From positions 492,673 to 556,672 of the forward strand of contig CP068473.1 of the NCBI GenBank assembly GCA_016766635.1: a stretch of DNA of 64,000 nucleotides, given 5' to 3'. Positions within the stretch are counted from its first letter, which is position 1. Every line of letters starts with the position of its first letter. This DNA is from Candidatus Xiphinematobacter sp. (lineage in GTDB: Bacteria; Verrucomicrobiota; Verrucomicrobiia; Chthoniobacterales; Xiphinematobacteraceae). Of the stretch, positions 1 through 64,000 are shown one piece after another. Position numbers and translations under genes: made by a program. A model generated the notes under the pieces. The model did not search any database. It saw only the letters and a program-made list of their open reading frames with translations, and was not told where the DNA came from.

Positions 1-1195
1 AGATGCCAAACATGCTCAGGGCGAGGACGAATGTTACTACAATAACAACCAAATTAAAGACAGGACTCTGGAATTGGAACGCTGTCCAGTTAGAAATATT
101 TCCCTGGGACTTTAAGACTAGGACAAGACTTGCTAATAAAAAAAACCAAAAAAAGATTCCAGCTGTGAAAGCCAGCCCGTGGTAGGGAATCCTTCCACGA
201 TTTTTTTCCGCCTGTTGAATTAAGCCAAAGATTTTCAGAGAAATGACTGGAAGGACACAAGGCATTAAATTCAGGATCAATCCGCCTAGGAATCCATAAA
301 AAATTGCTTGAAGCAGAGTAGAAGAAGCTATAGAACCCGGAGCCGGGATCCTTCTGGAAAAGGTAGAGCTTGGGGAAATATCTGTGAACTCATATCCCTC
401 GCGGGTGTTGTTTGTGTTCTCTGCAACTAGAACCCCGTTCAGGGGTCCGTTGTTAACCGGAACCCGAATAACCCACTCCCTTCTATCTTGGGGAAGATGA
501 TGAATCGTGCTTATTTTGCCAATTAACTGCTGAGGGGCTGGAAGGGGAAAAAATAGGAGTCTCTTGACATCTTCACTGGGCTGGGCATGGATTTCTATCC
601 CTCCGGCGTATTTGGAGAAAACTACAGGGAACGGAGGATTACTGAGAAGGGGTAGGAGACGCTCGGATTTCCTAAAAAATTGGTCATTCTTTGACTCAAC
701 GCGGGTGGATACAGGAAGAGTAAGGGACAGATCTGCTATCTCCGGAGCGCAGCTGCTATCGGCGCATGCCAGCCAAGTGACGTGCCCATTTATGGTGACC
801 TCCTTCATATCCAGTCGATTTGGTGGTCGGATTTGGGCAATAAGGAGGACCTCCCCTCTGTATCCATAGTCCACGACACCATCTTCTAGGATGATGTATT
901 CTGGAACAGGCCATCGAAGAGCTGAAGCCTTAAATCCATCCGGCAGTTTCCAGTCGATGGCTATGGGAATACCTATACTACCTGGATTTTTCCAGAAGGT
1001 ATGCCATCCCGGAGGCATTTGGAGAAGTAATCCAACCTGGAAAGTTTTGCTTGGGGCCACGGTCGAGGAATTTGCAATCAAAAAAGCTTGCACAACCCGT
1101 TTGGGGTTTTGGCTCTGGAAGGCTGATGGCACCGCTTCCATACCATGGAGTGTAAGCAAAAGGCAGCTAAAGAGTATTGTAATGGGCTTCCACAT
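1..1195 (-). CDS. DsbD/ScsB-like thiol:disulfide interchange protein, 5' part only
   Basis: Reading the minus strand from the ATG at 1193-1195 gives 398 open codons that run off the left edge, so the C-terminal part is missing. The product starts with a signal-like segment (MWKPITILFSCLLLTL), followed by a periplasmic region of about 280 residues containing an LACADSSCAP Cys pair. Near residue 305 comes the first membrane segment with LNLMPCVLPVISLK, the PCxLP-type signature of the DsbD/CcdA transmembrane electron-transfer domain. Two more hydrophobic segments follow before the edge. Family role: DsbD moves electrons from cytoplasmic thioredoxin across the inner membrane to periplasmic thiol proteins. 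An AAGGA lies about 10 bases before the ATG. The family is clear; the exact subfamily (DsbD or ScsB) is not. Confidence 0.85.
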   Translation of the reverse strand, partial: MWKPITILFSCLLLTLHGMEAVPSAFQSQNPKRVVQAFLIANSSTVAPSKTFQVGLLLQMPPGWHTFWKNPGSIGIPIAIDWKLPDGFKASALRWPVPEYIILEDGVVDYGYRGEVLLIAQIRPPNRLDMKEVTINGHVTWLACADSSCAPEIADLSLTLPVSTRVESKNDQFFRKSERLLPLLSNPPFPVVFSKYAGGIEIHAQPSEDVKRLLFFPLPAPQQLIGKISTIHHLPQDRREWVIRVPVNNGPLNGVLVAENTNNTREGYEFTDISPSSTFSRRIPAPGSIASSTLLQAIFYGFLGGLILNLMPCVLPVISLKIFGLIQQAEKNRGRIPYHGLAFTAGIFFWFFLLASLVLVLKSQGNISNWTAFQFQSPVFNLVVIVVTFVLALSMFGI

Positions 1196-2221
1196 GGGGC
1201 GTGGGATCCTTGCATAGTCGAAAATCCTGTCGGCGTTCACGTCTTGCACGAGGATTATAAGATGTGTGCCCCATTACTCTGCATGGGGAAAGAGAGGGAA
1301 TCACTCGAATGGAGGAAGGCTGGAAGCACATAGCACTAAATTTCGGCAGTACATGACGACTTATAAGAAGCCCCCACGAAAGAAAGGAGGGGTATTCGCG
1401 CAAAGGTTCCACCTCAACTTCTCCAAAGGAGACTTTGAAGTTCCTTTCTCCTTTTTATGAGCTCCAGGGGCCCCGGAAAAAATTGGAGAGACACGGGATT
1501 ATTAAGCGCTTTAAGTCAGAAGGGGAACAAAAAGATTCAAGAAAGTGTCCCCTATCCTTCCGCTACCGTGCCATCTATTGTAATGAAACGTCAACCTCTG
1601 CCTTAATTTCTTGGTGGTAGGTTCCGGGTTTCGTAGGAGAGTCCGGTCCATCCACTCTTCTCTATGGCTTTTCTGCTCTCTTAGTGAATTAGATCTTGTC
1701 CGGTTGGCCGATTGTTACTCCTTGCTCTAAAAGCAGTTGATGCATGTCCCTGCAGGAAAGCGGTGGCTTCACCCCGTCATAATTGGAATTGGAGCAACAA
1801 AATGTGCCCTAAACTACGAAATAGCTAAACACTAGGAGACCTCTCCTTTAGAGAGGTCCTCCCAGCCTCTTGATTGGAGAATGCTCTCACGTCGCCCGTA
1901 GCAAAGCCAAACTGCACAAGTTCTACTCTGCTGTTTATTCAAAAAGTGCATCCGCCTCTCCGTGCTGCTGCAATAATTGCCATTTAGCACAGAATAGACC
2001 TGCAGGTGCAAATCACTTCCTCCTATTCTTTCCCTTCTCCCAGAAACCGCATTCTTAGAGAAGATAGTTTCGAGAGGGAAAAAGATACAGGGGGCGATAA
2101 CGCCAGGGCATCCCCTTCCGTCGAAAGACAAAAAAAACCTATCTAGCCACCAGGGTATCTACAAACCATTGCTTCCCCTGATTCTAACTGCGGTACTGAG
2201 GTCTCAAGAAGAATAAAGAAA
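1196..2221. other. Gene-poor gap, about 1.0 kb
   Basis: No reading frame here gives a recognisable protein; the short open frames differ in composition from the neighbouring genes and lack plausible starts. Two hairpins stand out. One has arms AAAGGAGA (1425-1432) and TCTCCTTT (1447-1454). The other is listed separately at 1835-1862. The stretch could be eroded gene remains, but nothing identifiable is left. Confidence 0.5.
1835..1862. repeat. Inverted repeat (hairpin) in gap
   Basis: The arms GACCTCTC (1838-1845) and GAGAGGTC (1851-1858) pair perfectly around a 5-base loop. Three further outer pairs are possible with one bulge. There is no T-run on either side, so a terminator role is not supported. 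Confidence 0.5.
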
Positions 2222-2293
2222 TGCTCCTGCCGGGAGTCGAACCCGGATTTAAGGTTTAGGAAACCTCCGTTCTGTCCATTGAACTACGGGAGC
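2222..2293 (-). tRNA. tRNA-Arg (anticodon CCU)
   Basis: The minus strand folds into a full cloverleaf: D stem GTTC/GAAC, anticodon stem GAGGT/ACCTT with loop TTCCTAA (anticodon CCU, reading AGG), and T arm CCGGG-TTCGACT-CCCGG. The acceptor arms GCTCCCG and CAGGAGC pair at six of seven positions, with a C6-A67 mismatch. No CCA is encoded; the discriminator base is A. Confidence 0.92.
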
Positions 2294-2577
2294 CACAAAA
2301 TGGTGCCTCCTACACTTGACTTAGGGGGATATCTCAGCCGTTTGTCGGCCTTTACTTCTTCATCACGCAACACCCATACCTGCACCATTCCCAGATCCAA
2401 GGAACTCTGATAACCTTCCCAGGAGAAGAACCGACTATGGATATGCACCACCGGCATAAAGAGAGAAACATTCTTTGCCTGGGAAGCAAGTATTTTTAAT
2501 ACCAGACCGCTACGCTCCTCTATATGCCTCTAGGGGCCGTTTTCCTCCACCTTTTTCTGGAGAACTGACTCATCCAG

Positions 2578-3438
2578 ATGCCTACCTTTACGAAAAGCAA
2601 CCCAGCCGCCGAAGAGCAGCGCCCTGTACCCCCTTTGTTTTCCCACTCCCTAAGAGCCCTTGTGCGCCGTGCCTCCCAGGGAAGGCTTGTGTACTACTCC
2701 AGGCTTACCCCATACAATCGCATTTTCAGGGAAGGAGTACCCATTCTAACCTATCATAAGCTAGAGAGACCTCCACAGGGAGTACGCAGGAAGGACCTCT
2801 ATGTGCGACCGTGTCTGTTCAAAAAGCAAATGGAAGAACTTTGGAAGGAAGGGTTCTGTACCACTCACTTACGAGCGCAGAAAAATTTTGCCCAGCCAAA
2901 GAACAATCGCTTGGTGATTACTTTTGATGATGGAAGTAGGACAGTTTTTCAGCATGCCATGGTCCCGCTCTGGAAGTTAGGCTTCACCGCAATCCAGTAC
3001 CTAGTTACAGAGCACATCGGAGGAAGAAATGAGTGGGACACTTTACTCGGGGAAGTGGAGGATCCTCTCATGGATGAGAGCCAAGTACGTACTTGGCTGT
3101 CCGCTGGTCACAAGATCGGTGCTCACACCTTGACGCACCCGCACCTAACATATTTGGATCGACGGCAAGCCAGGGAAGAAATTGCCTCTAGCAAAAAAAA
3201 GCTGGAGGACATGTTTGGGGTAGCTGTTCAGCATTTCTGCTATCCTTATGGTAGTTGGAAGGTATGGGTGCGAGACCTGGTAGAAGAGGCTGGATACAAG
3301 ACAGCCGTAACGACCGATCCCGGTATTTGCCACACTAATGCCATAGATCCGTTCATTTTGCCACGCATTAGCGTACGCCAGCCACCCATGAATTTACGAG
3401 GCTTGCTAGATCGGCTCCTCTCCTTCCTTTTCCTCTGA
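2578..3438 (+). CDS. Polysaccharide deacetylase (NodB/CE4 family)
   Basis: This 286-residue protein carries the NodB homology domain of metal-dependent carbohydrate deacetylases. Motif 1 is ITFDDG (114-119), with the catalytic Asp and metal-binding Asp. Motif 2 is GAHTLTHPHL (181-190), supplying the two metal-binding His. Motif 3 is CYPYG (221-225), and a late LPRISV segment (261-266) fits the motif 4/5 region. Family members remove N- or O-acetyl groups from chitooligosaccharides, peptidoglycan or polysaccharides; the substrate here cannot be told. There is no clear signal peptide, although residues 20-50 are basic and weakly hydrophobic. The start is uncertain because no Shine-Dalgarno precedes the ATG. 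It is a single plus-strand gene convergent with lipA. Confidence 0.88.
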   Translation: MPTFTKSNPAAEEQRPVPPLFSHSLRALVRRASQGRLVYYSRLTPYNRIFREGVPILTYHKLERPPQGVRRKDLYVRPCLFKKQMEELWKEGFCTTHLRAQKNFAQPKNNRLVITFDDGSRTVFQHAMVPLWKLGFTAIQYLVTEHIGGRNEWDTLLGEVEDPLMDESQVRTWLSAGHKIGAHTLTHPHLTYLDRRQAREEIASSKKKLEDMFGVAVQHFCYPYGSWKVWVRDLVEEAGYKTAVTTDPGICHTNAIDPFILPRISVRQPPMNLRGLLDRLLSFLFL

Positions 3439-3505
3439 AACAACAAACAGGTGTGGCAGCAAGGTTTTGCTAGCAGGACGGTCATCTACTAGGGCAGTAA
3501 AGTAG

Positions 3506-4435
3506 CTAGCCTGAGCTGGCTTTTTTTGGAGAATTGGGGACGGTGAGGGGAACAAAGTCAGCAGCGTGATAAGAACTGCGTACCAATGGTCCACTGGAGA
3601 CAAACTCAAAGCCTTTGGAGAGAGCAATGTCCCTATAGCGATCAAAGATGGCTGGAGGAATGTATTCCACCACCGGAAAGTGTCGAGGGCTTGGACGAAG
3701 ATACTGGCCTAAGGTCAGTACTTGGACGCCTGTCTCAAGTAGGTCATCCATGGCTTGGAGGAGCTCAGCTTCGGCCTCTCCTAGTCCAAGCATCAGGCCG
3801 CTTTTGACGACGAGGCTGGCCCGGAGGCGTTTAGCCATAGAAAGCACTTCCAGAGAAAGACGATACTTGGCTCGAGATCTCACAAATGGAGTTAGCCGCT
3901 CCACGGTTTCTAAGTTGTGGTTAAAGACGTGAGGGTTTGCATCCAGTACGATTTGTAAGGCCCATTCTCTGCCGTTGAAGTCTGGGGTGAGGACCTCGAC
4001 AACAAGAGAAGAATCAATTGCACGGACAGCCTGAACGACGTGAGCAAAATGGCTGGCGCCGCCATCTTTCAAGTCATCGCGCGCGACAGCCGTAAGGACA
4101 ACATGTTTGAGTTTCATACGACGGACGGCCTCAGCTACGCGCTCTGGCTCGTCCTCTTCCAGAGGAAGAGGCTTAGCTGTAGATACAGCGCAGAATCTGC
4201 AGGCTCGAGTGCAACGATCGCCGGCGATCATAAAGGTAGCAGTCCCTCGACTCCAGCATTCCCAGCGATTTGGGCACTGAGCACTCTCGCAAACCGTGTG
4301 AAGTTTCAGATCAGCAATTAGCCCCTTGGTGGAGAAGAACACTGGGTTAGAAGGAAGGCGAACTTTGATCCAAGTCGGCTTCCGAGCTTGGTGCAATGTA
4401 GAGTCACTAATAGGATTAATAATCCCTGGAGGCAT
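3506..4435 (-). CDS. lipA: Lipoyl synthase
   Basis: LipA is a radical SAM enzyme that inserts two sulfur atoms into octanoyl groups on lipoyl domains, such as that of SucB encoded further along. With the start at 4433-4435 the protein has 309 residues, normal for the family. The auxiliary cluster motif CESAQCPNRWEC gives Cys 49, 54 and 60. The radical SAM motif CTRACRFC gives Cys 75, 79 and 82. The C-terminal RSSY serine ligand is present (GPLVRSSYHA). The frame stays open upstream to a TTG at 4522, two bases past the recR stop, but those extra 29 residues do not resemble LipA. It probably forms an operon with recR. Confidence 0.95.
   Translation of the reverse strand: MPPGIINPISDSTLHQARKPTWIKVRLPSNPVFFSTKGLIADLKLHTVCESAQCPNRWECWSRGTATFMIAGDRCTRACRFCAVSTAKPLPLEEDEPERVAEAVRRMKLKHVVLTAVARDDLKDGGASHFAHVVQAVRAIDSSLVVEVLTPDFNGREWALQIVLDANPHVFNHNLETVERLTPFVRSRAKYRLSLEVLSMAKRLRASLVVKSGLMLGLGEAEAELLQAMDDLLETGVQVLTLGQYLRPSPRHFPVVEYIPPAIFDRYRDIALSKGFEFVSSGPLVRSSYHAADFVPLTVPNSPKKASSG
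3508..3527 (+). terminator. Possible rho-independent terminator of the deacetylase gene
   Basis: AGCC (3508-3511) and GGCT (3518-3521) form a short stem around TGAGCT, followed at once by a run of seven T. The stem has only 4 bp and lies inside the 3' end of the convergent lipA gene, so the call is weak. Confidence 0.3.
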
Positions 4436-4523
4436 TGTTTCGAGAGAGTTGTGAGTTTGACACGAGTAAGAATCGCGGAGCCCCTCCTTCCCGCCGGTCT
4501 TCCCCATTCCACCAAAGACCAAA

Positions 4524-5138
4524 CTACTTCAGCGAGATTTCGCTTCGACCGGAGATAGCATAAGAGAGCGTGCCCACGTCGGCGTACTCTAACCCACCAC
4601 CGACTGGAAGTCCATGGGCAATGCGACTTACCAAAACCCCTTTTTCAGAAAAGAGATGAGCCAGATAGTGTGAGGTTGCGTCTCCTTCCACATCGGCACT
4701 CAGCGCAAGGATAAGCTCTTGCGGACGCTCAGACTCCACTCTCGCTAAAAGAGACGGGATCCGCAGTTGTTCAGGACCAATACCGTCCAGTGGAGAGAAT
4801 TTTCCCCCCAAAGCATGGTAGCGACCCGAAAAAACGCCGGCACGCTCAATGGCAACGATATCACTGGCAGTTTCCACCACGCAGATGGGATAAACACGCC
4901 GTTCTGGTGCACTACAGATTCGGCAGAGATCCTCCGTTGTGAAAAAACCGCACAGCTTGCAGCTCCTTAGACATTGCGAGGCCTCCTGAATAGACCTGGC
5001 AAGTCGAGCAGGGTTGGCATCACGAGATTGGAGAAGCCAGAGGGCAATGCGCTCCGCACTGCGAGGACCAATTCCGGGCAAATGCTGCAATTCTTCTGTG
5101 AGAAGCAGGTACGGTTTAGGGTAGTAAATTTTACTCAA
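4524..5138 (-). CDS. recR: Recombination mediator protein RecR
   Basis: RecR works with RecO and RecF to load RecA onto gapped DNA. The 204-residue protein is full length. It has the helix-hairpin-helix LPGIGPRSAERIA (20-32), a four-Cys zinc site (C60, C63, C72, C75) and a Toprim domain starting ICVVETASDIVAIE at about 86. The start codon is TTG with no obvious Shine-Dalgarno, but it gives the family N-terminus closely. The lipA frame opens just behind the stop, suggesting cotranscription. Confidence 0.95.
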   Translation of the reverse strand: MSKIYYPKPYLLLTEELQHLPGIGPRSAERIALWLLQSRDANPARLARSIQEASQCLRSCKLCGFFTTEDLCRICSAPERRVYPICVVETASDIVAIERAGVFSGRYHALGGKFSPLDGIGPEQLRIPSLLARVESERPQELILALSADVEGDATSHYLAHLFSEKGVLVSRIAHGLPVGGGLEYADVGTLSYAISGRSEISLK

Positions 5139-5305
5139 GAAAAAAGTAGGGGGGAATTAGAAAGTCACCGAAAGCAGAAAGCCCTACGCAACCAAAGTAG
5201 GGGTATCCAATTTTATTGGGCCCTATATCAAGTTAAAAAGAATTCATAACGGGTCACGTTCTTCTATCTCTGTTCTAGCAGGTAGGGGGGGTTCGGTGTC
5301 TTTTT

Positions 5306-6892
5306 CTATAGACTCTCCCCGCTATGGTAAGATTGGGCCACTAGCCTGCTCAAATACTCTTCTGGATTGTCAATGGCTTCTTCTGGAAGTACTAGCTTGG
5401 TAGGCTCCAGTTTACTTTTTTGGATAAGATGCAGGCCAAATTGGTAGTCTTTAAACAACTTTTCGCAAAGCTCACGCATCGTGACTTTTTCTCTAATCGC
5501 CCGTTTCGCAAGGCGTGTAAGTGCAGATTCCGAGGCCTCCACCTGCACTTCATGTTGTTCGCTAAACTGCTGCATAAACTGCTTAGCTTCAGTACGCAAA
5601 GTACGTTCCTTTTTGGCAAAACCGCCCTCAAGCAGGCAGGAAAGATGGATGCTGGGTTTTTCCACTAGGGCTGCATCTACGGTAAACGACGTGACACCAG
5701 CACCTGGTAGCGCATACTTAAAGTCTCGCAAGAGTCTCTCTAGAACGGTGAGCAGACCACGCGCTCCGGTCCCTTCCTGGTGAGCAGAAGCGGCGATTTT
5801 CCATAGAGCTTCCTCCTCGAAATGTATCTCAATACCATAAGAACGGAAAGCGCGTTCGTACTGAAGAATAATGCTATCTTCCGAATGCCTCATAATCTGG
5901 AAAAGATCTTCAACCTCTAGAGCATGACAGATAGAGCGGACTGGAAGCCGACCGATGAATTCAGACTCGAATCCATATTCGATAAAATCCCGAGTATGAG
6001 CCACCTGTAAAACATTGCTTTCCGAATCAGGGGCGGCCCTTTTGGTGCAAAAGCCAACCTGCAACTGTTGCTTTCTATGATGGATGATGCGGTCCAACCC
6101 CTCAAAAGCACCACTCACAATGAAGAGGATATGTTTGGTGTTGATAGTCTCCCTGCGCACCGGGCCGCGGCCACGCTGCGTTTGCATCTCCATGACAGAC
6201 TGAATCTGAGACTGGATGTCTGAGGGATTTTTTAGAGAAACCTCGGTTTCCTCCATAAGTTTCAGCAGCCCGGTTTGGACACCATGCCCACTTACATCTC
6301 GGCCTGGATTTCTAGAAGAGGTGGCAATTTTATCAATTTCATCAAGAAAAACGATGCCTATCTCGGCTAGTGAAATGTCCCCCCCTGCATACTCTACTAG
6401 TTCTCGGACAAGATCATCTACGTCTCCGCCTACATAACCCGTCTCACTGAATTTAGTGGCGTCCGCCTTGACAAAGGGTACACCAATTAACTCAGCAATA
6501 TGTTTGATTAAGTGAGTTTTGCCTACGCCCGTTGGACCAATCAAGAGGACATTTTGTTTGGTATATCCGGGCAAGTTTTCCCCACTCACGGCTTCCCTAG
6601 CGTGGTGATAGTGGTCACAGACAGCAACACTTAGCACTTTCTTTGCCTCTTCCTGTCGAATAACAAAGCGATCCAAGTGCTCCTTTATATCACGCGGAGT
6701 GTAGAGGAACTGAGAAAGAAGAGGATGTAATCTCCTACCGCCACTACCAGTAGAGGAGGGCTCGCCCTGCCCGAAGGACTGGGGCACAACCGATTGCTTC
6801 TCGCCAAAAGTGACCCGAAACACCTCGGACAATCTCTTTTGCATTTCTTCCGGAGAAGGTAAATTGGGCTCACTCATGCTAGACTCCAGCAT
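5306..6892 (-). CDS. ClpX-like AAA+ ATPase without zinc-binding domain
   Basis: This 528-residue AAA+ unfoldase is closest to ClpX. It has Walker A GPTGVGKT (119-126), the pore loop GYVG (152-155), Walker B IVFLDEID (180-187), a DVSGHGVQ segment and the arginine-finger region EFIGRLPV (311-318). The N-terminal Cys4 zinc domain of ClpX is absent, replaced by about 60 residues rich in Ser, Gly and Glu. A VGF tripeptide (279-281) sits where ClpX has the IGF loop that docks into ClpP. About 120 extra residues follow the small AAA domain. HslU was considered, but the I-domain is missing and no hslV is near. An in-frame ATG at 6877 is an equally good start. clpP lies about 10 kb away rather than adjacent. 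Confidence 0.82.
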   Translation of the reverse strand: MLESSMSEPNLPSPEEMQKRLSEVFRVTFGEKQSVVPQSFGQGEPSSTGSGGRRLHPLLSQFLYTPRDIKEHLDRFVIRQEEAKKVLSVAVCDHYHHAREAVSGENLPGYTKQNVLLIGPTGVGKTHLIKHIAELIGVPFVKADATKFSETGYVGGDVDDLVRELVEYAGGDISLAEIGIVFLDEIDKIATSSRNPGRDVSGHGVQTGLLKLMEETEVSLKNPSDIQSQIQSVMEMQTQRGRGPVRRETINTKHILFIVSGAFEGLDRIIHHRKQQLQVGFCTKRAAPDSESNVLQVAHTRDFIEYGFESEFIGRLPVRSICHALEVEDLFQIMRHSEDSIILQYERAFRSYGIEIHFEEEALWKIAASAHQEGTGARGLLTVLERLLRDFKYALPGAGVTSFTVDAALVEKPSIHLSCLLEGGFAKKERTLRTEAKQFMQQFSEQHEVQVEASESALTRLAKRAIREKVTMRELCEKLFKDYQFGLHLIQKSKLEPTKLVLPEEAIDNPEEYLSRLVAQSYHSGESL

Positions 6893-6943
6893 TCTCGCTC
6901 CATATGCAGTTCATTTAAAGCATTTTTATGTATAAGTGAGAGG

Positions 6944-7888
6944 ATGAATGTGTCTGCTACTTCAACCGTCGTGGGTTCATCCTATACTGGATGGCGGTTG
7001 GATCGTTTTGCAGCAGCGATCCTTCCTTTTCCTTCCCGCACCCATGTGCAATCTTTAATTCGCTCTGGCTGTATTCGCCTTCGGGGGAGAGTAGCAAGGC
7101 CCTCCGAAAAGGTCCGAACTGGAGATGTCATTTTCGTTCGTCGGCCGGTAACACCCACCCCCACGAGTTTAGTTCCGGAAGCCATAATGCCTCTGCGTGT
7201 TTTGTACGAGGATACAGATCTACTCGTAGTTAACAAAGAAGCCGGGATAGTGGTTCATCCAGGATCTGGAAATTGGAAAGGGACTCTCGTTGGAGCCCTG
7301 TTGGTTCATTGTCGTAACCTCTCTAAGGGTAGTGGAGCAGAACGCCCAGGAATTGTTCATCGGTTGGATAAGGAAACTAGTGGATGTTTGGTAGTTGCGA
7401 AGAACGATGCTGCCCACTATAGGCTATCACGAGAATTTGCCCTGCGCAGGGTGAGGAAAACCTATCTTGCTATTGTTCAGGGTACCTGCACGGTAACGGA
7501 CGGAACGATATGCGTCCCCATCTGCAGACATCCTTTCCATCGCCAAAGAATGTCCATCGCTTCTCCTCCTGAAGGGCGTGATGCAGTCACACATTTTCAG
7601 GTTCTTTCCAGCGCTCGTGGAACCAGTTTATTGGTTTGTTTTCCACAAACTGGACGCACCCACCAAATCCGTGTCCATCTAAAGCACTTGGGGTACCCTG
7701 TGTTAGGAGACGCAATTTACGGAGAGCGCAGAAATTTTCCACACCATCTCCTGCATGCCTGGAAACTCGGCTTTTCCCACCCTACTAAGGGAACCCCCAT
7801 GGAATTTTGCGCGCCAATTCCAATTGAAATGCAGCTGGATACGTTCCAAAAGTTCTGGACGCCAGAAAAACTATGCTTGCGGCTGTAA
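6944..7888 (+). CDS. rluD: RluD-family 23S rRNA pseudouridine synthase
   Basis: This enzyme family isomerises specific uridines of 23S rRNA to pseudouridine. The 314-residue protein has an N-terminal S4 RNA-binding domain (about 19-65) followed by the RluA/RluD catalytic domain. The signature GIVHRLDKETSG (136-147) contains the catalytic Asp142. The late motif PQTGRTHQIRVHL is also present. Domain order and length match RluD better than RluC, but exact uridine targets are inferred. It is transcribed divergently from the ClpX-like gene with about 50 bases between them. A purine-rich GAGAGG touches the ATG, so the GTG at 6950 may be the true start. Confidence 0.9.
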   Translation: MNVSATSTVVGSSYTGWRLDRFAAAILPFPSRTHVQSLIRSGCIRLRGRVARPSEKVRTGDVIFVRRPVTPTPTSLVPEAIMPLRVLYEDTDLLVVNKEAGIVVHPGSGNWKGTLVGALLVHCRNLSKGSGAERPGIVHRLDKETSGCLVVAKNDAAHYRLSREFALRRVRKTYLAIVQGTCTVTDGTICVPICRHPFHRQRMSIASPPEGRDAVTHFQVLSSARGTSLLVCFPQTGRTHQIRVHLKHLGYPVLGDAIYGERRNFPHHLLHAWKLGFSHPTKGTPMEFCAPIPIEMQLDTFQKFWTPEKLCLRL

Positions 7889-8308
7889 GCGTTGGCACAT
7901 CTCTCAGGGGCTTTAATCAACTAAGAGGGCGTTAAGGATAGATTGCAGTGGCTCGGTGGCACATTTTCGCATATGGGGGCTGGAATTCTAGAAATGCCAA
8001 GAAGGGCCTCCCCGCCGACGTAGTTTACTCTTGCTCCAGACTGCATCAGGAGAAGGGGGATACTTTTGAAGCGGCATGAAAAAAGTTGGACAGACGGCGA
8101 CAAGGCAAGCTCACTGCGGAACCCTTTGCCTACATTGTATTGCCCCACCCCTATAACCAAAAAAGGGGGAAGAGTTTCTGAGTAGTTTGATTTCTGGTGT
8201 AGCATGGGTGTATTTCCAGCTCTAGACTGAGGGCCACGGCGCAGAATAAGCTCCGTTTCAATCTCACACAGAAAGGCAAAATGGCTTGGAGAGGAGTCCC
8301 CCCCTACC
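7889..8308. other. Gap between convergent rluD and ftsK, with an unassigned open frame
   Basis: The minus strand is open from inside the ftsK 3' end down to a stop at 7921, giving about 130 codons outside ftsK. The translation resembles no family I know and has no convincing start. It may be a degraded gene downstream of ftsK or a chance open frame. Confidence 0.3.
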
Positions 8309-10702
8309 TTAAGAAGTCTTCTGTCTGAGGTCTTTTGTACCGGCCTCTTGCTGCTCCTTTTGCACAGAACCGAATTCCGTAAGAATTTCTCTGTCCCCTG
8401 TCCCATACTTCGACCCGAGGACCCTCTTTCGTTCTAGGAAGCCTATTATCCTTGCAGCTCGCGTATAGCCAAGCCTTAATCGCCTTTGCAACATGGAAAT
8501 AGATACTTTCTGTTCTTGCTGGATAATTGAGATGCTTTTTTGGATCAGTACCTTGTCTTCTTCTGCGAGACCTTCTTCATGGATGGCAGATTCTTCCTCT
8601 AATTTCTCCTGAATGGAACGGTCGTAGTTTGGAGGTAATTGTGAGGAGATGAATTTTACCAAGCGCTGAGCCTCTTCATCGGTAACTAACGCTCCCTGGG
8701 CCCGCAGCAATCTGGAGGAACTTGCGGACAAATAGAGCATATCTCCTTGCCCTAGTAGCCTCTCTGCCCCGCTCTCATCTAAGATCACACGGCTATCAAT
8801 TCTTGAAGCGACCTGAAAGGCAATTCGGGACGGAATATTCGCCTTGATAAGTCCAGTTAACACCTCTACTCGAGGAGTTTGTGTGGAAACAATTAAGTGG
8901 ATACCGGCAGCACGAGCCATTTGAGCAATGCGTATAATAACACTTTCCACCTCGGAGGATGCTGTTTGCATTAGGTCGGCCAGCTCGTCGATGATGACTA
9001 CAATATACTCTAAATGTTCTCGAGTCCCCTCTCCGTTTTTCTGAAAAGCATGAGCTGTTTCAAGCGTATCCATCCGGGTACTATCCAAATTTTGACAGGA
9101 CTTGTAGTTCGATCTTTCTGATAACTTATTTCTAGAGTGTGCGTTAAACCCTTGGATGTTTCGTACTCCACACGCGGCAAAAATTCGGTATCGGTTCTCC
9201 ATTACTCCTACAAGCCAGCGGAGTGTAGTGAGGGCATGCTTGGGGTTTGTAACTACAGGCGTGATTAGGTGTGGAAGTGGATTAAAACTTTGAAGCTCAA
9301 CCACTTTAGGATCGATCATAATAAAGCGCAGATTTTTAGGAGAATAGTGAAAGATAAGGCTGGCTATTATCGTGCTGATGCAGACACTCTTTCCACTACC
9401 TGTGGTACCTGCCAAAAGGAGATGTGGCATCTTTGCCAAATCAGCTAACAGAGTATTCCCATAGATGTCCTTTCCTAGGGCAATAGGAAGGCTTGCCTTG
9501 GATTGAGTCCAGGCTTGTGTTTCCAAGAGCTCACGCAAAGTGACTTTTACCCTTTCAGCATTAGTAATCTCAATGCCTATGGTATCTCTGCCTGGAATCG
9601 GGGCCAGGATCCTGATGTCTTCGGCACGCGTAGCGCGGGCAATATCCTTCTCTAGGCTGAGAATGCGGTCCACACGAATGCCCTCAGCAGGATAAATTTC
9701 GTATCGGGTGATGGCAGGTCCTTTTGTGATTTCACCTGATCTTGCTTCAATAGAAAATTGCCGAAGTACTTGAAGGATAATCCTTTGAGTATCTTGAAGT
9801 GCTATAGGACCAGTGGGTGTACCCCTAGGAGGATCAAGAAGATCTATAGGAGGTAACACATAGCAGTCCTTTGACACTAAACAGACTGAGCCATCATCGA
9901 GTCGCTTCCCTCTAGAAGAAATTAACGGGGATATTGGAACGGAGGTATCGATGACTCTTGGATCTTGTTGAAGAGGGGTCCCCGAGGGGAGCAGAATAGA
10001 GGTCTCTTGCGTGAGATGTCTCCTTGGCCCTTTTTCTGGCTTATTGGCCTGCTTTTCAAGCACTTTCCTCCGAATTTTTATTCGGGATAACCCATCCAGT
10101 TGGTGGAAGTTTTTTTTTCGTTTCTTCTGAAAAAGGGCAGTGAGAGCTGAGGCCGTTTTTCGGAGAAAGTCAACTGGATGAAGCCCAGTAGCAAAGATTA
10201 GGCTAGTAACATAGAGAGCCAAGAGTACCATCGTCGCTCCAACTGTCCCAAAGGGGACAAAAGCCTGAGAAAGGGCGCGTCCAAACCACCCGCCAGGGCC
10301 CTCTCCAATTCCTCCCCCATCCCAGCTACGGAAGAACCATGGCTGGCGTTCGGCTAGAGCACAGAAGCTTAGCAGAAGGACCAACCCCCATCCTATACGT
10401 TCTTTAAAGAAAAAAAGCGGTTGGATAGCCTTGCTGACTCCAAATATAGCCAACAGCATAGAAATTAGATAGGCACCCAATCCAAAAAGAAAATAACCGT
10501 AACCAGCATACACTGCCCCCACCAAACCGATATAGTTTCTTATACAAGGGTTGCAGGGGACAGTCGCTGAAATAAGAGGGCAGTGGGGCGGAATATCACC
10601 TGGATCGTAGGAAATTAAGGCTAAAAGGAGCAAAGCTGCGGTACCAAGCAAGAGGAAGCTGCTAATTTCGTGACATGGCCTAGCATGGCGCTGACGATTC
10701 AT
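8309..10702 (-). CDS. ftsK: DNA translocase FtsK
   Basis: FtsK is an inner-membrane, septum-located DNA pump that clears and resolves chromosome termini at division. The 797-residue protein starts with about four membrane segments within the first 180 residues. A short basic linker follows, far shorter than in E. coli. The motor domain has Walker A GTTGSGKS near residue 431 and Walker B VVIIDELADLM. At the C-terminus (about 700-770) is the winged-helix gamma domain that recognises polar DNA sequences, including the segment LGYTRAARIIGFLE. An insertion rich in Ser and Asn precedes Walker B. A small open frame (10711-10980) ends 8 bases upstream. Confidence 0.95.
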   Translation of the reverse strand: MNRQRHARPCHEISSFLLLGTAALLLLALISYDPGDIPPHCPLISATVPCNPCIRNYIGLVGAVYAGYGYFLFGLGAYLISMLLAIFGVSKAIQPLFFFKERIGWGLVLLLSFCALAERQPWFFRSWDGGGIGEGPGGWFGRALSQAFVPFGTVGATMVLLALYVTSLIFATGLHPVDFLRKTASALTALFQKKRKKNFHQLDGLSRIKIRRKVLEKQANKPEKGPRRHLTQETSILLPSGTPLQQDPRVIDTSVPISPLISSRGKRLDDGSVCLVSKDCYVLPPIDLLDPPRGTPTGPIALQDTQRIILQVLRQFSIEARSGEITKGPAITRYEIYPAEGIRVDRILSLEKDIARATRAEDIRILAPIPGRDTIGIEITNAERVKVTLRELLETQAWTQSKASLPIALGKDIYGNTLLADLAKMPHLLLAGTTGSGKSVCISTIIASLIFHYSPKNLRFIMIDPKVVELQSFNPLPHLITPVVTNPKHALTTLRWLVGVMENRYRIFAACGVRNIQGFNAHSRNKLSERSNYKSCQNLDSTRMDTLETAHAFQKNGEGTREHLEYIVVIIDELADLMQTASSEVESVIIRIAQMARAAGIHLIVSTQTPRVEVLTGLIKANIPSRIAFQVASRIDSRVILDESGAERLLGQGDMLYLSASSSRLLRAQGALVTDEEAQRLVKFISSQLPPNYDRSIQEKLEEESAIHEEGLAEEDKVLIQKSISIIQQEQKVSISMLQRRLRLGYTRAARIIGFLERKRVLGSKYGTGDREILTEFGSVQKEQQEAGTKDLRQKTS

Positions 10703-10710
10703 AAAAAAGT

Positions 10711-10980
10711 TTATTTTCCTTTCCGTCTGAACTGTTTCTCTAAATCAAAAGTTTCCTGCCCATCATTGTATAAATGAGCAGGGAGCAAACAAGCAGGGCA
10801 ACGCGCTACTGCCCGCAAAAAGGGGGGTCTTTCGTCCAAATAGAGCTTTAGTGTCGGGGGCGTTGCAGAGCTTATCAACCTTGAAGAGATTCCGTGGATC
10901 TTTGCAGGGTCACGACGCTCGACTTGCTGTATATTTAAAAGCAAAAGGGGCCGGATGGTGGCTAAAAGGCTTGCGAGCAT
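10711..10980 (-). CDS. Hypothetical small protein with a CPAC motif
   Basis: This 89-codon frame ends 8 bases before the ftsK start on the same strand. The product has a hydrophobic N-terminal stretch (LLATIRPLLLL) and a CPAC pair near residue 61 that could bind metal or form a disulfide, then a basic tail ending RRKGK. No Shine-Dalgarno is evident and no family was recognised. It could be a real gene cotranscribed with ftsK, the 3' remnant of a longer decayed gene, or chance. Confidence 0.35.
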   Translation of the reverse strand: MLASLLATIRPLLLLNIQQVERRDPAKIHGISSRLISSATPPTLKLYLDERPPFLRAVARCPACLLPAHLYNDGQETFDLEKQFRRKGK

Positions 10981-11361
10981 GTCAAGGGGATTGTTTGGAT
11001 CTTTTCTCTTTTACAGGAGGGTTTTATTTATTGCCTCTTCTGTCGCTCGTAAAAACAAGCTGATTGAGCCACCCGAAAAGCTCGTGGCTAGCCGCATAAT
11101 AGGTCCTTAGGAGTCGCCTCTGGGAAGAGGTCTCCTTCCCTCTGTTTTTCCCATCTAAAAGCAGACACCATTTATGGTAAAGACTGCTCCCCAGATTCCG
11201 CTCACCAAGAAATTGAGGAGGGGCCACGGGAATCGTATAAGTTGTATCTCTTTTGCATTGCTGTTGTAAAAGGCAAGTAGACCTTTTAAGAGATGGAGTG
11301 GGCATAGTTTATGAGGTTAGTGTTACTTCATGGGTCTTAGTAGTCGCTATATAGTTAGTTA
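10981..11361. other. Gap upstream of the metal transporter operon
   Basis: No recognisable gene is present. A minus-strand open frame of 93 codons (11024-11305) has no known similarity and no ribosome binding site. The promoter of the metal transporter operon should lie in the last 100 bases, but no Zur- or MntR-type operator could be picked out with confidence. Confidence 0.4.
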
Positions 11362-12195
11362 ATGATAAGGCATTTCCTCACCTTCTTTGGTTTTTTCTTT
11401 TCCATTGGCCATGTCTTTGCAGCTATCCAGATTGTAGCGGTAGAGAATTTCTACGGGAAAATTGCCAAACAGATTGGAGGTTCCTCCGTGGCAGTTGATA
11501 GCATCCTTGGGAATCCTAATCAGAACCCTCATGAGTTTCAGACAGATGCCGCTACTGTGAAAGCAATCGCTAGCGCAGATATCCTTATCTACAATGGCTT
11601 GGGGTATGACGATTGGGTAGAGAAGCTCTTAAGGGTGAATGGAAAGCCATATTGTAAGACTATTAAGGTGGCAGATCTCGTTAGGGTGAAAATGGGGCAA
11701 AATCCCCACATTTGGTATGATCCGGAAACCATGTCTATGCTGGCAACACGACTCGCGCAAATTCTGAATAAATCGGCAGCTGCAGAGGCCTTTGAGAAAT
11801 CTATGCAGCCGTTGCGAGAAAAAATTTCCGCTCTCCGCGGCAAGACTTCTGGACTGAAAGTAACTGCCACTGAATCCATTTTTGGATATATGGCCCGCTC
11901 TCTAGGATGGGAAATGCTTAATTACGACTATCAACAAACAACAGTGAATAATGCGGAGCCTTGCTTTCAACAGAGTGTGAACTTCGAAAAAGCCCTCACT
12001 GAAGGCCAAGCAAAAGTCCTCTTCTACAATAGCCAGGTGCAAAATCCTTCCGCAAAACGGATGCAATCCATTGCCAAAAGACATGGGATAGCTGTAGTGG
12101 GAATTACAGAGACTCAACCACATTATTTTCTCACTTACGTGGATTGGATGCTTTGGGAATTATCGATGATAGAAGGGGTGCTCAGTCTTAAATAG
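11362..12195 (+). CDS. Zn/Mn ABC transporter substrate-binding protein (ZnuA/TroA/PsaA family)
   Basis: This 277-residue periplasmic metal-binding protein delivers Zn2+ or Mn2+ to the ABC transporter encoded by the next two genes. It starts with a signal peptide (FLTFFGFFFSIGHVFA). Metal ligands seen are His in NPHEF and His in NPHIWYDPE. The third position reads TESIFGYM, where zinc-specific members usually have His and manganese-type PsaA has Glu. There is no His-rich loop of the kind found in ZnuA, so manganese or mixed specificity is plausible. The stop TAG overlaps the GTG start of the ATPase gene by one base, showing tight coupling. Confidence 0.88.
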   Translation: MIRHFLTFFGFFFSIGHVFAAIQIVAVENFYGKIAKQIGGSSVAVDSILGNPNQNPHEFQTDAATVKAIASADILIYNGLGYDDWVEKLLRVNGKPYCKTIKVADLVRVKMGQNPHIWYDPETMSMLATRLAQILNKSAAAEAFEKSMQPLREKISALRGKTSGLKVTATESIFGYMARSLGWEMLNYDYQQTTVNNAEPCFQQSVNFEKALTEGQAKVLFYNSQVQNPSAKRMQSIAKRHGIAVVGITETQPHYFLTYVDWMLWELSMIEGVLSLK

Positions 12196-12986
12196 TGGCT
12201 AACGGTTTATCAATAACCGACGTTGGTGTTTGCTTGGGTAGAACCCAGATCCTTAGTACCGTCACCGCAGAAGTCAAAGTTGGGGAATTTGTTGGCATTT
12301 TTGGTCCTAACGGCGCTGGCAAGTCTACCCTAGTGAAGTGCATTCTTGGGTTGCTTCCACTAGCTTCAGGAAGAATTTCTGTCTTTGGCAGCCCCCCAGG
12401 TCGTGAGAATCGTCACATTGGCTACATGCCACAATCTCAGAATAATCTGGAGAGCACAGCCCTAAGCGCGTTCTCAGTAGTGGCTGCTATTGCAAATGGA
12501 AACCGTTGGGGGTTACCTTGGTGCGGCATGGCTCTTAAGAATGAGGTGATTAAATCCCTCCATCTAGTAGGCGCGGCTCATTACGCTCATCGTCCTTTTT
12601 CGGTGCTTTCCAACGGAGAGAGGCAGTGCGTTGCGCTTGCCCAAGCGCTACTGGGAAAACCTAGGCTTCTTATTCTTGATGAACCTCTCGCCAACCTCGA
12701 TCCGCATAACCAGATACTTCTTATTAAATGTATCCAAAAGATTAGAAAATCTGCTGGAACCACTGTGCTTTTTATTGCCCATGACGTTAATCCCCTCCTT
12801 GATGTAATGGATCAGGTTCTCTATATGGCTGGAGGAACTGCTACTCTAGGTCCTGTTGAAAAGGTATTCACCAGTGAAGTGTTAAGCGGTCTCTACCGCA
12901 CAAAAATTCACGTTATCCGTGCAAGGGGAAGGATCTTCGTTGTCAGCGCGGAGGGAAACGTAACAGAGACTATTCGCCATGCTTAA
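12195..12986 (+). CDS. Zn/Mn ABC transporter ATP-binding protein
   Basis: This is the cytoplasmic ATPase of the metal importer, 263 residues long. It shows Walker A GPNGAGKST (about 38-46), the Q-loop YMPQ, the ABC signature LSNGERQ, Walker B LLILDEPLANLD and the switch His in FIAHD. The GTG start overlaps the binding-protein stop (TAGTG). The 3' end overlaps the permease gene by 8 bases, so the three genes form one translationally coupled operon. Confidence 0.92.
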   Translation: MANGLSITDVGVCLGRTQILSTVTAEVKVGEFVGIFGPNGAGKSTLVKCILGLLPLASGRISVFGSPPGRENRHIGYMPQSQNNLESTALSAFSVVAAIANGNRWGLPWCGMALKNEVIKSLHLVGAAHYAHRPFSVLSNGERQCVALAQALLGKPRLLILDEPLANLDPHNQILLIKCIQKIRKSAGTTVLFIAHDVNPLLDVMDQVLYMAGGTATLGPVEKVFTSEVLSGLYRTKIHVIRARGRIFVVSAEGNVTETIRHA

Positions 12987-13797
12987 ACTCTTGCTAGAGT
13001 ATTTTTCGTACGATTTTGTGTGTAATGCGTTTATAGCTGGCTCCCTGGTTGGTATACTAGGGGCGGTAGTGGGGTATTTCGTCGTGATTCGCAATGTCAG
13101 TTTTGCAGCACACGCTTTGGCACACATTGGATTTAGTGGAGCGACGGGTGCAGCCCTTTTTGGGATTAATCCCCTCAATGGTATGCTGATAATCTCCTTA
13201 CTAGCAGGCATTGGGATGGGCATTTCAGGCAGTCGTATTCAGCAAAGTGGACAGGCTGTTGGAATGGTGCTTTCCGTTTGCCTGGGTGTGGGCACCCTCT
13301 TTCTAGCCTTCTACAAGGGTTTTGCTGGACAGGCCGCAGCAATCTTATTTGGAAATATTTTTGGTGTCTCTAGACAGCAACTCATCCAGATTGTTACTCT
13401 CGCCGGGGTAGCGCTCTTCGTCTTAGGTTTTCTTTCTAGAAAACTACTTTTTGCTAGCGTGCGACCTGATCTCGCTGAGGCGCGCGGCATCTCGCTTTTA
13501 TCGCTTTCGGTGAGTTTTATGGGAGTCTTGGCAATCTCCGTGACTCTAGCCAGTCAAATTGTGGGCATCCTCCTCGTCTTTGCCCTAATGGTAGGTCCAG
13601 CTGGAATCGCTTCTAGGATATTTCACGGATTCTGGACGGCCAATTTGGCGGGAATATGTTTTGCTCTCAGCGCGGTTTGGTGCGGCATCCTGATGGCTTG
13701 CTTGACAAATTGGCCCCCCAGTTTTTGGATTACCGCTATCCTCTTTATTTTTTATCTTGTTTCAGAGGCCCTCTGCCGTTTCGTCCTACAGAGATAG
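12979..13797 (+). CDS. Zn/Mn ABC transporter permease (ABC-3 family)
   Basis: This 272-residue integral membrane protein has about eight hydrophobic segments and the layout of the ZnuB/TroC/MntB family, including the N-terminal VIRNVSFAAHALAHIGFSG segment found in these permeases. It forms the membrane channel of the importer, probably as a homodimer. The ATG lies inside the end of the ATPase gene. It is the last gene of the operon. Confidence 0.92.
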   Translation: MLKLLLEYFSYDFVCNAFIAGSLVGILGAVVGYFVVIRNVSFAAHALAHIGFSGATGAALFGINPLNGMLIISLLAGIGMGISGSRIQQSGQAVGMVLSVCLGVGTLFLAFYKGFAGQAAAILFGNIFGVSRQQLIQIVTLAGVALFVLGFLSRKLLFASVRPDLAEARGISLLSLSVSFMGVLAISVTLASQIVGILLVFALMVGPAGIASRIFHGFWTANLAGICFALSAVWCGILMACLTNWPPSFWITAILFIFYLVSEALCRFVLQR

Positions 13798-14025
13798 GCC
13801 ACGGGGATGAGATGGAAGTACAATTAGTAAAGCCGCCAAGGGGATTTGAGCTAAAATTATATGTCTCACACATCACGGAGCATGTAGCGACAACAAACAA
13901 GTTGCTCTGAGGGGAACCTTATGGAGGAAAGCGATACAAAAAGGGGACTGCGAATTGAGAGAGTACACCAGAACCAGAAAATATAATTTGAGATGAGAGG
14001 AAAAACCCCCCTCGCAGTGCGTCCC

Positions 14026-14535
14026 TTAGGAAGGGAGGCTTCGGGGAGGGTTATCCGAGGCTCCCATTTCTGCCTGGAAAAAAGTGGCGCCAGGTGGGGA
14101 AATGTGGCTCTCATTGGGGGGGGGGTGGAGAGCAAGGGACAAAGTCTCCCAGGGGAGGGTGGCACACCTGACCCGTTGGGGGAATTGATATATCCCTCCA
14201 AGTACTTTGAGGCGGTCCGGAAGCCTCTCCGGAAAAATACCTTCCACCGCCATTCTTCGAAAATCCATGGCTACTCTAAGGGCTTGCGCCCTGACCAGTC
14301 CCTTGACCTCATCGGTCATAATAGAGGCTGAAGCTGTGCAAACAGCACAGGCACTCGAGTTAAACTTTATTTCCTGGATTATATCGCCCTGTAATACCAA
14401 TTGAATCTGGATCGAATCCCCGCAAGAAGCGTTTTGCCCGCTGGCACCATGGGTAGCCATTTCCAGATATCCGAAATTTCTTGGACGTCTAGAATGCTGG
14501 AGAATAACTTCCTGATAGATCTCGGTATCCATCAA
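14026..14535 (-). CDS. sufU: SufU-type iron-sulfur/sulfur-transfer protein
   Basis: SufU takes sulfur from the SufS cysteine desulfurase for iron-sulfur cluster assembly. The three conserved Cys of the U-type fold are present: NASCGD (Cys38, with zinc-ligand Asp40), SACAVC (Cys63) and RVRCATLPW (Cys124). An additional Cys66 replaces the usual Ser after Cys63. The normal domain ends near residue 136, but the frame continues for about 30 residues of Pro/Ser-rich sequence. That tail may be translated non-coding DNA after loss of the original stop. The gene overlaps the end of sufS by 4 bases (ATGA), so the two are coupled. Confidence 0.9.
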   Translation of the reverse strand: MMDTEIYQEVILQHSRRPRNFGYLEMATHGASGQNASCGDSIQIQLVLQGDIIQEIKFNSSACAVCTASASIMTDEVKGLVRAQALRVAMDFRRMAVEGIFPERLPDRLKVLGGIYQFPQRVRCATLPWETLSLALHPPPNESHISPPGATFFQAEMGASDNPPRSLPS

Positions 14536-15764
14536 TGGGTAAAGAAAGCAATGGCCTCACGCACTCCCTCCAGGAGTCTGGAAACTTCCCGGCGGGTATT
14601 GTAAAGGTAAAAACTAGCTCGGCTACTGGAAGGTACACCCAGCTTGCGCATCAGCGGTTGTGCACAATGATGTCCTGCTCGTAAAGCAAGGCCACGCGAG
14701 TTCAGAAAGAATACTAAATCGTGGGCATGGATTCCTTCAACAGAGAAGGTTACTAAGCCTGCACGACCTAAGGGAGGACCGAACACGTGGAGTCCCTTGA
14801 TTTGGCGTAAGCCCTCAGCAGCTTCCTCAGCTAAAGCAGTAGAATGTTGAGCAATTTTATCGCGGCCTATACTGTCCACAAAATCCATAGCGGCGTGGAG
14901 ACCAACCGCTTCAATAATGGGAGGAGTGCCGGCCTCAAACCGCGCTGGTGGGGTGCGGAAGGTCACCCAGTGAAAGTTGACACTGTCTACCATCTCTCCC
15001 CCATATTGCCAAGGGGGCATTTCAAGAAGGAGTTCATAGCGTCCATAGAGTATTCCAATACCAGTAGGACCGCACATTTTATGGCCGGAACAAGCCAGGA
15101 AGTCGCAGCCCATCCTGCTAGTATTCAGCGGCATATGTCCGGCAGACTGTGCCGCATCGACCACTGTAGTAACTCCTTGCTCTCTGGCGAGAGTGCAAAA
15201 CTCTTCCGCAGACTGAATTGATCCTAGAACGTTAGAGACATGTGCGAAGGCAAAGAGCCGCGGCCCCTGACACAGGAGCTGACGGAGGCGCCTTACGTCC
15301 AGTCCCTGTGTCACTGGATCAAGTGGAGTGTAAACCACTGTAGCATGCTTGCGTTGAGCCAGTTGGAACCAAGGAACAAGATTACTATGATGCTCCAGTT
15401 CTGTAAGAAGTAGCATATCGCCCTCCTTGACATTACATTCCCCCCAGGTATTTGCTAAGAGATTAAGCGCCGAAGTAGTGCCGGATGTAAAGATGATGGA
15501 TTCTTCCTTGGCCCCTAGGTAACGAGCGGCGCGCCGGCGTGCTGCCTCGTAGGCTACTGTGGCACGTTCGCTTAGCTCGTGCATTCCACGGTGCACGTTT
15601 GCATACTCGTGACGGGAGAACTCTGCCATCCTTTGGATGACCGCTTCTGGCTTTTGAGTACTCGCTGCGTTATCCAAATAGGCAATCTGCACATCGTCCC
15701 TACCTCTTACAAACTCCTTGAGTGCCGGGAACTCCCCCCTTAATGAGTCGAGCGTAGAGTGCAT
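14532..15764 (-). CDS. sufS: Cysteine desulfurase SufS
   Basis: SufS is a PLP enzyme that removes sulfur from L-cysteine, producing alanine and an enzyme persulfide. The 410-residue protein has the PLP-lysine motif SGHKMCGPTGIG (Lys229), the conserved ELEHHSN segment (122-128) and the active-site loop RAGHHCAQP with Cys367, as in the type II SufS/CsdA group. It is translated just ahead of sufU. No sufB, sufC or sufD is visible in this window; the 1.1 kb upstream holds nothing recognisable, so the rest of the pathway must be elsewhere. Confidence 0.95.
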   Translation of the reverse strand: MHSTLDSLRGEFPALKEFVRGRDDVQIAYLDNAASTQKPEAVIQRMAEFSRHEYANVHRGMHELSERATVAYEAARRRAARYLGAKEESIIFTSGTTSALNLLANTWGECNVKEGDMLLLTELEHHSNLVPWFQLAQRKHATVVYTPLDPVTQGLDVRRLRQLLCQGPRLFAFAHVSNVLGSIQSAEEFCTLAREQGVTTVVDAAQSAGHMPLNTSRMGCDFLACSGHKMCGPTGIGILYGRYELLLEMPPWQYGGEMVDSVNFHWVTFRTPPARFEAGTPPIIEAVGLHAAMDFVDSIGRDKIAQHSTALAEEAAEGLRQIKGLHVFGPPLGRAGLVTFSVEGIHAHDLVFFLNSRGLALRAGHHCAQPLMRKLGVPSSSRASFYLYNTRREVSRLLEGVREAIAFFTH

Positions 15765-16922
15765 GTCTTAATTTAAGAGTGAACCCAAGATTCTCCAGTG
15801 GTTACATCTAAGCCAGCCTCGTCTTGCTGTCTTTTTCCTGTCTTGTCCTGTCGGGCAGCTTTCTTAGACACTTTGCTCAGCAAAGTAGCAGAAAGGCAGC
15901 AAATAGAATCGGCACTGAAAAGGAGTAGTGTACATGTTCCCTGTGCTTGCGCAACGAAGTTGTGCCTTCCCGCCCGTTACCCTTCACGCAGCTAGCGGGA
16001 TTCACTTGTCATTTTCCGTAGAGTATAAGGCCAGTCAATGTCTGCCCATCCAACAGGTGTCAGAAGACCCACGACAAGCAATGTTTGAAAGGGCGCCTGC
16101 CAAAGTTACTCTGGGATAAAATATATCGGAATCATAGGATTCCAAGGAAGAGTTGTACGATCCCAAACGGAAAGCGACATCTGCTCTCATTCCACCTTCA
16201 GGCTAGGTAGCAACCACTTTAACTATGGTGCAGGGATATTTCCTACTTACAGGCTGTAGTCGCGGCCCTCCACATCTCTCGCGTGGCAGATGCGGCCGGC
16301 CCTAACTGGGAGTTGGCTCTGGCAGCCCAGCCGAGATGGCCCTCCTCCTCCTTTAACGTCAGGCGTATGTAGTTTCCTAAGCTTTCCTAAGTTGCCTAAG
16401 CTTTCCTACAGAATGTAAACGGAGCTCGGAGCTGAATCCATAGTTGATGGGTTAGATGACTCACCGCCTTATTGCCGACAGGCCCAGAAAGATGAGTAAG
16501 AGGAATCAATGGAGGGATTAGATCAAGCCGTGGGGCTAAGCTAGCTGGTGATTCCTGCTTCCGAGCGTTGTTGATACCAACCCACCCATCTCCTGCTCGT
16601 GCGCAGACATCCGGAAGCCACACCTCCAGAATTGAATCTGGAAAATTTTCAGAAAGATCGTCCCTAAAGACTAAAGGGGACGGATCCTGCGCACAAGGAA
16701 CACCACCTGTCTAGATACCAGCGAGCATGATATGGAGCAAGAACACTTAGTTGGGTTGATTATGCAAACTCTTGATTTCTCCAGGGCTGATGCTACCCTG
16801 TGCCTGTTTTGCTAAGCTGTACGAATAACTTATATGGCAGTGGCCGGCTAGTTTTTTCTAGATGAAAATGACTCTCAAAGAGGACTCGTTTTTCGGAATT
16901 GGTTTGTTGCGGAATTTTACCC
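15765..16922. other. Gene-poor gap, about 1.15 kb
   Basis: No known gene is seen. A minus-strand frame just upstream of sufS is open for about 65 codons and ends about 10 bases before the sufS ATG. Its sequence is Lys/Gln/Asp rich at the end, lacks an ATG and matches no Suf protein. A 10-base tandem repeat lies at 16373-16410. The promoters of sufS and clpP must lie here but were not resolved. Confidence 0.45.
16373..16410. repeat. Short tandem repeat, unit about 10 bases
   Basis: Four imperfect copies of TTTCCTAAGC follow one another: tttcctaagc, tttcctaagt, tgcctaagc and tttcctacag. There is no gene on either side within several hundred bases. It could be replication slippage in non-coding DNA. 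Confidence 0.6.
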
Positions 16923-17564
16923 ATGCACTCACCTGCTCATAACAGCATCCTCGTTCCTATTGTCGTCGAGCAAACGGGTCGAGGGGAACGTAGCTATGAT
17001 ATTTATTCCCGTTTGTTAAAGGACCGTATCATTTTCATTGGCACCCCGATTGATGACAATGTTGCGAATTTGGTGATTGCCCAAATGTTGTTTTTGCAAA
17101 TGGAGGATGCGAAGAAGGATATAAGCATCTATATCAACTCTCCCGGTGGGTCTGTGACAGCAGGGTTGGCCATCTATGATACAATGCAGTTCGTGACTTG
17201 TGATGTAACCACCTATTGCATAGGAATTTCTGCCAGCATGGGAGCTGTGCTGTTGGCCGCAGGAGCCAATGGCAAGCGTTACGCGCTACCCAATTCGGAT
17301 ATTATGATCCATCAGGTTTCTGGTGGAGCACACGGGCAGGCCAGCGATGTGGAACGCCAGGTGGAATTCATGTTCAAGCTCAAGAAGCGCCTGAATAGGA
17401 TTCTTTCCTATCATACAGGGAAGCCGGAGGAACTTGTCGAGAAGGATGTGGATAGAGACTATTATATGACAGCGCAAGAAGCAAAAGATTACGGTCTGGT
17501 AGATAAGGTCATTCCTTCCCTAAAAGGGCCTAAAGCTGCCGTTTCCGAAGAGGTAGCTAAGTGA
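16923..17564 (+). CDS. clpP: ATP-dependent Clp protease proteolytic subunit
   Basis: ClpP is the barrel-shaped serine peptidase that degrades proteins unfolded by ClpX or ClpA-type ATPases. From the ATG at 16923 the protein has 213 residues with the full triad: Ser105 in GISASMG, His130 in IMIHQ and Asp179 in KDVDRDYYM. The family motif [11 protein letters not shown] is intact. An upstream TTG at 16899 would add 8 residues but is less likely, since GGAA precedes the ATG. The gene stands alone; its usual partner clpX is not adjacent, but a ClpX-like gene lies at 5306-6892. Confidence 0.95.
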
Positions 17565-18125
17565 TTTGCTCTTCACTGGGCAACCCCCGCCCTGCCTGTA
17601 CAAGCCGAAGAGGCGGAGGCCCCTCCCAATCCCGCCTCTTCGGCCATCTTATGGAAATTGCATTCAGCAGTTTATTGAGGGAGCATGTTCATTCGCGAAA
17701 AGCTATCATGGAACATGCGAGCTGATTGGCTCTGCCCGCAGGGCGTTTGCACTGCTCGTACAGGCCCAGTTCACCTTCAAGGAAGGGGTCGTGGGCAGTT
17801 CCCACCGCTGGAGAAGGCTCCTGTCCCTTTTATAACCGTCCCTTTATATGATATAGGTCAAAAGAATTTTGTCGGTGACTCTTGCAGATTGGCATGGCTC
17901 TAGGGAAGCGACTGGTAACGAGAAATTTAGCAAGCAAGACTTTGCAACCCGTATGGTCCGGATATGTACGTAGCTTCTTCCCAAAGTAAGTAAGTAAGCA
18001 CATGCATTCTAGCTTTCCCATGGAGAGCCTTTTGGGTTTCCCCGGTCTCTACTTAAAAAAGCCTGTTGGCCTCAGTGGAGATGGCGTACGAACGACAACA
18101 GCCCAGCACAGGACAGGAAGATTGT
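17565..18125. other. Gap between clpP and the deoxyhypusine-synthase-like gene
   Basis: Apart from the hairpin at 17604-17644 and a short AAGT tetranucleotide run near 17985, nothing recognisable is present. The open frames are short and without family resemblance. Confidence 0.4.
17604..17644 (+). terminator. Strong hairpin after clpP, possible terminator
   Basis: The arms GCCGAAGAGGCGG (17604-17616) and CCGCCTCTTCGGC (17632-17644) are a perfect 13-base inverted repeat with a 15-base loop, 40 bases after the clpP stop. No T-run follows, so it may act as an mRNA 3'-end stabiliser or factor-dependent terminator rather than a classic intrinsic one. Confidence 0.45.
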
Positions 18126-19136
18126 ATGAAAACAGATGAAGGTTGTCACTATGGGACGGTGAGTAGCTTTATAGCGCGTCATTTTCGCCATTTTAATGCT
18201 GCTGCATTAAGAGATGCTGCGAACGCCTATTGCTCGCACATACAGCAAGGTGGAAAAATGCTGATAGCCATTGCAGGTGCCATGAGCACAGCGGAGTTGG
18301 GAATTTCCCTTGCGGAGATGATTCGCCAGCAGAAAGTGCACGCTATCTGTTGCACAGGTGCCAATTTGGAGGAGGATATTTTTAATCTTGTGGCACACGA
18401 TTTTTATGAACAGGTTCCTCACTACCGGAGTCTGACCCCCCAGGAAGAAAGGGCGCTCTTTAAGAGGAACATGAATCGGGTTACAGATACCTGCATTCCG
18501 GAGGCAGAGGCCATGCGCCGGGTTGAGGCGTTCATTCTAAAAGAATGGGTGGCTGCAGATCGAGCAAGCAAGCGATATTTTCCCCACGAGTTTCTCTATC
18601 GTATCCTCCTCTGGGGAGAACTGGAGTATCAAATTGATCCGGCCCATAGCTGGCTGTTAGCTGCAGCAGAAAGAAAGCTGCCGCTATTCGTGCCTGGATG
18701 GGAGGATTCGACGTTAGGCAACATGTTTGCAGGGCACTGCCTTGACAGGACTGTACAAAACGTCTTTACGGTACGCACCGGTATCGAGTATATGCAAGCA
18801 CTGGCCGCTTGGTATGCCGAAACAGCCCAGCAATTACCTGGGGCAGAAAACCGCGGTTCTATTGGCTTTTTTCAAATTGGTGGCGGCATCGCTGGGGATT
18901 TTCCGATCTGTGTAGTGCCAATGTTGCACCAAGATTTGCGCCGTAAAGATGTTCCACTCTGGGGTTATTTTTGCCAAATCAGCGATTCTACCACAAGCTA
19001 TGGGAGCTATTCTGGTGCGGTTCCAAATGAAAAGATTACTTGGGGGAAATTGGATGTTGAAACTCCAAAATTCCTTGTTGAATCGGATGCTTCCATAGTA
19101 GCGCCTCTCATCTTTGCTGTGGTACTGGGCTTGTAG
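18126..19136 (+). CDS. Deoxyhypusine-synthase-like protein
   Basis: The 336-residue product belongs to the deoxyhypusine synthase family, which in eukaryotes and archaea transfers a butylamine group from spermidine to a lysine of eIF5A. Bacteria lack eIF5A; characterised bacterial members make homospermidine or related polyamines. The NAD- and substrate-binding elements are conserved, including AGAMSTAELG, TGANLEED, GWEDSTLGNMFAGH and FFQIGGGIAGDFP. The reactive Lys308 sits in SGAVPNEKITWGK. The start at 18126 is preceded by AGGAAG at good spacing and matches the usual N-terminus; the frame extends 20 codons further up. It is a single gene with no polyamine genes nearby. Confidence 0.9.
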   Translation: MKTDEGCHYGTVSSFIARHFRHFNAAALRDAANAYCSHIQQGGKMLIAIAGAMSTAELGISLAEMIRQQKVHAICCTGANLEEDIFNLVAHDFYEQVPHYRSLTPQEERALFKRNMNRVTDTCIPEAEAMRRVEAFILKEWVAADRASKRYFPHEFLYRILLWGELEYQIDPAHSWLLAAAERKLPLFVPGWEDSTLGNMFAGHCLDRTVQNVFTVRTGIEYMQALAAWYAETAQQLPGAENRGSIGFFQIGGGIAGDFPICVVPMLHQDLRRKDVPLWGYFCQISDSTTSYGSYSGAVPNEKITWGKLDVETPKFLVESDASIVAPLIFAVVLGL

Positions 19137-19277
19137 CTCGTGGTCTTTGTTCTCTCTTTTATAAGAAAATGTCTGTTAAGTTGGTGGGGAAGTAGGCTGG
19201 GATGCGGAGCTCTTGTTTTCAGCATCGCTACCGCTAGGTGAAATACCGTCACGGCTAGTTTGGTCCAAAAGGGGCCT

Positions 19278-20360
19278 CTAGCGGAGACTCTCTGGGAGGA
19301 GGGGGAGGACTTTTTTTACGTCCTGAACAGAATCCTGATGACAGACCAGGACGGAATCAGGAGTTTCCACGACAATAAGGTTTTGAATGCCACAAAGGGC
19401 AATAGTACGATGATTAGCAATAACGACATTCCCGTGGGAATTAAAGAGAGCGCTGGATCCCTGGAAAGAGTTTTCTTGGGTGTCGCGGGCAAGGTACTTT
19501 GTTAGGGAGGTCCATGTTCCCACATCATCCCAGTCAAACTTGGAGCGAATGGCTAAGATAGAGGAGGCCTGCTCCATGATAGCGTAGTCCAGAGAATTTT
19601 TTGGTAGGGGAGGGAAGTGCTCAGAAACATAAGGAGTGCAATTCCCTGCTGGAAAATGGAGGATAAAGTCGGCGAGCTGCCGGCAAGATTTCATGCACTC
19701 TTGAAGAAAACACTCGGGTTTCCAAATGTAGATGCCAGCATTCCAACCAAAGTTGCCCTGCCTAAGATAGGTTTGAGCTACCTCTCTATTAGGCTTTTCG
19801 ATGAAACGTTGGACGCGATAGACAAGTGAGGCATTAGGAGTTAGATGCTGCAGCTGAGGACCAAGCTCTAAATAGCCAAGCCCAGTCGTTGGGCAAGTAG
19901 GAAGAATGGAGAAAACCACTATGCAGGGCTGCTGGGCGGCAACCGAGACGGCATCAGTAAGCTGATGCCGAAATGCGCTCACGTTGCAAATCATGGCATC
20001 TGCTGGTAAAAGGGCCACAATGGCATCGGGTGCTTTTGAATGAGCAAAAGCGGTGGCAAGTGCCGCCGCTGGAGCTGTATCCCTTCCGACTGGCTCTACG
20101 ATAATATGGCTAGAGGGGAAAGAAGGAAGTTGGCTGCGGACGGCCTCTCGCTGGTTCAGGCTAGTTAAGACGAAGATCCGTTCGGAGGGGATCACTCCTT
20201 GTATGCGGGCGATGGTCACTTCTAGAAGAGAGAGTCCCCCAAAAAGGCGGAGAAGATGCTTAGGTAGCCGTCGCCGACTCATTGGCCAAAACCGCTCGCC
20301 CCTTCCCCCAGCCATGATAAAGATGTGGAGAGAATCCAGGTATGGAACTAGGCTCTTCAT
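19278..20360 (-). CDS. manC: Mannose-1-phosphate guanylyltransferase
   Basis: The enzyme makes GDP-mannose from mannose 1-phosphate and GTP, for surface polysaccharides. The 360-residue protein starts with the nucleotidyltransferase loop IMAGGRGERFWPMSR (15-29) and the RLPKHLL segment. It continues with the GDP-mannose pyrophosphorylase features VEPVGRDTAPA, FIEKP, NAGIYIWK and FDWDDVGTW. It lacks the C-terminal isomerase domain of bifunctional ManC/AlgA proteins. It lies 12 bases downstream of valS on the same strand, so the two are probably cotranscribed. Confidence 0.92.
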   Translation of the reverse strand: MKSLVPYLDSLHIFIMAGGRGERFWPMSRRRLPKHLLRLFGGLSLLEVTIARIQGVIPSERIFVLTSLNQREAVRSQLPSFPSSHIIVEPVGRDTAPAAALATAFAHSKAPDAIVALLPADAMICNVSAFRHQLTDAVSVAAQQPCIVVFSILPTCPTTGLGYLELGPQLQHLTPNASLVYRVQRFIEKPNREVAQTYLRQGNFGWNAGIYIWKPECFLQECMKSCRQLADFILHFPAGNCTPYVSEHFPPLPKNSLDYAIMEQASSILAIRSKFDWDDVGTWTSLTKYLARDTQENSFQGSSALFNSHGNVVIANHRTIALCGIQNLIVVETPDSVLVCHQDSVQDVKKVLPLLPESLR

Positions 20361-20372
20361 GTAGCGATTGCT

Positions 20373-22985
20373 CTATTTTATGGAAGAAAGGTAGCCGTAC
20401 AAAATTTCCTTTTTTTTCTTCCAGTTAGCCTCTCGAGCACGGTACTCACTCACCACACGATCTGGGGCACGGGAGATAAAACCAGTATTTTCCAGCTTTG
20501 ATTTTGCTTTGGAAATTTCCACCTCTGCTCTGTTTATCTCACCAAGCAGTCTACGGCGTTCAGACACAACATCAGTCTCTAGAAGTGGGACAAAGAACTC
20601 ACCTAACGGGGTGATCACCCCCGCGGTTCCCTTCGGTGGAGCGGAGATTGCTTCTATGGTTTCGGCCTTTACTAGACTGGTGAAAGCCAGCTGGTCAGCA
20701 GAGTTCCAGCAAGAGGTGGGCTGGACAAGCAACTGTACTAGTTTATGGGAAGGAATCTTAAATTCAGCGCGTAGACCGCGCACGATACGGGCACTCTGGT
20801 AGAGATGTGCCGTTGCTACAAGAGAACGCTCCTTTTCTTCCCCACTACGGTATGGAAGGAAATTGCCTTTAGGAGGAGACGAAAAAAGGATAGAGGACCC
20901 TAGTGATTGGCTGAATCCGAGCAAATTCCAGAGCTCTTCCGTGATATAGGGCATGAAAGGGTGGAGGAGGAGGAGGATATTAGGCAGTAGATAATCCATG
21001 GTACGAAGGATTACATCACGGTTATCTGCCTCTTGCAGATGCGGCTTGGCAGCCTCGACAAACTCATCGCAGTAGCTACTCCAAAGGAAGTCATGAAGAA
21101 CATCGGCAATTTCTTGGAAGTGAAATACCTCCCAAGCAGCTGCGATACGTTGATGGACATAATCAAACTTCGCCTCTATTGCGACACAGATATCAGGAGA
21201 AAAGAAAAACTCATTCTGGCAAATGGGAGAACCACGCAATGGCCCCTGCATTTGGCGGAAACGGGCTGCATTCCATAGCTTATTAGAAAAATTGCGGCCT
21301 CCTTCTAGCTGCTTTTCATCGAAACGAATGTCCTGACCAATCGGCGCAGCACGCAACAGCCCAAATCGTACTCCATCTGCTCCATATTTTTCCAGAAGAG
21401 CAAGGGGGTCCGGCGAATTTCCCAGAGTTTTAGACATTTTCCTACCCTTAGAGTCACGGATAAGGCCGTGGATAACAACACTGGTAAAAGGCTTGTTTCC
21501 CATAAACCGATAGCTAGCCATGAGCATACGAGCGACCCAGAAGAATAGGATGTCAAATCCGGTACTCAGAACAGTGGTAGGAAAAAATTTAGCTTGCGTA
21601 GGCTTATCCATAGCGGCGAACGGCCACAGCCAAGAGCTAAACCAGGTATCTAAGACATCGGGATCCTGTTGCCAATTGCTTAAATCTGTCGGGGGCTCAA
21701 GGCCCACATAAACTTCTCCGTCCCCCCTATACCACGCAGGAATGCGGTGTCCCCACCATATCTGCCGGCTGATGCACCAATCTTGAATATTCTCCATCCA
21801 ATGCTCGTAGACCTTTACCCATTGAGAAGGAAAGAAGCGGACGGCCCCACTGCGAACAGCCTCTAAAGCTTCATGGACGGCAGGGTAACGTAGAAACCAC
21901 TGTCTGGAAAGGCGAGACTCAATTGGAACATTTGCTCTTTCGCTATAGCCGAGATGATTTTCATAAGGCTCTATTTTTACCAATAGCCCCATCGCTTTGA
22001 GCATCCCCACTGCCTTTTCACGGGCCTGGAACCGATCCAGTCCGTCCAGTTGAGGTAGCTGCCGGCAGTTAATTCTACCATCTGGATGAAGGACATCAAT
22101 AACTTCCAGGCAGTGGCGTTGGCTGATTGCATAATCGGCTTTGTCATGTGCAGGGGTAACCTTAAGTACACCGGTCCCAAAGGTCCGATCAATGCAAGTA
22201 TCTGCAATGATAGGAATGGCAGCACTGGGAAAGGGGCGCAGACAGGAAAGGCCTATAAAATCTCGGTAACGAGGATCTGCTGGGTGGACGGCCACAGCAG
22301 TGTCACCCATCACAGTTTCCGGGCGTGTGGTGGCGATTTCAAGAGAAACACCTGGGCGTTGCGGCACCTCATAGCGAATGGTGTAAAGGGAACCTTTGTT
22401 GGCCTTCATTACCACCTCTTCGTCGGAGAGTGCGGTGAGTGAAGTAGGGCACCAGTTCACCATGCGCTTTCCTCGGTAGATAAGTCCCTCCTGGTAGAGA
22501 TCAACAAAAGCCTGGAGGACAGCACGAGAGTAATCAGGATCCATGGTGAACCTCTCCCTCGACCAATCACACAAACATCCTAGACGCTTAAGTTGTCGAG
22601 TAATGATGTCACCATGCTTCTCTTTCCACTGCCAGACGGTCTCGAGGAACTTTTCACGTCCCATCTCGTAGCGATTAATGCCCAGCGTTTTATGCAAAAA
22701 TCCTTCTACCATAGTTTGCGTAGCGATACCGGCGTGGTCGCTACCTGGGAGCCAGAGTACTTCATAACCCGACATGCGTGCACGACGGCAAAGAGCATCC
22801 TGCATGGTGTTGTTTAAAATATGCCCAAGATGTAGGATCCCAGTAACATTAGGGGGTGGGATCACTATAGAGAATGGAGGCTTAGGGGAAGATGGATCGG
22901 CTTGAAAACGGCTACTCTGGAACCAGACAGCGCCCCATTTTTTCTCAACCGTCGTGGGTTCATATGATTTTGGCATTTCGAACAT
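20373..22985 (-). CDS. valS: Valyl-tRNA synthetase
   Basis: ValS charges tRNA-Val. The class I signatures are present: LHLGHILN for the HIGH motif near residue 45 and KGRKMSKTLGN for the KMSKS loop. The editing domain carries the expected ATTRPETVMGDTAVAVHP segment. The C-terminus includes the anticodon-binding helix bundle and a coiled-coil arm ending YREANWKKKKEI-like. From the ATG at 22983-22985 it has 870 residues, normal for bacterial ValS. A second ATG three codons later (MPKSYEPTTVEKKW) is the other likely start, and the frame opens further back to a TTG at 23027. Confidence 0.96.
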   Translation of the reverse strand: MFEMPKSYEPTTVEKKWGAVWFQSSRFQADPSSPKPPFSIVIPPPNVTGILHLGHILNNTMQDALCRRARMSGYEVLWLPGSDHAGIATQTMVEGFLHKTLGINRYEMGREKFLETVWQWKEKHGDIITRQLKRLGCLCDWSRERFTMDPDYSRAVLQAFVDLYQEGLIYRGKRMVNWCPTSLTALSDEEVVMKANKGSLYTIRYEVPQRPGVSLEIATTRPETVMGDTAVAVHPADPRYRDFIGLSCLRPFPSAAIPIIADTCIDRTFGTGVLKVTPAHDKADYAISQRHCLEVIDVLHPDGRINCRQLPQLDGLDRFQAREKAVGMLKAMGLLVKIEPYENHLGYSERANVPIESRLSRQWFLRYPAVHEALEAVRSGAVRFFPSQWVKVYEHWMENIQDWCISRQIWWGHRIPAWYRGDGEVYVGLEPPTDLSNWQQDPDVLDTWFSSWLWPFAAMDKPTQAKFFPTTVLSTGFDILFFWVARMLMASYRFMGNKPFTSVVIHGLIRDSKGRKMSKTLGNSPDPLALLEKYGADGVRFGLLRAAPIGQDIRFDEKQLEGGRNFSNKLWNAARFRQMQGPLRGSPICQNEFFFSPDICVAIEAKFDYVHQRIAAAWEVFHFQEIADVLHDFLWSSYCDEFVEAAKPHLQEADNRDVILRTMDYLLPNILLLLHPFMPYITEELWNLLGFSQSLGSSILFSSPPKGNFLPYRSGEEKERSLVATAHLYQSARIVRGLRAEFKIPSHKLVQLLVQPTSCWNSADQLAFTSLVKAETIEAISAPPKGTAGVITPLGEFFVPLLETDVVSERRRLLGEINRAEVEISKAKSKLENTGFISRAPDRVVSEYRAREANWKKKKEILYGYLSSIK

Positions 22986-23073
22986 AAGAGAGCGGGGACC
23001 GTAGCATTTTCCAAAGAGGTTCGTCAAAAATACTTGCTAGGAGTCTGGTAGTCTAGGAAAGCTAGAGAGGTAA

Positions 23074-23964
23074 GTGAAACCTCAGGAACGAAGCGGCCAG
23101 CGCAATGCGGCAGGGAAAGAATCCTCTCCTCTAGGGCCCGTTGGGGTGTTTGACTCCGGAATCGGTGGGTTGACCGTGGTCGCAGCGCTGCGTCACCTGC
23201 TGCCCAACGAAGATGTGTTTTATCTTGGAGACACAGCGAGAGTCCCCTATGGAGGAAAGAGCCGAGCAACCATTGAACGCTACAGTGTAGAGATTAGCAA
23301 TCTGTTGCTGGCAGAACATGCCAAGATAATCGTTGTAGCTTGCAGCACTTCTTCTGCACTAGCGCTGTCATGCTTAAGGGAGTTGCTTCCGGTTCCAGTG
23401 ATTGGTGTGGTTGAAGCAGGTGCTGTGGCGGCTGTTCGTGCTTCTCATGATAAAAGGATTGGAGTCATTGGAACGAAGGCAACTGTCTCCAGCGGTGCCT
23501 ATAAGCAAGCTATTCAAGAAATTTGTACTAAGGCATATGTAGTCAGTAGAGCATGCCCGCTTTTGGTGCCACTAGTAGAGGAAGGGATGTTTGAAGACGA
23601 AATCACCCATTTAGCTTTGAAGCGGTACTTGGAGCCCCTGCTGCGCAGCAACATTGACACGTTAGTACTCGGCTGCACCCATTATCCATTGCTTTATCGG
23701 GCAATTCAACAAGCAGTGGGGCCAAGGATAGTTGTGGTAAATTCTGGGAGAAATTGTGCCTTAGCAGTTAAGAAAGTGCTGACAAGCTCCGGGATGGCAC
23801 AGGAGTTGCACTCAGGAGAATTACGTGTAGCCCTAACGGATTCCCCAGAGGGGTTTTTGAGAGTGGCGGAACAAACATTGGGACTGAAAATTAAAGCGAT
23901 AGAGATGCTAAAATCCGCTGGAGTCGCTGCCAATGTGAACCGCAGTCGCCAACATCGTAACTAG
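23074..23964 (+). CDS. murI: Glutamate racemase
   Basis: MurI converts L- to D-glutamate for peptidoglycan stems and so feeds MurD of the dcw cluster. The 296-residue protein has the N-terminal DSGIGGLTV motif (27-35), the first catalytic Cys90 in VVACSTSSA and the second Cys201 in LGCTHYPLL. The first motif reads CST where almost all family members have CNT. The start is GTG, preceded by a good AGAGAGG. The gene is divergent from valS with a gap of under 100 bases. A C-terminal tail rich in Asn and Arg is unusual but short. Confidence 0.93.
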   Translation: MKPQERSGQRNAAGKESSPLGPVGVFDSGIGGLTVVAALRHLLPNEDVFYLGDTARVPYGGKSRATIERYSVEISNLLLAEHAKIIVVACSTSSALALSCLRELLPVPVIGVVEAGAVAAVRASHDKRIGVIGTKATVSSGAYKQAIQEICTKAYVVSRACPLLVPLVEEGMFEDEITHLALKRYLEPLLRSNIDTLVLGCTHYPLLYRAIQQAVGPRIVVVNSGRNCALAVKKVLTSSGMAQELHSGELRVALTDSPEGFLRVAEQTLGLKIKAIEMLKSAGVAANVNRSRQHRN

Positions 23965-24793
23965 ACAAAAGGTATGAGAGTATAAGATAAGAACCTGCCT
24001 CTTTCTTGGGATTTTTTTCTTATCGAGGTTGCGAAATCGTTTTGCGCTGGCTCTGCAGTATATAAGGCCGGCCTAGTTCTGACTTGAGCCGATATAAAGC
24101 ATCGGATTGTTTTAACATCCTTAACGTCCCTTATTGTGGCAGCTAGGATTCTTGCATTTGTCCGGCCTCATGTCAGAGATAATTCCAAGAGCCTGGTATG
24201 CGGTCCCAGATAATGATAACTCATTGCACTGATTAGCCTTCGACTGTCCTGCTAGTCTCCTCCTTATTGCAAGTTGGGCAGGTCGGTTTGACTTATCGGA
24301 TTTATTTAAGCATTGAAAATCAAATTCGAAGGGCTGCTGAAACTAGCTACATGCCTCTGTTTTTTTATTCCGCAGTACCTTTGCACGCAGGTCGCGCTCG
24401 CCATATCTGCTGATTCGCTATACCTGTTCCTTCACAAATCTCTTTGGTTATGTGAATCCTTCACTGCCTAACTTAAGTAAGATAATACGTGCCCGTCCTT
24501 AGGGTAACTTATTAGCAGGTGAGAGAAAACCATGAAACATTTTCTTGCGTCCCACACAATGCGTTGCGAAGACTACCGTGGGTATAGTGCACTCCTCAGA
24601 GTCAGACTTTGTGTGGGCCCTGCAAGCGATACCTTGCGTTAGAGCCGCTTCCCGTTATTGCGCTGGATACCTCCCAGCTTTACTTTATTCTTTATTCTGG
24701 GGAGGAGGGGGTGCGAAACCATGGCAATCTAGAGGAACGTAACACGTTGCAGAATATTTCCGTAGTGGACGTGGAGGTCCAATCCAAGATGAA
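23965..24793. other. Gene-poor gap, about 0.8 kb
   Basis: Nothing recognisable is encoded. Just after murI an inverted repeat GATAAGAA (23986-23993) and TTCTTATC (24017-24024) encloses a 23-base loop ending in a T-rich run, which might terminate murI transcripts. The rest shows only short frames with no family similarity. Confidence 0.4.
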
Positions 24794-25417
24794 CTAAGAA
24801 GAGCCACCTCTGCGAGAAAAAGCATCCAACCATCTCTTTAGTGTCTCCACGCACACAGCCAGCGCCAGTGCTGTTCCTGCACCAATTAAAGAGGCAGCAG
24901 CCACATCCAGGGGCCAATGAGCCCCCACGTAGACGCGTGAGTAGGCTACAAGGGCTGCAGAAGCTATGAATATCCACCCTAAACGGCGAAAAAAAAGTGC
25001 GAATATGGTTGCTAGAGCAAAACTGTTGGCTGCGTGTCCAGAAGGAAAGGAATGTCCATGCAGCGGACGCTGAGGGCCGAGCCGGGAATAGTGAACTCTT
25101 AAAGGTCTTGTCAAGGCTAAAATTTGCGGGTGAACATGCTCCAGTTCTACTTTCCGAACTCCGCTAAGCACCATGTAAGGGCGAGGGCGCCCTATACAGT
25201 GCTTGAGACTATGCACAATAGAGTCTACAATCACGACACACGCTATTGCGCAGGCCAACGCTGCTCGTGCGTGGAAGCTCCCAAAAACCCCCAGGAGGAT
25301 ACAGACACAAAGAAGAAAGGGCATCCAAAAATTCCAATTGGTAATGGTTGCCATAACCCAGTCCACCTGTGGACTTGTCCAGTTATGGTTAATGAGAAAA
25401 AAAAGAGTCTGTTCCAC
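24794..25417 (-). CDS. PAP2-family membrane phosphatase
   Basis: This 207-residue membrane protein has the three-part acid phosphatase signature: KHCIGRPRP (about 72-80), PSGHAANSF (about 126-134) and SRVYVGAHWPLDV (about 160-172), with about five or six hydrophobic segments. The family includes phosphatidylglycerophosphate, lipid A and undecaprenyl pyrophosphate phosphatases (BcrC/PgpB type). With a complete peptidoglycan pathway nearby, undecaprenyl pyrophosphate recycling is a reasonable guess, but the substrate cannot be read from sequence. Confidence 0.88.
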   Translation of the reverse strand: MEQTLFFLINHNWTSPQVDWVMATITNWNFWMPFLLCVCILLGVFGSFHARAALACAIACVVIVDSIVHSLKHCIGRPRPYMVLSGVRKVELEHVHPQILALTRPLRVHYSRLGPQRPLHGHSFPSGHAANSFALATIFALFFRRLGWIFIASAALVAYSRVYVGAHWPLDVAAASLIGAGTALALAVCVETLKRWLDAFSRRGGSS

Positions 25418-26154
25418 TTAGCTATGACTCCCAAACGGGTCCTTGTCCCTTGTCTGATACGCGCTTCGCTAGCGGTGCAACGCAAGTCTCTGCCTTGTTG
25501 AGAAGCGGCAATGGCTACCTAGTTAGGTCTCTTCTTTCATTAATTTCTTTTCATACAGGAAGGGAGCGCGTCCGCCTCCTCTTCTCCTCTTCATTATGCG
25601 TTAGCCACTCCATACCAGTTTCGAAAATCAAAACGTCTTCCTTTTACTTGTTGTGCAGAGAAACAACATGCCTTGAGAATCTCAAGCCGCGGCGGCCCGA
25701 CGACTCTAGCTAAGCTACGGCCTACAAAGCGAGGAGAAACGTGTCCGGGTGTCCGGCACCATCCCACTCTACTCGAGGAGGAAGGTAATCAGGAAAAGCT
25801 CCTACCTTGGCTCCAACTGACGTATCGGCCTCTATCGACATAGAGGCCTCCTGGGGCTGGGCATTTTTTAGCTTCCTCCAATTTTGCGGTTCTGCCCTCC
25901 GGCCGTGTCCATGAGTGTATATCTCTTTGATGGAGAAGCTTGGCAGCCTTCAATCGGAACTACGACTCCAAGGCCGCACGAGATAAGCCAGAGTAACTTT
26001 TATGTCAACCTCCCGCTCCCGGATTGCCCACTTCCAGTCTTGCAATCTTAAAATCCTAGTGGGGGGCTTTGAAGAATCTGTCGTTTATAACCTCCCCCAG
26101 GTATAGACCTACTATTGACGCAGGGAGGATAGATAGGGTTTTCTGTCATTTCCC
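25418..26154. other. Gap upstream of divergent PAP2 and antiporter genes
   Basis: The 0.7 kb between these divergent genes holds no recognised coding sequence. It contains a strong hairpin at 25827-25848, listed separately. The promoters of both genes should be here, but no clear -35/-10 pair was settled on. Confidence 0.4.
25827..25848 (+). other. Perfect 9-bp hairpin with 4-base loop
   Basis: GGCCTCTAT and ATAGAGGCC pair perfectly around CGAC. A TTTTTT run begins about 17 bases later on the plus strand, further than in a standard intrinsic terminator. It lies 300 bases upstream of the antiporter gene, with no plus-strand gene before it. It could be a leftover terminator of a lost gene or part of a leader RNA. 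Confidence 0.45.
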
Positions 26155-27654
26155 ATGCGTATCTTGCTTGGTTTTCTGATGGTAGGGTGTTGCTTGGTAG
26201 TCAACGGCTGCTTGTCCTGCGCTGCGGTGCAAGAATCTACGGCGGTTTTTCCACTCCCTCTCTCCAGTTATTCTGATACTGGACTTGTACTAAGGGCACA
26301 ACTCTGGCAGCGCCTTTGGGCTGACCCACTCAATGGCCTTCTTACTCTAATTTTTTTTCTAGCAGTCCTTCACACCTTCGCGGCGCCACGGTTTATGCTT
26401 GTGTCACGTCACTACTGGAAAGAGATGTGTCATCTAGAACTAGAACAGGTAGACAGCGTAAAGAGAAAACGCAACTCGCTACGCCTCCGCAGTATGATAT
26501 TCCACCTTTTGGGCGAGGTAGAAGTCATCTTTGGTATTTGGCTGTTACCTCTTACAGCTGCCATTGCTTTGGCAAAGGGATATCCTACGCTTTTTACTTA
26601 TCTGAGTGGAGTCCGCTTTGCAGAGCCGGTTTTTGTCGTAGTCATTATGATGATGGCGGCATCCGGCCCCATTCTATACCTTACGGAAATATGCCTGTCT
26701 GCTGTGGCCTCGTTGGGAGGAGGATCGGTGGCCGCCTGGTGGTTGTCCATCCTTACTCTCGGCCCCCTGTTAGGCTCTTTCATTACCGAGCCCGCCGCTA
26801 TGACAATCTGCGCTCTACTGCTAGCAGAGAGGTTTTTTTGCCTCCGGCCCTCCCTACCCTTGCGATATGCCACGCTTGGACTTCTGTTCGTGAACATTTC
26901 TGTGGGAGGTACATTAACCCACTTTGCGGCCCCGCCAGTGGTTATGGTGGCCTCAAGGTGGGGATGGGGAATGAGCCATATGTTCCATTCGTTTGGATGG
27001 AAGGCAGCACTGAGCATTCTAATCTCCAACATGTTTTTCTTTCTGATCTTTCGGCGACAACTTCTTGTTCTCTCTCCCACCACTATCAAAGCAGAAGAAA
27101 GGGAGCAACAGCCTATCCATATTCCCCTCTGGATCATGGCGTTCCACACGGCAATGATCGCCTGGGTAGTTTTTACGGCACACCATCCAACTGTGGTAGT
27201 ATTTAGTCTGTTGCTTTTCTTGATGTTTGTTTTTGTCACTCCTAGGTACCAGAGAGCGATTCCCTTCCGTGGACCCCTGTTGGTGGGCTGTTTTCTGATG
27301 GCCCTCGTGATTCACGGTGATTTTCAGCAATGGTGGCTAGAGTCTCTTCTACGGGGATTGGGTTATTGGTCACTAATGGTTGGTTCTACTGTACTCACCG
27401 CTTTCAATGATAATGCAGCTATTACCTACCTAGCCTCACTGGTGCCCAACTTAGGTGACTGCCTAAAGTTCTCCGTGGTTGCTGGAGCGGTGGCTGGAGG
27501 CGGGCTGACTGTTATCGCTAATGCTCCAAATCCCGCTGGCCAAAATCTCCTTCAAAAATTCTTTGGGGAAGAAGGCATACACCCTGTCTATCTTTTTGCA
27601 GCAGCAATAGCCCCCACTCTTATTGTTGGTGCCTCCTTCGCGCTCCTTCCTTAA
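26155..27654 (+). CDS. Putative Na+/H+ antiporter (PF07399 type)
   Basis: This 499-residue protein has an N-terminal signal or first membrane segment and about eleven hydrophobic helices in total. It matches the layout of the putative Na+/H+ antiporter family related to NhaD and the ion transporter superfamily. Typical features are the long basic loop after the second helix (VKRKRNSLR), the acidic FGIWLLPLTAA and SFITEPAAMT helices, and the terminal repeat-like VLTAFNDNAAITYLASL and NAPNPAGQ segments. The activity is inferred from the family; ions have not been shown. It is probably a separate transcription unit ahead of sucA. Confidence 0.8.
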   Translation: MRILLGFLMVGCCLVVNGCLSCAAVQESTAVFPLPLSSYSDTGLVLRAQLWQRLWADPLNGLLTLIFFLAVLHTFAAPRFMLVSRHYWKEMCHLELEQVDSVKRKRNSLRLRSMIFHLLGEVEVIFGIWLLPLTAAIALAKGYPTLFTYLSGVRFAEPVFVVVIMMMAASGPILYLTEICLSAVASLGGGSVAAWWLSILTLGPLLGSFITEPAAMTICALLLAERFFCLRPSLPLRYATLGLLFVNISVGGTLTHFAAPPVVMVASRWGWGMSHMFHSFGWKAALSILISNMFFFLIFRRQLLVLSPTTIKAEEREQQPIHIPLWIMAFHTAMIAWVVFTAHHPTVVVFSLLLFLMFVFVTPRYQRAIPFRGPLLVGCFLMALVIHGDFQQWWLESLLRGLGYWSLMVGSTVLTAFNDNAAITYLASLVPNLGDCLKFSVVAGAVAGGGLTVIANAPNPAGQNLLQKFFGEEGIHPVYLFAAAIAPTLIVGASFALLP

Positions 27655-27831
27655 GTCGCGCAGCACTCCACGGAGGGGGATAGACTAGAACACTTCCTAG
27701 AATCGCAAGAAAATCCCGATCGGAGACAATTGACGTTGCAACGGCTGCTTACAAAGCGTACTAAGGGTTACCTTATTGTCGGGGTTTTGGCAGAGTCTGG
27801 TACGAGTTGCAATTTTGCTCCTACATCTTCC

Positions 27832-30618
27832 ATGAAAAGTTGTTCTTTTACAGCCCGTTGGAATGAGGCTTTATTGGACGAGAATTACCAGAAGTGGCAA
27901 CGTAGCCCCCGTTCTGTAAGTCCTGATTGGGCTGCCTTCTTTGAGGGTTTTGAGCTTGGCACTACTCGGGTAGAAAAAAATGGGGCTCCCGCGGCGCTGT
28001 CTGATGTCGACGAACAGAGAGTGTTACAAACTAAGGTGGACTTGGTGATTCACACGTACCGTACGCTAGGGCATTCTGTTGCAAAACTTGATCCACTACT
28101 CTCTGAACCTTTACCACAACAGGATCGAGCTGACTTTGCCCTTGAGAGTTTCGGCCTCAGAGCATCCGATCTGGAAAAAGAGGTTTCTTCTCACCTGTTC
28201 CGGGCGAGTAAGAAATTTCAGCTTCGGGAACTAATCCTAGTACTCGAACGTATCTACTGTGCTTCCATTGGAACGGAATTTATGCATATCCAGGATGCGC
28301 GTCAGAGAAATTGGATCTCAGCACGCCTAGAATTGGAGCAGGAAAAGGAAGAAACTGCGGTTACTTCCTATCTCTATAGCAGTATTCTGCGCACCCTCTA
28401 TAGGGCAGAGGCTTTTGAGCATTTCCTACACACTAATTATGTTGGGCATAAACGCTTTTCTTTAGAAGGTGCTGAGTCTCTACTAGTTAGCTTACAGGCC
28501 CTTATGGGCGCATGTGAAGGGTACAATATCCAGCAAGCTGTTCTCGGGATGACCCATCGTGGACGCTTGAACATTTTGGCCAATCTTCTTCACAAGCCGC
28601 TAGAGACAATTTTCGACGAATTCAGTCACAACGTACTTCCACAAACCGTGGAAAACAGTGGTGACGTTAAGTATCATCTTGGATACCGCACGACTTGGAA
28701 AAGCCAAGCAGGCCATGAAGTGCAAATCCATCTTGTTGCGAATCCGAGCCATCTAGAGGCAGTAGGTCCTGTTGTGCAGGGCAAAACCCGAGCTCTCCAG
28801 CATGCCTTAGGTAACAGTCAGGATAAGAAGAGGGTCCTTGCTGTTCTGATTCACGGAGACGCAGCATTTGCGGCTCAGGGAGTGGTAGCAGAGATGTTCA
28901 ATCTTTCTCAATTACCTGGTTATCAGGTAGAGGGGACGATCCATGTCATTGTAAATAACCAGATTGGCTTTACGACACTCCCATCCGATGCTCACTCCAG
29001 TAGATGTTGTACAGATGTAGCCAAGATGGTCGAGGCTCCTGTCTTTCACGTCAACGGAGATGATCCGTTGGCGGTTCATGCAATCACAAAGACTGCTCTG
29101 GAGTTCCGCCAAAATTTTGGGAAAGACGTAGTGGTTGACATCGTCTGCTTCCGCCGTCACGGTCATAATGAGGCGGATGAGCCAACTTTTACCCAGCCTG
29201 GTCTTTACAAGAGAATCAAAAGCCACCCCCTCCTGAGTGATATTCTCCTGAAAAAGGCTGAAGAGTTGGGAATTGTTGAAGGCAGAAAAGCCACTACTTG
29301 GAAAGTCAAGGAGACGGAAAGGCTGGAAGCGGCATTTGCTCAGTCAAAGACGAGGGCTGACCATTCCCACAGTGAAAAGTCTGGGATTGATGGGTCTGCT
29401 GCCATGACCATTGCTCAATCTTCTTACTCTCACAAGCCGGTTCAGACTGCTATTGGGTCTGACATGCTAGACAAAATTATGCAGGTACTAACGGCTGTCC
29501 CTGGGGATTTTCACGTTCTGCCAAAGGTTCGCCGCATGCTCTTGGAACGCAGACAGCAAATATGGCAAGCTAAGGGGCCTTATGACTGGGGGATTGCGGA
29601 GGCTCTTGCCTTTGGTTCACTCCTCTTGGAAAAGGTACCTGTAAGACTTTCAGGTCAAGATAGCCAGAGAGGCACCTTCAGTCACCGCCATAGTGTTCTC
29701 CACGATGAGGTAACTTGTGAACGATATATCCCACTAAACCATCTCTCCCCCTATCAGGCCAGATTTTGTGTCTACAACAGTCCACTCTCTGAATATGCCG
29801 TGTTGGGGTTTGACTATGGCTTCTCTCTAGAGTGTCCATCCATGCTGTGTCTTTGGGAGGCCCAATTTGGAGATTTTGCTAATGGTGCACAGATCGTCAT
29901 TGATCAGTTTATCTCTTCTTCTGAAGCTAAGTGGCGCAGGCAGAGTTCCATTGTAATGCTGCTTCCCCATGGTTATGAAGGGCAGGGTCCAGAGCATTCT
30001 AGTTCTCGGTTGGAACGCTTCCTACAGCTTTGTGCAGAAGAAAACATGCAGATCTGTAACCCGAGCACGCCGGCACAGTACTTTCATGCCCTACGCCGTC
30101 AGGTTCATGGAAGGTATTGCAAACCTTTGATCATCACGACACCCAAAAGCCTTTTGCGTCATGAACAATCCGTTTCAAAAGCCCGGGATTTTACCAGTTC
30201 CCACTTTTTCGAAATCCTGAGCGATCCTCCTGGCACCAGACAACCAGAGAAGGTGCGCCGGATAGTTTTTTGTTCCGGAAAAGTCTACTATGATCTACTC
30301 CAGTACCGGGCAGCCCACCAGCTAGAAGAGTCGGTTGTACTTGTACGGGTCGAGCAGCTCTATCCCTTACATGAAGAAGAACTCATCAGGGTTTTCCAGC
30401 GCTATCCTTCTGCTACACGGGTTGTTTGGTGCCAGGAGGAGTCTAGTAACATGGGGGCATGGGCGTTTATCCGTCCGCAGCTTCAGAGGCTACTTGGCTG
30501 TGAAATCTTCTATGCTGGACGACCAGCCAGTGCAAGTCCAGCCACTGGGTTTAACTTCGTCCACAAGCAGCAGCAGGTTGCACTAGTTAAGGCAGCATTT
30601 GGAGGTCAAGATCCATAA
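27832..30618 (+). CDS. sucA: 2-oxoglutarate dehydrogenase E1 component
   Basis: SucA is the thiamine-diphosphate-dependent E1 that decarboxylates 2-oxoglutarate in the TCA cycle and passes the succinyl group to SucB. From the ATG at 27832 it has 928 residues, normal for the family. It begins with the E1o N-terminal helix ([24 protein letters not shown]). It contains the GMTHRGRLN loop, the ThDP/Mg motif [11 protein letters not shown] to VNNQIGFTT, and the substrate-channel HRHSVLHDE segment. The frame is open back to a TTG at 27730 preceded by GGAG; those 34 residues look unlike SucA. The sucB start follows 4 bases after the stop. Confidence 0.96.
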
Positions 30619-30622
30619 TTCC

Positions 30623-31705
30623 GTGCGTATCGAAGTTCAAGTTCCAGAAGTTGGGGAGTCAATTTCCAGTGGCGTTCTGTCCGTTTGGCACAAGAAGGAT
30701 GGAGAGCAGATTCATGTAGGAGAAGCGCTTTTTTCTCTAGAAACAGACAAGATTTCCACTGAGATAAATGCACCTGAATCAGGAGTGATAGACACGTTGG
30801 TAAGTGAGGGAGAGGAAGTTAGAATTGGCCAAATAGTTGCAACCATCGAGACTACCTCTGCCGGGGCGGCAAGTTCTATCTCCCCTCCTCTTGTGGAGCC
30901 TAAGGAGACATCTATGGCCTCATCTGCCAGATCGGAGGAGAAGAAAGAAAAAAAGCAGCAGGAAGACAATCTCCCCCCAAAAGAAGCGGAGGAGAAGAAG
31001 GAGCGTTCCCTGGTCACTCGCAAGCGGCTTTCTCCACTTCGCAAGAAAATTGCGGCCCAGCTGGTATCTGCACAGCAATCCGCGGCTATTCTGACTACAT
31101 TCAATGAGTGCGACATGAGTGCAGTTATTAGGATTCGTAAGCGTCTCCAGGAGGAATTTCAAAAGCAACATAAGGTGAAATTAGGCTTTATGTCTTTCTT
31201 TATTAAAGCCGTAGTGAGTGCATTACGGGCTGTACCTATCATTAATTCTCGAATAGAAGACGACGAGCTGATCCAGAACCACTTTTACAATATCGGCGTA
31301 GCTGTGGGTACTGAGCGTGGGCTGATTGTCCCTGTACTACGCAACTGTGAGCAAAGGTCCTTTGCAGATCTTGAGCGTGAACTGTTAAGCTTTGCAATGA
31401 AAGCGCGATCAGGTGAGATAGCCCTTGAAGATCTGCAGAACGGCATATTTACCATTTCCAACGGAGGAGTGTATGGCTCCCTATTAAGTACTCCGATCCT
31501 TAATCCTCCTCAAAGTGCTATTTTAGGGATGCACAAGATTCAAGAGCGGGTGACTGCCTTGCAAGGGCGGATGGTAGTTCGCCCAATGATGTATCTTGCT
31601 CTCAGCTATGACCACCGCATAATTGATGGGAGGGAAGCAGTAACTTTTTTGGTTCACATCAAGGACTGTGTGGAGAATCCAACCCGCTTGCTTGTAATGC
31701 CCTAA
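30623..31705 (+). CDS. sucB: Dihydrolipoamide succinyltransferase E2, lacking the subunit-binding domain
   Basis: SucB is the core of the 2-oxoglutarate dehydrogenase complex. From the GTG at 30623 it has 360 residues. The lipoyl domain (1-78) has the modified Lys43 in ETDKIST. A linker of about 55 residues rich in Glu, Lys and Gln follows. The catalytic domain starts at about 133 ([13 protein letters not shown]) and ends with the active-site SYDHRIIDG. The peripheral subunit-binding domain normally found between these, which anchors E3, is not present. A TTG at 30599 inside sucA is an alternative start. The 2-oxoglutarate E3 (lpd) is not in the window. Confidence 0.93.
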
Positions 31706-31794
31706 ATCTTCGTCTGGGTATCTAGTCTGTTGGCTGGTTTTTTCTCGTTTCCGGTACTAGATGAGTCTAGCACGTTCCCATAAAGGTGGTTAGT

Positions 31795-33186
31795 ATGGAA
31801 ATGGTCTTTGAGGCTGGAAAGACCGCTCTTGTCCTCCTAGAGGTTGTACTGATCTTTAACTTCATCATCATTGTCCACGAGCTGGGGCACTTCTTTGCCG
31901 CCCGCCGATGTGGGTTAAAAGTAGATAGATTTTCTGTTTGGTTTGGTCCCGCCCTATGGAAAAAGACCGTTTCTGGTGTGGAGTACAGGTTGGGTTGCGT
32001 TCCAGCTGGCGGGTTTGTCTCCATTCCGAACATGTCCTCTGTGGAGCCTATTAATAAAACACCGGATGGCTGTTTTCCGGTAGTTTCCCCATGGAGGAAA
32101 ATCTTTGTTGCGTTCTCTGGGCCTCTTTTCAGTCTACTACTAGCATTTGTCTTTGCGGCTTTGGTCTGGGCGCTTGGGAGGCCGATAAGTGAGTCTGAAG
32201 CCACGACAGTCATAGGCTATATAGATCCTAATGGGCCAGCTGCTGGTGCTGGCATCCATGTGGGGGACAAGATTCTTGCTATAGATGGGCACCCCGTTAG
32301 CCGCTTTGCCGGCGCAGGGCAGGTTAATGACACTATAGTATGGAACGTAGCGCGAAGTGAAAAGCCCACTATTCGAATCTCCTTGGTCCGTGGGGGTAAG
32401 CGGCTTGCTTTTGATATTAGGCCTGTAGTTCCTCAGACAAATAGTTTGGGGAGAAAGGGATTCCGTCAGATCGGAGTCGCTCCTGCTCAGCTTCCCGTTA
32501 TCGCTAATATTTTTGAGAATAGTCCTGCTTGGCGAGCAGGATTACGAAAAAGGGATGCCATCGTGGCTACCAACGGTCAGAAGGTTTACAGCGTTAGGGA
32601 GCTTGCCGACATTATAAAGGTAAGGGGCATACAGCCACTAAAATTGACGGTTCAGCGTGCCGAACACACTCTGCAAGTGGCTGTTACCCCATGCATACTG
32701 CAGGGGAAGCAGTCACCGTGTCTCGGGATCCTGTGGGATAATCGGGGGAGAGTGCATACCTCTCATCCTAACCCTATTGACCAAATAATTGCAGGAGTAC
32801 AAACCGTCTGGGAAACCCTGATGGCAGTTGCTTCCAAAAAATCAGAAATTAAAATGCAACATTTGAGTGGATTTGTTGGTATCATGCGTCTGTATTACCT
32901 AAGTTTTGTAGCCCCGGAAGGTTGGAAGATGGCGCTTTGGCTTAGCGTGGCACTTAACGTGAACGTGGCTGTCCTTAATCTGTTTCCTATCCCCCCATTG
33001 GATGGAGGTCATATTCTGCTTTCTGTAATTGAGTGGATTCGGAGAAGGCCTGTTCAGGAAAGCGCCCTAGAGAAGGTGCAGATTGCGTTTACCCTCTTGT
33101 TAATCGGGTTCGTGCTCTATCTAACTTTCTATGATATTCAAGACTTTCCATGGGGGTTCTCCGAACAGTTACCTCCAAAGAGATGA
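31795..33186 (+). CDS. rseP: RIP zinc metalloprotease RseP (site-2 protease family)
   Basis: This 463-residue intramembrane protease cuts membrane-bound substrates such as anti-sigma factors and leftover signal peptides. The zinc site is HELGH near the first helix (His28, Glu29, His32), with the third ligand in NLFPIPPLDGGH near the end. Two PDZ domains lie in the periplasmic loop (about 135-210 and 225-300), marked by NGPAAGAGIHVGD and NSPAWRAGLRKRD. The ATG at 31795 has AAGGTGG six bases upstream, better than a GTG three codons earlier. It is followed by ispG after 24 bases, a common pairing in bacteria. Confidence 0.94.
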   Translation: MEMVFEAGKTALVLLEVVLIFNFIIIVHELGHFFAARRCGLKVDRFSVWFGPALWKKTVSGVEYRLGCVPAGGFVSIPNMSSVEPINKTPDGCFPVVSPWRKIFVAFSGPLFSLLLAFVFAALVWALGRPISESEATTVIGYIDPNGPAAGAGIHVGDKILAIDGHPVSRFAGAGQVNDTIVWNVARSEKPTIRISLVRGGKRLAFDIRPVVPQTNSLGRKGFRQIGVAPAQLPVIANIFENSPAWRAGLRKRDAIVATNGQKVYSVRELADIIKVRGIQPLKLTVQRAEHTLQVAVTPCILQGKQSPCLGILWDNRGRVHTSHPNPIDQIIAGVQTVWETLMAVASKKSEIKMQHLSGFVGIMRLYYLSFVAPEGWKMALWLSVALNVNVAVLNLFPIPPLDGGHILLSVIEWIRRRPVQESALEKVQIAFTLLLIGFVLYLTFYDIQDFPWGFSEQLPPKR

Positions 33187-33210
33187 ATTTTCCCATCTCT
33201 CATTAGATCC

Positions 33211-34962
33211 GTGAAGGCGTTTCCTGCTTTCTACTATCGGAAACGATCCACACAAACGGTCAGTGTGGGTCAGGTGATCATCGGTGGGAATAGTCCCCTC
33301 TGCATTCAATCTATGATTACGGCCGGCACTATGGATACTGAGGCCTCTGTGCAGGAGGTTATGGAGTTAGCCGAAGTAGGTTCTCAGATAGTGAGAATTA
33401 CAGCTCCCACAGTCAGGGAAGCACATAATCTTAGGGTAATTAAGAGTGAGCTCGCGACTAGGGGGTGCAATGTCCCACTGGTGGCTGACATTCACTTCAA
33501 GTCTGGAGCGGCTATGGAAGCAGCCAAGTGGGTAGAAAAGGTTCGCATTAATCCCGGCAACTACGCAGATTCAAAAAAGTTTTCCATTCGAGGATACACT
33601 GATGAGGAATACAGGATGGAACTAGTGCGAGTTCGGCGGCTGTTTGAGCCTCTTGTCGCCCTCTGCAAAGCACGCGGGATTGCCCTGCGTATCGGAGTGA
33701 ACCATGGATCACTAAGCGATCGTATCATGAACCGCTATGGTGACACCCCTCTTGGGATGGTAGAGAGTGCCATGGAGTTTGCAAATGTTGCTCGGGATCT
33801 CGGTTACCATAACTTGGTCTTTTCCATGAAAGCATCTAGTCCCAAAATGATGATTGCCGCCAACCGTCTCCTTGTTGCACGGCTTTCCGAGGCTGGGTTG
33901 AATTATCCCCTCCATTTAGGAGTTACAGAGGCTGGCAATGGAGAAGAGGGCCGCATCAAAAGTGCCATTGGAATTGGTAGTCTCCTGCACGATGGAATCG
34001 GCGATACCGTTCGTGTTTCTCTAACAGAGGATAGTATCCATGAAATCCACTTTGCCAAGGCGCTGATTGATCCCTTTCTTTCCAAGGAAAATGAGGTGCC
34101 TCTCTTTGAGGATTTCCCGCCGTCCTTTAGCTACTTTTCCTACTCTAGGAGGGCCACGCACCGCATCCTCATTCATGGTATTCCCGTTGGGGGTGAGGAA
34201 CCCATCCGAGTTTTTACTAGTAGGGAAAGGTGGAATGTCCTTAGCCAACGGTTCCCTCAAATGGGGGAATGTCGGCCGGAGATTGTGCTCGAGAACTCTG
34301 GGATAAAGAGCGTGGACCCGAGAGATCAGCGTGCCGTGGGTCTTCTATGCGAAGAAACCATCCCCAGACTGGTCACCGTTGCGGATGGTATCGACCTGTC
34401 CCCCATCAGTGCTTTTCGTTTACTTGCTGCCCGCATCCCAGCCTATCATCCCATCCTTTTGAAGGACACGCTTTTTCCTACTTTAGTTAGACATGATCCT
34501 CTCTCTAGCCTCTTGGAGGCATCCATACATATAGGTTCCCTGATTTGTGACGGTATTGGTAATGCTGTCCTTGTTCAGGGGGAACAAGAACCTGAACGAT
34601 CCGTACGGATTGCCTACAATATTCTCCAAGCATCTGGAGCAAGGCTTTCCAAGACAGACTATGTGGCCTGCCCTTCTTGTGGACGCACTCTTTTTAATCT
34701 CCAGCAAACAACTTCGCACGTTAAAGCCGCAACTTCCCACCTTAAGGGTGTGCGGATCGCCATTATGGGGTGCATCGTTAACGGACCTGGAGAAATGGCC
34801 GATGCAGACTTTGGATACGTAGGTGGTGCCCCAGGCAAGGTTAATCTCTACGTTGGGAAGACCCCGGTCAAATTTAACATTCCTGAGAAGGAAGCTGTAA
34901 GTTGTCTCTTGGATTTGATTCGCAAATATGGCAGGTGGGCAGATCCGCCGCTTACGAGTTAG
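33211..34962 (+). CDS. ispG: 4-hydroxy-3-methylbut-2-enyl diphosphate synthase, long form
   Basis: IspG makes HMBPP in the non-mevalonate isoprenoid pathway, feeding undecaprenyl phosphate synthesis for the cell wall. The 583-residue protein is the three-domain form with a large insertion between the TIM barrel and the iron-sulfur domain, as in chlamydiae and plants. The barrel includes VADIHF and VRINPGNY; the cluster ligands sit in CPSCGRTLF and MGCIVNGPGEM near the C-terminus. The start is GTG. It is the last gene of a plus-strand run after rseP. Confidence 0.95.
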   Translation: MKAFPAFYYRKRSTQTVSVGQVIIGGNSPLCIQSMITAGTMDTEASVQEVMELAEVGSQIVRITAPTVREAHNLRVIKSELATRGCNVPLVADIHFKSGAAMEAAKWVEKVRINPGNYADSKKFSIRGYTDEEYRMELVRVRRLFEPLVALCKARGIALRIGVNHGSLSDRIMNRYGDTPLGMVESAMEFANVARDLGYHNLVFSMKASSPKMMIAANRLLVARLSEAGLNYPLHLGVTEAGNGEEGRIKSAIGIGSLLHDGIGDTVRVSLTEDSIHEIHFAKALIDPFLSKENEVPLFEDFPPSFSYFSYSRRATHRILIHGIPVGGEEPIRVFTSRERWNVLSQRFPQMGECRPEIVLENSGIKSVDPRDQRAVGLLCEETIPRLVTVADGIDLSPISAFRLLAARIPAYHPILLKDTLFPTLVRHDPLSSLLEASIHIGSLICDGIGNAVLVQGEQEPERSVRIAYNILQASGARLSKTDYVACPSCGRTLFNLQQTTSHVKAATSHLKGVRIAIMGCIVNGPGEMADADFGYVGGAPGKVNLYVGKTPVKFNIPEKEAVSCLLDLIRKYGRWADPPLTS

Positions 34963-35100
34963 TAAAAAAGAAAAAGGGAGGACGTATCCTCAGCTTGTTG
35001 TTGTGTCTCATCGACAAGGTTTGTTCACAACCGGAAAAACGCCGTGGGAAAAGCTCTCAAGGGGCGTGATCTAGCAATAGGGATAAGCGGTCTTCTCCCT

Positions 35101-36915
35101 TTATTTTTTGCATGGATTATTATACGGAAGGGGCATACCTAAGGATTTCTTACGAAGGCGCAGGGAACTAGGAGTTACTTCCACGTATTCGTCTGGACCG
35201 ATGAATTCGAGAGCTTGTTCCAGATCCATTTTTACGGGTGGATCCAGCCGGATACACTTCCCTTCGCCCTGGCTTCGCATGTTAGTTAAGTGTTTTACCT
35301 TACATGGATTGACTGTAAGATCCTCTGGCCTGGAGTGTTCCCCAACTATCATGCCAACATAGATGTCCTCTTGTGGCCCAATAAAGAGTCTTCCACGCTC
35401 TTGGATGTTACTAAGCGCATAGCCGGTGGAGGTTCCGGTTTCCATGGAGATGAGCGCTCCGCCATTTCTTTGTATGGGGATTTCTCCCTTATGGGGGCCG
35501 TACTCCCTAAAAAGATGTGTCATCACACCACGCCCTCTGGTAAGGGAAACGAGCTCCGTTTTGAGACCAATTAATCCCCTAGTTGGGAGCACAGCTTCAA
35601 TATCAATGGAATGGAGATGCTGTTGCATTTTGACAACTTCAGCCTTACGGCGAGAAAAAGATTTGAGAATGTGCCCTAGGCTTTCCAGGGGAACGTCTAC
35701 ATGGACAGTTTCAAATGGCTCAAGCAGGTTTGCAGCATCTGCAGCCCTCTGGCAGACAGCTTCTGGTCTCGAAAGCACTAGCTCGTAACCCTCCCGACGC
35801 ATTTGTTCAGCCAGCACGGCAACCTGCATCTCCCCCCTAGCCCGGATTTCAAAATGTCCCACTGTCCCTGTATCTAACATTTTCAGAGAGATATTCGTGC
35901 GAGTTTCGCGTACAAGCCGCTCGTGGATATGTCGAGCGGTGAGAAACTTACCCTCTTTGCCAGCCATTGGAGAATCATTGACGGTGATACGCATGCTGAT
36001 GGTGAGAGGGTCGATATCTACAAAAGTTAAAGCGCTGCTGTCCTCCAACTCAGTAATGGTTTCCCCAATGCAAACGTTTTCAAAGCCTGAAAGGCCCACA
36101 ATATGACCCTCTACAGCTTCCTGGATTTGAATTTTTTCCAAACCCTCGTGTTCAAGGAGGGCAGCAACATTCCCTCGCAGACGACGCCCATCCCGGCAAA
36201 GCCGAAACACTGGTCTCCCTACGCGGATTGTACCACTAACCACACGTCCCCAAGCGATCCTGCCTAGGTAGGCACTGTGATCTAAATTGGTAACCAAGAA
36301 TTGGAAGTATTTTTTGGCCGATGGATGAGGAGGTGGGATATATCGAACGATTGCCTCGAAGAGAGGCTCCATAGTAGTGGAGGAGTGATCCAGCTCTCTC
36401 TTGGCGAATCCCGCTTTAGCACTCGTGTATACGTGAGGAAAATCCAGCTGTTCGTCGGTCACATTAAGTTCCAAAAACAACTCAAAAACCATGTCCAACA
36501 CCTTATTGGGGCGCGCATTTTCTCGGTCAATTTTGTTTATGACAACAATAGGCTTGAGCTTATGGGTAAGTGCCTTCTGAAGCACAAACTTCGTCTGAGC
36601 CTGCGGGCCATCATGAGCATCTACCACTAGCAGGACGCCGTCCACTGTTTGCATAACGCGCTCCACTTCTCCACCAAAGTCAGCATGCCCCGGGGTGTCT
36701 ACGACATTAATAAGGAAATTTTTCCAACGAAAGGCGGCATTTTTGGAACAAATTGTGATCCCCTTTTCCCTTTCAATCTCTATGGAGTCCATAACCCGTT
36801 TGTCTATTTTCTGATTAGGACGAAAGGTACCCGATTGGAGAAGGAGTTGGTCCACCAAAGTAGTCTTACCGTGATCGACGTGGGCAATGATTGCAATGTT
36901 TCGGATGTCTTCCAT
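35101..36915 (-). CDS. typA: Ribosome-associated GTPase TypA/BipA
   Basis: TypA is a translational GTPase that binds ribosomes and supports 50S assembly and growth under stress. The ATG at 36913-36915 gives 604 residues beginning [17 protein letters not shown], the family-typical N-terminus. G-motifs present are [16 protein letters not shown] and NKIDRE. Domains II, III and V and the TypA-specific C-terminal domain follow, with the GRGVMTHLF and [13 protein letters not shown] segments. The frame stays open for 91 more codons upstream; that extension has no resemblance to TypA. Confidence 0.95.
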
Positions 36916-37590
36916 AGGCACCTGCAGTGACTCTGCCAGACTGCTTGTTGGCAAAGGCCGCGAACCGTCACAGTAAAACCGGTCGAGGTCCACTTCTACC
37001 CCTGGGGAACATAATTGTAAAGCAACCCAAGATTTCTGTTCCACATGCTTATCCCCACCGCCAGTTTCTCCGTGTATGTCCCTCTTCTTTTCTTTAAGGG
37101 ATAGGCCTGCGGCAACCTCCAGTACTTTTACCTGGACTGGGCATGGGAATTGCCCAGCGGGTTTTTTTACCCTGCCAAGACTCCCCACACACCTGGGTCA
37201 GCGTATCACGTTTATTTTTTCTCCTATTCTTCTGTAGAGAACCATGAGATGGACCCCTCCTCTACAATACAAGAGGACCAGTATGGCAACCCGAAAAACT
37301 TGTGTACGAGATTCCATTCTACTGGCAGTCTAGTAGAAGGAAAAGGACTTAAGGAACGACTCTTGGTAGGGAGATAGAGGCCGTGTAGGCTACGTTGCAG
37401 TCGGTACGTCTTTTCTATAAAACAGCAATTGATTCGTCTACTGGAACCTCTTTTGAGGTTGGTAATAATTTAGATTAGGTTCCCTTTAGAAGCTGGGGTG
37501 GTTGGTTTTAGGATCGATGGGGGAGTTCTTTTCCTTTCCATTTTAGCATGTTTTGCCATGACTACCTGTAATTAAGCGGAGAGTTTGTTC
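36916..37590. other. Upstream region of typA, no gene seen
   Basis: A minus-strand frame in phase with typA is open from 37188 to its start but looks non-coding or decayed. The rest up to the tRNA-Leu holds no recognisable gene. The promoter of typA is expected here. Confidence 0.4.
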
Positions 37591-37672
37591 TGCTCATGAG
37601 AGGACTCGAACCTCCAGGGGTTTCCCCATACGGTCCTGAACCGTACGCGTCTGCCAATTCCGCCACATGAGC
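37591..37672 (-). tRNA. tRNA-Leu (anticodon CAG)
   Basis: An 82-base class II tRNA with a perfect acceptor stem GCTCATG/CATGAGC, anticodon loop TTCAGGA (CAG, reading CUG), a long variable arm (TGGGGAAACCCC) and T loop TTCGAGT. No CCA is encoded. Confidence 0.95.
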
Positions 37673-39569
37673 AACATAGAACCGACTTTAGTAACTTGGG
37701 TAACTTGGTAATTGCTGTGGTTCCTCGCGGAATTCGCAAATGCAGACTACGCGTAGGTCCTCCCTTCATTCCTATCAGAGTGGTCCTAACTCCACCCCGG
37801 AGAGAGAACACCAGGGCACCGTAGCTTCCAGCTCTCTCTCTGCGTAAATGGAGCCAACTTCTTCAAGATCCCTCCCCCCAACTGTAATCGTTTTGAGGGA
37901 AACCACCACCAACCCAAAAAACCCGCCGAGGGAGTCTCCTAAAAAAACCAATTTGATGGCAAGAAGTTTCCAGAAATCCTCTTGAAATTTTACAGAACAA
38001 GCTCGGTAAGGGCCGATTTTCTCTCTCATGCAAAAGGAATGGTACAGTGGCAAGCGGGAGCTTGGCACGCTGGTCCGACAAGTTTTTTGACTCCGGGTAT
38101 GCCGCCACACAACACCACGCGATTAGGAGCAGAGGAAAACAGTCTGGAAGCAGTTCTCTAGTTCAAGGTTTGTATTAAGCGCGGATGGCCTATCAGGACT
38201 CTTGGATTTCTCGTGGTGATTTTTTCAAACAGGCCCGACCGTGGGAACAGCTCTGAAGCATGCCGCCTGCACGGAAGGCACTAACACCTTGAAAATAGAT
38301 GAGGAATTAGTGGGTAAGTGGATGGTTTACAACTCAAAGATAGCGAACTCTGAGCCCTTGCACTCCTCTCAAATCGTACCAAGGAAAAGTTTCTGGTGTG
38401 TTTACACAAAATGTATCCCCCTCTCCGGAGGGACATTTTGATTTGACTCTCGAGGGTACCCTCGCTCATGGATGGGGCTGTTCCTTGCTTGGTTTGGTTG
38501 TTTTGATCGGAAAGAAAGCTGGTTTAGGCTAAAGATGCGCAAGGCAATCCCTAGCAGCGCAGCCTTTAAAGAACCGCGTTGGTCTTTGGTGGGTTTCTTT
38601 TGCTTCTCCTGCTATACAAAGAAAGGGCGCAGCTTCTGGCTTTTTGGCGAAGATTGTGTTACAGGTTGGCGGCGGGTGTGCGGATGGTGTGAAATACTGG
38701 CTGGCTGGGCGATCTCCCTCATAAGTAAGACTTGGGCGTCGCATCATATCAGGCGATGTTCAGGTCATAGACATCTCTGATACTGATCCCACCTTTTTGG
38801 AAAGCTGCCTTTTGTACTCGTTATCACGGGTAGAGCGACATCTTGGCTTTCTCCGTCCAGGACTCCATGGTATTGATCATATTGATCAGGTCAGGTCCAC
38901 TCCGCTTTAGACGGTTACAGTGTCTCTCCCCAGAGCCGAAAAAGGATCCTTGCTTTCCGCACAACAGAATCTGCCGAGGTAACCCTCTGGAGCCAGTACA
39001 GGACATCTTAGCTGGGAAAGTAAAATTTCTGAGAGAATGTTTCCCGCAGAGAGGTCTTGACCAGGCTGCGATTAAATCTTGCTAAAGGGATGAGCTATGT
39101 AGAGCAGGACAGCCTGCCGGGGTCGCTGTTGGCACGTCAATCAAGTTTTCTCGTAGACTTTTTATCTCCGGAGACCTCGGGACCATTTTATTTCCTGACC
39201 CAAGAATGCCTAATCCAAATTCAGGTTAATGCGTGAGTACCTTGACTTCCGCTGCTTTTGCATTCGAGTCAGGCAGGGCTGTGTGGCACCAGGTTATCAT
39301 TTCTTATTATCACTTTTGGGATGTACGCAAAGGACCTTCTCGCGAAGGGGCGGTAATTCCCCTTCCTAGGCGATCCCTTTTTAGTTTACATTGGCTCGGA
39401 TTGATTTCTAGGATGGCCTCGTGCCGTGCTGTCATCTACTATCCTTGATCCCCAATGAAGAAGGACAGGCCTTCGTCTCGGGTTGTTGTACCGTTTGGCT
39501 GGTCGAGGGAGGCCGGTTGGAGCTGGAGGCCACGTCCGTCGATTTGGGGGTCCTGGAGTTTTTCTGTTT
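37673..39569. other. Largest gap in the window, 1.9 kb, no gene recognised
   Basis: All six frames were read; the open frames are short (at most about 110 codons), lack ribosome binding sites and show no family motifs. No signature of tmRNA, RNase P RNA or SRP RNA was found, although these would be expected in such gaps. This may be decayed genes beyond recognition. Confidence 0.45.
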
Positions 39570-39654
39570 GGGTAGGTACCGAAGCGGCTAAACGGGGCGG
39601 ACTGTAAATCCGCTGGCTTTTATGCCTTCGCTGGTTCGAATCCAGCCCTGCCCA
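39570..39654 (+). tRNA. tRNA-Tyr (anticodon GUA)
   Basis: An 85-base class II tRNA. The acceptor stem GGGTAGG/CCTGCCC contains one T-G wobble. The anticodon stem-loop is GCGGA-CTGTAAA-TCCGC (GUA). A long variable arm and T loop TTCGAAT are present. It faces a tRNA-Leu 16 bases away. Confidence 0.94.
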
Positions 39655-39670
39655 CAGAGCCTCCATATGA

Positions 39671-39755
39671 TGCTCGGGGAGGGACTCGAACCCACACGGA
39701 TTATTGTTCCACCAGATCCTAAGTCTAGCGCGTCTGCCAATTCCGCCACCCGAGC
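39671..39755 (-). tRNA. tRNA-Leu (anticodon UAG)
   Basis: An 85-base class II tRNA on the minus strand with perfect acceptor stem GCTCGGG/CCCGAGC, anticodon loop CTTAGGA (UAG, reading CUA and related codons), a long variable arm and T loop TTCGAGT. It is convergent with tRNA-Tyr. Confidence 0.95.
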
Positions 39756-39934
39756 AAAGAAGCAACCCGGTAAGCCAACCTGCAAGGCCACGGAGCCGAT
39801 GCAGATCCCAATCTTGCATTTTCCCGTATCTAATTCTCTGTGCAAAGCTTCTCCGCAAGGAGGGCATCACACCTTGTGTCACTGTTTCTTATTCACAAGA
39901 GGATAAAAGCAAAAAATAGCGCAGAAGGAAGCAG

Positions 39935-42505
39935 TCACTTCTTTTTTTTTGAAAAAAACAAGCAGTTGTCTTGGACGTCTGCCATCAGATTGTCGCCCTC
40001 ACAAATCTTTGCGTCTAAAATCTCGAGGCTCAGTGGATCAAGTAGCTTGTGCTGAATGACACGCTTAATGGGCCTCGCTCCGTAGATGGGATCGTAGCCT
40101 TCATGAGCTAGCAAAGCACGAGCGGCGGGGGTTAGTTCTAAAGCAATTTTCTGTTGTGCCATTCTCTTAGAGAGAGAAGCAATTTGCATATCCACGATTC
40201 TCTCAACGTCAGTATTAGAAAGTCGGTTAAAAACAATGATTTCATCCACTCGATTGAGAAATTCAGGGCGGAAATACTTGGACAGGGCTTCCTTGATGCG
40301 GTGATTGCGTTCTTCTTCCGGTAGATCGCCCATGAAGAACTGGCTGCCGATGTTACTTGTCATGATAATAACGGTATTTTTGAAATCCACAGTACGGCCT
40401 TGTCCATCCGTGATGCGACCATCGTCCAATACTTGGAGAAGAACACTGAATACATCCTGATGGGCTTTCTCAATCTCGTCAAAGAGGATGACGGAGTAGG
40501 GCTTTCGACGTACAGCCTCGCTAAGCTGACCACCTTCTTCATATCCCACATATCCCGGTGGAGCGCCGATAAGGCGGGCAACACTGTGTTTTTCCGTATA
40601 CTCGGTCATATCTAGGCGAACCATTGTGTTTTCATCGTCGAATAAAAGCTCAGCAAGAGCTTTGCTAAGCTCGGTCTTTCCAACTCCGGTTGGTCCAAGG
40701 AAAAGCAAAGAACCGACGGGTCGCTTTTCATCTTGTAAACCTACCCGTGCACGCCGAATGGCATTGGAAACTGCAACAATGGCCTGCTCTTGCCCAACAA
40801 TTCGCTGTGTAAGACGCTCTTCTATTTTAAGAAGTTTCTGTTTTTCAGTTTCTTGTAACCTGGAGACTGGAATGCCTGTCCAAGCAGCAACAATTTCTGC
40901 AATATTACCTTCAGTAACTTCCTCTTTAAGAAGAGTGGGGGAGGAACCTTGTTTCTCGATCAGCTTCCCGAGCTGACATTGTAATTTCGGAAGGAGGCCA
41001 TACTGGATCTCACTGGCGCGCTCGAGGTTATTCTGACGTTGTCTGACCTCAAGCTCCCCGCGCAGCTTGTCGATTTCTTCAGCTAATGCCTGAACCTTCC
41101 CAATTTCCTCTCTCTCCTTGTTCCAGCGGGATTTCAGCCGAGACGCCGTATCGTTTTTTTTAGTAAGCTCCCTTTCTAGCTTTGCAAGGCGTTCCCGGCT
41201 AACAACGTCCGTTTCTTTCTTCAAAGCTTGCTGCTCCATCTCCATCTGCATGATTTCCCGACTAACTTGATCAATTTCTGCAGGCATGGAATCCAACTCA
41301 ATTTTGAGGCGAGAGGCTGCTTCATCGACAAGATCAACCGCTTTATCGGGGAGGAAACGGTCTGAAATGTAACGACGCGCAAGAGTGGCGGCTGCGATTA
41401 GGGCCGTATCCTGGATTCGTACCCCATGGTGGACCTCGTACTTTTCCTTTAATCCACGAAGAATAGTCACAGTATCCTCCACACTGGGTTCATCAACCAT
41501 GACTGGCTGGAATCTCCTCTCCAAAGCGGCATCCTTCTCAATATATCTTCGATATTCGTCCAGCGTCGTGGCGCCAATAGCATGGAGTTCTCCACGAGCC
41601 AGTTGAGGCTTAAGGAGGTTAGAGGCGTCCACAGCACCTTCGGTAGCGCCCGCTCCGACGATGGTATGGAGTTCGTCAATAAAGAGAATTATTCCTCCTA
41701 CTCTAGTGGTCACTTCTTTTAGAAAAGCTTTTAGGCGATCCTCAAATTCTCCCCGAAATTTGGCACCAGCAATCATGGATCCCAAATCCAATGCAATGAT
41801 TTTTTTGTTCTTCAGTGCTTCCGGAACGTCTCCGCTGGAGATACGCCGCGCCAAACCTTCCACAATGGCGGTTTTCCCAACACCGGGCTCTCCGATGAGA
41901 ACTGGGTTATTCTTCGTACGGCGGGAAAGAACCTGCATGGTGCGGCGAATTTCCTCGTCTCGTCCAATGACGGGATCGATTCTGCCACGATCGGCCAGTG
42001 CAGTAAGGTCGCGCCCGTACTTTTCTAGGGTTTGATATTTCTCCTCTGGATTTCGATCTATAACTCTCTGGGAGCCACGTGTACTTGCCAACGCCCCCAT
42101 GAGGTTTTGGCGATCCACACCCACTGTTTTCAGCAAGTGCCCACCCTGTGACTCACCGTTAATCAGCGCGAGAACGAAGTGCTCAGCACTCAGGAACGTG
42201 TCCTGAAGCTTTTCCATTTCCTCCTCGGCAGCTCGCATGGTTTGTCGCAGCTGATCCCCCATATATGGGCCTCCTCCACCATAGACGCTTGGAAGGGTTT
42301 TAAGCCTCTTCTCCAACTGTTGCTCGAGGTTACCAAGAGCGACTCCCAGTTTTTCTAAAAGTAGAGTAATAACTCCATTTTCTTGTCTTAAAAGACTAAG
42401 AAGAAGGTGCTCCGAAGTGAGTTGCTGGTGGCCAAACTTAGAGGCAATGCTGAGGGCGCCGTTAAGGGCCTCTTGCATTTTAATGGTACATTTTTCTAGG
42501 AACAT
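39935..42505 (-). CDS. clpB: ATP-dependent chaperone ClpB
   Basis: ClpB is a hexameric disaggregase that rescues aggregated proteins together with DnaK. The 856-residue protein has the N-domain (1-145), AAA1 with GEPGVGKT (near 207) and [12 protein letters not shown], the middle coiled-coil domain (about 400-530, rich in Glu/Lys), and AAA2 with GPTGVGKT and the sensor TSNIGSQ. The C-terminus ends in a Lys run (FFSKKKK). It follows ftsZ on the same strand by about 40 bases and may be read from the dcw transcript or its own promoter. Confidence 0.97.
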
Positions 42506-42544
42506 AGGGCTATGGGAGAGAGATAGCTTTCATGGTGGTATGTG

Positions 42545-43810
42545 CTACTTAAGTCTAATTTTCATGCGCAAGAAAGTAGGAACGTCAATATCTTCGCCCC
42601 TCACTATAGCAGACCCGGCCTTCTCAAGATGTTCTCGGGTTGCTACGTTGAATGGAAACTGTTTCCACTCTGATTTCGTTGAATATCTGTCTACCTTCTC
42701 ATTGGGCCTGGTTCCCAGCACGCCAGCTTCGGGAGAGAGGGATTCCTGCGGTTGTGTGGAAGATATAAATGGAGAAACTGATGTCATGGTAAAGGCGTGG
42801 GGAGAAGGTGAGCCCCCGGGCAGAAGCGGAGAACAAGTGCCACGGCAAGTTCCCAACAAAGATACCGTAACAGGAATGGAGGATAAGCCTGCGGCCTGTA
42901 TTCCTAGCAGGATACGGGTGGAGTCATTACAGGATTCTAAAACTTCTTGAACGGTAGTTTGTACTTCAGAAAGTAGAAGGTTAGAAGGTCCGTCGATGTA
43001 AATCAAAAGACGTTCTGCATCGGCCAGGAGGCGCCCGCGGTCCATGAATGGATTTTCTAAGGCGTGGCGAAGAGCATCATGAGCCCGGTTTCTCCCCTCA
43101 GCCGATCCAAAACCAAAGAGAGAGGCACCGTCACTATTTGGGCGAAGAACAACTGCAAGGTCCCCTAGAGTAGTTTGCATAGGGCCCGTACCAAAAATGA
43201 GTCTTGCAATTGTGGTGCAGGCCTGTGTGAGGAAATCCATGGATCGAGAGAATGTTTCTCCAATATTTGCTTCCAGCTGTACAATCTCTGACATACGGTT
43301 GTTCTCAAAGATCAGGATTGCGTCGGTAGAAGAGCGAATCCTTTCAAGGGCATCCGTTGCTTGTTGCATCCTCCTCGTGCCTTCAAAACTGAATGGTAAA
43401 GTGAGTACTGTTACGGCAAGCACCCCATGGGCGCGCACCGTCTCCAACAAAATTGGTACTACACCTGAACCAGTTCCACCTCCCAATCCAGCGCATGCAA
43501 TGATCATTGTTGTATTCTCTCCAACAGACTGAATAGCGTCTTGCGATTCTATGGCCGCTTCTCTCCCCAATTCTGGATTACTGCCAGTTCCCAAGCCGTG
43601 GGTTATCTTTGTCCCGATAGGGATCCTGGAATCCGCCATCGAATAGGCCAATGATTGAAAATCGGTATTGATTGCAACAGTTTCCCATCTGGTGGCACGC
43701 TCAGTAGTAAGGCGATCTACAAGGTTGATGCCTGCATTCCCCACACCGACGATTTTTACCCTAATCCCGTCCCCCACACACGATTTTGATGCTTTTTGGA
43801 CCTCCAACAT
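42545..43810 (-). CDS. ftsZ: Cell division protein FtsZ, divergent
   Basis: FtsZ is the tubulin-like GTPase forming the division ring. The 421-residue protein has the GTP-binding loop as GLGGGTGSG (108-116; usually GGGTGTG), and the nucleotide-binding motifs VGVGNAG (21-27) and INTD (47-50). At the T7 loop, where FtsZ has NxDxxD to trigger GTP hydrolysis, this protein reads QTTLGD (212-217): only the last Asp is kept, and about two residues are inserted just after. A Ser/Pro-rich linker (about 320-400) precedes a C-terminal tail DVPTFLR that resembles the FtsA-binding peptide. It is the last gene of the dcw cluster. Confidence 0.93.
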   Translation of the reverse strand: MLEVQKASKSCVGDGIRVKIVGVGNAGINLVDRLTTERATRWETVAINTDFQSLAYSMADSRIPIGTKITHGLGTGSNPELGREAAIESQDAIQSVGENTTMIIACAGLGGGTGSGVVPILLETVRAHGVLAVTVLTLPFSFEGTRRMQQATDALERIRSSTDAILIFENNRMSEIVQLEANIGETFSRSMDFLTQACTTIARLIFGTGPMQTTLGDLAVVLRPNSDGASLFGFGSAEGRNRAHDALRHALENPFMDRGRLLADAERLLIYIDGPSNLLLSEVQTTVQEVLESCNDSTRILLGIQAAGLSSIPVTVSLLGTCRGTCSPLLPGGSPSPHAFTMTSVSPFISSTQPQESLSPEAGVLGTRPNEKVDRYSTKSEWKQFPFNVATREHLEKAGSAIVRGEDIDVPTFLRMKIRLK

Positions 43811-43911
43811 CTAACGAGACTACGCGCGATAAGAAGAGCTCATCAAGCCCTCTTAAGCGGAGGGAGAATAGCTAAGAGCCCTCTAGAGGAGATCACTAGC
43901 CATTGCTGGGG

Positions 43912-45144
43912 TTAGTAGGCTAGTGTCCGCCGTTTCCCAAAAAGCATCCCCACCCTGCGGCCGAGTTTTTGAAGCAAAGTGGGTTTCGGAAGACTAGTTT
44001 GGATAGCGTGAACATATTTAAGTAGGCCGATAGCTGTTGAGAGCTGCGGATTATTAAAGGCAGAGCAATGATCTGCTGCTGTATCAGCATGGGCGAGGTG
44101 GACAGGTATTTCAAAAACTTCTTCAGCAAGGCTCTTTATTCCTTGTAGCATGCTGCAGCCTCCACTGAGGACAATGCCTGCGCCAAGCATATGAAGGGAG
44201 CATTCATTCTGCACCCGATTTTTAAGAATCTCAAAAAGCTCCCTCACGCGAACATGAATAATGGTATTCAACATGTGCCTTTCCACCTCACATCCAGAAA
44301 ACCCGGAGCTACTTTTCAGCAGTACAGTTTCTCCAGGAAGGGTCTCTTCTAAAGAGGTAGAACCAACCTCCACCTTGAGTTTCTCTGCCTTCTGAATAGG
44401 AATATGGAGTCCCATGGAAATATCACTAGTAATGTGGTCGCCGCCAATGGCCAATACCCCACTGTGGCAAACAACACCATTAATATAGACAATATAGTCC
44501 GTCACGCCACCGCCTATATCTACGACAAGAGCCCCTAATTCTTTCTGCTGAGGATCCAAGACAGTTTGGGCAGATGCCAAGGCACTTAGGACAATGTTCT
44601 CTACTTCAACGGAAGCCTCACGAATGCACCGGACAGTGTTTTGCAAACGGGTAGTAACGCCATGAACAACGTGGAAATCAGCTTCCAGGCGTGTTCCAAC
44701 CATACCAATAGGATCAAGAATACCATCCTTCCCGTCTACGTAGTAGTGCTGGATAATTGCGTGAAGGAAATCATGTTGTGGAGGGAGACGTATTTCCTTA
44801 GCATTTGCTTCCACGTTGCGGAGATCTTCTAGATCAATTTCTGACTTACCTTCCGGAATTCTAATGGCTCCTCGGCTATTAAAGCCGACAATGTGGCTTC
44901 CGGTGACCGCTGCCCAAACACTTTCAATTTCCACATCACTTTTTTCCTCTGCATCTACTAGTGCCTCATGAACGCATCTGACCGCCGTAGGGAAATCTAC
45001 TATCTCTCCCTTACGGACACCCCTGGATAGCATCTTTCCTACCCCGAGTAATCGCACGCCATTGTTCCCGCATCCTTCAGCAACAACAGTGCACACTTTG
45101 CTAGTGCCGATTTCTATCGCAACGAGAACTTGGTTTTTTCCCAT
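43912..45144 (-). CDS. ftsA: Cell division protein FtsA
   Basis: FtsA is the actin-like protein that tethers FtsZ to the membrane and recruits later divisome proteins. The 410-residue product has the phosphate-1 loop AIEIGTSKV near the N-terminus, the SHVT-type 1C subdomain, and phosphate-2 VDIGGGVTDY (about 208-217). An adenosine motif, VLSGGCSML, is near 335. It ends with a basic amphipathic segment (LGRRVGMLFGKRR) that should act as the membrane anchor. It follows ftsQ by 14 bases and precedes ftsZ by about 100 bases. Confidence 0.95.
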   Translation of the reverse strand: MGKNQVLVAIEIGTSKVCTVVAEGCGNNGVRLLGVGKMLSRGVRKGEIVDFPTAVRCVHEALVDAEEKSDVEIESVWAAVTGSHIVGFNSRGAIRIPEGKSEIDLEDLRNVEANAKEIRLPPQHDFLHAIIQHYYVDGKDGILDPIGMVGTRLEADFHVVHGVTTRLQNTVRCIREASVEVENIVLSALASAQTVLDPQQKELGALVVDIGGGVTDYIVYINGVVCHSGVLAIGGDHITSDISMGLHIPIQKAEKLKVEVGSTSLEETLPGETVLLKSSSGFSGCEVERHMLNTIIHVRVRELFEILKNRVQNECSLHMLGAGIVLSGGCSMLQGIKSLAEEVFEIPVHLAHADTAADHCSAFNNPQLSTAIGLLKYVHAIQTSLPKPTLLQKLGRRVGMLFGKRRTLAY

Positions 45145-45158
45145 TTGACTTTACTACC

Positions 45159-46103
45159 CTAGTGGCTAGGAGGGGAGTATATGATATTTCCCCCATTCTG
45201 TTGTAGGGGCTGCCCGTCCAGCGATCCGAAAAATCGTACTGGGGTATTCCGATGGACGAAAAGGTTAACACTTGCAATACGCCTACCGGAGCATTCGCAA
45301 ACCTTCATAAGCTCTTGCAGTCGATCTAATTGTGCCTCGAAGTTATGAGTTGAGAAAGTGATGACCTCATTAGATTCTCCCAATGCTTGAATGCAATATC
45401 CTTTTGATAGATCTAAAAGACGGAGTGAAATGGGGGGATCGCAGCGTGAAGCAACCAGACGTAATAACTCAAGAGCGTGACGCAAATCTTCCGCTGCCAA
45501 TAGGTCCCCGGAAGCCAAGAGTTTTTGGTTGATCCCCTGGATAATTGGCAAGGAAAGATATCTAGGAAGGATGTGAGTCGGCTCATAAAAAGTGCCTTCT
45601 GCCTCTAAAAGGAGCGAGCCAACGGGGGAAGGAACCACCCCCTTTCGGTCTTCTTCCTTGGAAACTAGCCATGCCACGGGCTCCCTGAGCTGAATCAAAA
45701 CCCGCAGTGTGTTAGGCAACACACGCCTGAGAGACACACTTTGTATTTGTCCAATGGTAAGCAGTTTCTTGCGAGCATTTTCCAGATCGACGGAAAAGAT
45801 GTTATCTCCAAACTGGAGGCCAGTGGAAGCGAGTATTTCGGCATCTGAGAAAACACTCTCGGAATTAACACGGACGTGGCAAATGCCATAGTGAGGGTTT
45901 GTGTAGAAAAATTTAGCAAGCAGTTCCCCGGCACCGACCCAGCCTCCAATTAGCAAAGATGCGAGAAAAATAGACTGCCAAATAGTGTTAAAAACCCGAG
46001 CCGTCCACCGCCTACGGCTGGTGTTGCGGCACACCCGCACCCGCAACAGAGCGGATCTCCGATGGGTCATACGGAATAGGAATGAAAAAAGTGAGTGCTT
46101 CAC
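45159..46103 (-). CDS. ftsQ: Cell division protein FtsQ
   Basis: FtsQ is a bitopic membrane protein linking early and late divisome parts through FtsB and FtsL. The 314-residue protein has a basic cytoplasmic N-terminus (about 45 residues with many Arg), one membrane helix (about 46-66) and a periplasmic POTRA domain beginning CHVRVNSESVFSDAEI. A beta domain follows, with SLRRVLPNTLRVLIQLREPVAW-type features. The start is GTG and overlaps the end of ddl by 4 bases (GTGA). Position and domain order support the call more than sequence identity, which is low in this family. Confidence 0.88.
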   Translation of the reverse strand: MKHSLFSFLFRMTHRRSALLRVRVCRNTSRRRWTARVFNTIWQSIFLASLLIGGWVGAGELLAKFFYTNPHYGICHVRVNSESVFSDAEILASTGLQFGDNIFSVDLENARKKLLTIGQIQSVSLRRVLPNTLRVLIQLREPVAWLVSKEEDRKGVVPSPVGSLLLEAEGTFYEPTHILPRYLSLPIIQGINQKLLASGDLLAAEDLRHALELLRLVASRCDPPISLRLLDLSKGYCIQALGESNEVITFSTHNFEAQLDRLQELMKVCECSGRRIASVNLFVHRNTPVRFFGSLDGQPLQQNGGNIIYSPPSH

Positions 46104-47038
46104 GCTTTTTTCCCTTTCTGCAGGGAAAGCACGGCTATAACCTCGCAGAGCGAGGGTAGATCGATCCCAATAGCTGCGGCTGCTCGTGGCATAAGGCTGA
46201 GAGGCGTCATGCCAGGAACAGTGTTAACTTCCAAGACATTCAACCCGCCTTCTTCTCCAAGGAGAATATCCACGCGGGAGCAAAGTCGCAATCCAAGTGC
46301 TTTGTGAGCCGCCAGAGCCGTACGCATAATCTTTGCGGTAAGATCCCTACTGAGGAGCGCTGGTGTAAAATACCTAGACCTCCCGGCTATGTATTTATTC
46401 TCATAGCTGTATACTCCAGCAGATACAATCTCAACTACTGGAAGCACCGTGTTCGCAACAATGCCCACGGTGAACTCCCTGCCTGGTAAGAACGACTCTA
46501 GCAGGACCCTATCGTTGTATTTAAGGCAGTCATCCATAGCCAGAAGTACTTGTTGCCGATCATGCACTACGTGCACACCGATCGAAGACCCTTGACAAGG
46601 AGGCTTGAGCACGAAGGGTGGTACGATAGAGGGTTTTTGTCCAAAAGATAATACCTCAAAGGGAGCTGTGGGAACTCTAGCGCTAACAAACCGTCTTTTA
46701 GTAAGGACTTTATCGAATGCTAGTCGGCAGCCTGCGGCCCCATCCCCAGTAAACGGAATCCCCATTTCCTCAAGCAGCTCCTGTAAACGACCGTCCTCTC
46801 CAAAGGTGCCGTGAATCATATTAAAAACAAGATCTGTGCCTTTAGGTAAGTCCTCTAGCCCTTTGGTGACGTCTACTTCAGTGACATAGTATTGTCGTGA
46901 GCGCAAAGCATCCGCTACCGAAGCACCAGATTGTAGAGAAACTGCCCGTTCTTCCCCAGGACCGCCTTTGAGAACAACAAAATGAACTCCTCTTAGGGAA
47001 GAGCGATCCATTTGCAGAAGGTGTTGATAATTTCTCAT
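46100..47038 (-). CDS. ddl: D-alanine--D-alanine ligase
   Basis: Ddl joins two D-alanines for addition to the peptidoglycan stem by MurF. The 312-residue ATP-grasp protein has the N-terminal GGPGEERAVSLQSG segment, the PFVLKPPCQGSSIGVH lysine loop, the LLESFLPGREFTVG region and the metal-binding NVLEVNTVPGMTP. It is short but complete, matching the DdlB type. It begins 5 bases after the murC-murB stop and its end overlaps ftsQ by 4 bases. Confidence 0.96.
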   Translation of the reverse strand: MRNYQHLLQMDRSSLRGVHFVVLKGGPGEERAVSLQSGASVADALRSRQYYVTEVDVTKGLEDLPKGTDLVFNMIHGTFGEDGRLQELLEEMGIPFTGDGAAGCRLAFDKVLTKRRFVSARVPTAPFEVLSFGQKPSIVPPFVLKPPCQGSSIGVHVVHDRQQVLLAMDDCLKYNDRVLLESFLPGREFTVGIVANTVLPVVEIVSAGVYSYENKYIAGRSRYFTPALLSRDLTAKIMRTALAAHKALGLRLCSRVDILLGEEGGLNVLEVNTVPGMTPLSLMPRAAAAIGIDLPSLCEVIAVLSLQKGKKA

Positions 47039-47043
47039 ATAAT

Positions 47044-49344
47044 CTAGAGATTCTCTCCAACAATTTGGACTTCTGTGTTGAGCTCGATCCCCCTTTTCTG
47101 CTTGGCAACAGCACAGATTTTCTTAATGAGGGTCAGAATTGCTTCTGCAGAAGCAGAGCCATCGTTGACGATAAAGTTGCCATGGATCTCGGAAATGCGC
47201 GCCCCGCCAATAAAAAAATTCTTCAAGCCGAGTTCCTCAATGAGCTTCCCTGCAGGTACCTCTCTGGGATTCTTGAAGATACAGCCGGCGCTAGCTGCAA
47301 TGGGCTGGGATTGACTTCTCTTTCTTTTTGACTCTCTTAGTCGGCGATTGATCTCCTCTGGAGAGGAAGCATAGCCCTGCAAGGTTGCAGAAAGAACGTA
47401 GTGATGAGCAAAGTCAGAAGCGTTACGGTAGCGGACGTTAAGTTCTGGAGGGGTCTTAAGCAGGATGTTGCCCTCTCGATCACAGCATCTGACACAAACA
47501 ACCTGATCAAAAAGCTGTACCTCCATTGCACCTGCATTCATTCGAAGTCCCCCTCCCAAACTCCCAGGGATTCCTTCCATCCACTCAAATCCTCCAATAC
47601 CAAAACGATGGGCCATGCAACTTATCTGCTTGAGACGCACTCCGGCACCCGCCACAATGTTGTGGCCGTGGAGTTGACTCTGAAGGAATTGTCCATGTCC
47701 AAGATGGACTACTACGCCAGGAACACCCCCATCCTTTACCAGGAGATTGGAACCTCTCCCAATCACCATGATTGGGATATTTTCGGAGAAGCAAAACTGC
47801 ACGAGGGCTATGAATCCTTCCTCTGTCTGGGGCTCAGCCCAGAATTGGGCCGGGCCCCCTACGCGGAGAGTGGTGTGTTTACTCATAGGCTCATAAAGTC
47901 GAATGGAGCCTGATCCCATAGCTGCAAGCAAGCGTTTACGCATTGTTAAATCTCTGGCCAAACGATCACTAGCTTCGCCAATATTTCCAGCGCCGAGGCT
48001 TATAACGAGATCTCCTGGAAGGAGATCTCCCCCTACTTGTTGGTGAATAGTAGCTACCGGGGTATGAGACTGAACATGGGGGTGTCCTGCTTCCCGCAGA
48101 GCCTCTACGATAGTTTGGCCGGAGACACCTGGGATTGGCTCTTCCCCGGCAGGGTAGACATCTGTCACCAGAACATGGTCAGCTCCATAAAATGCCGTGC
48201 CAAACTGTTTACGTAGCGCCTGTGTACGAGAGTAACGGTGCGGTTGAAACAAAGCGATTATCCTCTGAAATCCAAGGGACTGAGCAGTAGAAAGCGTAGC
48301 TTGGATCTCTGTCGGATGATGTCCATAGTCGTCTACTACCGCTTGCAGATTATCTCGAAACTTAATTTCGAAGCGGCGTTCTGCGCCACGAAAGGATTGG
48401 AGGGCCATTTTAATAAGCTCGAACGGCACTCCTAGCTCCAGCGCCAATGCAGTTACGGCGAGTGCATTAAGGGCATTGTGTCTTCCTGGAACATTTAGCT
48501 GCACATTACCAAGAAAGCTTTTACGGTAGCGGACTCCAAATCGGGTATGGACCCTGCCATTGCTACTGCCCGAAAAAAGCTCCATCCGATAGTCACAGGA
48601 AGCGCCTGTGCCATAGCAAATAGTTCTCGGATGAGATGTACAAATACGCTTCGCGCCAGTGTCATCCGCACAATAAAATGTCCAACCAGAAGTTTGAGAG
48701 ATCAAACGGAAAAAGACATCATCGATGGCATCTTGATTTTGATAGAAGTCAAGATGCTCCGGCTCGACGTTAAGTACGAGGGCATGCTCTGGAAAGTAAG
48801 TAGACAGACTGCCGTCGCTTTCATCTCCCTCAGCAACAAAATATTCACCTCTAGATTCCCATCGTGCGTTTGCTCCTAGAATGGGAATATTTGCCCCTAC
48901 ATAATGGCAAGGTTTTAGTCCACCCAGACGAAGAACATGCGTAGCCATAGCTGCAGTGGTAGTTTTTCCATGCATGCCACAAACCAGAATGCTTCTCTTA
49001 TGCATCATGATTGCCGCTAGCACATCTGCTCTTCTTGCTATAGGAATGCCGAGACGAACAGCTTCGTCCAACGCTACATTGCCGGGTTTAATTGCGGAAG
49101 ACTGTGCTACAAGATCTACTCCCCACACATGTTCTGCGCGGTGAGGAGTTTCAAATACTAATCCAGACTGACTCAGCTGCTGGACTTCAAGTGTGTCTAC
49201 CTTATCAGATCCACTAACGCGGTGGCCTAGGGCTAGAAGTAGGACCGCTAGCGCGCTCATGCCAGACCCGGCAACCCCTATGAGGTGGATACGAAGAGGT
49301 GTATCCACAAGAAGAATAGAGGCCAAGTGGCTTGCAGTGATCAT
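47044..49344 (-). CDS. murC: MurC-MurB fusion: UDP-MurNAc--alanine ligase and UDP-MurNAc dehydrogenase
   Basis: One 766-residue protein carries two enzymes of UDP-MurNAc-L-Ala synthesis. MurC fills about residues 1-460, with the N-terminal loop GVAGSGMSALA, P-loop GMHGKTTT (123-130) and C-terminal FQPHRYSRT. MurB (about 475-766) has the FAD-binding VIGRGSNLLV and IPGSLGGG segments, and YRNASDF. The MurB proton-donor position, usually Ser in GSxFKNP, is Cys (AGCIFKNP). The ATG at 49342-49344 overlaps the murG stop by 4 bases. MurB acts before MurC in the pathway, although it is placed second in the chain. Confidence 0.95.
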   Translation of the reverse strand: MITASHLASILLVDTPLRIHLIGVAGSGMSALAVLLLALGHRVSGSDKVDTLEVQQLSQSGLVFETPHRAEHVWGVDLVAQSSAIKPGNVALDEAVRLGIPIARRADVLAAIMMHKRSILVCGMHGKTTTAAMATHVLRLGGLKPCHYVGANIPILGANARWESRGEYFVAEGDESDGSLSTYFPEHALVLNVEPEHLDFYQNQDAIDDVFFRLISQTSGWTFYCADDTGAKRICTSHPRTICYGTGASCDYRMELFSGSSNGRVHTRFGVRYRKSFLGNVQLNVPGRHNALNALAVTALALELGVPFELIKMALQSFRGAERRFEIKFRDNLQAVVDDYGHHPTEIQATLSTAQSLGFQRIIALFQPHRYSRTQALRKQFGTAFYGADHVLVTDVYPAGEEPIPGVSGQTIVEALREAGHPHVQSHTPVATIHQQVGGDLLPGDLVISLGAGNIGEASDRLARDLTMRKRLLAAMGSGSIRLYEPMSKHTTLRVGGPAQFWAEPQTEEGFIALVQFCFSENIPIMVIGRGSNLLVKDGGVPGVVVHLGHGQFLQSQLHGHNIVAGAGVRLKQISCMAHRFGIGGFEWMEGIPGSLGGGLRMNAGAMEVQLFDQVVCVRCCDREGNILLKTPPELNVRYRNASDFAHHYVLSATLQGYASSPEEINRRLRESKRKRSQSQPIAASAGCIFKNPREVPAGKLIEELGLKNFFIGGARISEIHGNFIVNDGSASAEAILTLIKKICAVAKQKRGIELNTEVQIVGENL

Positions 49345-50426
49345 TCCCCGATCTTTTCTATTGTGGAGACAACTCGTTGGGAAGAATCGCGAGGAAATAC
49401 CTCCCTTGCACGTTGAGCCATACACTGTCTACGGCATTCATCGTTCAGCAAGTCCATGATGAGTCTAGTAAGGATTTCTGGAGTGGCATCCGACTCTAGA
49501 AGCATTTCTGCAGCGGTTGCACGGACAAAGACAGCAGCGTTACTCTCCTGATGGTTATCTCTTGCAAAGGGATATGGGATGAGCACACTGGCAAGGCCGA
49601 AATGTGAGATTTCGCTTAGGGTGGAGGCACCCGCCCGAGAAATGACGAGATCAGCGGAAGAGAAGACCTGTTCCATACGGTGGTGAAAGACGGCTACGTA
49701 GGCTGGAATGTTTTCCCGCGAGTAGTTCGCAGCCAGAGAGCAACCGTCCTCCCTTCCAACAAGGTGAATAATCTGGAGGTGCATGTTACGCAGCAGTGGA
49801 GCCGTATGGGAGAGAAGTTGATTAATGCTGGAAGCCCCCTGGCTACCACCAATCACTAAGAGTGTTTTCCGTAGAGGATCCAAGTGGAGGTCGGTAAGAG
49901 CCTGTGCGCGGGGGATACGTCTGGTGAGAGTCATTCGTATGGGAATTCCTGTTACTGTGCACTCCACTCTGGGAAAATGGGCTCTACATTCTGCAAATCC
50001 TAATAGCACATGGGAAGCGAGTTTCGCACCTAACCGATTGGCTCTTCCAGGAATGGAATTAGACTCATGAACACAGGAGAGGATCCCAGCCACTCTGGCA
50101 GTGACGACCAAAGCCGCAGAAGTGCTTCCCCCCATGCCTAAAACCACTCTTGGTTGGTAGTGGACGAGTATCCTATTGCATTTTGCAAGGCTCTTCCAAG
50201 CAAACCGTAAAAACTGGATGAATGTCGGAGAAAGAGCAGAAGGAAAACTAATCGGAGGTAGTTTTTCGACTAAAAATTCCGAATGTGCCTGCAAGGCAAC
50301 GGAATCAATTTTTTTCTCTGAAATTAATAAAAGGACCTCGTGGTTACGCTCACTTAGAGCTTTAGCAACAGCAAGACCTGGAAATAGATGGCCACCTGAC
50401 CCTCCGCATGCAATTGCAATTTTCAT
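49341..50426 (-). CDS. murG: UDP-GlcNAc:lipid I N-acetylglucosaminyltransferase MurG
   Basis: MurG adds GlcNAc to lipid I to form lipid II on the inner face of the membrane. From the ATG at 50424-50426 it has 361 residues and begins with the family signature IAIACGGSGGHLFPGLA. GGSQGASSIN and ISRAGASTLSE, the UDP-GlcNAc-binding motifs, follow. The frame is open for 37 more codons into ftsW, but those residues do not resemble MurG. The start lies 5 bases after the ftsW stop. Confidence 0.95.
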   Translation of the reverse strand: MKIAIACGGSGGHLFPGLAVAKALSERNHEVLLLISEKKIDSVALQAHSEFLVEKLPPISFPSALSPTFIQFLRFAWKSLAKCNRILVHYQPRVVLGMGGSTSAALVVTARVAGILSCVHESNSIPGRANRLGAKLASHVLLGFAECRAHFPRVECTVTGIPIRMTLTRRIPRAQALTDLHLDPLRKTLLVIGGSQGASSINQLLSHTAPLLRNMHLQIIHLVGREDGCSLAANYSRENIPAYVAVFHHRMEQVFSSADLVISRAGASTLSEISHFGLASVLIPYPFARDNHQESNAAVFVRATAAEMLLESDATPEILTRLIMDLLNDECRRQCMAQRAREVFPRDSSQRVVSTIEKIGE

Positions 50427-50431
50427 CCGGT

Positions 50432-51580
50432 TCAACCTTTTGTAGGCGCGTGAGTGTCTAGAAGGTATGAGGATGCAGAAGAAACGGGATGGCCCATGCG
50501 GTAGATATTTAACAGAATGCCCACTATGAAGAGACAAATAGTCATGTTAGACCCACCATAACTGATAAACGGCAAGGGCATTCCCTTGTTAGGCAATAGG
50601 GAAATGGAAACACCTATGTTGATCATTGCTTGAAGGGTGATGAGCACAGTCAGTCCAAACCCAAGAAGGACTCCAAAGAAATCCCTAGAATTGAAAGAAA
50701 TCAGTGCTCCACATAAGAAGATGAGAAGATAGCAAAAGATAATTGTAAGTGTCGCAATAAGGCCGAGCTCTTCCCCAATCATAGCAAAGATGAAATCTGT
50801 GTGAGCATAGGGGAGATAAGAATACTTTTGCCGGCCTTCTCCCAGCCCCAACCCTGTAATCCCACCAGAACCAAAGGCAATGAGAGCCTGCCATTGTTGC
50901 AATCCTTCATCCAAACGATATTGTTCGGGATGCAAGAACGCCGTTAGACGACCAGCCCGTTCACGGATGTGAGTAGCACTGTAGAGAACTACACCTAATC
51001 CGGCGATGGCGAGCGGTACCAACCGGTAGAGGCTAATCCCGGCTGCAAACATGACGAGAAACGCTGTACCGAGAATGAGCACGGTGGTCCCTAAATCTAC
51101 TTCATTGGCAATCAGTGCTGTTGGAATGCCAGCAATGACTGCTGGAAAGATAAAACCTGCAAGCAAATTGTCGGAACGGTGCCTGAATTTAGAGAACCAT
51201 CTGGCTAAAAAAATTGCTACTGCCAATTTGCCGATTTCGCTAGGCTGGAACGTTACAATTCGTAGATTGATCCACCGCCAAGAACCGTTAATTTTTATCC
51301 CAACTGGAGGGATAAAACACAGCACCAATAGAAGCGTCCCCCCCACTAGCCAGATCCACCATGTTCTTCCCCACCAATGGTAATTTACTAGGGAAGCTGC
51401 CACACAAAGCATTATCCCAATCACCAACCATAAGAGCTGCCGCCTAACAAAGTAGTACATATCTCCGCAACTCTCTTTAGAAAAGGCGCTTGTGCTAAAC
51501 AGCACAATGATTCCCAGCACCAACAACACTGCGACCGCGGTAAGCAGGATGTATACGCTGTGTTTGTGCAAGAAGTACAC
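50432..51580 (-). CDS. ftsW: SEDS peptidoglycan polymerase FtsW
   Basis: FtsW polymerises glycan strands at the septum together with the class B PBP FtsI. The 382-residue protein has about ten membrane helices and the SEDS motifs FQPSEIGKLAVAIFLARW, ANEVDLGTTVLI (with the expected catalytic Asp) and NKGMPLPFISYGGSNM. The GTG start is preceded by about 135 bases without a gene, after the small membrane protein. Placement inside the dcw cluster favours FtsW over RodA. Confidence 0.95.
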   Translation of the reverse strand: MYFLHKHSVYILLTAVAVLLVLGIIVLFSTSAFSKESCGDMYYFVRRQLLWLVIGIMLCVAASLVNYHWWGRTWWIWLVGGTLLLVLCFIPPVGIKINGSWRWINLRIVTFQPSEIGKLAVAIFLARWFSKFRHRSDNLLAGFIFPAVIAGIPTALIANEVDLGTTVLILGTAFLVMFAAGISLYRLVPLAIAGLGVVLYSATHIRERAGRLTAFLHPEQYRLDEGLQQWQALIAFGSGGITGLGLGEGRQKYSYLPYAHTDFIFAMIGEELGLIATLTIIFCYLLIFLCGALISFNSRDFFGVLLGFGLTVLITLQAMINIGVSISLLPNKGMPLPFISYGGSNMTICLFIVGILLNIYRMGHPVSSASSYLLDTHAPTKG

Positions 51581-51715
51581 GGCAAGGAGAAGGTGTTCTA
51601 GCGCCTCAGTATGTGTGCCTTATTTTGTGACAGCTTAAAACAAAAAGCAGAATCCAGCCTGACTTTTAGGAAGAGGAGCACAGAACGGCCAAAAGAAGTT
51701 ACAGTCAGGAAGGTT

Positions 51716-52051
51716 TCATCCACCCCCGTCGGGCAGGGCGTGATAGAGGTAACTTGCAGCCGCCCCCTGCGGTACCTCTCTAGGCCTAGTATGATAGTCA
51801 AAGAAGAGGCAGACCCCGACAACAAGGATGAAATGGAGGGCAAGTATCACGAAAAAAATGCGTGTGAGTCTTAAATTATTTGCAAGTCCTGAGCTATTTT
51901 CTTTCTTTCCGTACTGGCCTTGCTCGTCTGGATTAGATGCCGCTAGACGTAAAGAGTCTACTCTCTCTTCAAAAAAATGAGTAGGTGTCCGGCACGACTG
52001 TAAGCGGGTAAACACTCTTGACTCTATCATTCGGGATAGCGGATTCGTCAT
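51716..52051 (-). CDS. Uncharacterised small bitopic membrane protein in the dcw cluster
   Basis: The ATG at 52049-52051 overlaps the murD stop in an ATGA arrangement, like other junctions of this cluster, which argues that it is real. The 111-residue product has about 65 mostly charged cytoplasmic residues (HFFEERVDSLRLAASNPDEQ region), one strong membrane helix (FFVILALHFILVVGVCLFF) and a short periplasmic tail (YHTRPREVPQG). No domain was recognised. FtsL and FtsQ candidates exist elsewhere in the cluster, so it is not simply one of those. It might be a truncated version of a longer envelope protein or an additional divisome component. Confidence 0.65.
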   Translation of the reverse strand: MTNPLSRMIESRVFTRLQSCRTPTHFFEERVDSLRLAASNPDEQGQYGKKENSSGLANNLRLTRIFFVILALHFILVVGVCLFFDYHTRPREVPQGAAASYLYHALPDGGG

Positions 52052-53364
52052 TGTCCTGGCAGGGCGTAAACAAGCTGCTTGAAGCATCTTCCGCGTTCTT
52101 CGTAACTAGAGAACATATCAGTGGAAGAAGTTCCAGGCGAAAACAGAACGATGTCACCTGGAGAAGAGAGTCTATTCGCTGAATAGACAGCCTCTTCCAG
52201 GGTTTCTGAGACTTTGGAAGGCGTAGCTTGCCAGGAAGCTGCGATGCGGTAGCGCATTTCTCCAATAAGTATGGCCACTTTCACCCTCTCCCTTATCAAG
52301 GGGGCAAGGATATCGAACTCAAATCCCTTGTCTTTTCCCCCTGCAATGAGGACCAGGGGGGCAGTTTGGGACTGGATAGCCTTTTCTAAGGCATCAAGGT
52401 TGGTGGATTTAGAGTCATTAATCCAGCAAGTATCATCTCGTCGGCAGACAAATTCACAACGGTGCTCGAGTGGTGAGTATAGACAAGCTGCGCGTGCCAT
52501 CTCTCCAAATGAGAGGCCAAGGCAATAGCCTGTTGCCAATGCAGCCATGAGATTTTCGGCATTGTGGTTACCATGGAGGGAAGTACGACCTTGATCTAGT
52601 ATGGGAGTGCCTCGGAAGAGAATCTGAGACCCTTTCTTAGTAAAGTCTGCGGTGAGGTCCCCGGCACTGAAAGTGATCGACTGTGCTACAAGATCAGGAA
52701 GACTTGCCCTGGCGTTTACCACAGCAAAATCCTTCGGAGTTTGGTTGAGAAAAATGCGAAGCTTAGCTTGACGATATTCCTCCATGCTGTGGTATCGATC
52801 CAGGTGATTCCAACTGAGATTCAACCATACGGCGACGTGAGGGCGAAAACTGCGAATAGTCTCCAGCTGGAAGGAGCTCGCTTCTACTATTACAGTATGT
52901 AGATTAGCGTGAGGCCTGGCGACAATTTCAGAAAATGGGGGTCCGATGTTCCCGCAGGCGTTGGAGAAAAGTCCGCAGGAATTGAGTAGGGTTTCTATTA
53001 GCTTGGCGGTGGTACTCTTCCCGTTGGTTCCTGTAACAGCAATGACAGGAACTCGACACTTCCAAAAAGCTAATTCAATCTCGCCGACGATGGGAATTTG
53101 CTTGCGCAGAATGTTCTGTGCAATCGGACTTGCTAGCTTGATGCCTGGACTCAGCACACAAAGGTCGTAGGAGGCAGGATCAGCATCTGCCTCTACCCCA
53201 AGGATAAAGGCTACCCCTTCTTTAGAGAGGGTCTGGGTGCGGGTACATACTGACCTACAAGCAGAGCTATCGAGACCGGTAACTAACCAGCCGTGGGTAT
53301 GCAACAGTCTCGCAGCTGCTTCCCCGCTGCGTCCTATTCCCAAGACGGCTGCTTTTTTTCTCAT
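52048..53364 (-). CDS. murD: UDP-MurNAc-L-alanine--D-glutamate ligase
   Basis: MurD adds D-glutamate, supplied by MurI, to UDP-MurNAc-L-Ala. The 438-residue protein has the N-terminal VLGIGRSGEAAARLL Rossmann loop, the ATP-binding P-loop GTNGKST (about 114-120), central LNLSWNHLDRY and C-terminal LIAGGKDKGFEF and LFSPGTSSTDMF. The ATG at 53364 follows a TTG in the same frame by one codon. It lies 13 bases after the mraY stop. Confidence 0.96.
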   Translation of the reverse strand: MRKKAAVLGIGRSGEAAARLLHTHGWLVTGLDSSACRSVCTRTQTLSKEGVAFILGVEADADPASYDLCVLSPGIKLASPIAQNILRKQIPIVGEIELAFWKCRVPVIAVTGTNGKSTTAKLIETLLNSCGLFSNACGNIGPPFSEIVARPHANLHTVIVEASSFQLETIRSFRPHVAVWLNLSWNHLDRYHSMEEYRQAKLRIFLNQTPKDFAVVNARASLPDLVAQSITFSAGDLTADFTKKGSQILFRGTPILDQGRTSLHGNHNAENLMAALATGYCLGLSFGEMARAACLYSPLEHRCEFVCRRDDTCWINDSKSTNLDALEKAIQSQTAPLVLIAGGKDKGFEFDILAPLIRERVKVAILIGEMRYRIAASWQATPSKVSETLEEAVYSANRLSSPGDIVLFSPGTSSTDMFSSYEERGRCFKQLVYALPGQ

Positions 53365-53377
53365 CAAAGATGGGGTC

Positions 53378-54514
53378 TTACCGTAGCCTCAGGATGGCTA
53401 GCCCGAGTAGGGAAAATAGGACCGACATTATCCAAAATCGGACAATAACAGTACTTTCCTTCCAGCCACAGAGCTCAAAGTGGTGATGTAGTGGGGACAT
53501 TTTAATAAGGCGTCTTCCACTAAGTTTAAAGCTTGCCACCTGAAGAATGACCGACAACGTCTCTATGACAAAGGTTCCCCCGACAATGACAAGAAGAAGC
53601 TCTTGTTTGCAGCAGATGGCAGTTATTCCAAGAACCCCCCCCATGGCAAGAGAACCTGTGTCCCCCATAAACATATAAGCGGGATGGCAGTTCCACCAAA
53701 GGAAACCAAGACAGGAGCCAAATAGAGCCATGCAAAGCACACTCAATTCTCCGGAGCAAGGGACGAACGGAACTCGTAAGTAGGAGGCAATTTTGCAATC
53801 TCCGGCAACGTAGGATAGAATCCCGTAGGAAGCTGCTACGGTAGCTGTGCAACCAACGGCCAATCCATCCAATCCATCTGTAAGATTCACAGCATTAGAA
53901 GCTCCCACGATAACTAGTGGGTAGATACAAAAGGCAAGCCATCCAAGGTGGAGAATAATTGGATCCCTGAAGAAGGGAAGATGGATATAGAGCTGTTGGA
54001 AAAGCGTGTTCGACTGAGGACCAAGGAGCAAAAAGAGAATCACGGCCGCGGAGAGTAGACACTGTAGTCCGAACTTAAAGCGGCTGCTAATACCAGTGGA
54101 AGAACGGTGGATAACCTTCAGGTAATCGTCCACAAATCCCAAAGAGGCTAAATAAATCATGGAAAGAATGACCAACCACACAAAGGGATTTGGAAGACGA
54201 GCCCAAAGCAGGGAGGAGGTAATAGTGGCACCCAGTGGAAGGATCCCTCCCATTGTGGGAGTGCCTCTCTTTTCCCTATGTAATTCAAACAATTTATGAG
54301 TCTCCCCCTGGGTGCGGATAGGTTGATCAAATCCGAGGGAAATAAGTTGGCGAACGACAAGATTTCCAAAAATTAGGGATAGGAGAAAAGCTGTGATAGA
54401 GGCACCAACGGCACGGAAAGTGATGTCTTGAAAGGCATGAAATTCCTTAAGAAGATTCCACTCAATGCCGCGCATTCTTGCCCACTCGCTAATTCCGAAG
54501 AAATAGTAAAGCAT
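53378..54514 (-). CDS. mraY: Phospho-MurNAc-pentapeptide transferase
   Basis: MraY attaches phospho-MurNAc-pentapeptide to undecaprenyl phosphate, making lipid I. From the ATG at 54512-54514 it has 378 residues and about ten membrane helices. Motifs are GTPTMGG, the catalytic FVDDYLKV, NLTDGLDGLA, the MGDTGSLAMGG loop and the terminal KMSPLHHHFELCGW His-rich segment. The frame opens earlier at a TTG inside murF (54535), but MLYYFFGISEW matches the family N-terminus. The start is 7 bases past the murF stop. Confidence 0.96.
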   Translation of the reverse strand: MLYYFFGISEWARMRGIEWNLLKEFHAFQDITFRAVGASITAFLLSLIFGNLVVRQLISLGFDQPIRTQGETHKLFELHREKRGTPTMGGILPLGATITSSLLWARLPNPFVWLVILSMIYLASLGFVDDYLKVIHRSSTGISSRFKFGLQCLLSAAVILFLLLGPQSNTLFQQLYIHLPFFRDPIILHLGWLAFCIYPLVIVGASNAVNLTDGLDGLAVGCTATVAASYGILSYVAGDCKIASYLRVPFVPCSGELSVLCMALFGSCLGFLWWNCHPAYMFMGDTGSLAMGGVLGITAICCKQELLLVIVGGTFVIETLSVILQVASFKLSGRRLIKMSPLHHHFELCGWKESTVIVRFWIMSVLFSLLGLAILRLR

Positions 54515-54521
54515 GGACTGG

Positions 54522-55883
54522 CTAGTACTGCTCAATGATGCGGCTCATGCATGCTGAATTACTTCCTTTGACCAAGACCATATCTCCAGGACTTGTTATG
54601 CTGCCTAGGAATTCTGCTGCGGCAGAAGTGTCCGAAATGTGGAAGACTTTTCGCACCCCTCCCTTTTTTGCCGCCTCGACAAGCGGTAGAGTTTCTTCCC
54701 CAACCGCTACCAGAGCATCTATAAGGGATACTGCTGCCGCTTGGGCTATTTTTTGATATCCCCTCTTCGCATAGGTCCCCAACTCATCCATTTTTCCAAG
54801 GATGGCAAAGCGACGACCCTTACATGGGGTTTCAGAGAGAGCATTAAGGGCGGCTACCATTGAATCTGGATTAGCATTATAGCCGTCATCTAGGAATTGA
54901 ACATTGCGCCTGACTTGCAGTTGTGGGCGACAGTGCAGTAGAGGAGCACGACTCAGTTCCTTCGCCCCTTCAGGAATGGAAATGCCTAGCTCAAGACCAA
55001 CCGCCAGGGCGAATAGGGCGCCCATTACTATGTGTCTTCCAGGAAGACTTAATGTAACGGAAGCGCGCTGTCCAAAACTGTGTGCGATAAAGCGGGTCCC
55101 GTTGGAAAGAACTTCAATATTTGAAGCAGTGACTGAACCAGAGCTTAATCCGACAAAAAGAGTGCGGATTGGTGAGGAGGAAGCCAGTTTTTCAGAAAAA
55201 TCGTCTTCCGCGGGAAGAATTAGCGTGCCGTCTGGCGCAATTTGGTGGATCAGGTTCTCTTTCTCTGCTGCAATTGCCTCGCGCGACCCCATATTTGCGA
55301 TATGGGCAACTCCAATATTGGTGATAATGCCGATCTGAGGGCGAGCCAGTTTGGCCAATGGAAGGATTTCCCCGCGGTGGTTCATGCCAATTTCCCAAAC
55401 TGCTACATTGTGAGCAGAAGAAGTAGCCAGAATACTAAGCGGTAACCCGATATGGTTGTTGAGATTACCCTGTGTGTGTGAAACAGTGAGCCGTCTCTCT
55501 AGGACTCTGGAAGTGAGTTCCTTGGTGGTTGTCTTGCCGTTGCTTCCGGTAATACAAACTACTCTTGGCGTGATCCTACCTCGCCAACTTTTAGCGAGAT
55601 GCTGTAGCGCTACTAGCGAATTTGGAACGAGAATGACAGCCAGCTTGGAGTTGACGGGTAGTGCGAAAGAGGATTCCGCGATTACAGCACTGGCACCACG
55701 TGCTTCCGCTTGAGCTAGAAACTGGTTTCCGTCAAAGCGGGCACCACGTAATGCAATGTAGATATCGCCTGGTTGCAGTATACGGGTGTCTTTAGAAAGT
55801 CGACTGACAAGACACTGGGGGTTTCCCCTTAGCAGCACACCCCCGCACATCTCTGCGACTTCTCTGACAGTACAGGTGTCCAT
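54522..55883 (-). CDS. murF: UDP-MurNAc-tripeptide--D-Ala-D-Ala ligase
   Basis: MurF adds the D-Ala-D-Ala made by Ddl. The 453-residue protein has the N-terminal uridine-binding domain (DTRILQPGDIYIALRG), the P-loop GSNGKTTT (about 109-116), AVWEIGMNHRGEI, and the C-terminal domain with DDGYNANPDSM and ILGKMDELG. The ATG lies one base past the murE stop; the frame extends 11 codons further up into murE. It is transcribed between murE and mraY. Confidence 0.96.
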   Translation of the reverse strand: MDTCTVREVAEMCGGVLLRGNPQCLVSRLSKDTRILQPGDIYIALRGARFDGNQFLAQAEARGASAVIAESSFALPVNSKLAVILVPNSLVALQHLAKSWRGRITPRVVCITGSNGKTTTKELTSRVLERRLTVSHTQGNLNNHIGLPLSILATSSAHNVAVWEIGMNHRGEILPLAKLARPQIGIITNIGVAHIANMGSREAIAAEKENLIHQIAPDGTLILPAEDDFSEKLASSSPIRTLFVGLSSGSVTASNIEVLSNGTRFIAHSFGQRASVTLSLPGRHIVMGALFALAVGLELGISIPEGAKELSRAPLLHCRPQLQVRRNVQFLDDGYNANPDSMVAALNALSETPCKGRRFAILGKMDELGTYAKRGYQKIAQAAAVSLIDALVAVGEETLPLVEAAKKGGVRKVFHISDTSAAAEFLGSITSPGDMVLVKGSNSACMSRIIEQY

Positions 55884-55884
55884 T

Positions 55885-57351
55885 TCAAAGCCCCACTGGT
55901 TTTTCTGCAATGGCACGTGCAGCTACTTCCACGTCGTCGAATGGCATTTTCTGGCTAGAAAATTCCTGGGTCTTTTCGTGACCCCTACCTGCAACAAGCA
56001 CAATGTCACCTGCTTGCGCTATGGAGACAGCACGGTAGATAGCGGCTTCTCTATCGGTAATGCATTCATAGTGCTTGTTAAAAAATCCACCTCTAATCTC
56101 TGCGATAATAGTCTCTGGATCTTCTTCACGTGGGTTATCCGATGTCACAATAGTCCAGTCTGCCATCTCGCCTGCAATACGAGCCATGAGTGGACGCTTA
56201 GAACTGTCACGGTTCCCGCCGCAGCCAAAGACGACGATAAGTCGAGATGGATGAAGTGTTTGTAAGGTTCGGAGAGCGTTTGCCAGGGCATCAGCAGTAT
56301 GAGCATAATCAACAAACACTTGGAAGCTACGCTTCGCCGGTACACGTTCTAACCTACCTGGTATTTGAGGCATAGATGCCAAGGCAGCTACTGCTGAGCG
56401 AAGTTCTGTACCCATAGCGCTGGCGGCAGATAATGCAGCAAGGGAATTGTAAACGTTAAACGTACCAATCAAAGGAAGGCGAACCAAGTAGCTGCGTCCA
56501 CGTGCTTCTAGCTGATAGGTCGTACCGGTGGTGTCGGAACGTATGCTTAGAGCACGAAAGTCTGCCCCTACACCTAGTCCATAACGAATGATGGGGATGT
56601 GCTGCAGTCGCTCCATTAGCAAACGTCCGTAGCGATCATCACAATTAATAATTGCCTTAGCACGCTTGGTTTGAGTAGGAAGGTTCTTGAAAAATTCGGC
56701 CTTGGCACTGAAGTATGCTTCCATATTCCCATGGAAATCCAAGTGGTCCGGAGTAAGATTGGTAAATACGAAAGTCTCAAACTCTACGGTATGCAACCTA
56801 TGAAGAATGCTGGCATGGCTAGAAGCCTCCAGCGCACAGGCGCGTAAGCCATAGTTACGCATATGAGCAAGCATTTCTTGTATATCCGAAGATTCTGGGG
56901 TAGTTCTCACGGCTTCTAGTGTGCCGCCTCCCATGTCATAAACGACGCTTCCAATAAGCCCACAGGGTAATCGAGTGCCTGAGCAAATATGCCGAATTAG
57001 AAAAGTAGTAGTGGTCTTACCGTTGGTACCTGTTACTCCAGCCACCTTAAGAGAGGAAGAAGGGTTGGAATAGAACATGGAGGCAATCTCCGCCAAGGAA
57101 AACCTAGGATTCTCCACACGAACTACCGGCACTGACAGCTCCAGCTGTTTAGAGGTTACAATGGCGACTGCTCCATTCTTTATGGCCTCCCCTGCAAATG
57201 AGGCACCGTCCAATTTCTCACCTTGCAGAGCAAAGAAAAGCGCTCCGGGGTTTGTTCGGCGCGAATCATAAGAAATCGAGGCAATTTTCGGGTCAAAATT
57301 GCTGGATATGGCCTGCACTCTTGTCGCAGGAAGGAGTCTACTCAGTTTCAT
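55885..57351 (-). CDS. murE: UDP-MurNAc-tripeptide synthetase (meso-DAP adding)
   Basis: MurE adds the third stem amino acid. The 488-residue protein has the N-terminal DSRRTNPGALFFALQG segment, P-loop GTNGKTTT (about 108-115), NLTPDHLDFHG, and DNPREEDP (about 404-411). The DNPR form is typical of enzymes using meso-diaminopimelate rather than lysine. The carbamylated Lys segment is also present (YFSAKAEFF). The ATG overlaps the ftsI stop by 4 bases. Confidence 0.96.
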   Translation of the reverse strand: MKLSRLLPATRVQAISSNFDPKIASISYDSRRTNPGALFFALQGEKLDGASFAGEAIKNGAVAIVTSKQLELSVPVVRVENPRFSLAEIASMFYSNPSSSLKVAGVTGTNGKTTTTFLIRHICSGTRLPCGLIGSVVYDMGGGTLEAVRTTPESSDIQEMLAHMRNYGLRACALEASSHASILHRLHTVEFETFVFTNLTPDHLDFHGNMEAYFSAKAEFFKNLPTQTKRAKAIINCDDRYGRLLMERLQHIPIIRYGLGVGADFRALSIRSDTTGTTYQLEARGRSYLVRLPLIGTFNVYNSLAALSAASAMGTELRSAVAALASMPQIPGRLERVPAKRSFQVFVDYAHTADALANALRTLQTLHPSRLIVVFGCGGNRDSSKRPLMARIAGEMADWTIVTSDNPREEDPETIIAEIRGGFFNKHYECITDREAAIYRAVSIAQAGDIVLVAGRGHEKTQEFSSQKMPFDDVEVAARAIAEKPVGL

Positions 57352-59117
57352 CGCATTGAGTTAAGCCCTGCCTGACTCTTTTGTAGAGGACTCAATGGGT
57401 GACCTCTCTTGATGATGGAGAGAGGGGGCAAGCCCATGTAGCGAGCTGTTCTCTCTGCAATGCGGGAAAAGATGGGAGCAGATACCAGCCCCCCATAAGC
57501 CATACTGGAGGGCACTTTGGCATCATCTACCACGACTAGGCAAACGAATTGTGGATCCTTTCTCGGGAGGAAGCCGGCGAAAGAAGCGACGTAGCGTCCC
57601 TTATGATATCCTCCCCTGTAATCTACCTTTTGGGCAGTTCCTGTTTTTCCGGCTACTTCAAAGCCGTTGACGCGTGCCTGCACTGCAGTCCCCCTGTGGC
57701 TTACTACCTCTGTTAGCGCATCCCCCATCGCTTTGGCTGTCTCTGAGGAGATCACTTGCCGAACAAAGTGAGGAGAAATGGTACTGACTGGTCTTCCTTC
57801 TCCATCAAGAAGTGCCTTTACAATGTGTGGAGCCATGAGTTTTCCCTCATTGGCAATAGCACTCATGGCAACGGTGAGCTGAAGGGGGGTGACGGCCACT
57901 TCATATCCCATGGGGATTCGGGTAATGCTCGTCTTGCTCCAACGATGTGGTGGATGGATAATCCCGCTAGCCTCACTAGGTAGCTCAACGCCTGTTCTAT
58001 CTCCAAATCCGAATTTCCGAATGTATCTGTACAGGCGCTGATTGCCCAATAAAAACGCTAGCTTGGCTGCACCGATGTTAGAGGACTTAACCAAAGTGTC
58101 GTGTACAGAAAGATATTCGTAAGCTTTGTGGTCCCTGAGGATGACTCCACCGTGGCAGAATTCGCCATTCTCACAAAAAATGGCGCTTGTCGGACGCACC
58201 AATCCTTCGTTCAGTACTCCAGAAGTAATGACGATCTTAAAGGTGGATCCTGGCTCTATCATATCCATGACGGCATAGTTCCTTAGCTGATTTGGAGTAG
58301 AAGCTCCCACACTGTTAGGATTAAACGTGGGACGGTTAGCCATGGCCAAGATTTCCCCAGTTTGGGGGCGTATCATGACGGAGCTGATATACGAAGCTTT
58401 GAGCTCGTGGTAAGCAGCATCCACTTCTTTTTCCACAATAGCCTGCAAGTTCGTGTCGATGGTGAGTTGGATATTAATCCCGTTGCGAGGGGGGTGCTCC
58501 TGCCCACGATAGATCACGATTTCTCTTCCGGTACGGTCCCGTTCAATAAGGCGAAATCCGTTTTTACCTTCCAGGTAGGCTGCCATGGAAGCCTCCAGGC
58601 CTTGTACGCCTTGTCCTCTATGGTCCAAAAATCCTAGCACTTGGGAAAGCAACTCCCCATTAGGGTAAACGCGCTGTAGCTCTTGTTCAAAGGACAAACC
58701 ACGCAGTGAAGTCTTCCGTAATTCCTTCATTAAGGCTCTAGCTCGGTCTTCAGGAAATTTTCTTTTGACCACCACATACTTGCGCTCCGTTCTAAGTCTC
58801 GGGAGAAGTTCTTCAACAGGAATTGAAAGGAAGGGAGCGGCACACCTTGCCAGCGCATTTGCATCTCTGATTAAGGAACCGTCTGCCACAACTGTTTTTA
58901 GCGGAAGATTAGCAGCTAGAATCTCCTTATTAGCATCGAGAATAAGTCCACGACGAGCGTGGAGAATTTGGCGAATGGAGTGTTTCTGTGCAGCCAAGGC
59001 TGTAAATTCGTGGTACTTGGTAATCTGGACATAGGCCAATTGGATGGAGTATCCGGTGAGAATCAAGGAAAGCCCAATTCCTGCCCAAGCTATACGAATC
59101 TGTACATTCTGTCTCAC
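57348..59117 (-). CDS. ftsI: Septal transpeptidase FtsI (class B penicillin-binding protein)
   Basis: FtsI cross-links septal peptidoglycan as FtsW's partner. The 589-residue protein has an N-terminal membrane helix (about 8-30), the pedestal domain (including the RGLILDANKEILA segment) and the transpeptidase domain. Its active-site motifs are GSTFK near 290, SSN near 342 (VKSSNIG) and KTGTAQ near 490. The PASTA repeats seen in some orthologs are missing. The GTG start overlaps the ftsL stop by 4 bases (GTGA), and it runs straight into murE. Confidence 0.95.
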   Translation of the reverse strand: MRQNVQIRIAWAGIGLSLILTGYSIQLAYVQITKYHEFTALAAQKHSIRQILHARRGLILDANKEILAANLPLKTVVADGSLIRDANALARCAAPFLSIPVEELLPRLRTERKYVVVKRKFPEDRARALMKELRKTSLRGLSFEQELQRVYPNGELLSQVLGFLDHRGQGVQGLEASMAAYLEGKNGFRLIERDRTGREIVIYRGQEHPPRNGINIQLTIDTNLQAIVEKEVDAAYHELKASYISSVMIRPQTGEILAMANRPTFNPNSVGASTPNQLRNYAVMDMIEPGSTFKIVITSGVLNEGLVRPTSAIFCENGEFCHGGVILRDHKAYEYLSVHDTLVKSSNIGAAKLAFLLGNQRLYRYIRKFGFGDRTGVELPSEASGIIHPPHRWSKTSITRIPMGYEVAVTPLQLTVAMSAIANEGKLMAPHIVKALLDGEGRPVSTISPHFVRQVISSETAKAMGDALTEVVSHRGTAVQARVNGFEVAGKTGTAQKVDYRGGYHKGRYVASFAGFLPRKDPQFVCLVVVDDAKVPSSMAYGGLVSAPIFSRIAERTARYMGLPPLSIIKRGHPLSPLQKSQAGLNSMR

Positions 59118-59467
59118 TGGTGTAACTCCCTGTTAAGGGCGGTCCTCATATCGTCGCGTGCAATTTCCGGAACAATTAGGTGAGCAACGTATCGATCCTG
59201 GATCGTTTGCATAAAAATAGCCATCGATTCTAGCTTTTTTTGGATAGCAGAACGTGAGGAGAGTGTAGCAATTTCAGCCAGCAGCACTTGATTGCTTATG
59301 TGTGTCTCGTAAAGATTTTTCTCGAGCCTCCGAATATTTTGCCCAAGTTGAAATTGCTGGTTTTTTAGATAGACCACTTGCAACCCAACTCCCCCTAGAA
59401 TAAGTGCAATCAAAGTCCACCGGAAAATGGGGCGTGGTTCAATGGAATTTCTGCTTTCTGTATTCAT
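59114..59467 (-). CDS. ftsL: FtsL-like bitopic division protein
   Basis: The 117-residue product has a short cytoplasmic N-terminus, one membrane helix (about 16-34) and a predicted coiled coil (about 38-75, with LGQNIRRLEKNLYE). This is the pattern of FtsL, which bridges FtsQ and FtsB to FtsW-FtsI. Sequence similarity is weak in this family, so the call rests on size, topology and position between rsmH and ftsI. The ATG overlaps the rsmH stop by 4 bases. Confidence 0.75.
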   Translation of the reverse strand: MNTESRNSIEPRPIFRWTLIALILGGVGLQVVYLKNQQFQLGQNIRRLEKNLYETHISNQVLLAEIATLSSRSAIQKKLESMAIFMQTIQDRYVAHLIVPEIARDDMRTALNRELHQ

Positions 59468-60468
59468 CGGTCCCCTTGCATCCCTAGGATGCTCTCAACA
59501 ACACGCAACTTAGCGCTACTAGCCCTAGGATTATTACGGACCTCCTCCTTGCTTGCCTTGATGGGACGAGGAGTGAGGAGTCTAAAGATGCGTTGCGGAT
59601 TCGGACGTGGGGCAGGCCAAGTGAGACAATGGATCCATTTCATGCTCCCTCTCCGGAAGAAATGTTTTACTATACGGTCTTCTAGTGAATGGAAGGTAAT
59701 TACGGTAAAGCGTGCTCCGTAGGAAAGATGGGAGGAGATGGCACTGAGGCCTTCCTGCAGAGCCCCTAATTCGTCATTGACTGCTATACGTAAGGCTTGG
59801 AATACCCGTGTTACTGGCCGGCGTAAGTCGTGGCGATATCGAGGAGAGACAACAGATTTGACGATGGAAACAAGATCGAGGGTTGTGCTGATGGGGCGGC
59901 GGGTGCGCAGTGCGACAAGACGAGAGGCGATGCGAAAAGCGTGAGGCTCTTGACCATATTCATAGAAAATGTGAGCAAGCTCCGAGAGACTAGCTGTATT
60001 GACAATATCCGCCGCTGAGATAGGAGTAAGGGGATCCATCCGCATGTCGAGCGGCCCATTTTTAAGGATGGAAAATCCGCGGTTTGGAGTTTCTAGTTGG
60101 TGAGAGGACACACCCACATCTAAGATAGCACCGTCCAGCCCGCACACATCCAGGGAACAAAGTATGTGGCGGATCCTTCTGAAGTTGTCCTGAACGATGC
60201 GGATGCGCGGTCCGTAGTAAACGAGCCGCTCCTTAGCGTAAGTGATTGCTTCAGGGTCTTGATCCACAGCGATAACGGAAGCTCCATTCCGGAGTAAGCT
60301 GGAGCTGTGTCCCCCCCCTCCTAGTGTGCCGTCCAAAATGAGTGTCTTGGGAGATGGTTGAAGGTAGTTGACTACCTCATTAACTAGTATGGGGGTATGG
60401 TAAACACCGCCATTATACCCTTCCGGCCCCGCACGGTGGTGTGGGCAGTCTGAGAAAAATGCATGCAT
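59464..60468 (-). CDS. rsmH: 16S rRNA (cytosine(1402)-N4)-methyltransferase RsmH
   Basis: RsmH (MraW) methylates C1402 of 16S rRNA and is the usual first or second gene of dcw clusters. The 334-residue protein has HTPILVNEVV, the SAM-binding LDGTLGGGGHS loop (about 44-54), ILDVGVSSHQL, RVFQALRIAVNDEL and FHSLEDRIVKHFF. MraZ, the regulator normally encoded ahead of it, is absent. The short spacer to rsmA (60469-60573) is open in frame with rsmH, so a non-ATG upstream start cannot be excluded, though the ATG fits best. Confidence 0.94.
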   Translation of the reverse strand: MHAFFSDCPHHRAGPEGYNGGVYHTPILVNEVVNYLQPSPKTLILDGTLGGGGHSSSLLRNGASVIAVDQDPEAITYAKERLVYYGPRIRIVQDNFRRIRHILCSLDVCGLDGAILDVGVSSHQLETPNRGFSILKNGPLDMRMDPLTPISAADIVNTASLSELAHIFYEYGQEPHAFRIASRLVALRTRRPISTTLDLVSIVKSVVSPRYRHDLRRPVTRVFQALRIAVNDELGALQEGLSAISSHLSYGARFTVITFHSLEDRIVKHFFRRGSMKWIHCLTWPAPRPNPQRIFRLLTPRPIKASKEEVRNNPRASSAKLRVVESILGMQGDR

Positions 60469-60573
60469 TGGGTTCGCTTTTGTGGGAACGACGGCTACAG
60501 AAACCAGGAGGCGTTTCTTAGAATTTTCGAGATGGTCCTGTACAAATCCCAGCGGGAGTTTAGCAATGAAAAA

Positions 60574-61905
60574 CTAGTGATCGTTAACTATTAAATCAAA
60601 GCACTGTAAGAACGTTGTAGTAAACGACCCTGGCTCTTTCCGAATCCACCTTTGGATGGTCTCCTCTTCAAAAAAGGCCCCAATATCAATCTCCATGGGC
60701 GTGAGAGAAAAAGGTCCCTCTTGTTGGGTAAAAAAAACTTCAATGAATTCCCATCCCGTTTCTGCAGAGGCTTGTAGGCTGCCTTTTTTCAAAAGCCAGT
60801 CACATCTCGTGACTCCTAATTCCTCGCATAGCTCCCTGCGCGCAGCAATCTCATAGCCTTCCCCAGACAGGAGATGTCCTGCGACGCTAGAATCCCACTT
60901 ACCTGGGTTGCTATCCTTCCAAATGGATCTCCTTTGCAAAAACCATTTGCCAACCCTATTCCGTATCAGAACATGCACGGATCGATGTGGAAGGTTTTCC
61001 GTGTGGATCTCCGCGCGTGGCACCCGAGTTACCACTCGATTCTGGAAATCTACAACATCAAGCTCCTCTGCGCGCGCGGCCATAGTTTGGGGACGGAATG
61101 GACTAAGCCGGCAAGCCAGCTCTGCGTAATCGGCATGGGAGAGTTCTTCTGCCCGTGCAAGGGGAGAGATTCCCATCTCTTCAGCAAATTTTTCCCACAC
61201 ACCTTTCGTGTTCCCCAGCAACTTTCGCAATTGCTTCCTGCGCTCGGAGAATCCGAGGTACACTATCCTTTCAAAAAGGGCCTCATCACAGAAATGGACA
61301 ACCTCTCGTGGTGTGAAAAGGATAATGGACGAATGCACCCTGGGTTTTGGATAAAAAACACTAGGTGAGAGGTTGCGCAGGAGTTGTATCTTCCAGCGAT
61401 GCTGGATACAGACCGTCATTATTCCATATTCTCTAGTGTGCGGGGCTGCAACTAGTCGCTCTGCTAATTCCCTTTGCACAGCAAAAACCAGCCGAATTGC
61501 TGGTGAGAGCTTATTGAGAAACCGCATAAGGATGGGAGAGGATACATAATAGGGTAAATTCCCGATGACTTTTACCCGTCCGAATCCGTAAAATCTGAGG
61601 AGATCAACACGTGTCGCATCCTCCTGGATGACATGGAGAGTATTTCCTAATCTCTGAACTAATGCACCCGCAAGACGGCCATCCTTCTCTACCACGGTTA
61701 TTCGTCCCACTCCAGCCTGCATCAAATATTCCGTGAGAGCACCTAACCCTGGACCTAATTCCACCACGTGGTCTCCGTGATCTAGAGAGAGCCTTGACAC
61801 CATCCATCGCGCGAGATTTTGATCATGCAGGAAGTTTTGCCCCAAGCTTTTTGCGGGTTCCAGGGCCAGCTTCCTAAGACAGTCTCGTACCTCTTTGAGG
61901 GTCAT
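60574..61905 (-). CDS. rsmA: RsmA (KsgA) 16S rRNA dimethyltransferase fused to a Nudix hydrolase domain
   Basis: Residues 1-272 are a complete RsmA, which dimethylates two adenines near the 16S rRNA 3' end. It shows KSLGQNFLHD (19-28), the SAM loop ELGPGLGALTEY and the catalytic NLPYY (116-120). After a short linker, residues about 278-443 form a Nudix domain. Its box (343-365) fits Gx5Ex7RExxEExGx in full, with REL and EELG. The domain is of the kind with VVDFQNRVVTRVPR and HVLIRN, related to isopentenyl-diphosphate isomerase/YfcD-like proteins. The reading frame is uninterrupted, so this is a fusion rather than two genes. It lies upstream of rsmH on the same strand. Confidence 0.92.
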   Translation of the reverse strand: MTLKEVRDCLRKLALEPAKSLGQNFLHDQNLARWMVSRLSLDHGDHVVELGPGLGALTEYLMQAGVGRITVVEKDGRLAGALVQRLGNTLHVIQEDATRVDLLRFYGFGRVKVIGNLPYYVSSPILMRFLNKLSPAIRLVFAVQRELAERLVAAPHTREYGIMTVCIQHRWKIQLLRNLSPSVFYPKPRVHSSIILFTPREVVHFCDEALFERIVYLGFSERRKQLRKLLGNTKGVWEKFAEEMGISPLARAEELSHADYAELACRLSPFRPQTMAARAEELDVVDFQNRVVTRVPRAEIHTENLPHRSVHVLIRNRVGKWFLQRRSIWKDSNPGKWDSSVAGHLLSGEGYEIAARRELCEELGVTRCDWLLKKGSLQASAETGWEFIEVFFTQQEGPFSLTPMEIDIGAFFEEETIQRWIRKEPGSFTTTFLQCFDLIVNDH

Positions 61906-62015
61906 CGAACCTATTTCATCCTGTCAAGAATTCCTCTCCTTCTGGATCCATCTTCCGACTTTATTGAAAACGTTTCTTGTGAGCTGCGGGATTCCCTATT
62001 ATAGCATCCATCCTA

Positions 62016-62993
62016 ATGAACAAAGGTGGTCTTCTAGGCATTACGTTCCTCCTGCTGTTTTGCCTGAGCGTTTTCTTTAATATTTTTTTGCTGGTAGCTC
62101 TTACCGATAAAAAAGGGTTTTTCACTCTGGAAAAACGCTACCGTGAGACCGTCCTCTTACCAGGAGCGGAAAACGCAAAGATTGTACTCATTCCTCTTAT
62201 TGGAACTATCGGTTTTTCTCAATCCAATGCACTAGGCGACTCTATGGTAGATGATTTAAAGGAAGCTTTCCAGCAGGCAGCTAGCGACCCCGACGTTAAA
62301 GCCATTATAGTCTCTACGGATTCCCCAGGTGGAGAGGTAACGGCCTCCGATGTCCTTTACCATTCCCTGCGTAACCTTGCACAACAGAAGCCGGTTGTCT
62401 ACTATATCAACTCCATAGGAGCTTCCGGAGCTTACTACACTGCCTGTGGAGCCTCTTGGATTATGTGCAGCCCAACGACCTTCACGGGCAGTATTGGTGT
62501 GATAATTTCCGCTCTGAATTACCAGAAACTCTTCGGTAAAATCGGCCTGCAGTCTCTGGTTTTTAGAAGTGGAAAATTTAAGGATATGCTGAACCCAGCA
62601 AGGGAAATGGCCCCAGAAGAAAAGGCTTATGTCCAGGCACTCGTTGCGCAGACCTACAGGCGATTCGTACAAGTCGTTTCCTCTGCCAGGCACCTGACCC
62701 CTGAAGCTCTCTATAAGGGGGTCGCAGACGGTCGTATCCTCAGTGGAGAGGACGCTTACCGCGAAAGGCTTGTGGATAGCCTCGGCTATATTGAGGATGC
62801 CTATGCTAAGGCAAAAGAACTCGGTGGTGCCCCAGACGCCTCAGTTGTCAGTTACACAGCACAATTTTCTTTATCAACATTTTTGAGCAGACTCAGTCAA
62901 GGGATTACCCAAAAAGTCCAACTAAACTTTCTGCATGTTTTTGCGCTAGAACCTGGACGCTTCTATCTCCTACCCTCTATCCTGGTGCCTTAA
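62016..62993 (+). CDS. sppA: Signal peptide peptidase SppA (S49 family)
   Basis: SppA degrades cleaved signal peptides in the membrane. The 325-residue protein is the short form, with one N-terminal membrane helix (about 8-30) and a single S49 domain. The catalytic Ser137 is in IGASGAYY and Lys189 in SGKFKDML; STDSPGGEVTASD is also typical. The ATG at 62016 is the only good start. It is divergent from rsmA with about 110 bases between them. Confidence 0.93.
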   Translation: MNKGGLLGITFLLLFCLSVFFNIFLLVALTDKKGFFTLEKRYRETVLLPGAENAKIVLIPLIGTIGFSQSNALGDSMVDDLKEAFQQAASDPDVKAIIVSTDSPGGEVTASDVLYHSLRNLAQQKPVVYYINSIGASGAYYTACGASWIMCSPTTFTGSIGVIISALNYQKLFGKIGLQSLVFRSGKFKDMLNPAREMAPEEKAYVQALVAQTYRRFVQVVSSARHLTPEALYKGVADGRILSGEDAYRERLVDSLGYIEDAYAKAKELGGAPDASVVSYTAQFSLSTFLSRLSQGITQKVQLNFLHVFALEPGRFYLLPSILVP

Positions 62994-63157
62994 CCCTCAC
63001 CAACACACCGGTCCAGTGGGTCCTGACTGGTAGTGGTGTTGCTACTGTTGTATGTGCCGCCGTGGTTTTTTAGAATGTGCATATCGAGGCTACCATTTTT
63101 CATTTCATGATTTTAATTTTCTTCTCTGGCGGCAGTTTTTGATTCTTATGTGCACTT

Positions 63158-64000
63158 GTGAATGTTGCCTTCCTTCGAGAGATTCTTCAATACATCCCCC
63201 AATTCTGGGAACGAATATTTGTGATCTCAGTTGATGGTTCGGTCGCTGGATCTGAAAATTTCTCCAACATCCTTTTGGATTTGGCTGTCCTGCGTTCCTT
63301 AAGTATCAAGGTGATCCTTGTACACGGCGCCAGCGTCCAGACTGAACGCCTGGCGAGCAAATATAAGGTCAAACTTTCTAGCTCTAGTGGAATCGGAGTA
63401 ACAGACGTGGCTTCCTTGCAGGTAAGCATTGATGCGGCAATGCGACTCACCAGTGAGATCATGCAAGGATTGTCTGCTGTGGACTTACGGGTCGCTTATG
63501 TCAACGCTATTACAGCCCATTCAGCAGGAATTCTTGGTGGAAAAGACTATCAGTTTACAGGACGTGTAGAGCGCGTAGACAGTAAGGTGTTGGACTTGCT
63601 TCTAAGGGAAGATATCATTCCGATACTGCCCCCACTAGGATTTGATGGAGAGGGCCACACTTACCGAGTAAATTCTGACGCGATTGCTGTTGAAGTAGCT
63701 GGAGAACTTCAGGCGGCGAAAGTTATCTTTCTAGCCTCTGCTGCCGCTTTCGAGCCAAAAGTCCAACTGCCCAAGCAGATTTCCGCCTCGGAATCAGAAG
63801 AACTCGTTATACGTCATCAAACCTACTGGCCCTCTAATTTAATTTCCAAACTGGATAGTGCATCTCGCGCATGTCGGCAGGGGATATCACGGGTACACAT
63901 TCTAAATGGGGGTGTGAACGGGGCACTGCTTAAGGAAGTTTTTAGTAACGAAGGGTTTGGTACCATGGTACACTCGGACGAATATCAGCAGGTCCGCGGA
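63158..64000 (+). CDS. argA: N-acetylglutamate synthase, amino-acid kinase-like domain (3' end cut off)
   Basis: Reading from the GTG at 63158 gives 281 open codons to the window edge. The product starts LREILQYIPQFWERIFV and contains the amino-acid-kinase features VILVHGAS, RVNSDAIAVEVAGELQAAKV and RVHILNGGVNGALLKEVFSNEGFGT. These are typical of ArgA-type proteins, whose C-terminal GNAT domain would lie beyond the edge. The role would be the first step of arginine synthesis. An in-frame TGA at 63140-63142 limits the start to this GTG or codons just before it; no Shine-Dalgarno is seen. Confidence 0.82.
   Translation, partial: MNVAFLREILQYIPQFWERIFVISVDGSVAGSENFSNILLDLAVLRSLSIKVILVHGASVQTERLASKYKVKLSSSSGIGVTDVASLQVSIDAAMRLTSEIMQGLSAVDLRVAYVNAITAHSAGILGGKDYQFTGRVERVDSKVLDLLLREDIIPILPPLGFDGEGHTYRVNSDAIAVEVAGELQAAKVIFLASAAAFEPKVQLPKQISASESEELVIRHQTYWPSNLISKLDSASRACRQGISRVHILNGGVNGALLKEVFSNEGFGTMVHSDEYQQVRG

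Follow-up and report, generated by a model that had tools for sequence, protein, structure and literature searches.

A predicted LysM-less, C-terminally truncated ortholog of the Verrucomicrobiota LysM protein encoded before ftsW in a nematode symbiont

The window analysed here is a 64,000-nt stretch of the single-contig, 917,278-bp genome of Candidatus Xiphinematobacter sp. (CP068473.1). Both this bacterium and its sister symbiont, designated G003 (915,884 bp), are reduced endosymbionts of plant-parasitic (dagger) nematodes. The minus strand of the window carries a division and cell wall (dcw) cluster in which family models identify mraY, murD, ftsW and murG (the last just below cut-off), and between murD and ftsW lies a frame of 111 residues that is single-copy in its genome. 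Its ATG (52051-52049) overlaps the murD stop codon (52050-52048) as ATGA, and its stop codon occupies 51718-51716. The true start may instead be the ATG at 52030, proposed because it aligns with the start of the G003 frame, which begins as TGATG over the murD stop. The features of the locus, all on the minus strand, are as follows:

52048..53367 (-): murD (TIGR01087, 375 bits), overlapping the frame by 4 nt
51716..52051 (-): predicted truncated protein of the murD-ftsW slot, 111 codons plus stop, with a homolog in G003 and a family HMM match at E 1e-9
51878..52051 (-): N-terminal part, presumably cytoplasmic, residues 1-58; dN/dS 0.8 (95% 0.35-1.5) between the two symbionts and 0.02-0.30 in full-length relatives
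51800..51877 (-): transmembrane block, residues 59-84; contains His73, the intramembrane His of the family signature; dN/dS 0.13-0.16; His in 33 of 34 full-length proteins
51719..51799 (-): short post-helix tail, residues 85-111; identity to G003 at 8 of 27 residues; relatives continue here with a linker and LysM domains
51581..51715 (-): 135-nt gap to ftsW, LysM-coding part lost; remnant undetectable (observed score attained by 1754 and 1767 of 2000 shuffles)
50432..51580 (-): ftsW (TIGR02614, 344 bits), with a GTG start at 51580

The encoded product has a single strongly hydrophobic segment (best 19-residue Kyte-Doolittle mean 3.02, from residue 65), which makes the label bitopic a reasonable one. 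These coordinates, the hydrophobic segment and the counterpart in G003 bear out the initial annotation, which had described a real membrane protein frame of this length coupled to murD within the dcw cluster. The tight coupling to its neighbours claimed there holds for murD through the ATGA overlap and fails for ftsW, which lies 135 nt away. The same annotation had found that the frame matched no standard dcw product, and searches of Pfam and NCBIfam up to E 1 indeed returned nothing for it, although its descent, as described below, leads back to a protein that Verrucomicrobiota encode in this very slot.

With the frame as query against 57 genomes, G003 was recovered at 2e-20 and matches elsewhere were weak. 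We read the murD-ftsW interval in the loci holding both genes, and assembled a full-length set of 34 distinct Verrucomicrobiota slot proteins after dropping three duplicate loci and leaving out the loci from outside the phylum (L039, L041 onwards), most of which, where both genes are present, have murD and ftsW too close together for an intervening gene. All 34 full-length proteins carry a LysM domain; they are the longer homologs that the initial annotation had suspected at this junction. In two further genomes assigned to the genus (1.9 and 2.5 Mb), the slot proteins are 320-322 aa long. In 9 of the 34 loci, the slot gene read from its leftmost start has a 4-nt overlap with the murD stop. 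An HMM built from the 34 proteins scores 28 bits on the window frame (E 1e-9) and 45 bits on the G003 frame (E 8e-15). Furthermore, the window frame occupies the same position, after murD and directly before ftsW, and carries the transmembrane signature of the family, L.LH....G.

The slot protein extends across the phylum. Among 20 further loci, hand-picked from among the ftsW matches listed, 18 have a family-HMM match upstream of ftsW; the exceptions are L129 and L130, and in the latter ftsW itself was not recovered on re-search. A murD match is absent from seven of the 20, five of which have mraY in the locus instead, so that ftsW is the constant neighbour and murD a common one. The family HMM contains LysM, so a match establishes a LysM protein in the slot but does not on its own establish a shared anchor. 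Anchors are of two kinds, one a helix extended N-terminally and the other a short lipoprotein-like signal (e.g. MKILKVFGIVVGIHV...GC in L122). A helix-only model finds matches in 32 of 240 genomes, a figure that understates the spread of the slot protein because the lipoprotein-like signal replaces the helix in other genomes. By visual comparison, 22 of the 34 places found with this model adjoin ftsW among the matches listed; six more, each the best place of its genome (G227, G235, G238, G247, G283 and G286), fall outside the ftsW matches listed, and two are second matches in genomes already counted (G009 and G286). The places in G196, G233, G239 and G282 were taken as chance, with ftsW on another contig or none among the matches listed. 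The slot proteins of L119, L122-L126 and L134 all start with the short lipoprotein-like signal (e.g. MK.SK.FG.V..LHL......GC), which is similar to the helix block seen in the other group and often has its His too; from this likeness, the two anchors may share one origin.

The LysM domain of the family is missing from the window frame by Pfam and leaves no remnant in the gap that follows, so the frame is a truncated descendant and not a working member of the slot LysM family. In G003 the frame spans 103 codons from the ATG at position 1522 of locus L002, and is followed by more than 400 nt before ftsW. Near the end of this G003 gap lies a LysM-like segment behind stop codons (PYKLQVGTKLKVPP, against DPTKLQIGAKLQIP in a full-length relative), which its sequence identifies as a broken remnant of the last LysM domain. 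Aligned with the L031 gene, the G003 gap scores 117, a value reached by none of 2000 dinucleotide shuffles; with L032 the signal is weak, 140 of 2000 shuffles reaching the score. The same test of the window gap against full-length relatives was null, indicating that the LysM part is altogether gone there, and a likeness of the window gap to the G003 remnant that had been spotted by eye proved to be chance (1309 of 2000 shuffles). When soft gap costs were used, nucleotide comparison of the gaps yielded no signal, since alignments made in this way run long and at random; under stricter costs the G003-L031 remnant stands out, and G003-L032 and every window-gap test do not.

A second LysM gene appears to be undergoing loss in these symbionts: a LysM protein of 140 aa at G003:C1:823621-823728 (L113) looks like a cut-down version of the 281-aa G001 protein (L112), and its counterpart has no match over the cut-off in the window's genome. 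Elsewhere, that genome retains a further LysM protein that passes the cut-off and a single M23 protein, and it has therefore not rid itself of all wall-binding proteins.

Taken together, these comparisons identify the frame, as judged from sequence, as a C-terminally truncated, LysM-less ortholog of the LysM protein that Verrucomicrobiota encode before ftsW. We hold this identity with high confidence, as orthology, truncation and constraint on the helix at the protein level while the two symbionts diverged were all observed. The initial annotation had taken the frame for a distinct, undescribed protein; it is instead the eroded remainder of one that is standard before ftsW in this phylum. That a wholly unrelated, lineage-specific small protein arose in the gap after loss of the LysM gene would fit the lack of a Pfam or NCBIfam match, but is close to inconceivable given the family-HMM match, the LysM remnant behind the same frame in G003 and the helix signature common to full-length slot proteins.

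The frame is open in G003 in the same slot, with 48 of 96 aligned residues identical, and selection was estimated from these two symbiont genomes, on which the whole comparison rests. The dN/dS ratio is 0.18 for murD, 0.105 for ftsW and 0.455 for the frame (LR against 1: 7.6). The earlier suggestion that a value near 1 would speak against the proposal made there can be set beside whole-frame estimates of 0.34-0.46, which indicate constraint overall. The lower of these, 0.34, was read from an earlier ATG at 52087, so that 12 codons overlap murD, and comes from a survey of the 44 window frames of at least 100 aa against G003 (median 0.12, 90th percentile 0.21), in which this frame is the fastest-evolving with a full-length G003 match.

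The constraint is concentrated in the helix. Residues 1-55 have a dN/dS of 0.82, not different from 1, and the tail has 0.39 (LR 3.1), without significant constraint, compared to 0.135 for the helix block of residues 56-84 (LR 9.84, p about 0.002, to be read as about 0.01 because six overlapping stretches were tested) and 0.128 for residues 59-84; helix boundaries were set by hydrophobicity, not by rates. When the transition rate was shared with murD and ftsW, the helix gave 0.16 (95% 0.05-0.5) and the N-terminus 0.8 (0.35-1.5), and when dS was also fixed the estimates were 0.7 (0.5-1.0) for the N-terminus, 0.2 (0.1-0.4) for the helix and above 1, i.e. not alignable, for the tail. These observations are underscored by neutral simulations started from the window codons and run to the murD/ftsW distance, in which the observed helix identity (19/25, against 10.0 expected) was reached in 2 of 5000 runs, while the N-terminal identity (21/44) equals the neutral expectation (1841 of 5000). 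Synonymous changes are not depressed in the helix (dS 0.9-1.0, against 0.5-0.67 in murD and ftsW), and the constraint therefore acts on the protein. Conservation had been expected at the N-terminus; between the symbionts it is found in the transmembrane block, the N-terminal part being near neutral.

The helix is also the most conserved block in 13 pairs of full-length relatives, with 20-26 of 26 residues identical and a dN/dS of 0-0.09, and the N-terminus has 0.02-0.30 in 12 pairs and is saturated in one; many dS values among these pairs are saturated, which makes the rates only rough. The symbiont helix is looser than that of any full-length pair, and the symbiont N-terminus looser still. 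Of the 15 helix-segment columns kept in at least 28 of the 34 proteins, the window retains 9 and G003 retains 10 by visual count, and the intramembrane His is present in both. The unusual conservation of the helix in full-length proteins and the near-universal His suggest, at the level of sequence, that this segment does more than anchor the protein.

Whether the symbiont frame still functions was weighed against decay. We consider it probable, though by no means assured, that what remains of the frame is still expressed and has a present function, and it is most likely a reduced division or cell-wall protein. The alternative, which we regard as a distinct if lesser possibility, is that of a decaying gene without present function, full-length and constrained for most of the divergence, then truncated and now drifting, so that the constraint seen in the helix dates from its full-length past. 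The broken LysM part in G003 and its disappearance in the window, the near-neutral N-terminus and the rank of the frame as the fastest-evolving of its class all agree with decay. To quantify it, a model of constraint followed by neutral drift with one shared drift fraction f was fitted, yielding an f of about 0.33 (0.18-0.60) and leaving the truncation free to fall before or after the symbiont split. The helix and the N-terminal part demand different fractions, however, and the shared-f model is worse than separate rates by an LR of 3.63 (1 df; 1.24 to 4.49 with other assumed starting rates), a marginal deficit by which a single phase change is not firmly rejected.

Gaps and stop codons bear on the same question. 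Of 20 spacers, 17 gave a usable alignment and together contain 338 gaps over 4076 aligned bases, about one per 12; the other three, the murD-ftsW one included, were dropped for containing coding sequence. The retained part of the frame (66 aligned codons within residues 8-84) has three gaps, none of them frameshifting, where about 16 would be expected under neutrality throughout, and has therefore not been neutral the whole time. Taking two thirds of gaps as frameshifts, the chance of seeing none is about 0.03 at f 0.33 and 0.14 at f 0.18, although spacer alignments overstate gaps and these chances serve as guides. The chance of no stop in 77 codons is 0.39 at f 0.33, which decay accommodates readily, and 0.58 at f 0.18. 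The absence of frameshifts in either lineage, despite the frequency with which spacers gain gaps, and a frame open in both symbionts weigh against decay.

It is very improbable that the stretch matters as RNA or DNA (a leader, a terminator or a coupling spacer for ftsW) with the protein incidental. This reading draws on a hairpin with a perfect 11-bp stem (CTTGCGCCTCC TGAA GGAGGCGCAAG) located right where the truncated G003 frame ends (L002 1798-1823; z -3.84), a rarity in that 100 kb contain just two perfect hairpins whose stem reaches 10 or more. The hairpin is absent from the window, which folds without such structure (z -0.52); moreover, synonymous sites of the helix are not conserved, and the gap to ftsW differs between the window and G003 by hundreds of nucleotides (135 nt against more than 400). 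The G003 hairpin may be a terminator, an insertion scar or neither.

The best overall explanation, which we favour with some reserve, is that the frame is a LysM-less ortholog whose product is still made, with selection still acting mainly on the transmembrane helix. A cell-wall or division role, as previously proposed, would follow naturally from its position and ancestry. Judging from gene position and domain content, the full-length form would be a membrane anchor whose highly conserved helix carries one or two LysM domains to peptidoglycan, tying septal wall material to the lipid II/FtsW machinery. In the nematode symbionts, linker and LysM domains would have been destroyed, leaving a frame that stops shortly after the helix and is most likely still made by coupling to murD. 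In the simplest mechanism, the helix would pack against FtsW, FtsI or another membrane partner with a neighbouring gene, and assembly of the complex could then survive without peptidoglycan binding; the choice of FtsW or FtsI is a tentative guess from gene position. More speculatively, and rather doubtfully, the helix with its intramembrane His might be an FtsW/FtsI ligand or stabiliser throughout Verrucomicrobiota, with LysM an accessory and the symbionts a natural deletion that keeps only the helix peptide. Were this so, the conserved business of the slot protein would be in the membrane and not in the wall. The symbionts would in any case amount to a natural domain-deletion experiment, with wall-binding domains gone and the helix kept: if the helix is what matters, it points to a new membrane partner for the septal wall machinery, and if the gene is merely dying, it documents simplification of that machinery in an intracellular bacterium.

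Among known systems, the closest is the Verrucomicrobiota slot LysM protein itself, alike by descent in its place after murD and before ftsW, its basic N-terminal stretch and its one helix with L.LH....G; the window frame differs in lacking LysM, in stopping shortly after the helix and in its near-neutral N-terminus. We take the chlamydial NlpD-type gene to occupy the same murD-ftsW slot and its product to be a membrane-associated septal wall protein. The window frame, unlike that product, has no LysM, M23, NlpC/P60 or other enzyme domain, and among NlpD/LytM amidase activators it likewise finds no place, having no LytM (Peptidase_M23) domain, while the one M23 match of the genome lies elsewhere. 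Septal localisation and activity have been reported for the chlamydial NlpD-type proteins (PMC5147048, PMC6956297). A parallel is offered by chlamydial RodZ, described as lacking the periplasmic domain (PMC5147048): there too, the periplasmic domain of a shape or division membrane protein has been lost in an intracellular PVC bacterium while the remainder was spared. RodZ is an unrelated protein, though, and in the window frame it is the helix that is constrained and the cytoplasmic part that is near neutral. FtsL and FtsB family models (Pfam and NCBIfam, up to E 1) do not match the frame; bitopic divisome proteins of this type have a periplasmic coiled coil after the helix, where the frame has only 27 residues, and a separate 117-aa frame at 59114-59467 sits in the FtsL position, from which alone it takes that name.

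LysM genes near the dcw cluster are already in print, if only in passing: the legend to Figure 7 of one paper marks them in verrucomicrobial murB/C neighbourhoods (PMC4803751). In Verrucomicrobium spinosum most dcw genes are reported as essential, in a paper whose main text has no occurrence of LysM (PMC12283558). A search of open-licence PMC papers found no study of the slot protein, although it sits before ftsW across much of Verrucomicrobiota.

Two further observations concern other parts of the window. In a 443-aa frame at 60574-61905 on the minus strand, a KsgA-type rRNA adenine dimethylase and a NUDIX domain are joined; the frame aligns over its full length in G003 (443/443, 78% identity). 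At 37812-39438, a gene-poor stretch of about 1.6 kb between tRNA-Leu genes has no frame matching G003, and perhaps consists of eroded genes.

Follow-up and report, generated by a model that had tools for sequence, protein, structure and literature searches.

A gene fusion joining RsmA to a YfcD/DR_0079-group Nudix domain, retained in a small symbiont genome and common among its verrucomicrobial relatives

Background

Few RNA-modifying enzymes are as highly conserved as RsmA (KsgA), which is normally a stand-alone protein. It serves as a late checkpoint of the 30S subunit (PMC13246957). The E. coli protein also has a reported DNA glycosylase activity, and mutation is suppressed via its C-terminal H2TH-like region (PMC10091538). 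Among Nudix proteins related to the domain described below, DR_0079 of D. radiodurans is reported to prefer CDP (listed in PMC5158307).

A combination of RsmA and Nudix domains is not unseen, because an Akkermansia 'Dimethyladenosine transferase' of 450 aa appears in a 2013 table with the domains 'ksgA, NUDIX hydrolase' (PMC3861447). That entry has the architecture and length class of the fusion reported here. It serves there as annotation for a salt-tolerance clone, and the accompanying passage neither remarks on the architecture nor tests it. Searches of the literature combining KsgA, Nudix and fusion, or RsmA, Nudix and Verrucomicrobia, returned nothing, with most subscription papers and all preprints lying outside their coverage. 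The architecture therefore appears to be known as an uncommented annotation from 2013, and no dedicated study of it was found.

Results and discussion

A single frame encodes RsmA and a Nudix domain

The window is a 64,000-nucleotide stretch of the Candidatus Xiphinematobacter sp. contig CP068473.1. Its fused gene and the parts of that gene are as follows.

60574..61905, minus strand: rsmA-nudix fused gene, with an ATG start, 443 aa and no internal stop; full-length orthologues occur throughout the order
61090..61905, minus strand: RsmA/KsgA half, residues 1-272 (Pfam RrnaAD at 19-264), placed by TIGR00755, Pfam and Foldseek
61069..61113, minus strand: linker, residues 265-279, placed by the junction alignment and the AlphaFold model
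60577..61068, minus strand: Nudix half, residues 280-443, YfcD/DR_0079-like, placed by profile comparison with the PDB
60811..60879, minus strand: Nudix box, residues 343-365, plus the invariant H344, read from the sequence and near-invariant in 65 fused proteins

A first-pass annotation of this DNA had proposed that one frame joins a complete RsmA (residues 1-272) to a Nudix domain (about 278-443) with an intact box at 343-365, and the open reading frame, Pfam and NCBIfam all agree with it. Sequencing error and chance read-through are excluded, because about 50 genomes of the order, as well as separately sequenced named contigs, have an open frame across this same stretch. The YfcD-homologous domain begins at approximately residue 280, near the 278 given in the first-pass annotation. 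From one fused protein to another, the linker that precedes it differs in both length and sequence, and it is the part of the AlphaFold model with the lowest confidence (block mean pLDDT 66). An independent translation start for the Nudix half within the gene was rejected: the ATG at 61083 (codon 275) lacks a purine-rich ribosome site, and the codon specifies Val in the sister genome. No RNA families were found in an Rfam scan of 54000-64000, and a promoter and terminator scan gave signals no stronger than those of shuffled sequences.

The RsmA half

The N-terminal half is a full-length RsmA that scores above the curated equivalog cut-off (TIGR00755, NCBIfam ksgA; 218.9 bits against 171, residues 16-264) and matches Pfam RrnaAD at 6e-42 over residues 19-264. 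It carries the motifs GQNFL, ExGPGxG, NLPY and FxPxP. Within the SAM and NLPY motifs, residues E49, G51, G53, G55 and N116-Y119 are invariant in 65 fused proteins. KsgA structures are the nearest in fold, with B. subtilis KsgA (6ift, 1.1e-24) as the best Foldseek match to this half. In contrast to RsmA/KsgA proteins, the fusion bears about 170 additional C-terminal residues, which form a second enzyme domain. The window genome is a complete single contig of 917,278 bp, and the fusion is its sole RsmA. Several residues are common to the fused lineages and rare in unfused RsmAs of the class, namely G115 before NLPY, W171, D101, Q225 and W237.

The Nudix half

Pfam NUDIX matches residues 306-375 (3.3e-13), and the best NCBIfam Nudix model is YfcD (residues 273-417). 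The box, G343-HLLSG-E349-GYEIAAR-R357-E358-L-C-E361-E362-L-G-V365, conforms exactly to GX5EX7REUXEEXGU. Residues H301, H307, H344, R357, E358, E361, E362 and E386 show no variation across 65 fused proteins, and the invariant Nudix residues, including H344, R357, E358, E361 and E362, extend to the unfused relatives that were compared (67/67). Loss of the key glutamates on realignment, which the first-pass annotation had named as grounds for doubt, is not seen: E358, E361 and E362 are kept in all 67 proteins.

Compared with the PDB, the profile of this half matches E. coli YfcD (2FKB, 1.9e-27), then DR_0079 (1Q27, 1e-21), then isopentenyl-diphosphate (IPP) isomerases at about 1e-16. The alignment with YfcD is end to end, including the N-terminal strand block and the Nudix box. 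However, the domain scores 73 bits against the curated cut-off of 152 of the YfcD equivalog (NF011922), so we assign it to the YfcD group and do not call it YfcD. It also differs from YfcD and DR_0079 in having GH, with a third conserved His, and in being joined to RsmA.

The IPP isomerases deserve consideration as an alternative identity, because similarity to them is detectable and the metal histidines typical of them (H301, H307, H344) are conserved. By score, the domain lies in the same branch of the Nudix clan as type 1 IPP isomerase, with metal His positions common to both. In contrast to that enzyme, the fusion has no catalytic Cys: the relevant position of SVCGH is Ala342 here and Ala, Ser or Gly in 67/67 proteins. 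Moreover, the isomerase model TIGR02150 gives 40 bits in a genome search, well below its cut-off of 105.8, and the Nudix box is complete and hydrolase-type, whereas the isomerase form is degenerate. With the cysteine missing and the scores so far under the isomerase cut-offs, we reject this identity as extremely improbable. By its residues and profile matches, the Nudix half is a hydrolase-type member of the isomerase-like branch.

Distribution among Verrucomicrobiota

The fusion is not confined to the symbiont: genomes of its order and of Akkermansia-type families carry it as a rule. Of 60 genomes sampled from the order, 56 have a full-length, uninterrupted fusion. In the remaining four, no RsmA exceeds the family cut-off, and the two halves are therefore missing together. 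In the class sample, the two domains share one protein in all 52 members of the family that includes Akkermansia (f15) and in 7/7 members of family f33. Three more families contain fusions: f14 (3/3), f35 (genome G142) and f27 (genome G228). Fused loci with named hosts are those of Chthoniobacter flavus Ellin428 (L148), Akkermansia sp. (L170, L173) and Verrucomicrobium sp. BvORR106 (L175).

The first-pass annotation had also asked whether relatives encode the Nudix half in a gene of its own next to rsmA. This is the case in other families of the class, where rsmA and nudix are either adjacent on the same strand, with rsmA first, or at distant loci. A 4-nucleotide ATGA overlap joins the adjacent genes in 7 of 18 examined pairs. 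Beyond the class, 60 genomes of the same phylum showed no rsmA-nudix adjacency. Similar Nudix genes of Plasticicumulans and a Chromatiales MAG were considered as further fusions and rejected, as they are stand-alone and far from rsmA.

For six genomes of the order rated 91-96% complete (G004, G014, G016, G022, G049 and G279), no RsmA scored above the family cut-off, and two of the six belong to one family (f2). These absences could be assembly gaps or true losses.

History of the fusion

A tree of 67 rows, built on both halves, places the main fused group (the window's order, f15 and f33) on a single branch supported at 99%. Four changes are required to explain the fused state on this tree, a count that does not separate gain from loss. 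Placing all fused rows in one clade is rejected (p-AU 1.75e-8), so fusion probably occurred more than once, whereas one clade of the main group plus f14 is not rejected (p 0.48). The simplest reading of these sequences is probably at least two independent fusions of genes that were already adjacent. Two of the smaller fusions are represented by a single metagenome genome each. Because the junction in G228 differs from its neighbour's overlap by apparently one base, the G228 fusion could be an assembly error. The fusion as such is real and old, and has been retained even in a tiny symbiont genome.

Predicted structure and selection

AlphaFold models of the window protein (mean pLDDT 94.6, pTM 0.91) and of an Akkermansia protein that is 39% identical to it (mean pLDDT 93.3, pTM 0.89) are of high overall score. 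Because pTM is this high for a two-domain chain, the models suggest that the domains hold a defined mutual orientation as one body, although pTM is itself a prediction. The Foldseek matches listed are KsgA-type structures that span the first domain alone, and none of them has both domains.

Both halves are under purifying selection. Between two Xiphinematobacter-like genomes, dN/dS (NG86) is 0.110/0.681 = 0.16 for the RsmA half and 0.130/0.657 = 0.20 for the Nudix half, and the latter is therefore not decaying baggage. The window genome (0.92 Mb) has only two NUDIX domains, that of the fusion and that of an RppH-like enzyme. No RelA_SpoT domain was found in this complete genome, whereas 11/14 controls have one, so the symbiont lacks a classical stringent response.

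Possible functions

We favour, with a probability of about 0.55, a bifunctional enzyme with two active sites, in which the host's only RsmA is permanently joined to a Nudix hydrolase of the YfcD/DR_0079 group that is competent for catalysis. The N-terminal half would dimethylate two neighbouring adenines near the 3' end of 16S rRNA (A1518/A1519 in E. coli numbering) as a late step of 30S assembly. Its C-terminal partner would be a metal-dependent pyrophosphohydrolase for a small substrate of the nucleoside-diphosphate type, perhaps a di- or triphosphate of cytidine or another nucleoside by analogy with DR_0079. Two translationally coupled neighbours within the class probably gave rise to this protein by fusing, apparently more than once, and fusion would fix the halves at a ratio of 1:1 within one rigid body. 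We infer the two activities, the substrate, and selection for tethering rather than for co-expression alone. Retention of all expected catalytic residues in both halves of 65 fused proteins argues for this bifunctional enzyme, whereas the guess at the substrate leans on one distant homologue, DR_0079.

The halves might instead be two independent enzymes that share a transcript, with fusion fixing their co-expression and no mechanistic link between methylation and Nudix chemistry. Neighbours with 4-nucleotide overlaps are one small step from fusion, and a stop codon separating two genes that overlap is readily lost, so fusion can recur without any physical cooperation. The surrounding gene neighbourhood is not conserved, and rsmA and nudix are unlinked outside the class and in several of its families, so linkage is not required. 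On the other hand, the fusion is essentially fixed across three families, seems to have arisen on more than one occasion, and is modelled as one rigid body in two lineages. We regard independent enzymes as possible but doubtful. A role in genome maintenance, in which the DNA binding and glycosylase/AP lyase activity reported for E. coli KsgA would be paired with a Nudix half that clears damaged nucleotides from the pool, seems quite unlikely to us. The Nudix half is attached exactly at the C-terminal H2TH-like region of KsgA, and the host has a MutY-like gene and, because its sole other NUDIX domain is RppH-like, no separate MutT. However, 8-oxo-dGTPases are not among the nearest Nudix relatives, the fusion has no repair genes beside it, and the glycosylase role is not known from more than a few reports by one group.

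The first-pass annotation had suggested that the Nudix domain might clean up a by-product of methylation. This is not supported by established chemistry, because the by-product of RsmA is S-adenosylhomocysteine, which contains no pyrophosphate. A second suggestion of that annotation was that the fusion might couple ribosome maturation to nucleotide levels. Certain Nudix enzymes act on ppGpp- or RNA 5'-phosphate-type substrates, and this, together with the checkpoint role of KsgA in late 30S assembly, would fit a Nudix half that regulates assembly by sensing or degrading a signal such as ppGpp, or by trimming the 5' phosphate of pre-rRNA. We consider such a regulator very unlikely: hydrolysis of ppGpp is weakened as an explanation because the window genome lacks a RelA_SpoT domain, yet the Nudix active site is intact, and the genome already has an RppH-like enzyme of its own. 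Also improbable is a physically integrated, two-headed 30S-assembly enzyme whose Nudix head, by sensing or turning over a nucleotide, would gate the RsmA checkpoint. If it were true, a lineage of gut and soil bacteria that includes Akkermansia would tie ribosome maturation to nucleotide state, a coupling not described before.

An ancient, fixed and apparently recurrent fusion is strong genomic-context evidence of a functional link. It offers a way into what YfcD-type Nudix proteins do, and the link is approachable in cultured bacteria and in E. coli.

Neighbouring genes

The genes rsmH, ftsL, ftsI and murE directly follow the fusion gene on the same strand (55885-60468, minus). This run was rejected as a functional clue because the arrangement occurs only in the two Xiphinematobacter-like genomes; thus, it is probably a rearrangement that accompanied genome reduction. 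Divergent and upstream of the fusion lies a gene for an sppA-like signal peptide peptidase (62016-62993, plus), an arrangement common to the nearest relatives only. In families with adjacent genes (L213, L214, L217-L222, L224 and related loci), the order is queE, class-III aminotransferase, rsmA, nudix. The overlap of the aminotransferase gene and rsmA in G228 is also ATGA. Elsewhere in the window genome (G000), a MutY-like protein (351-aa frame) is kept at C1:861447-862214.
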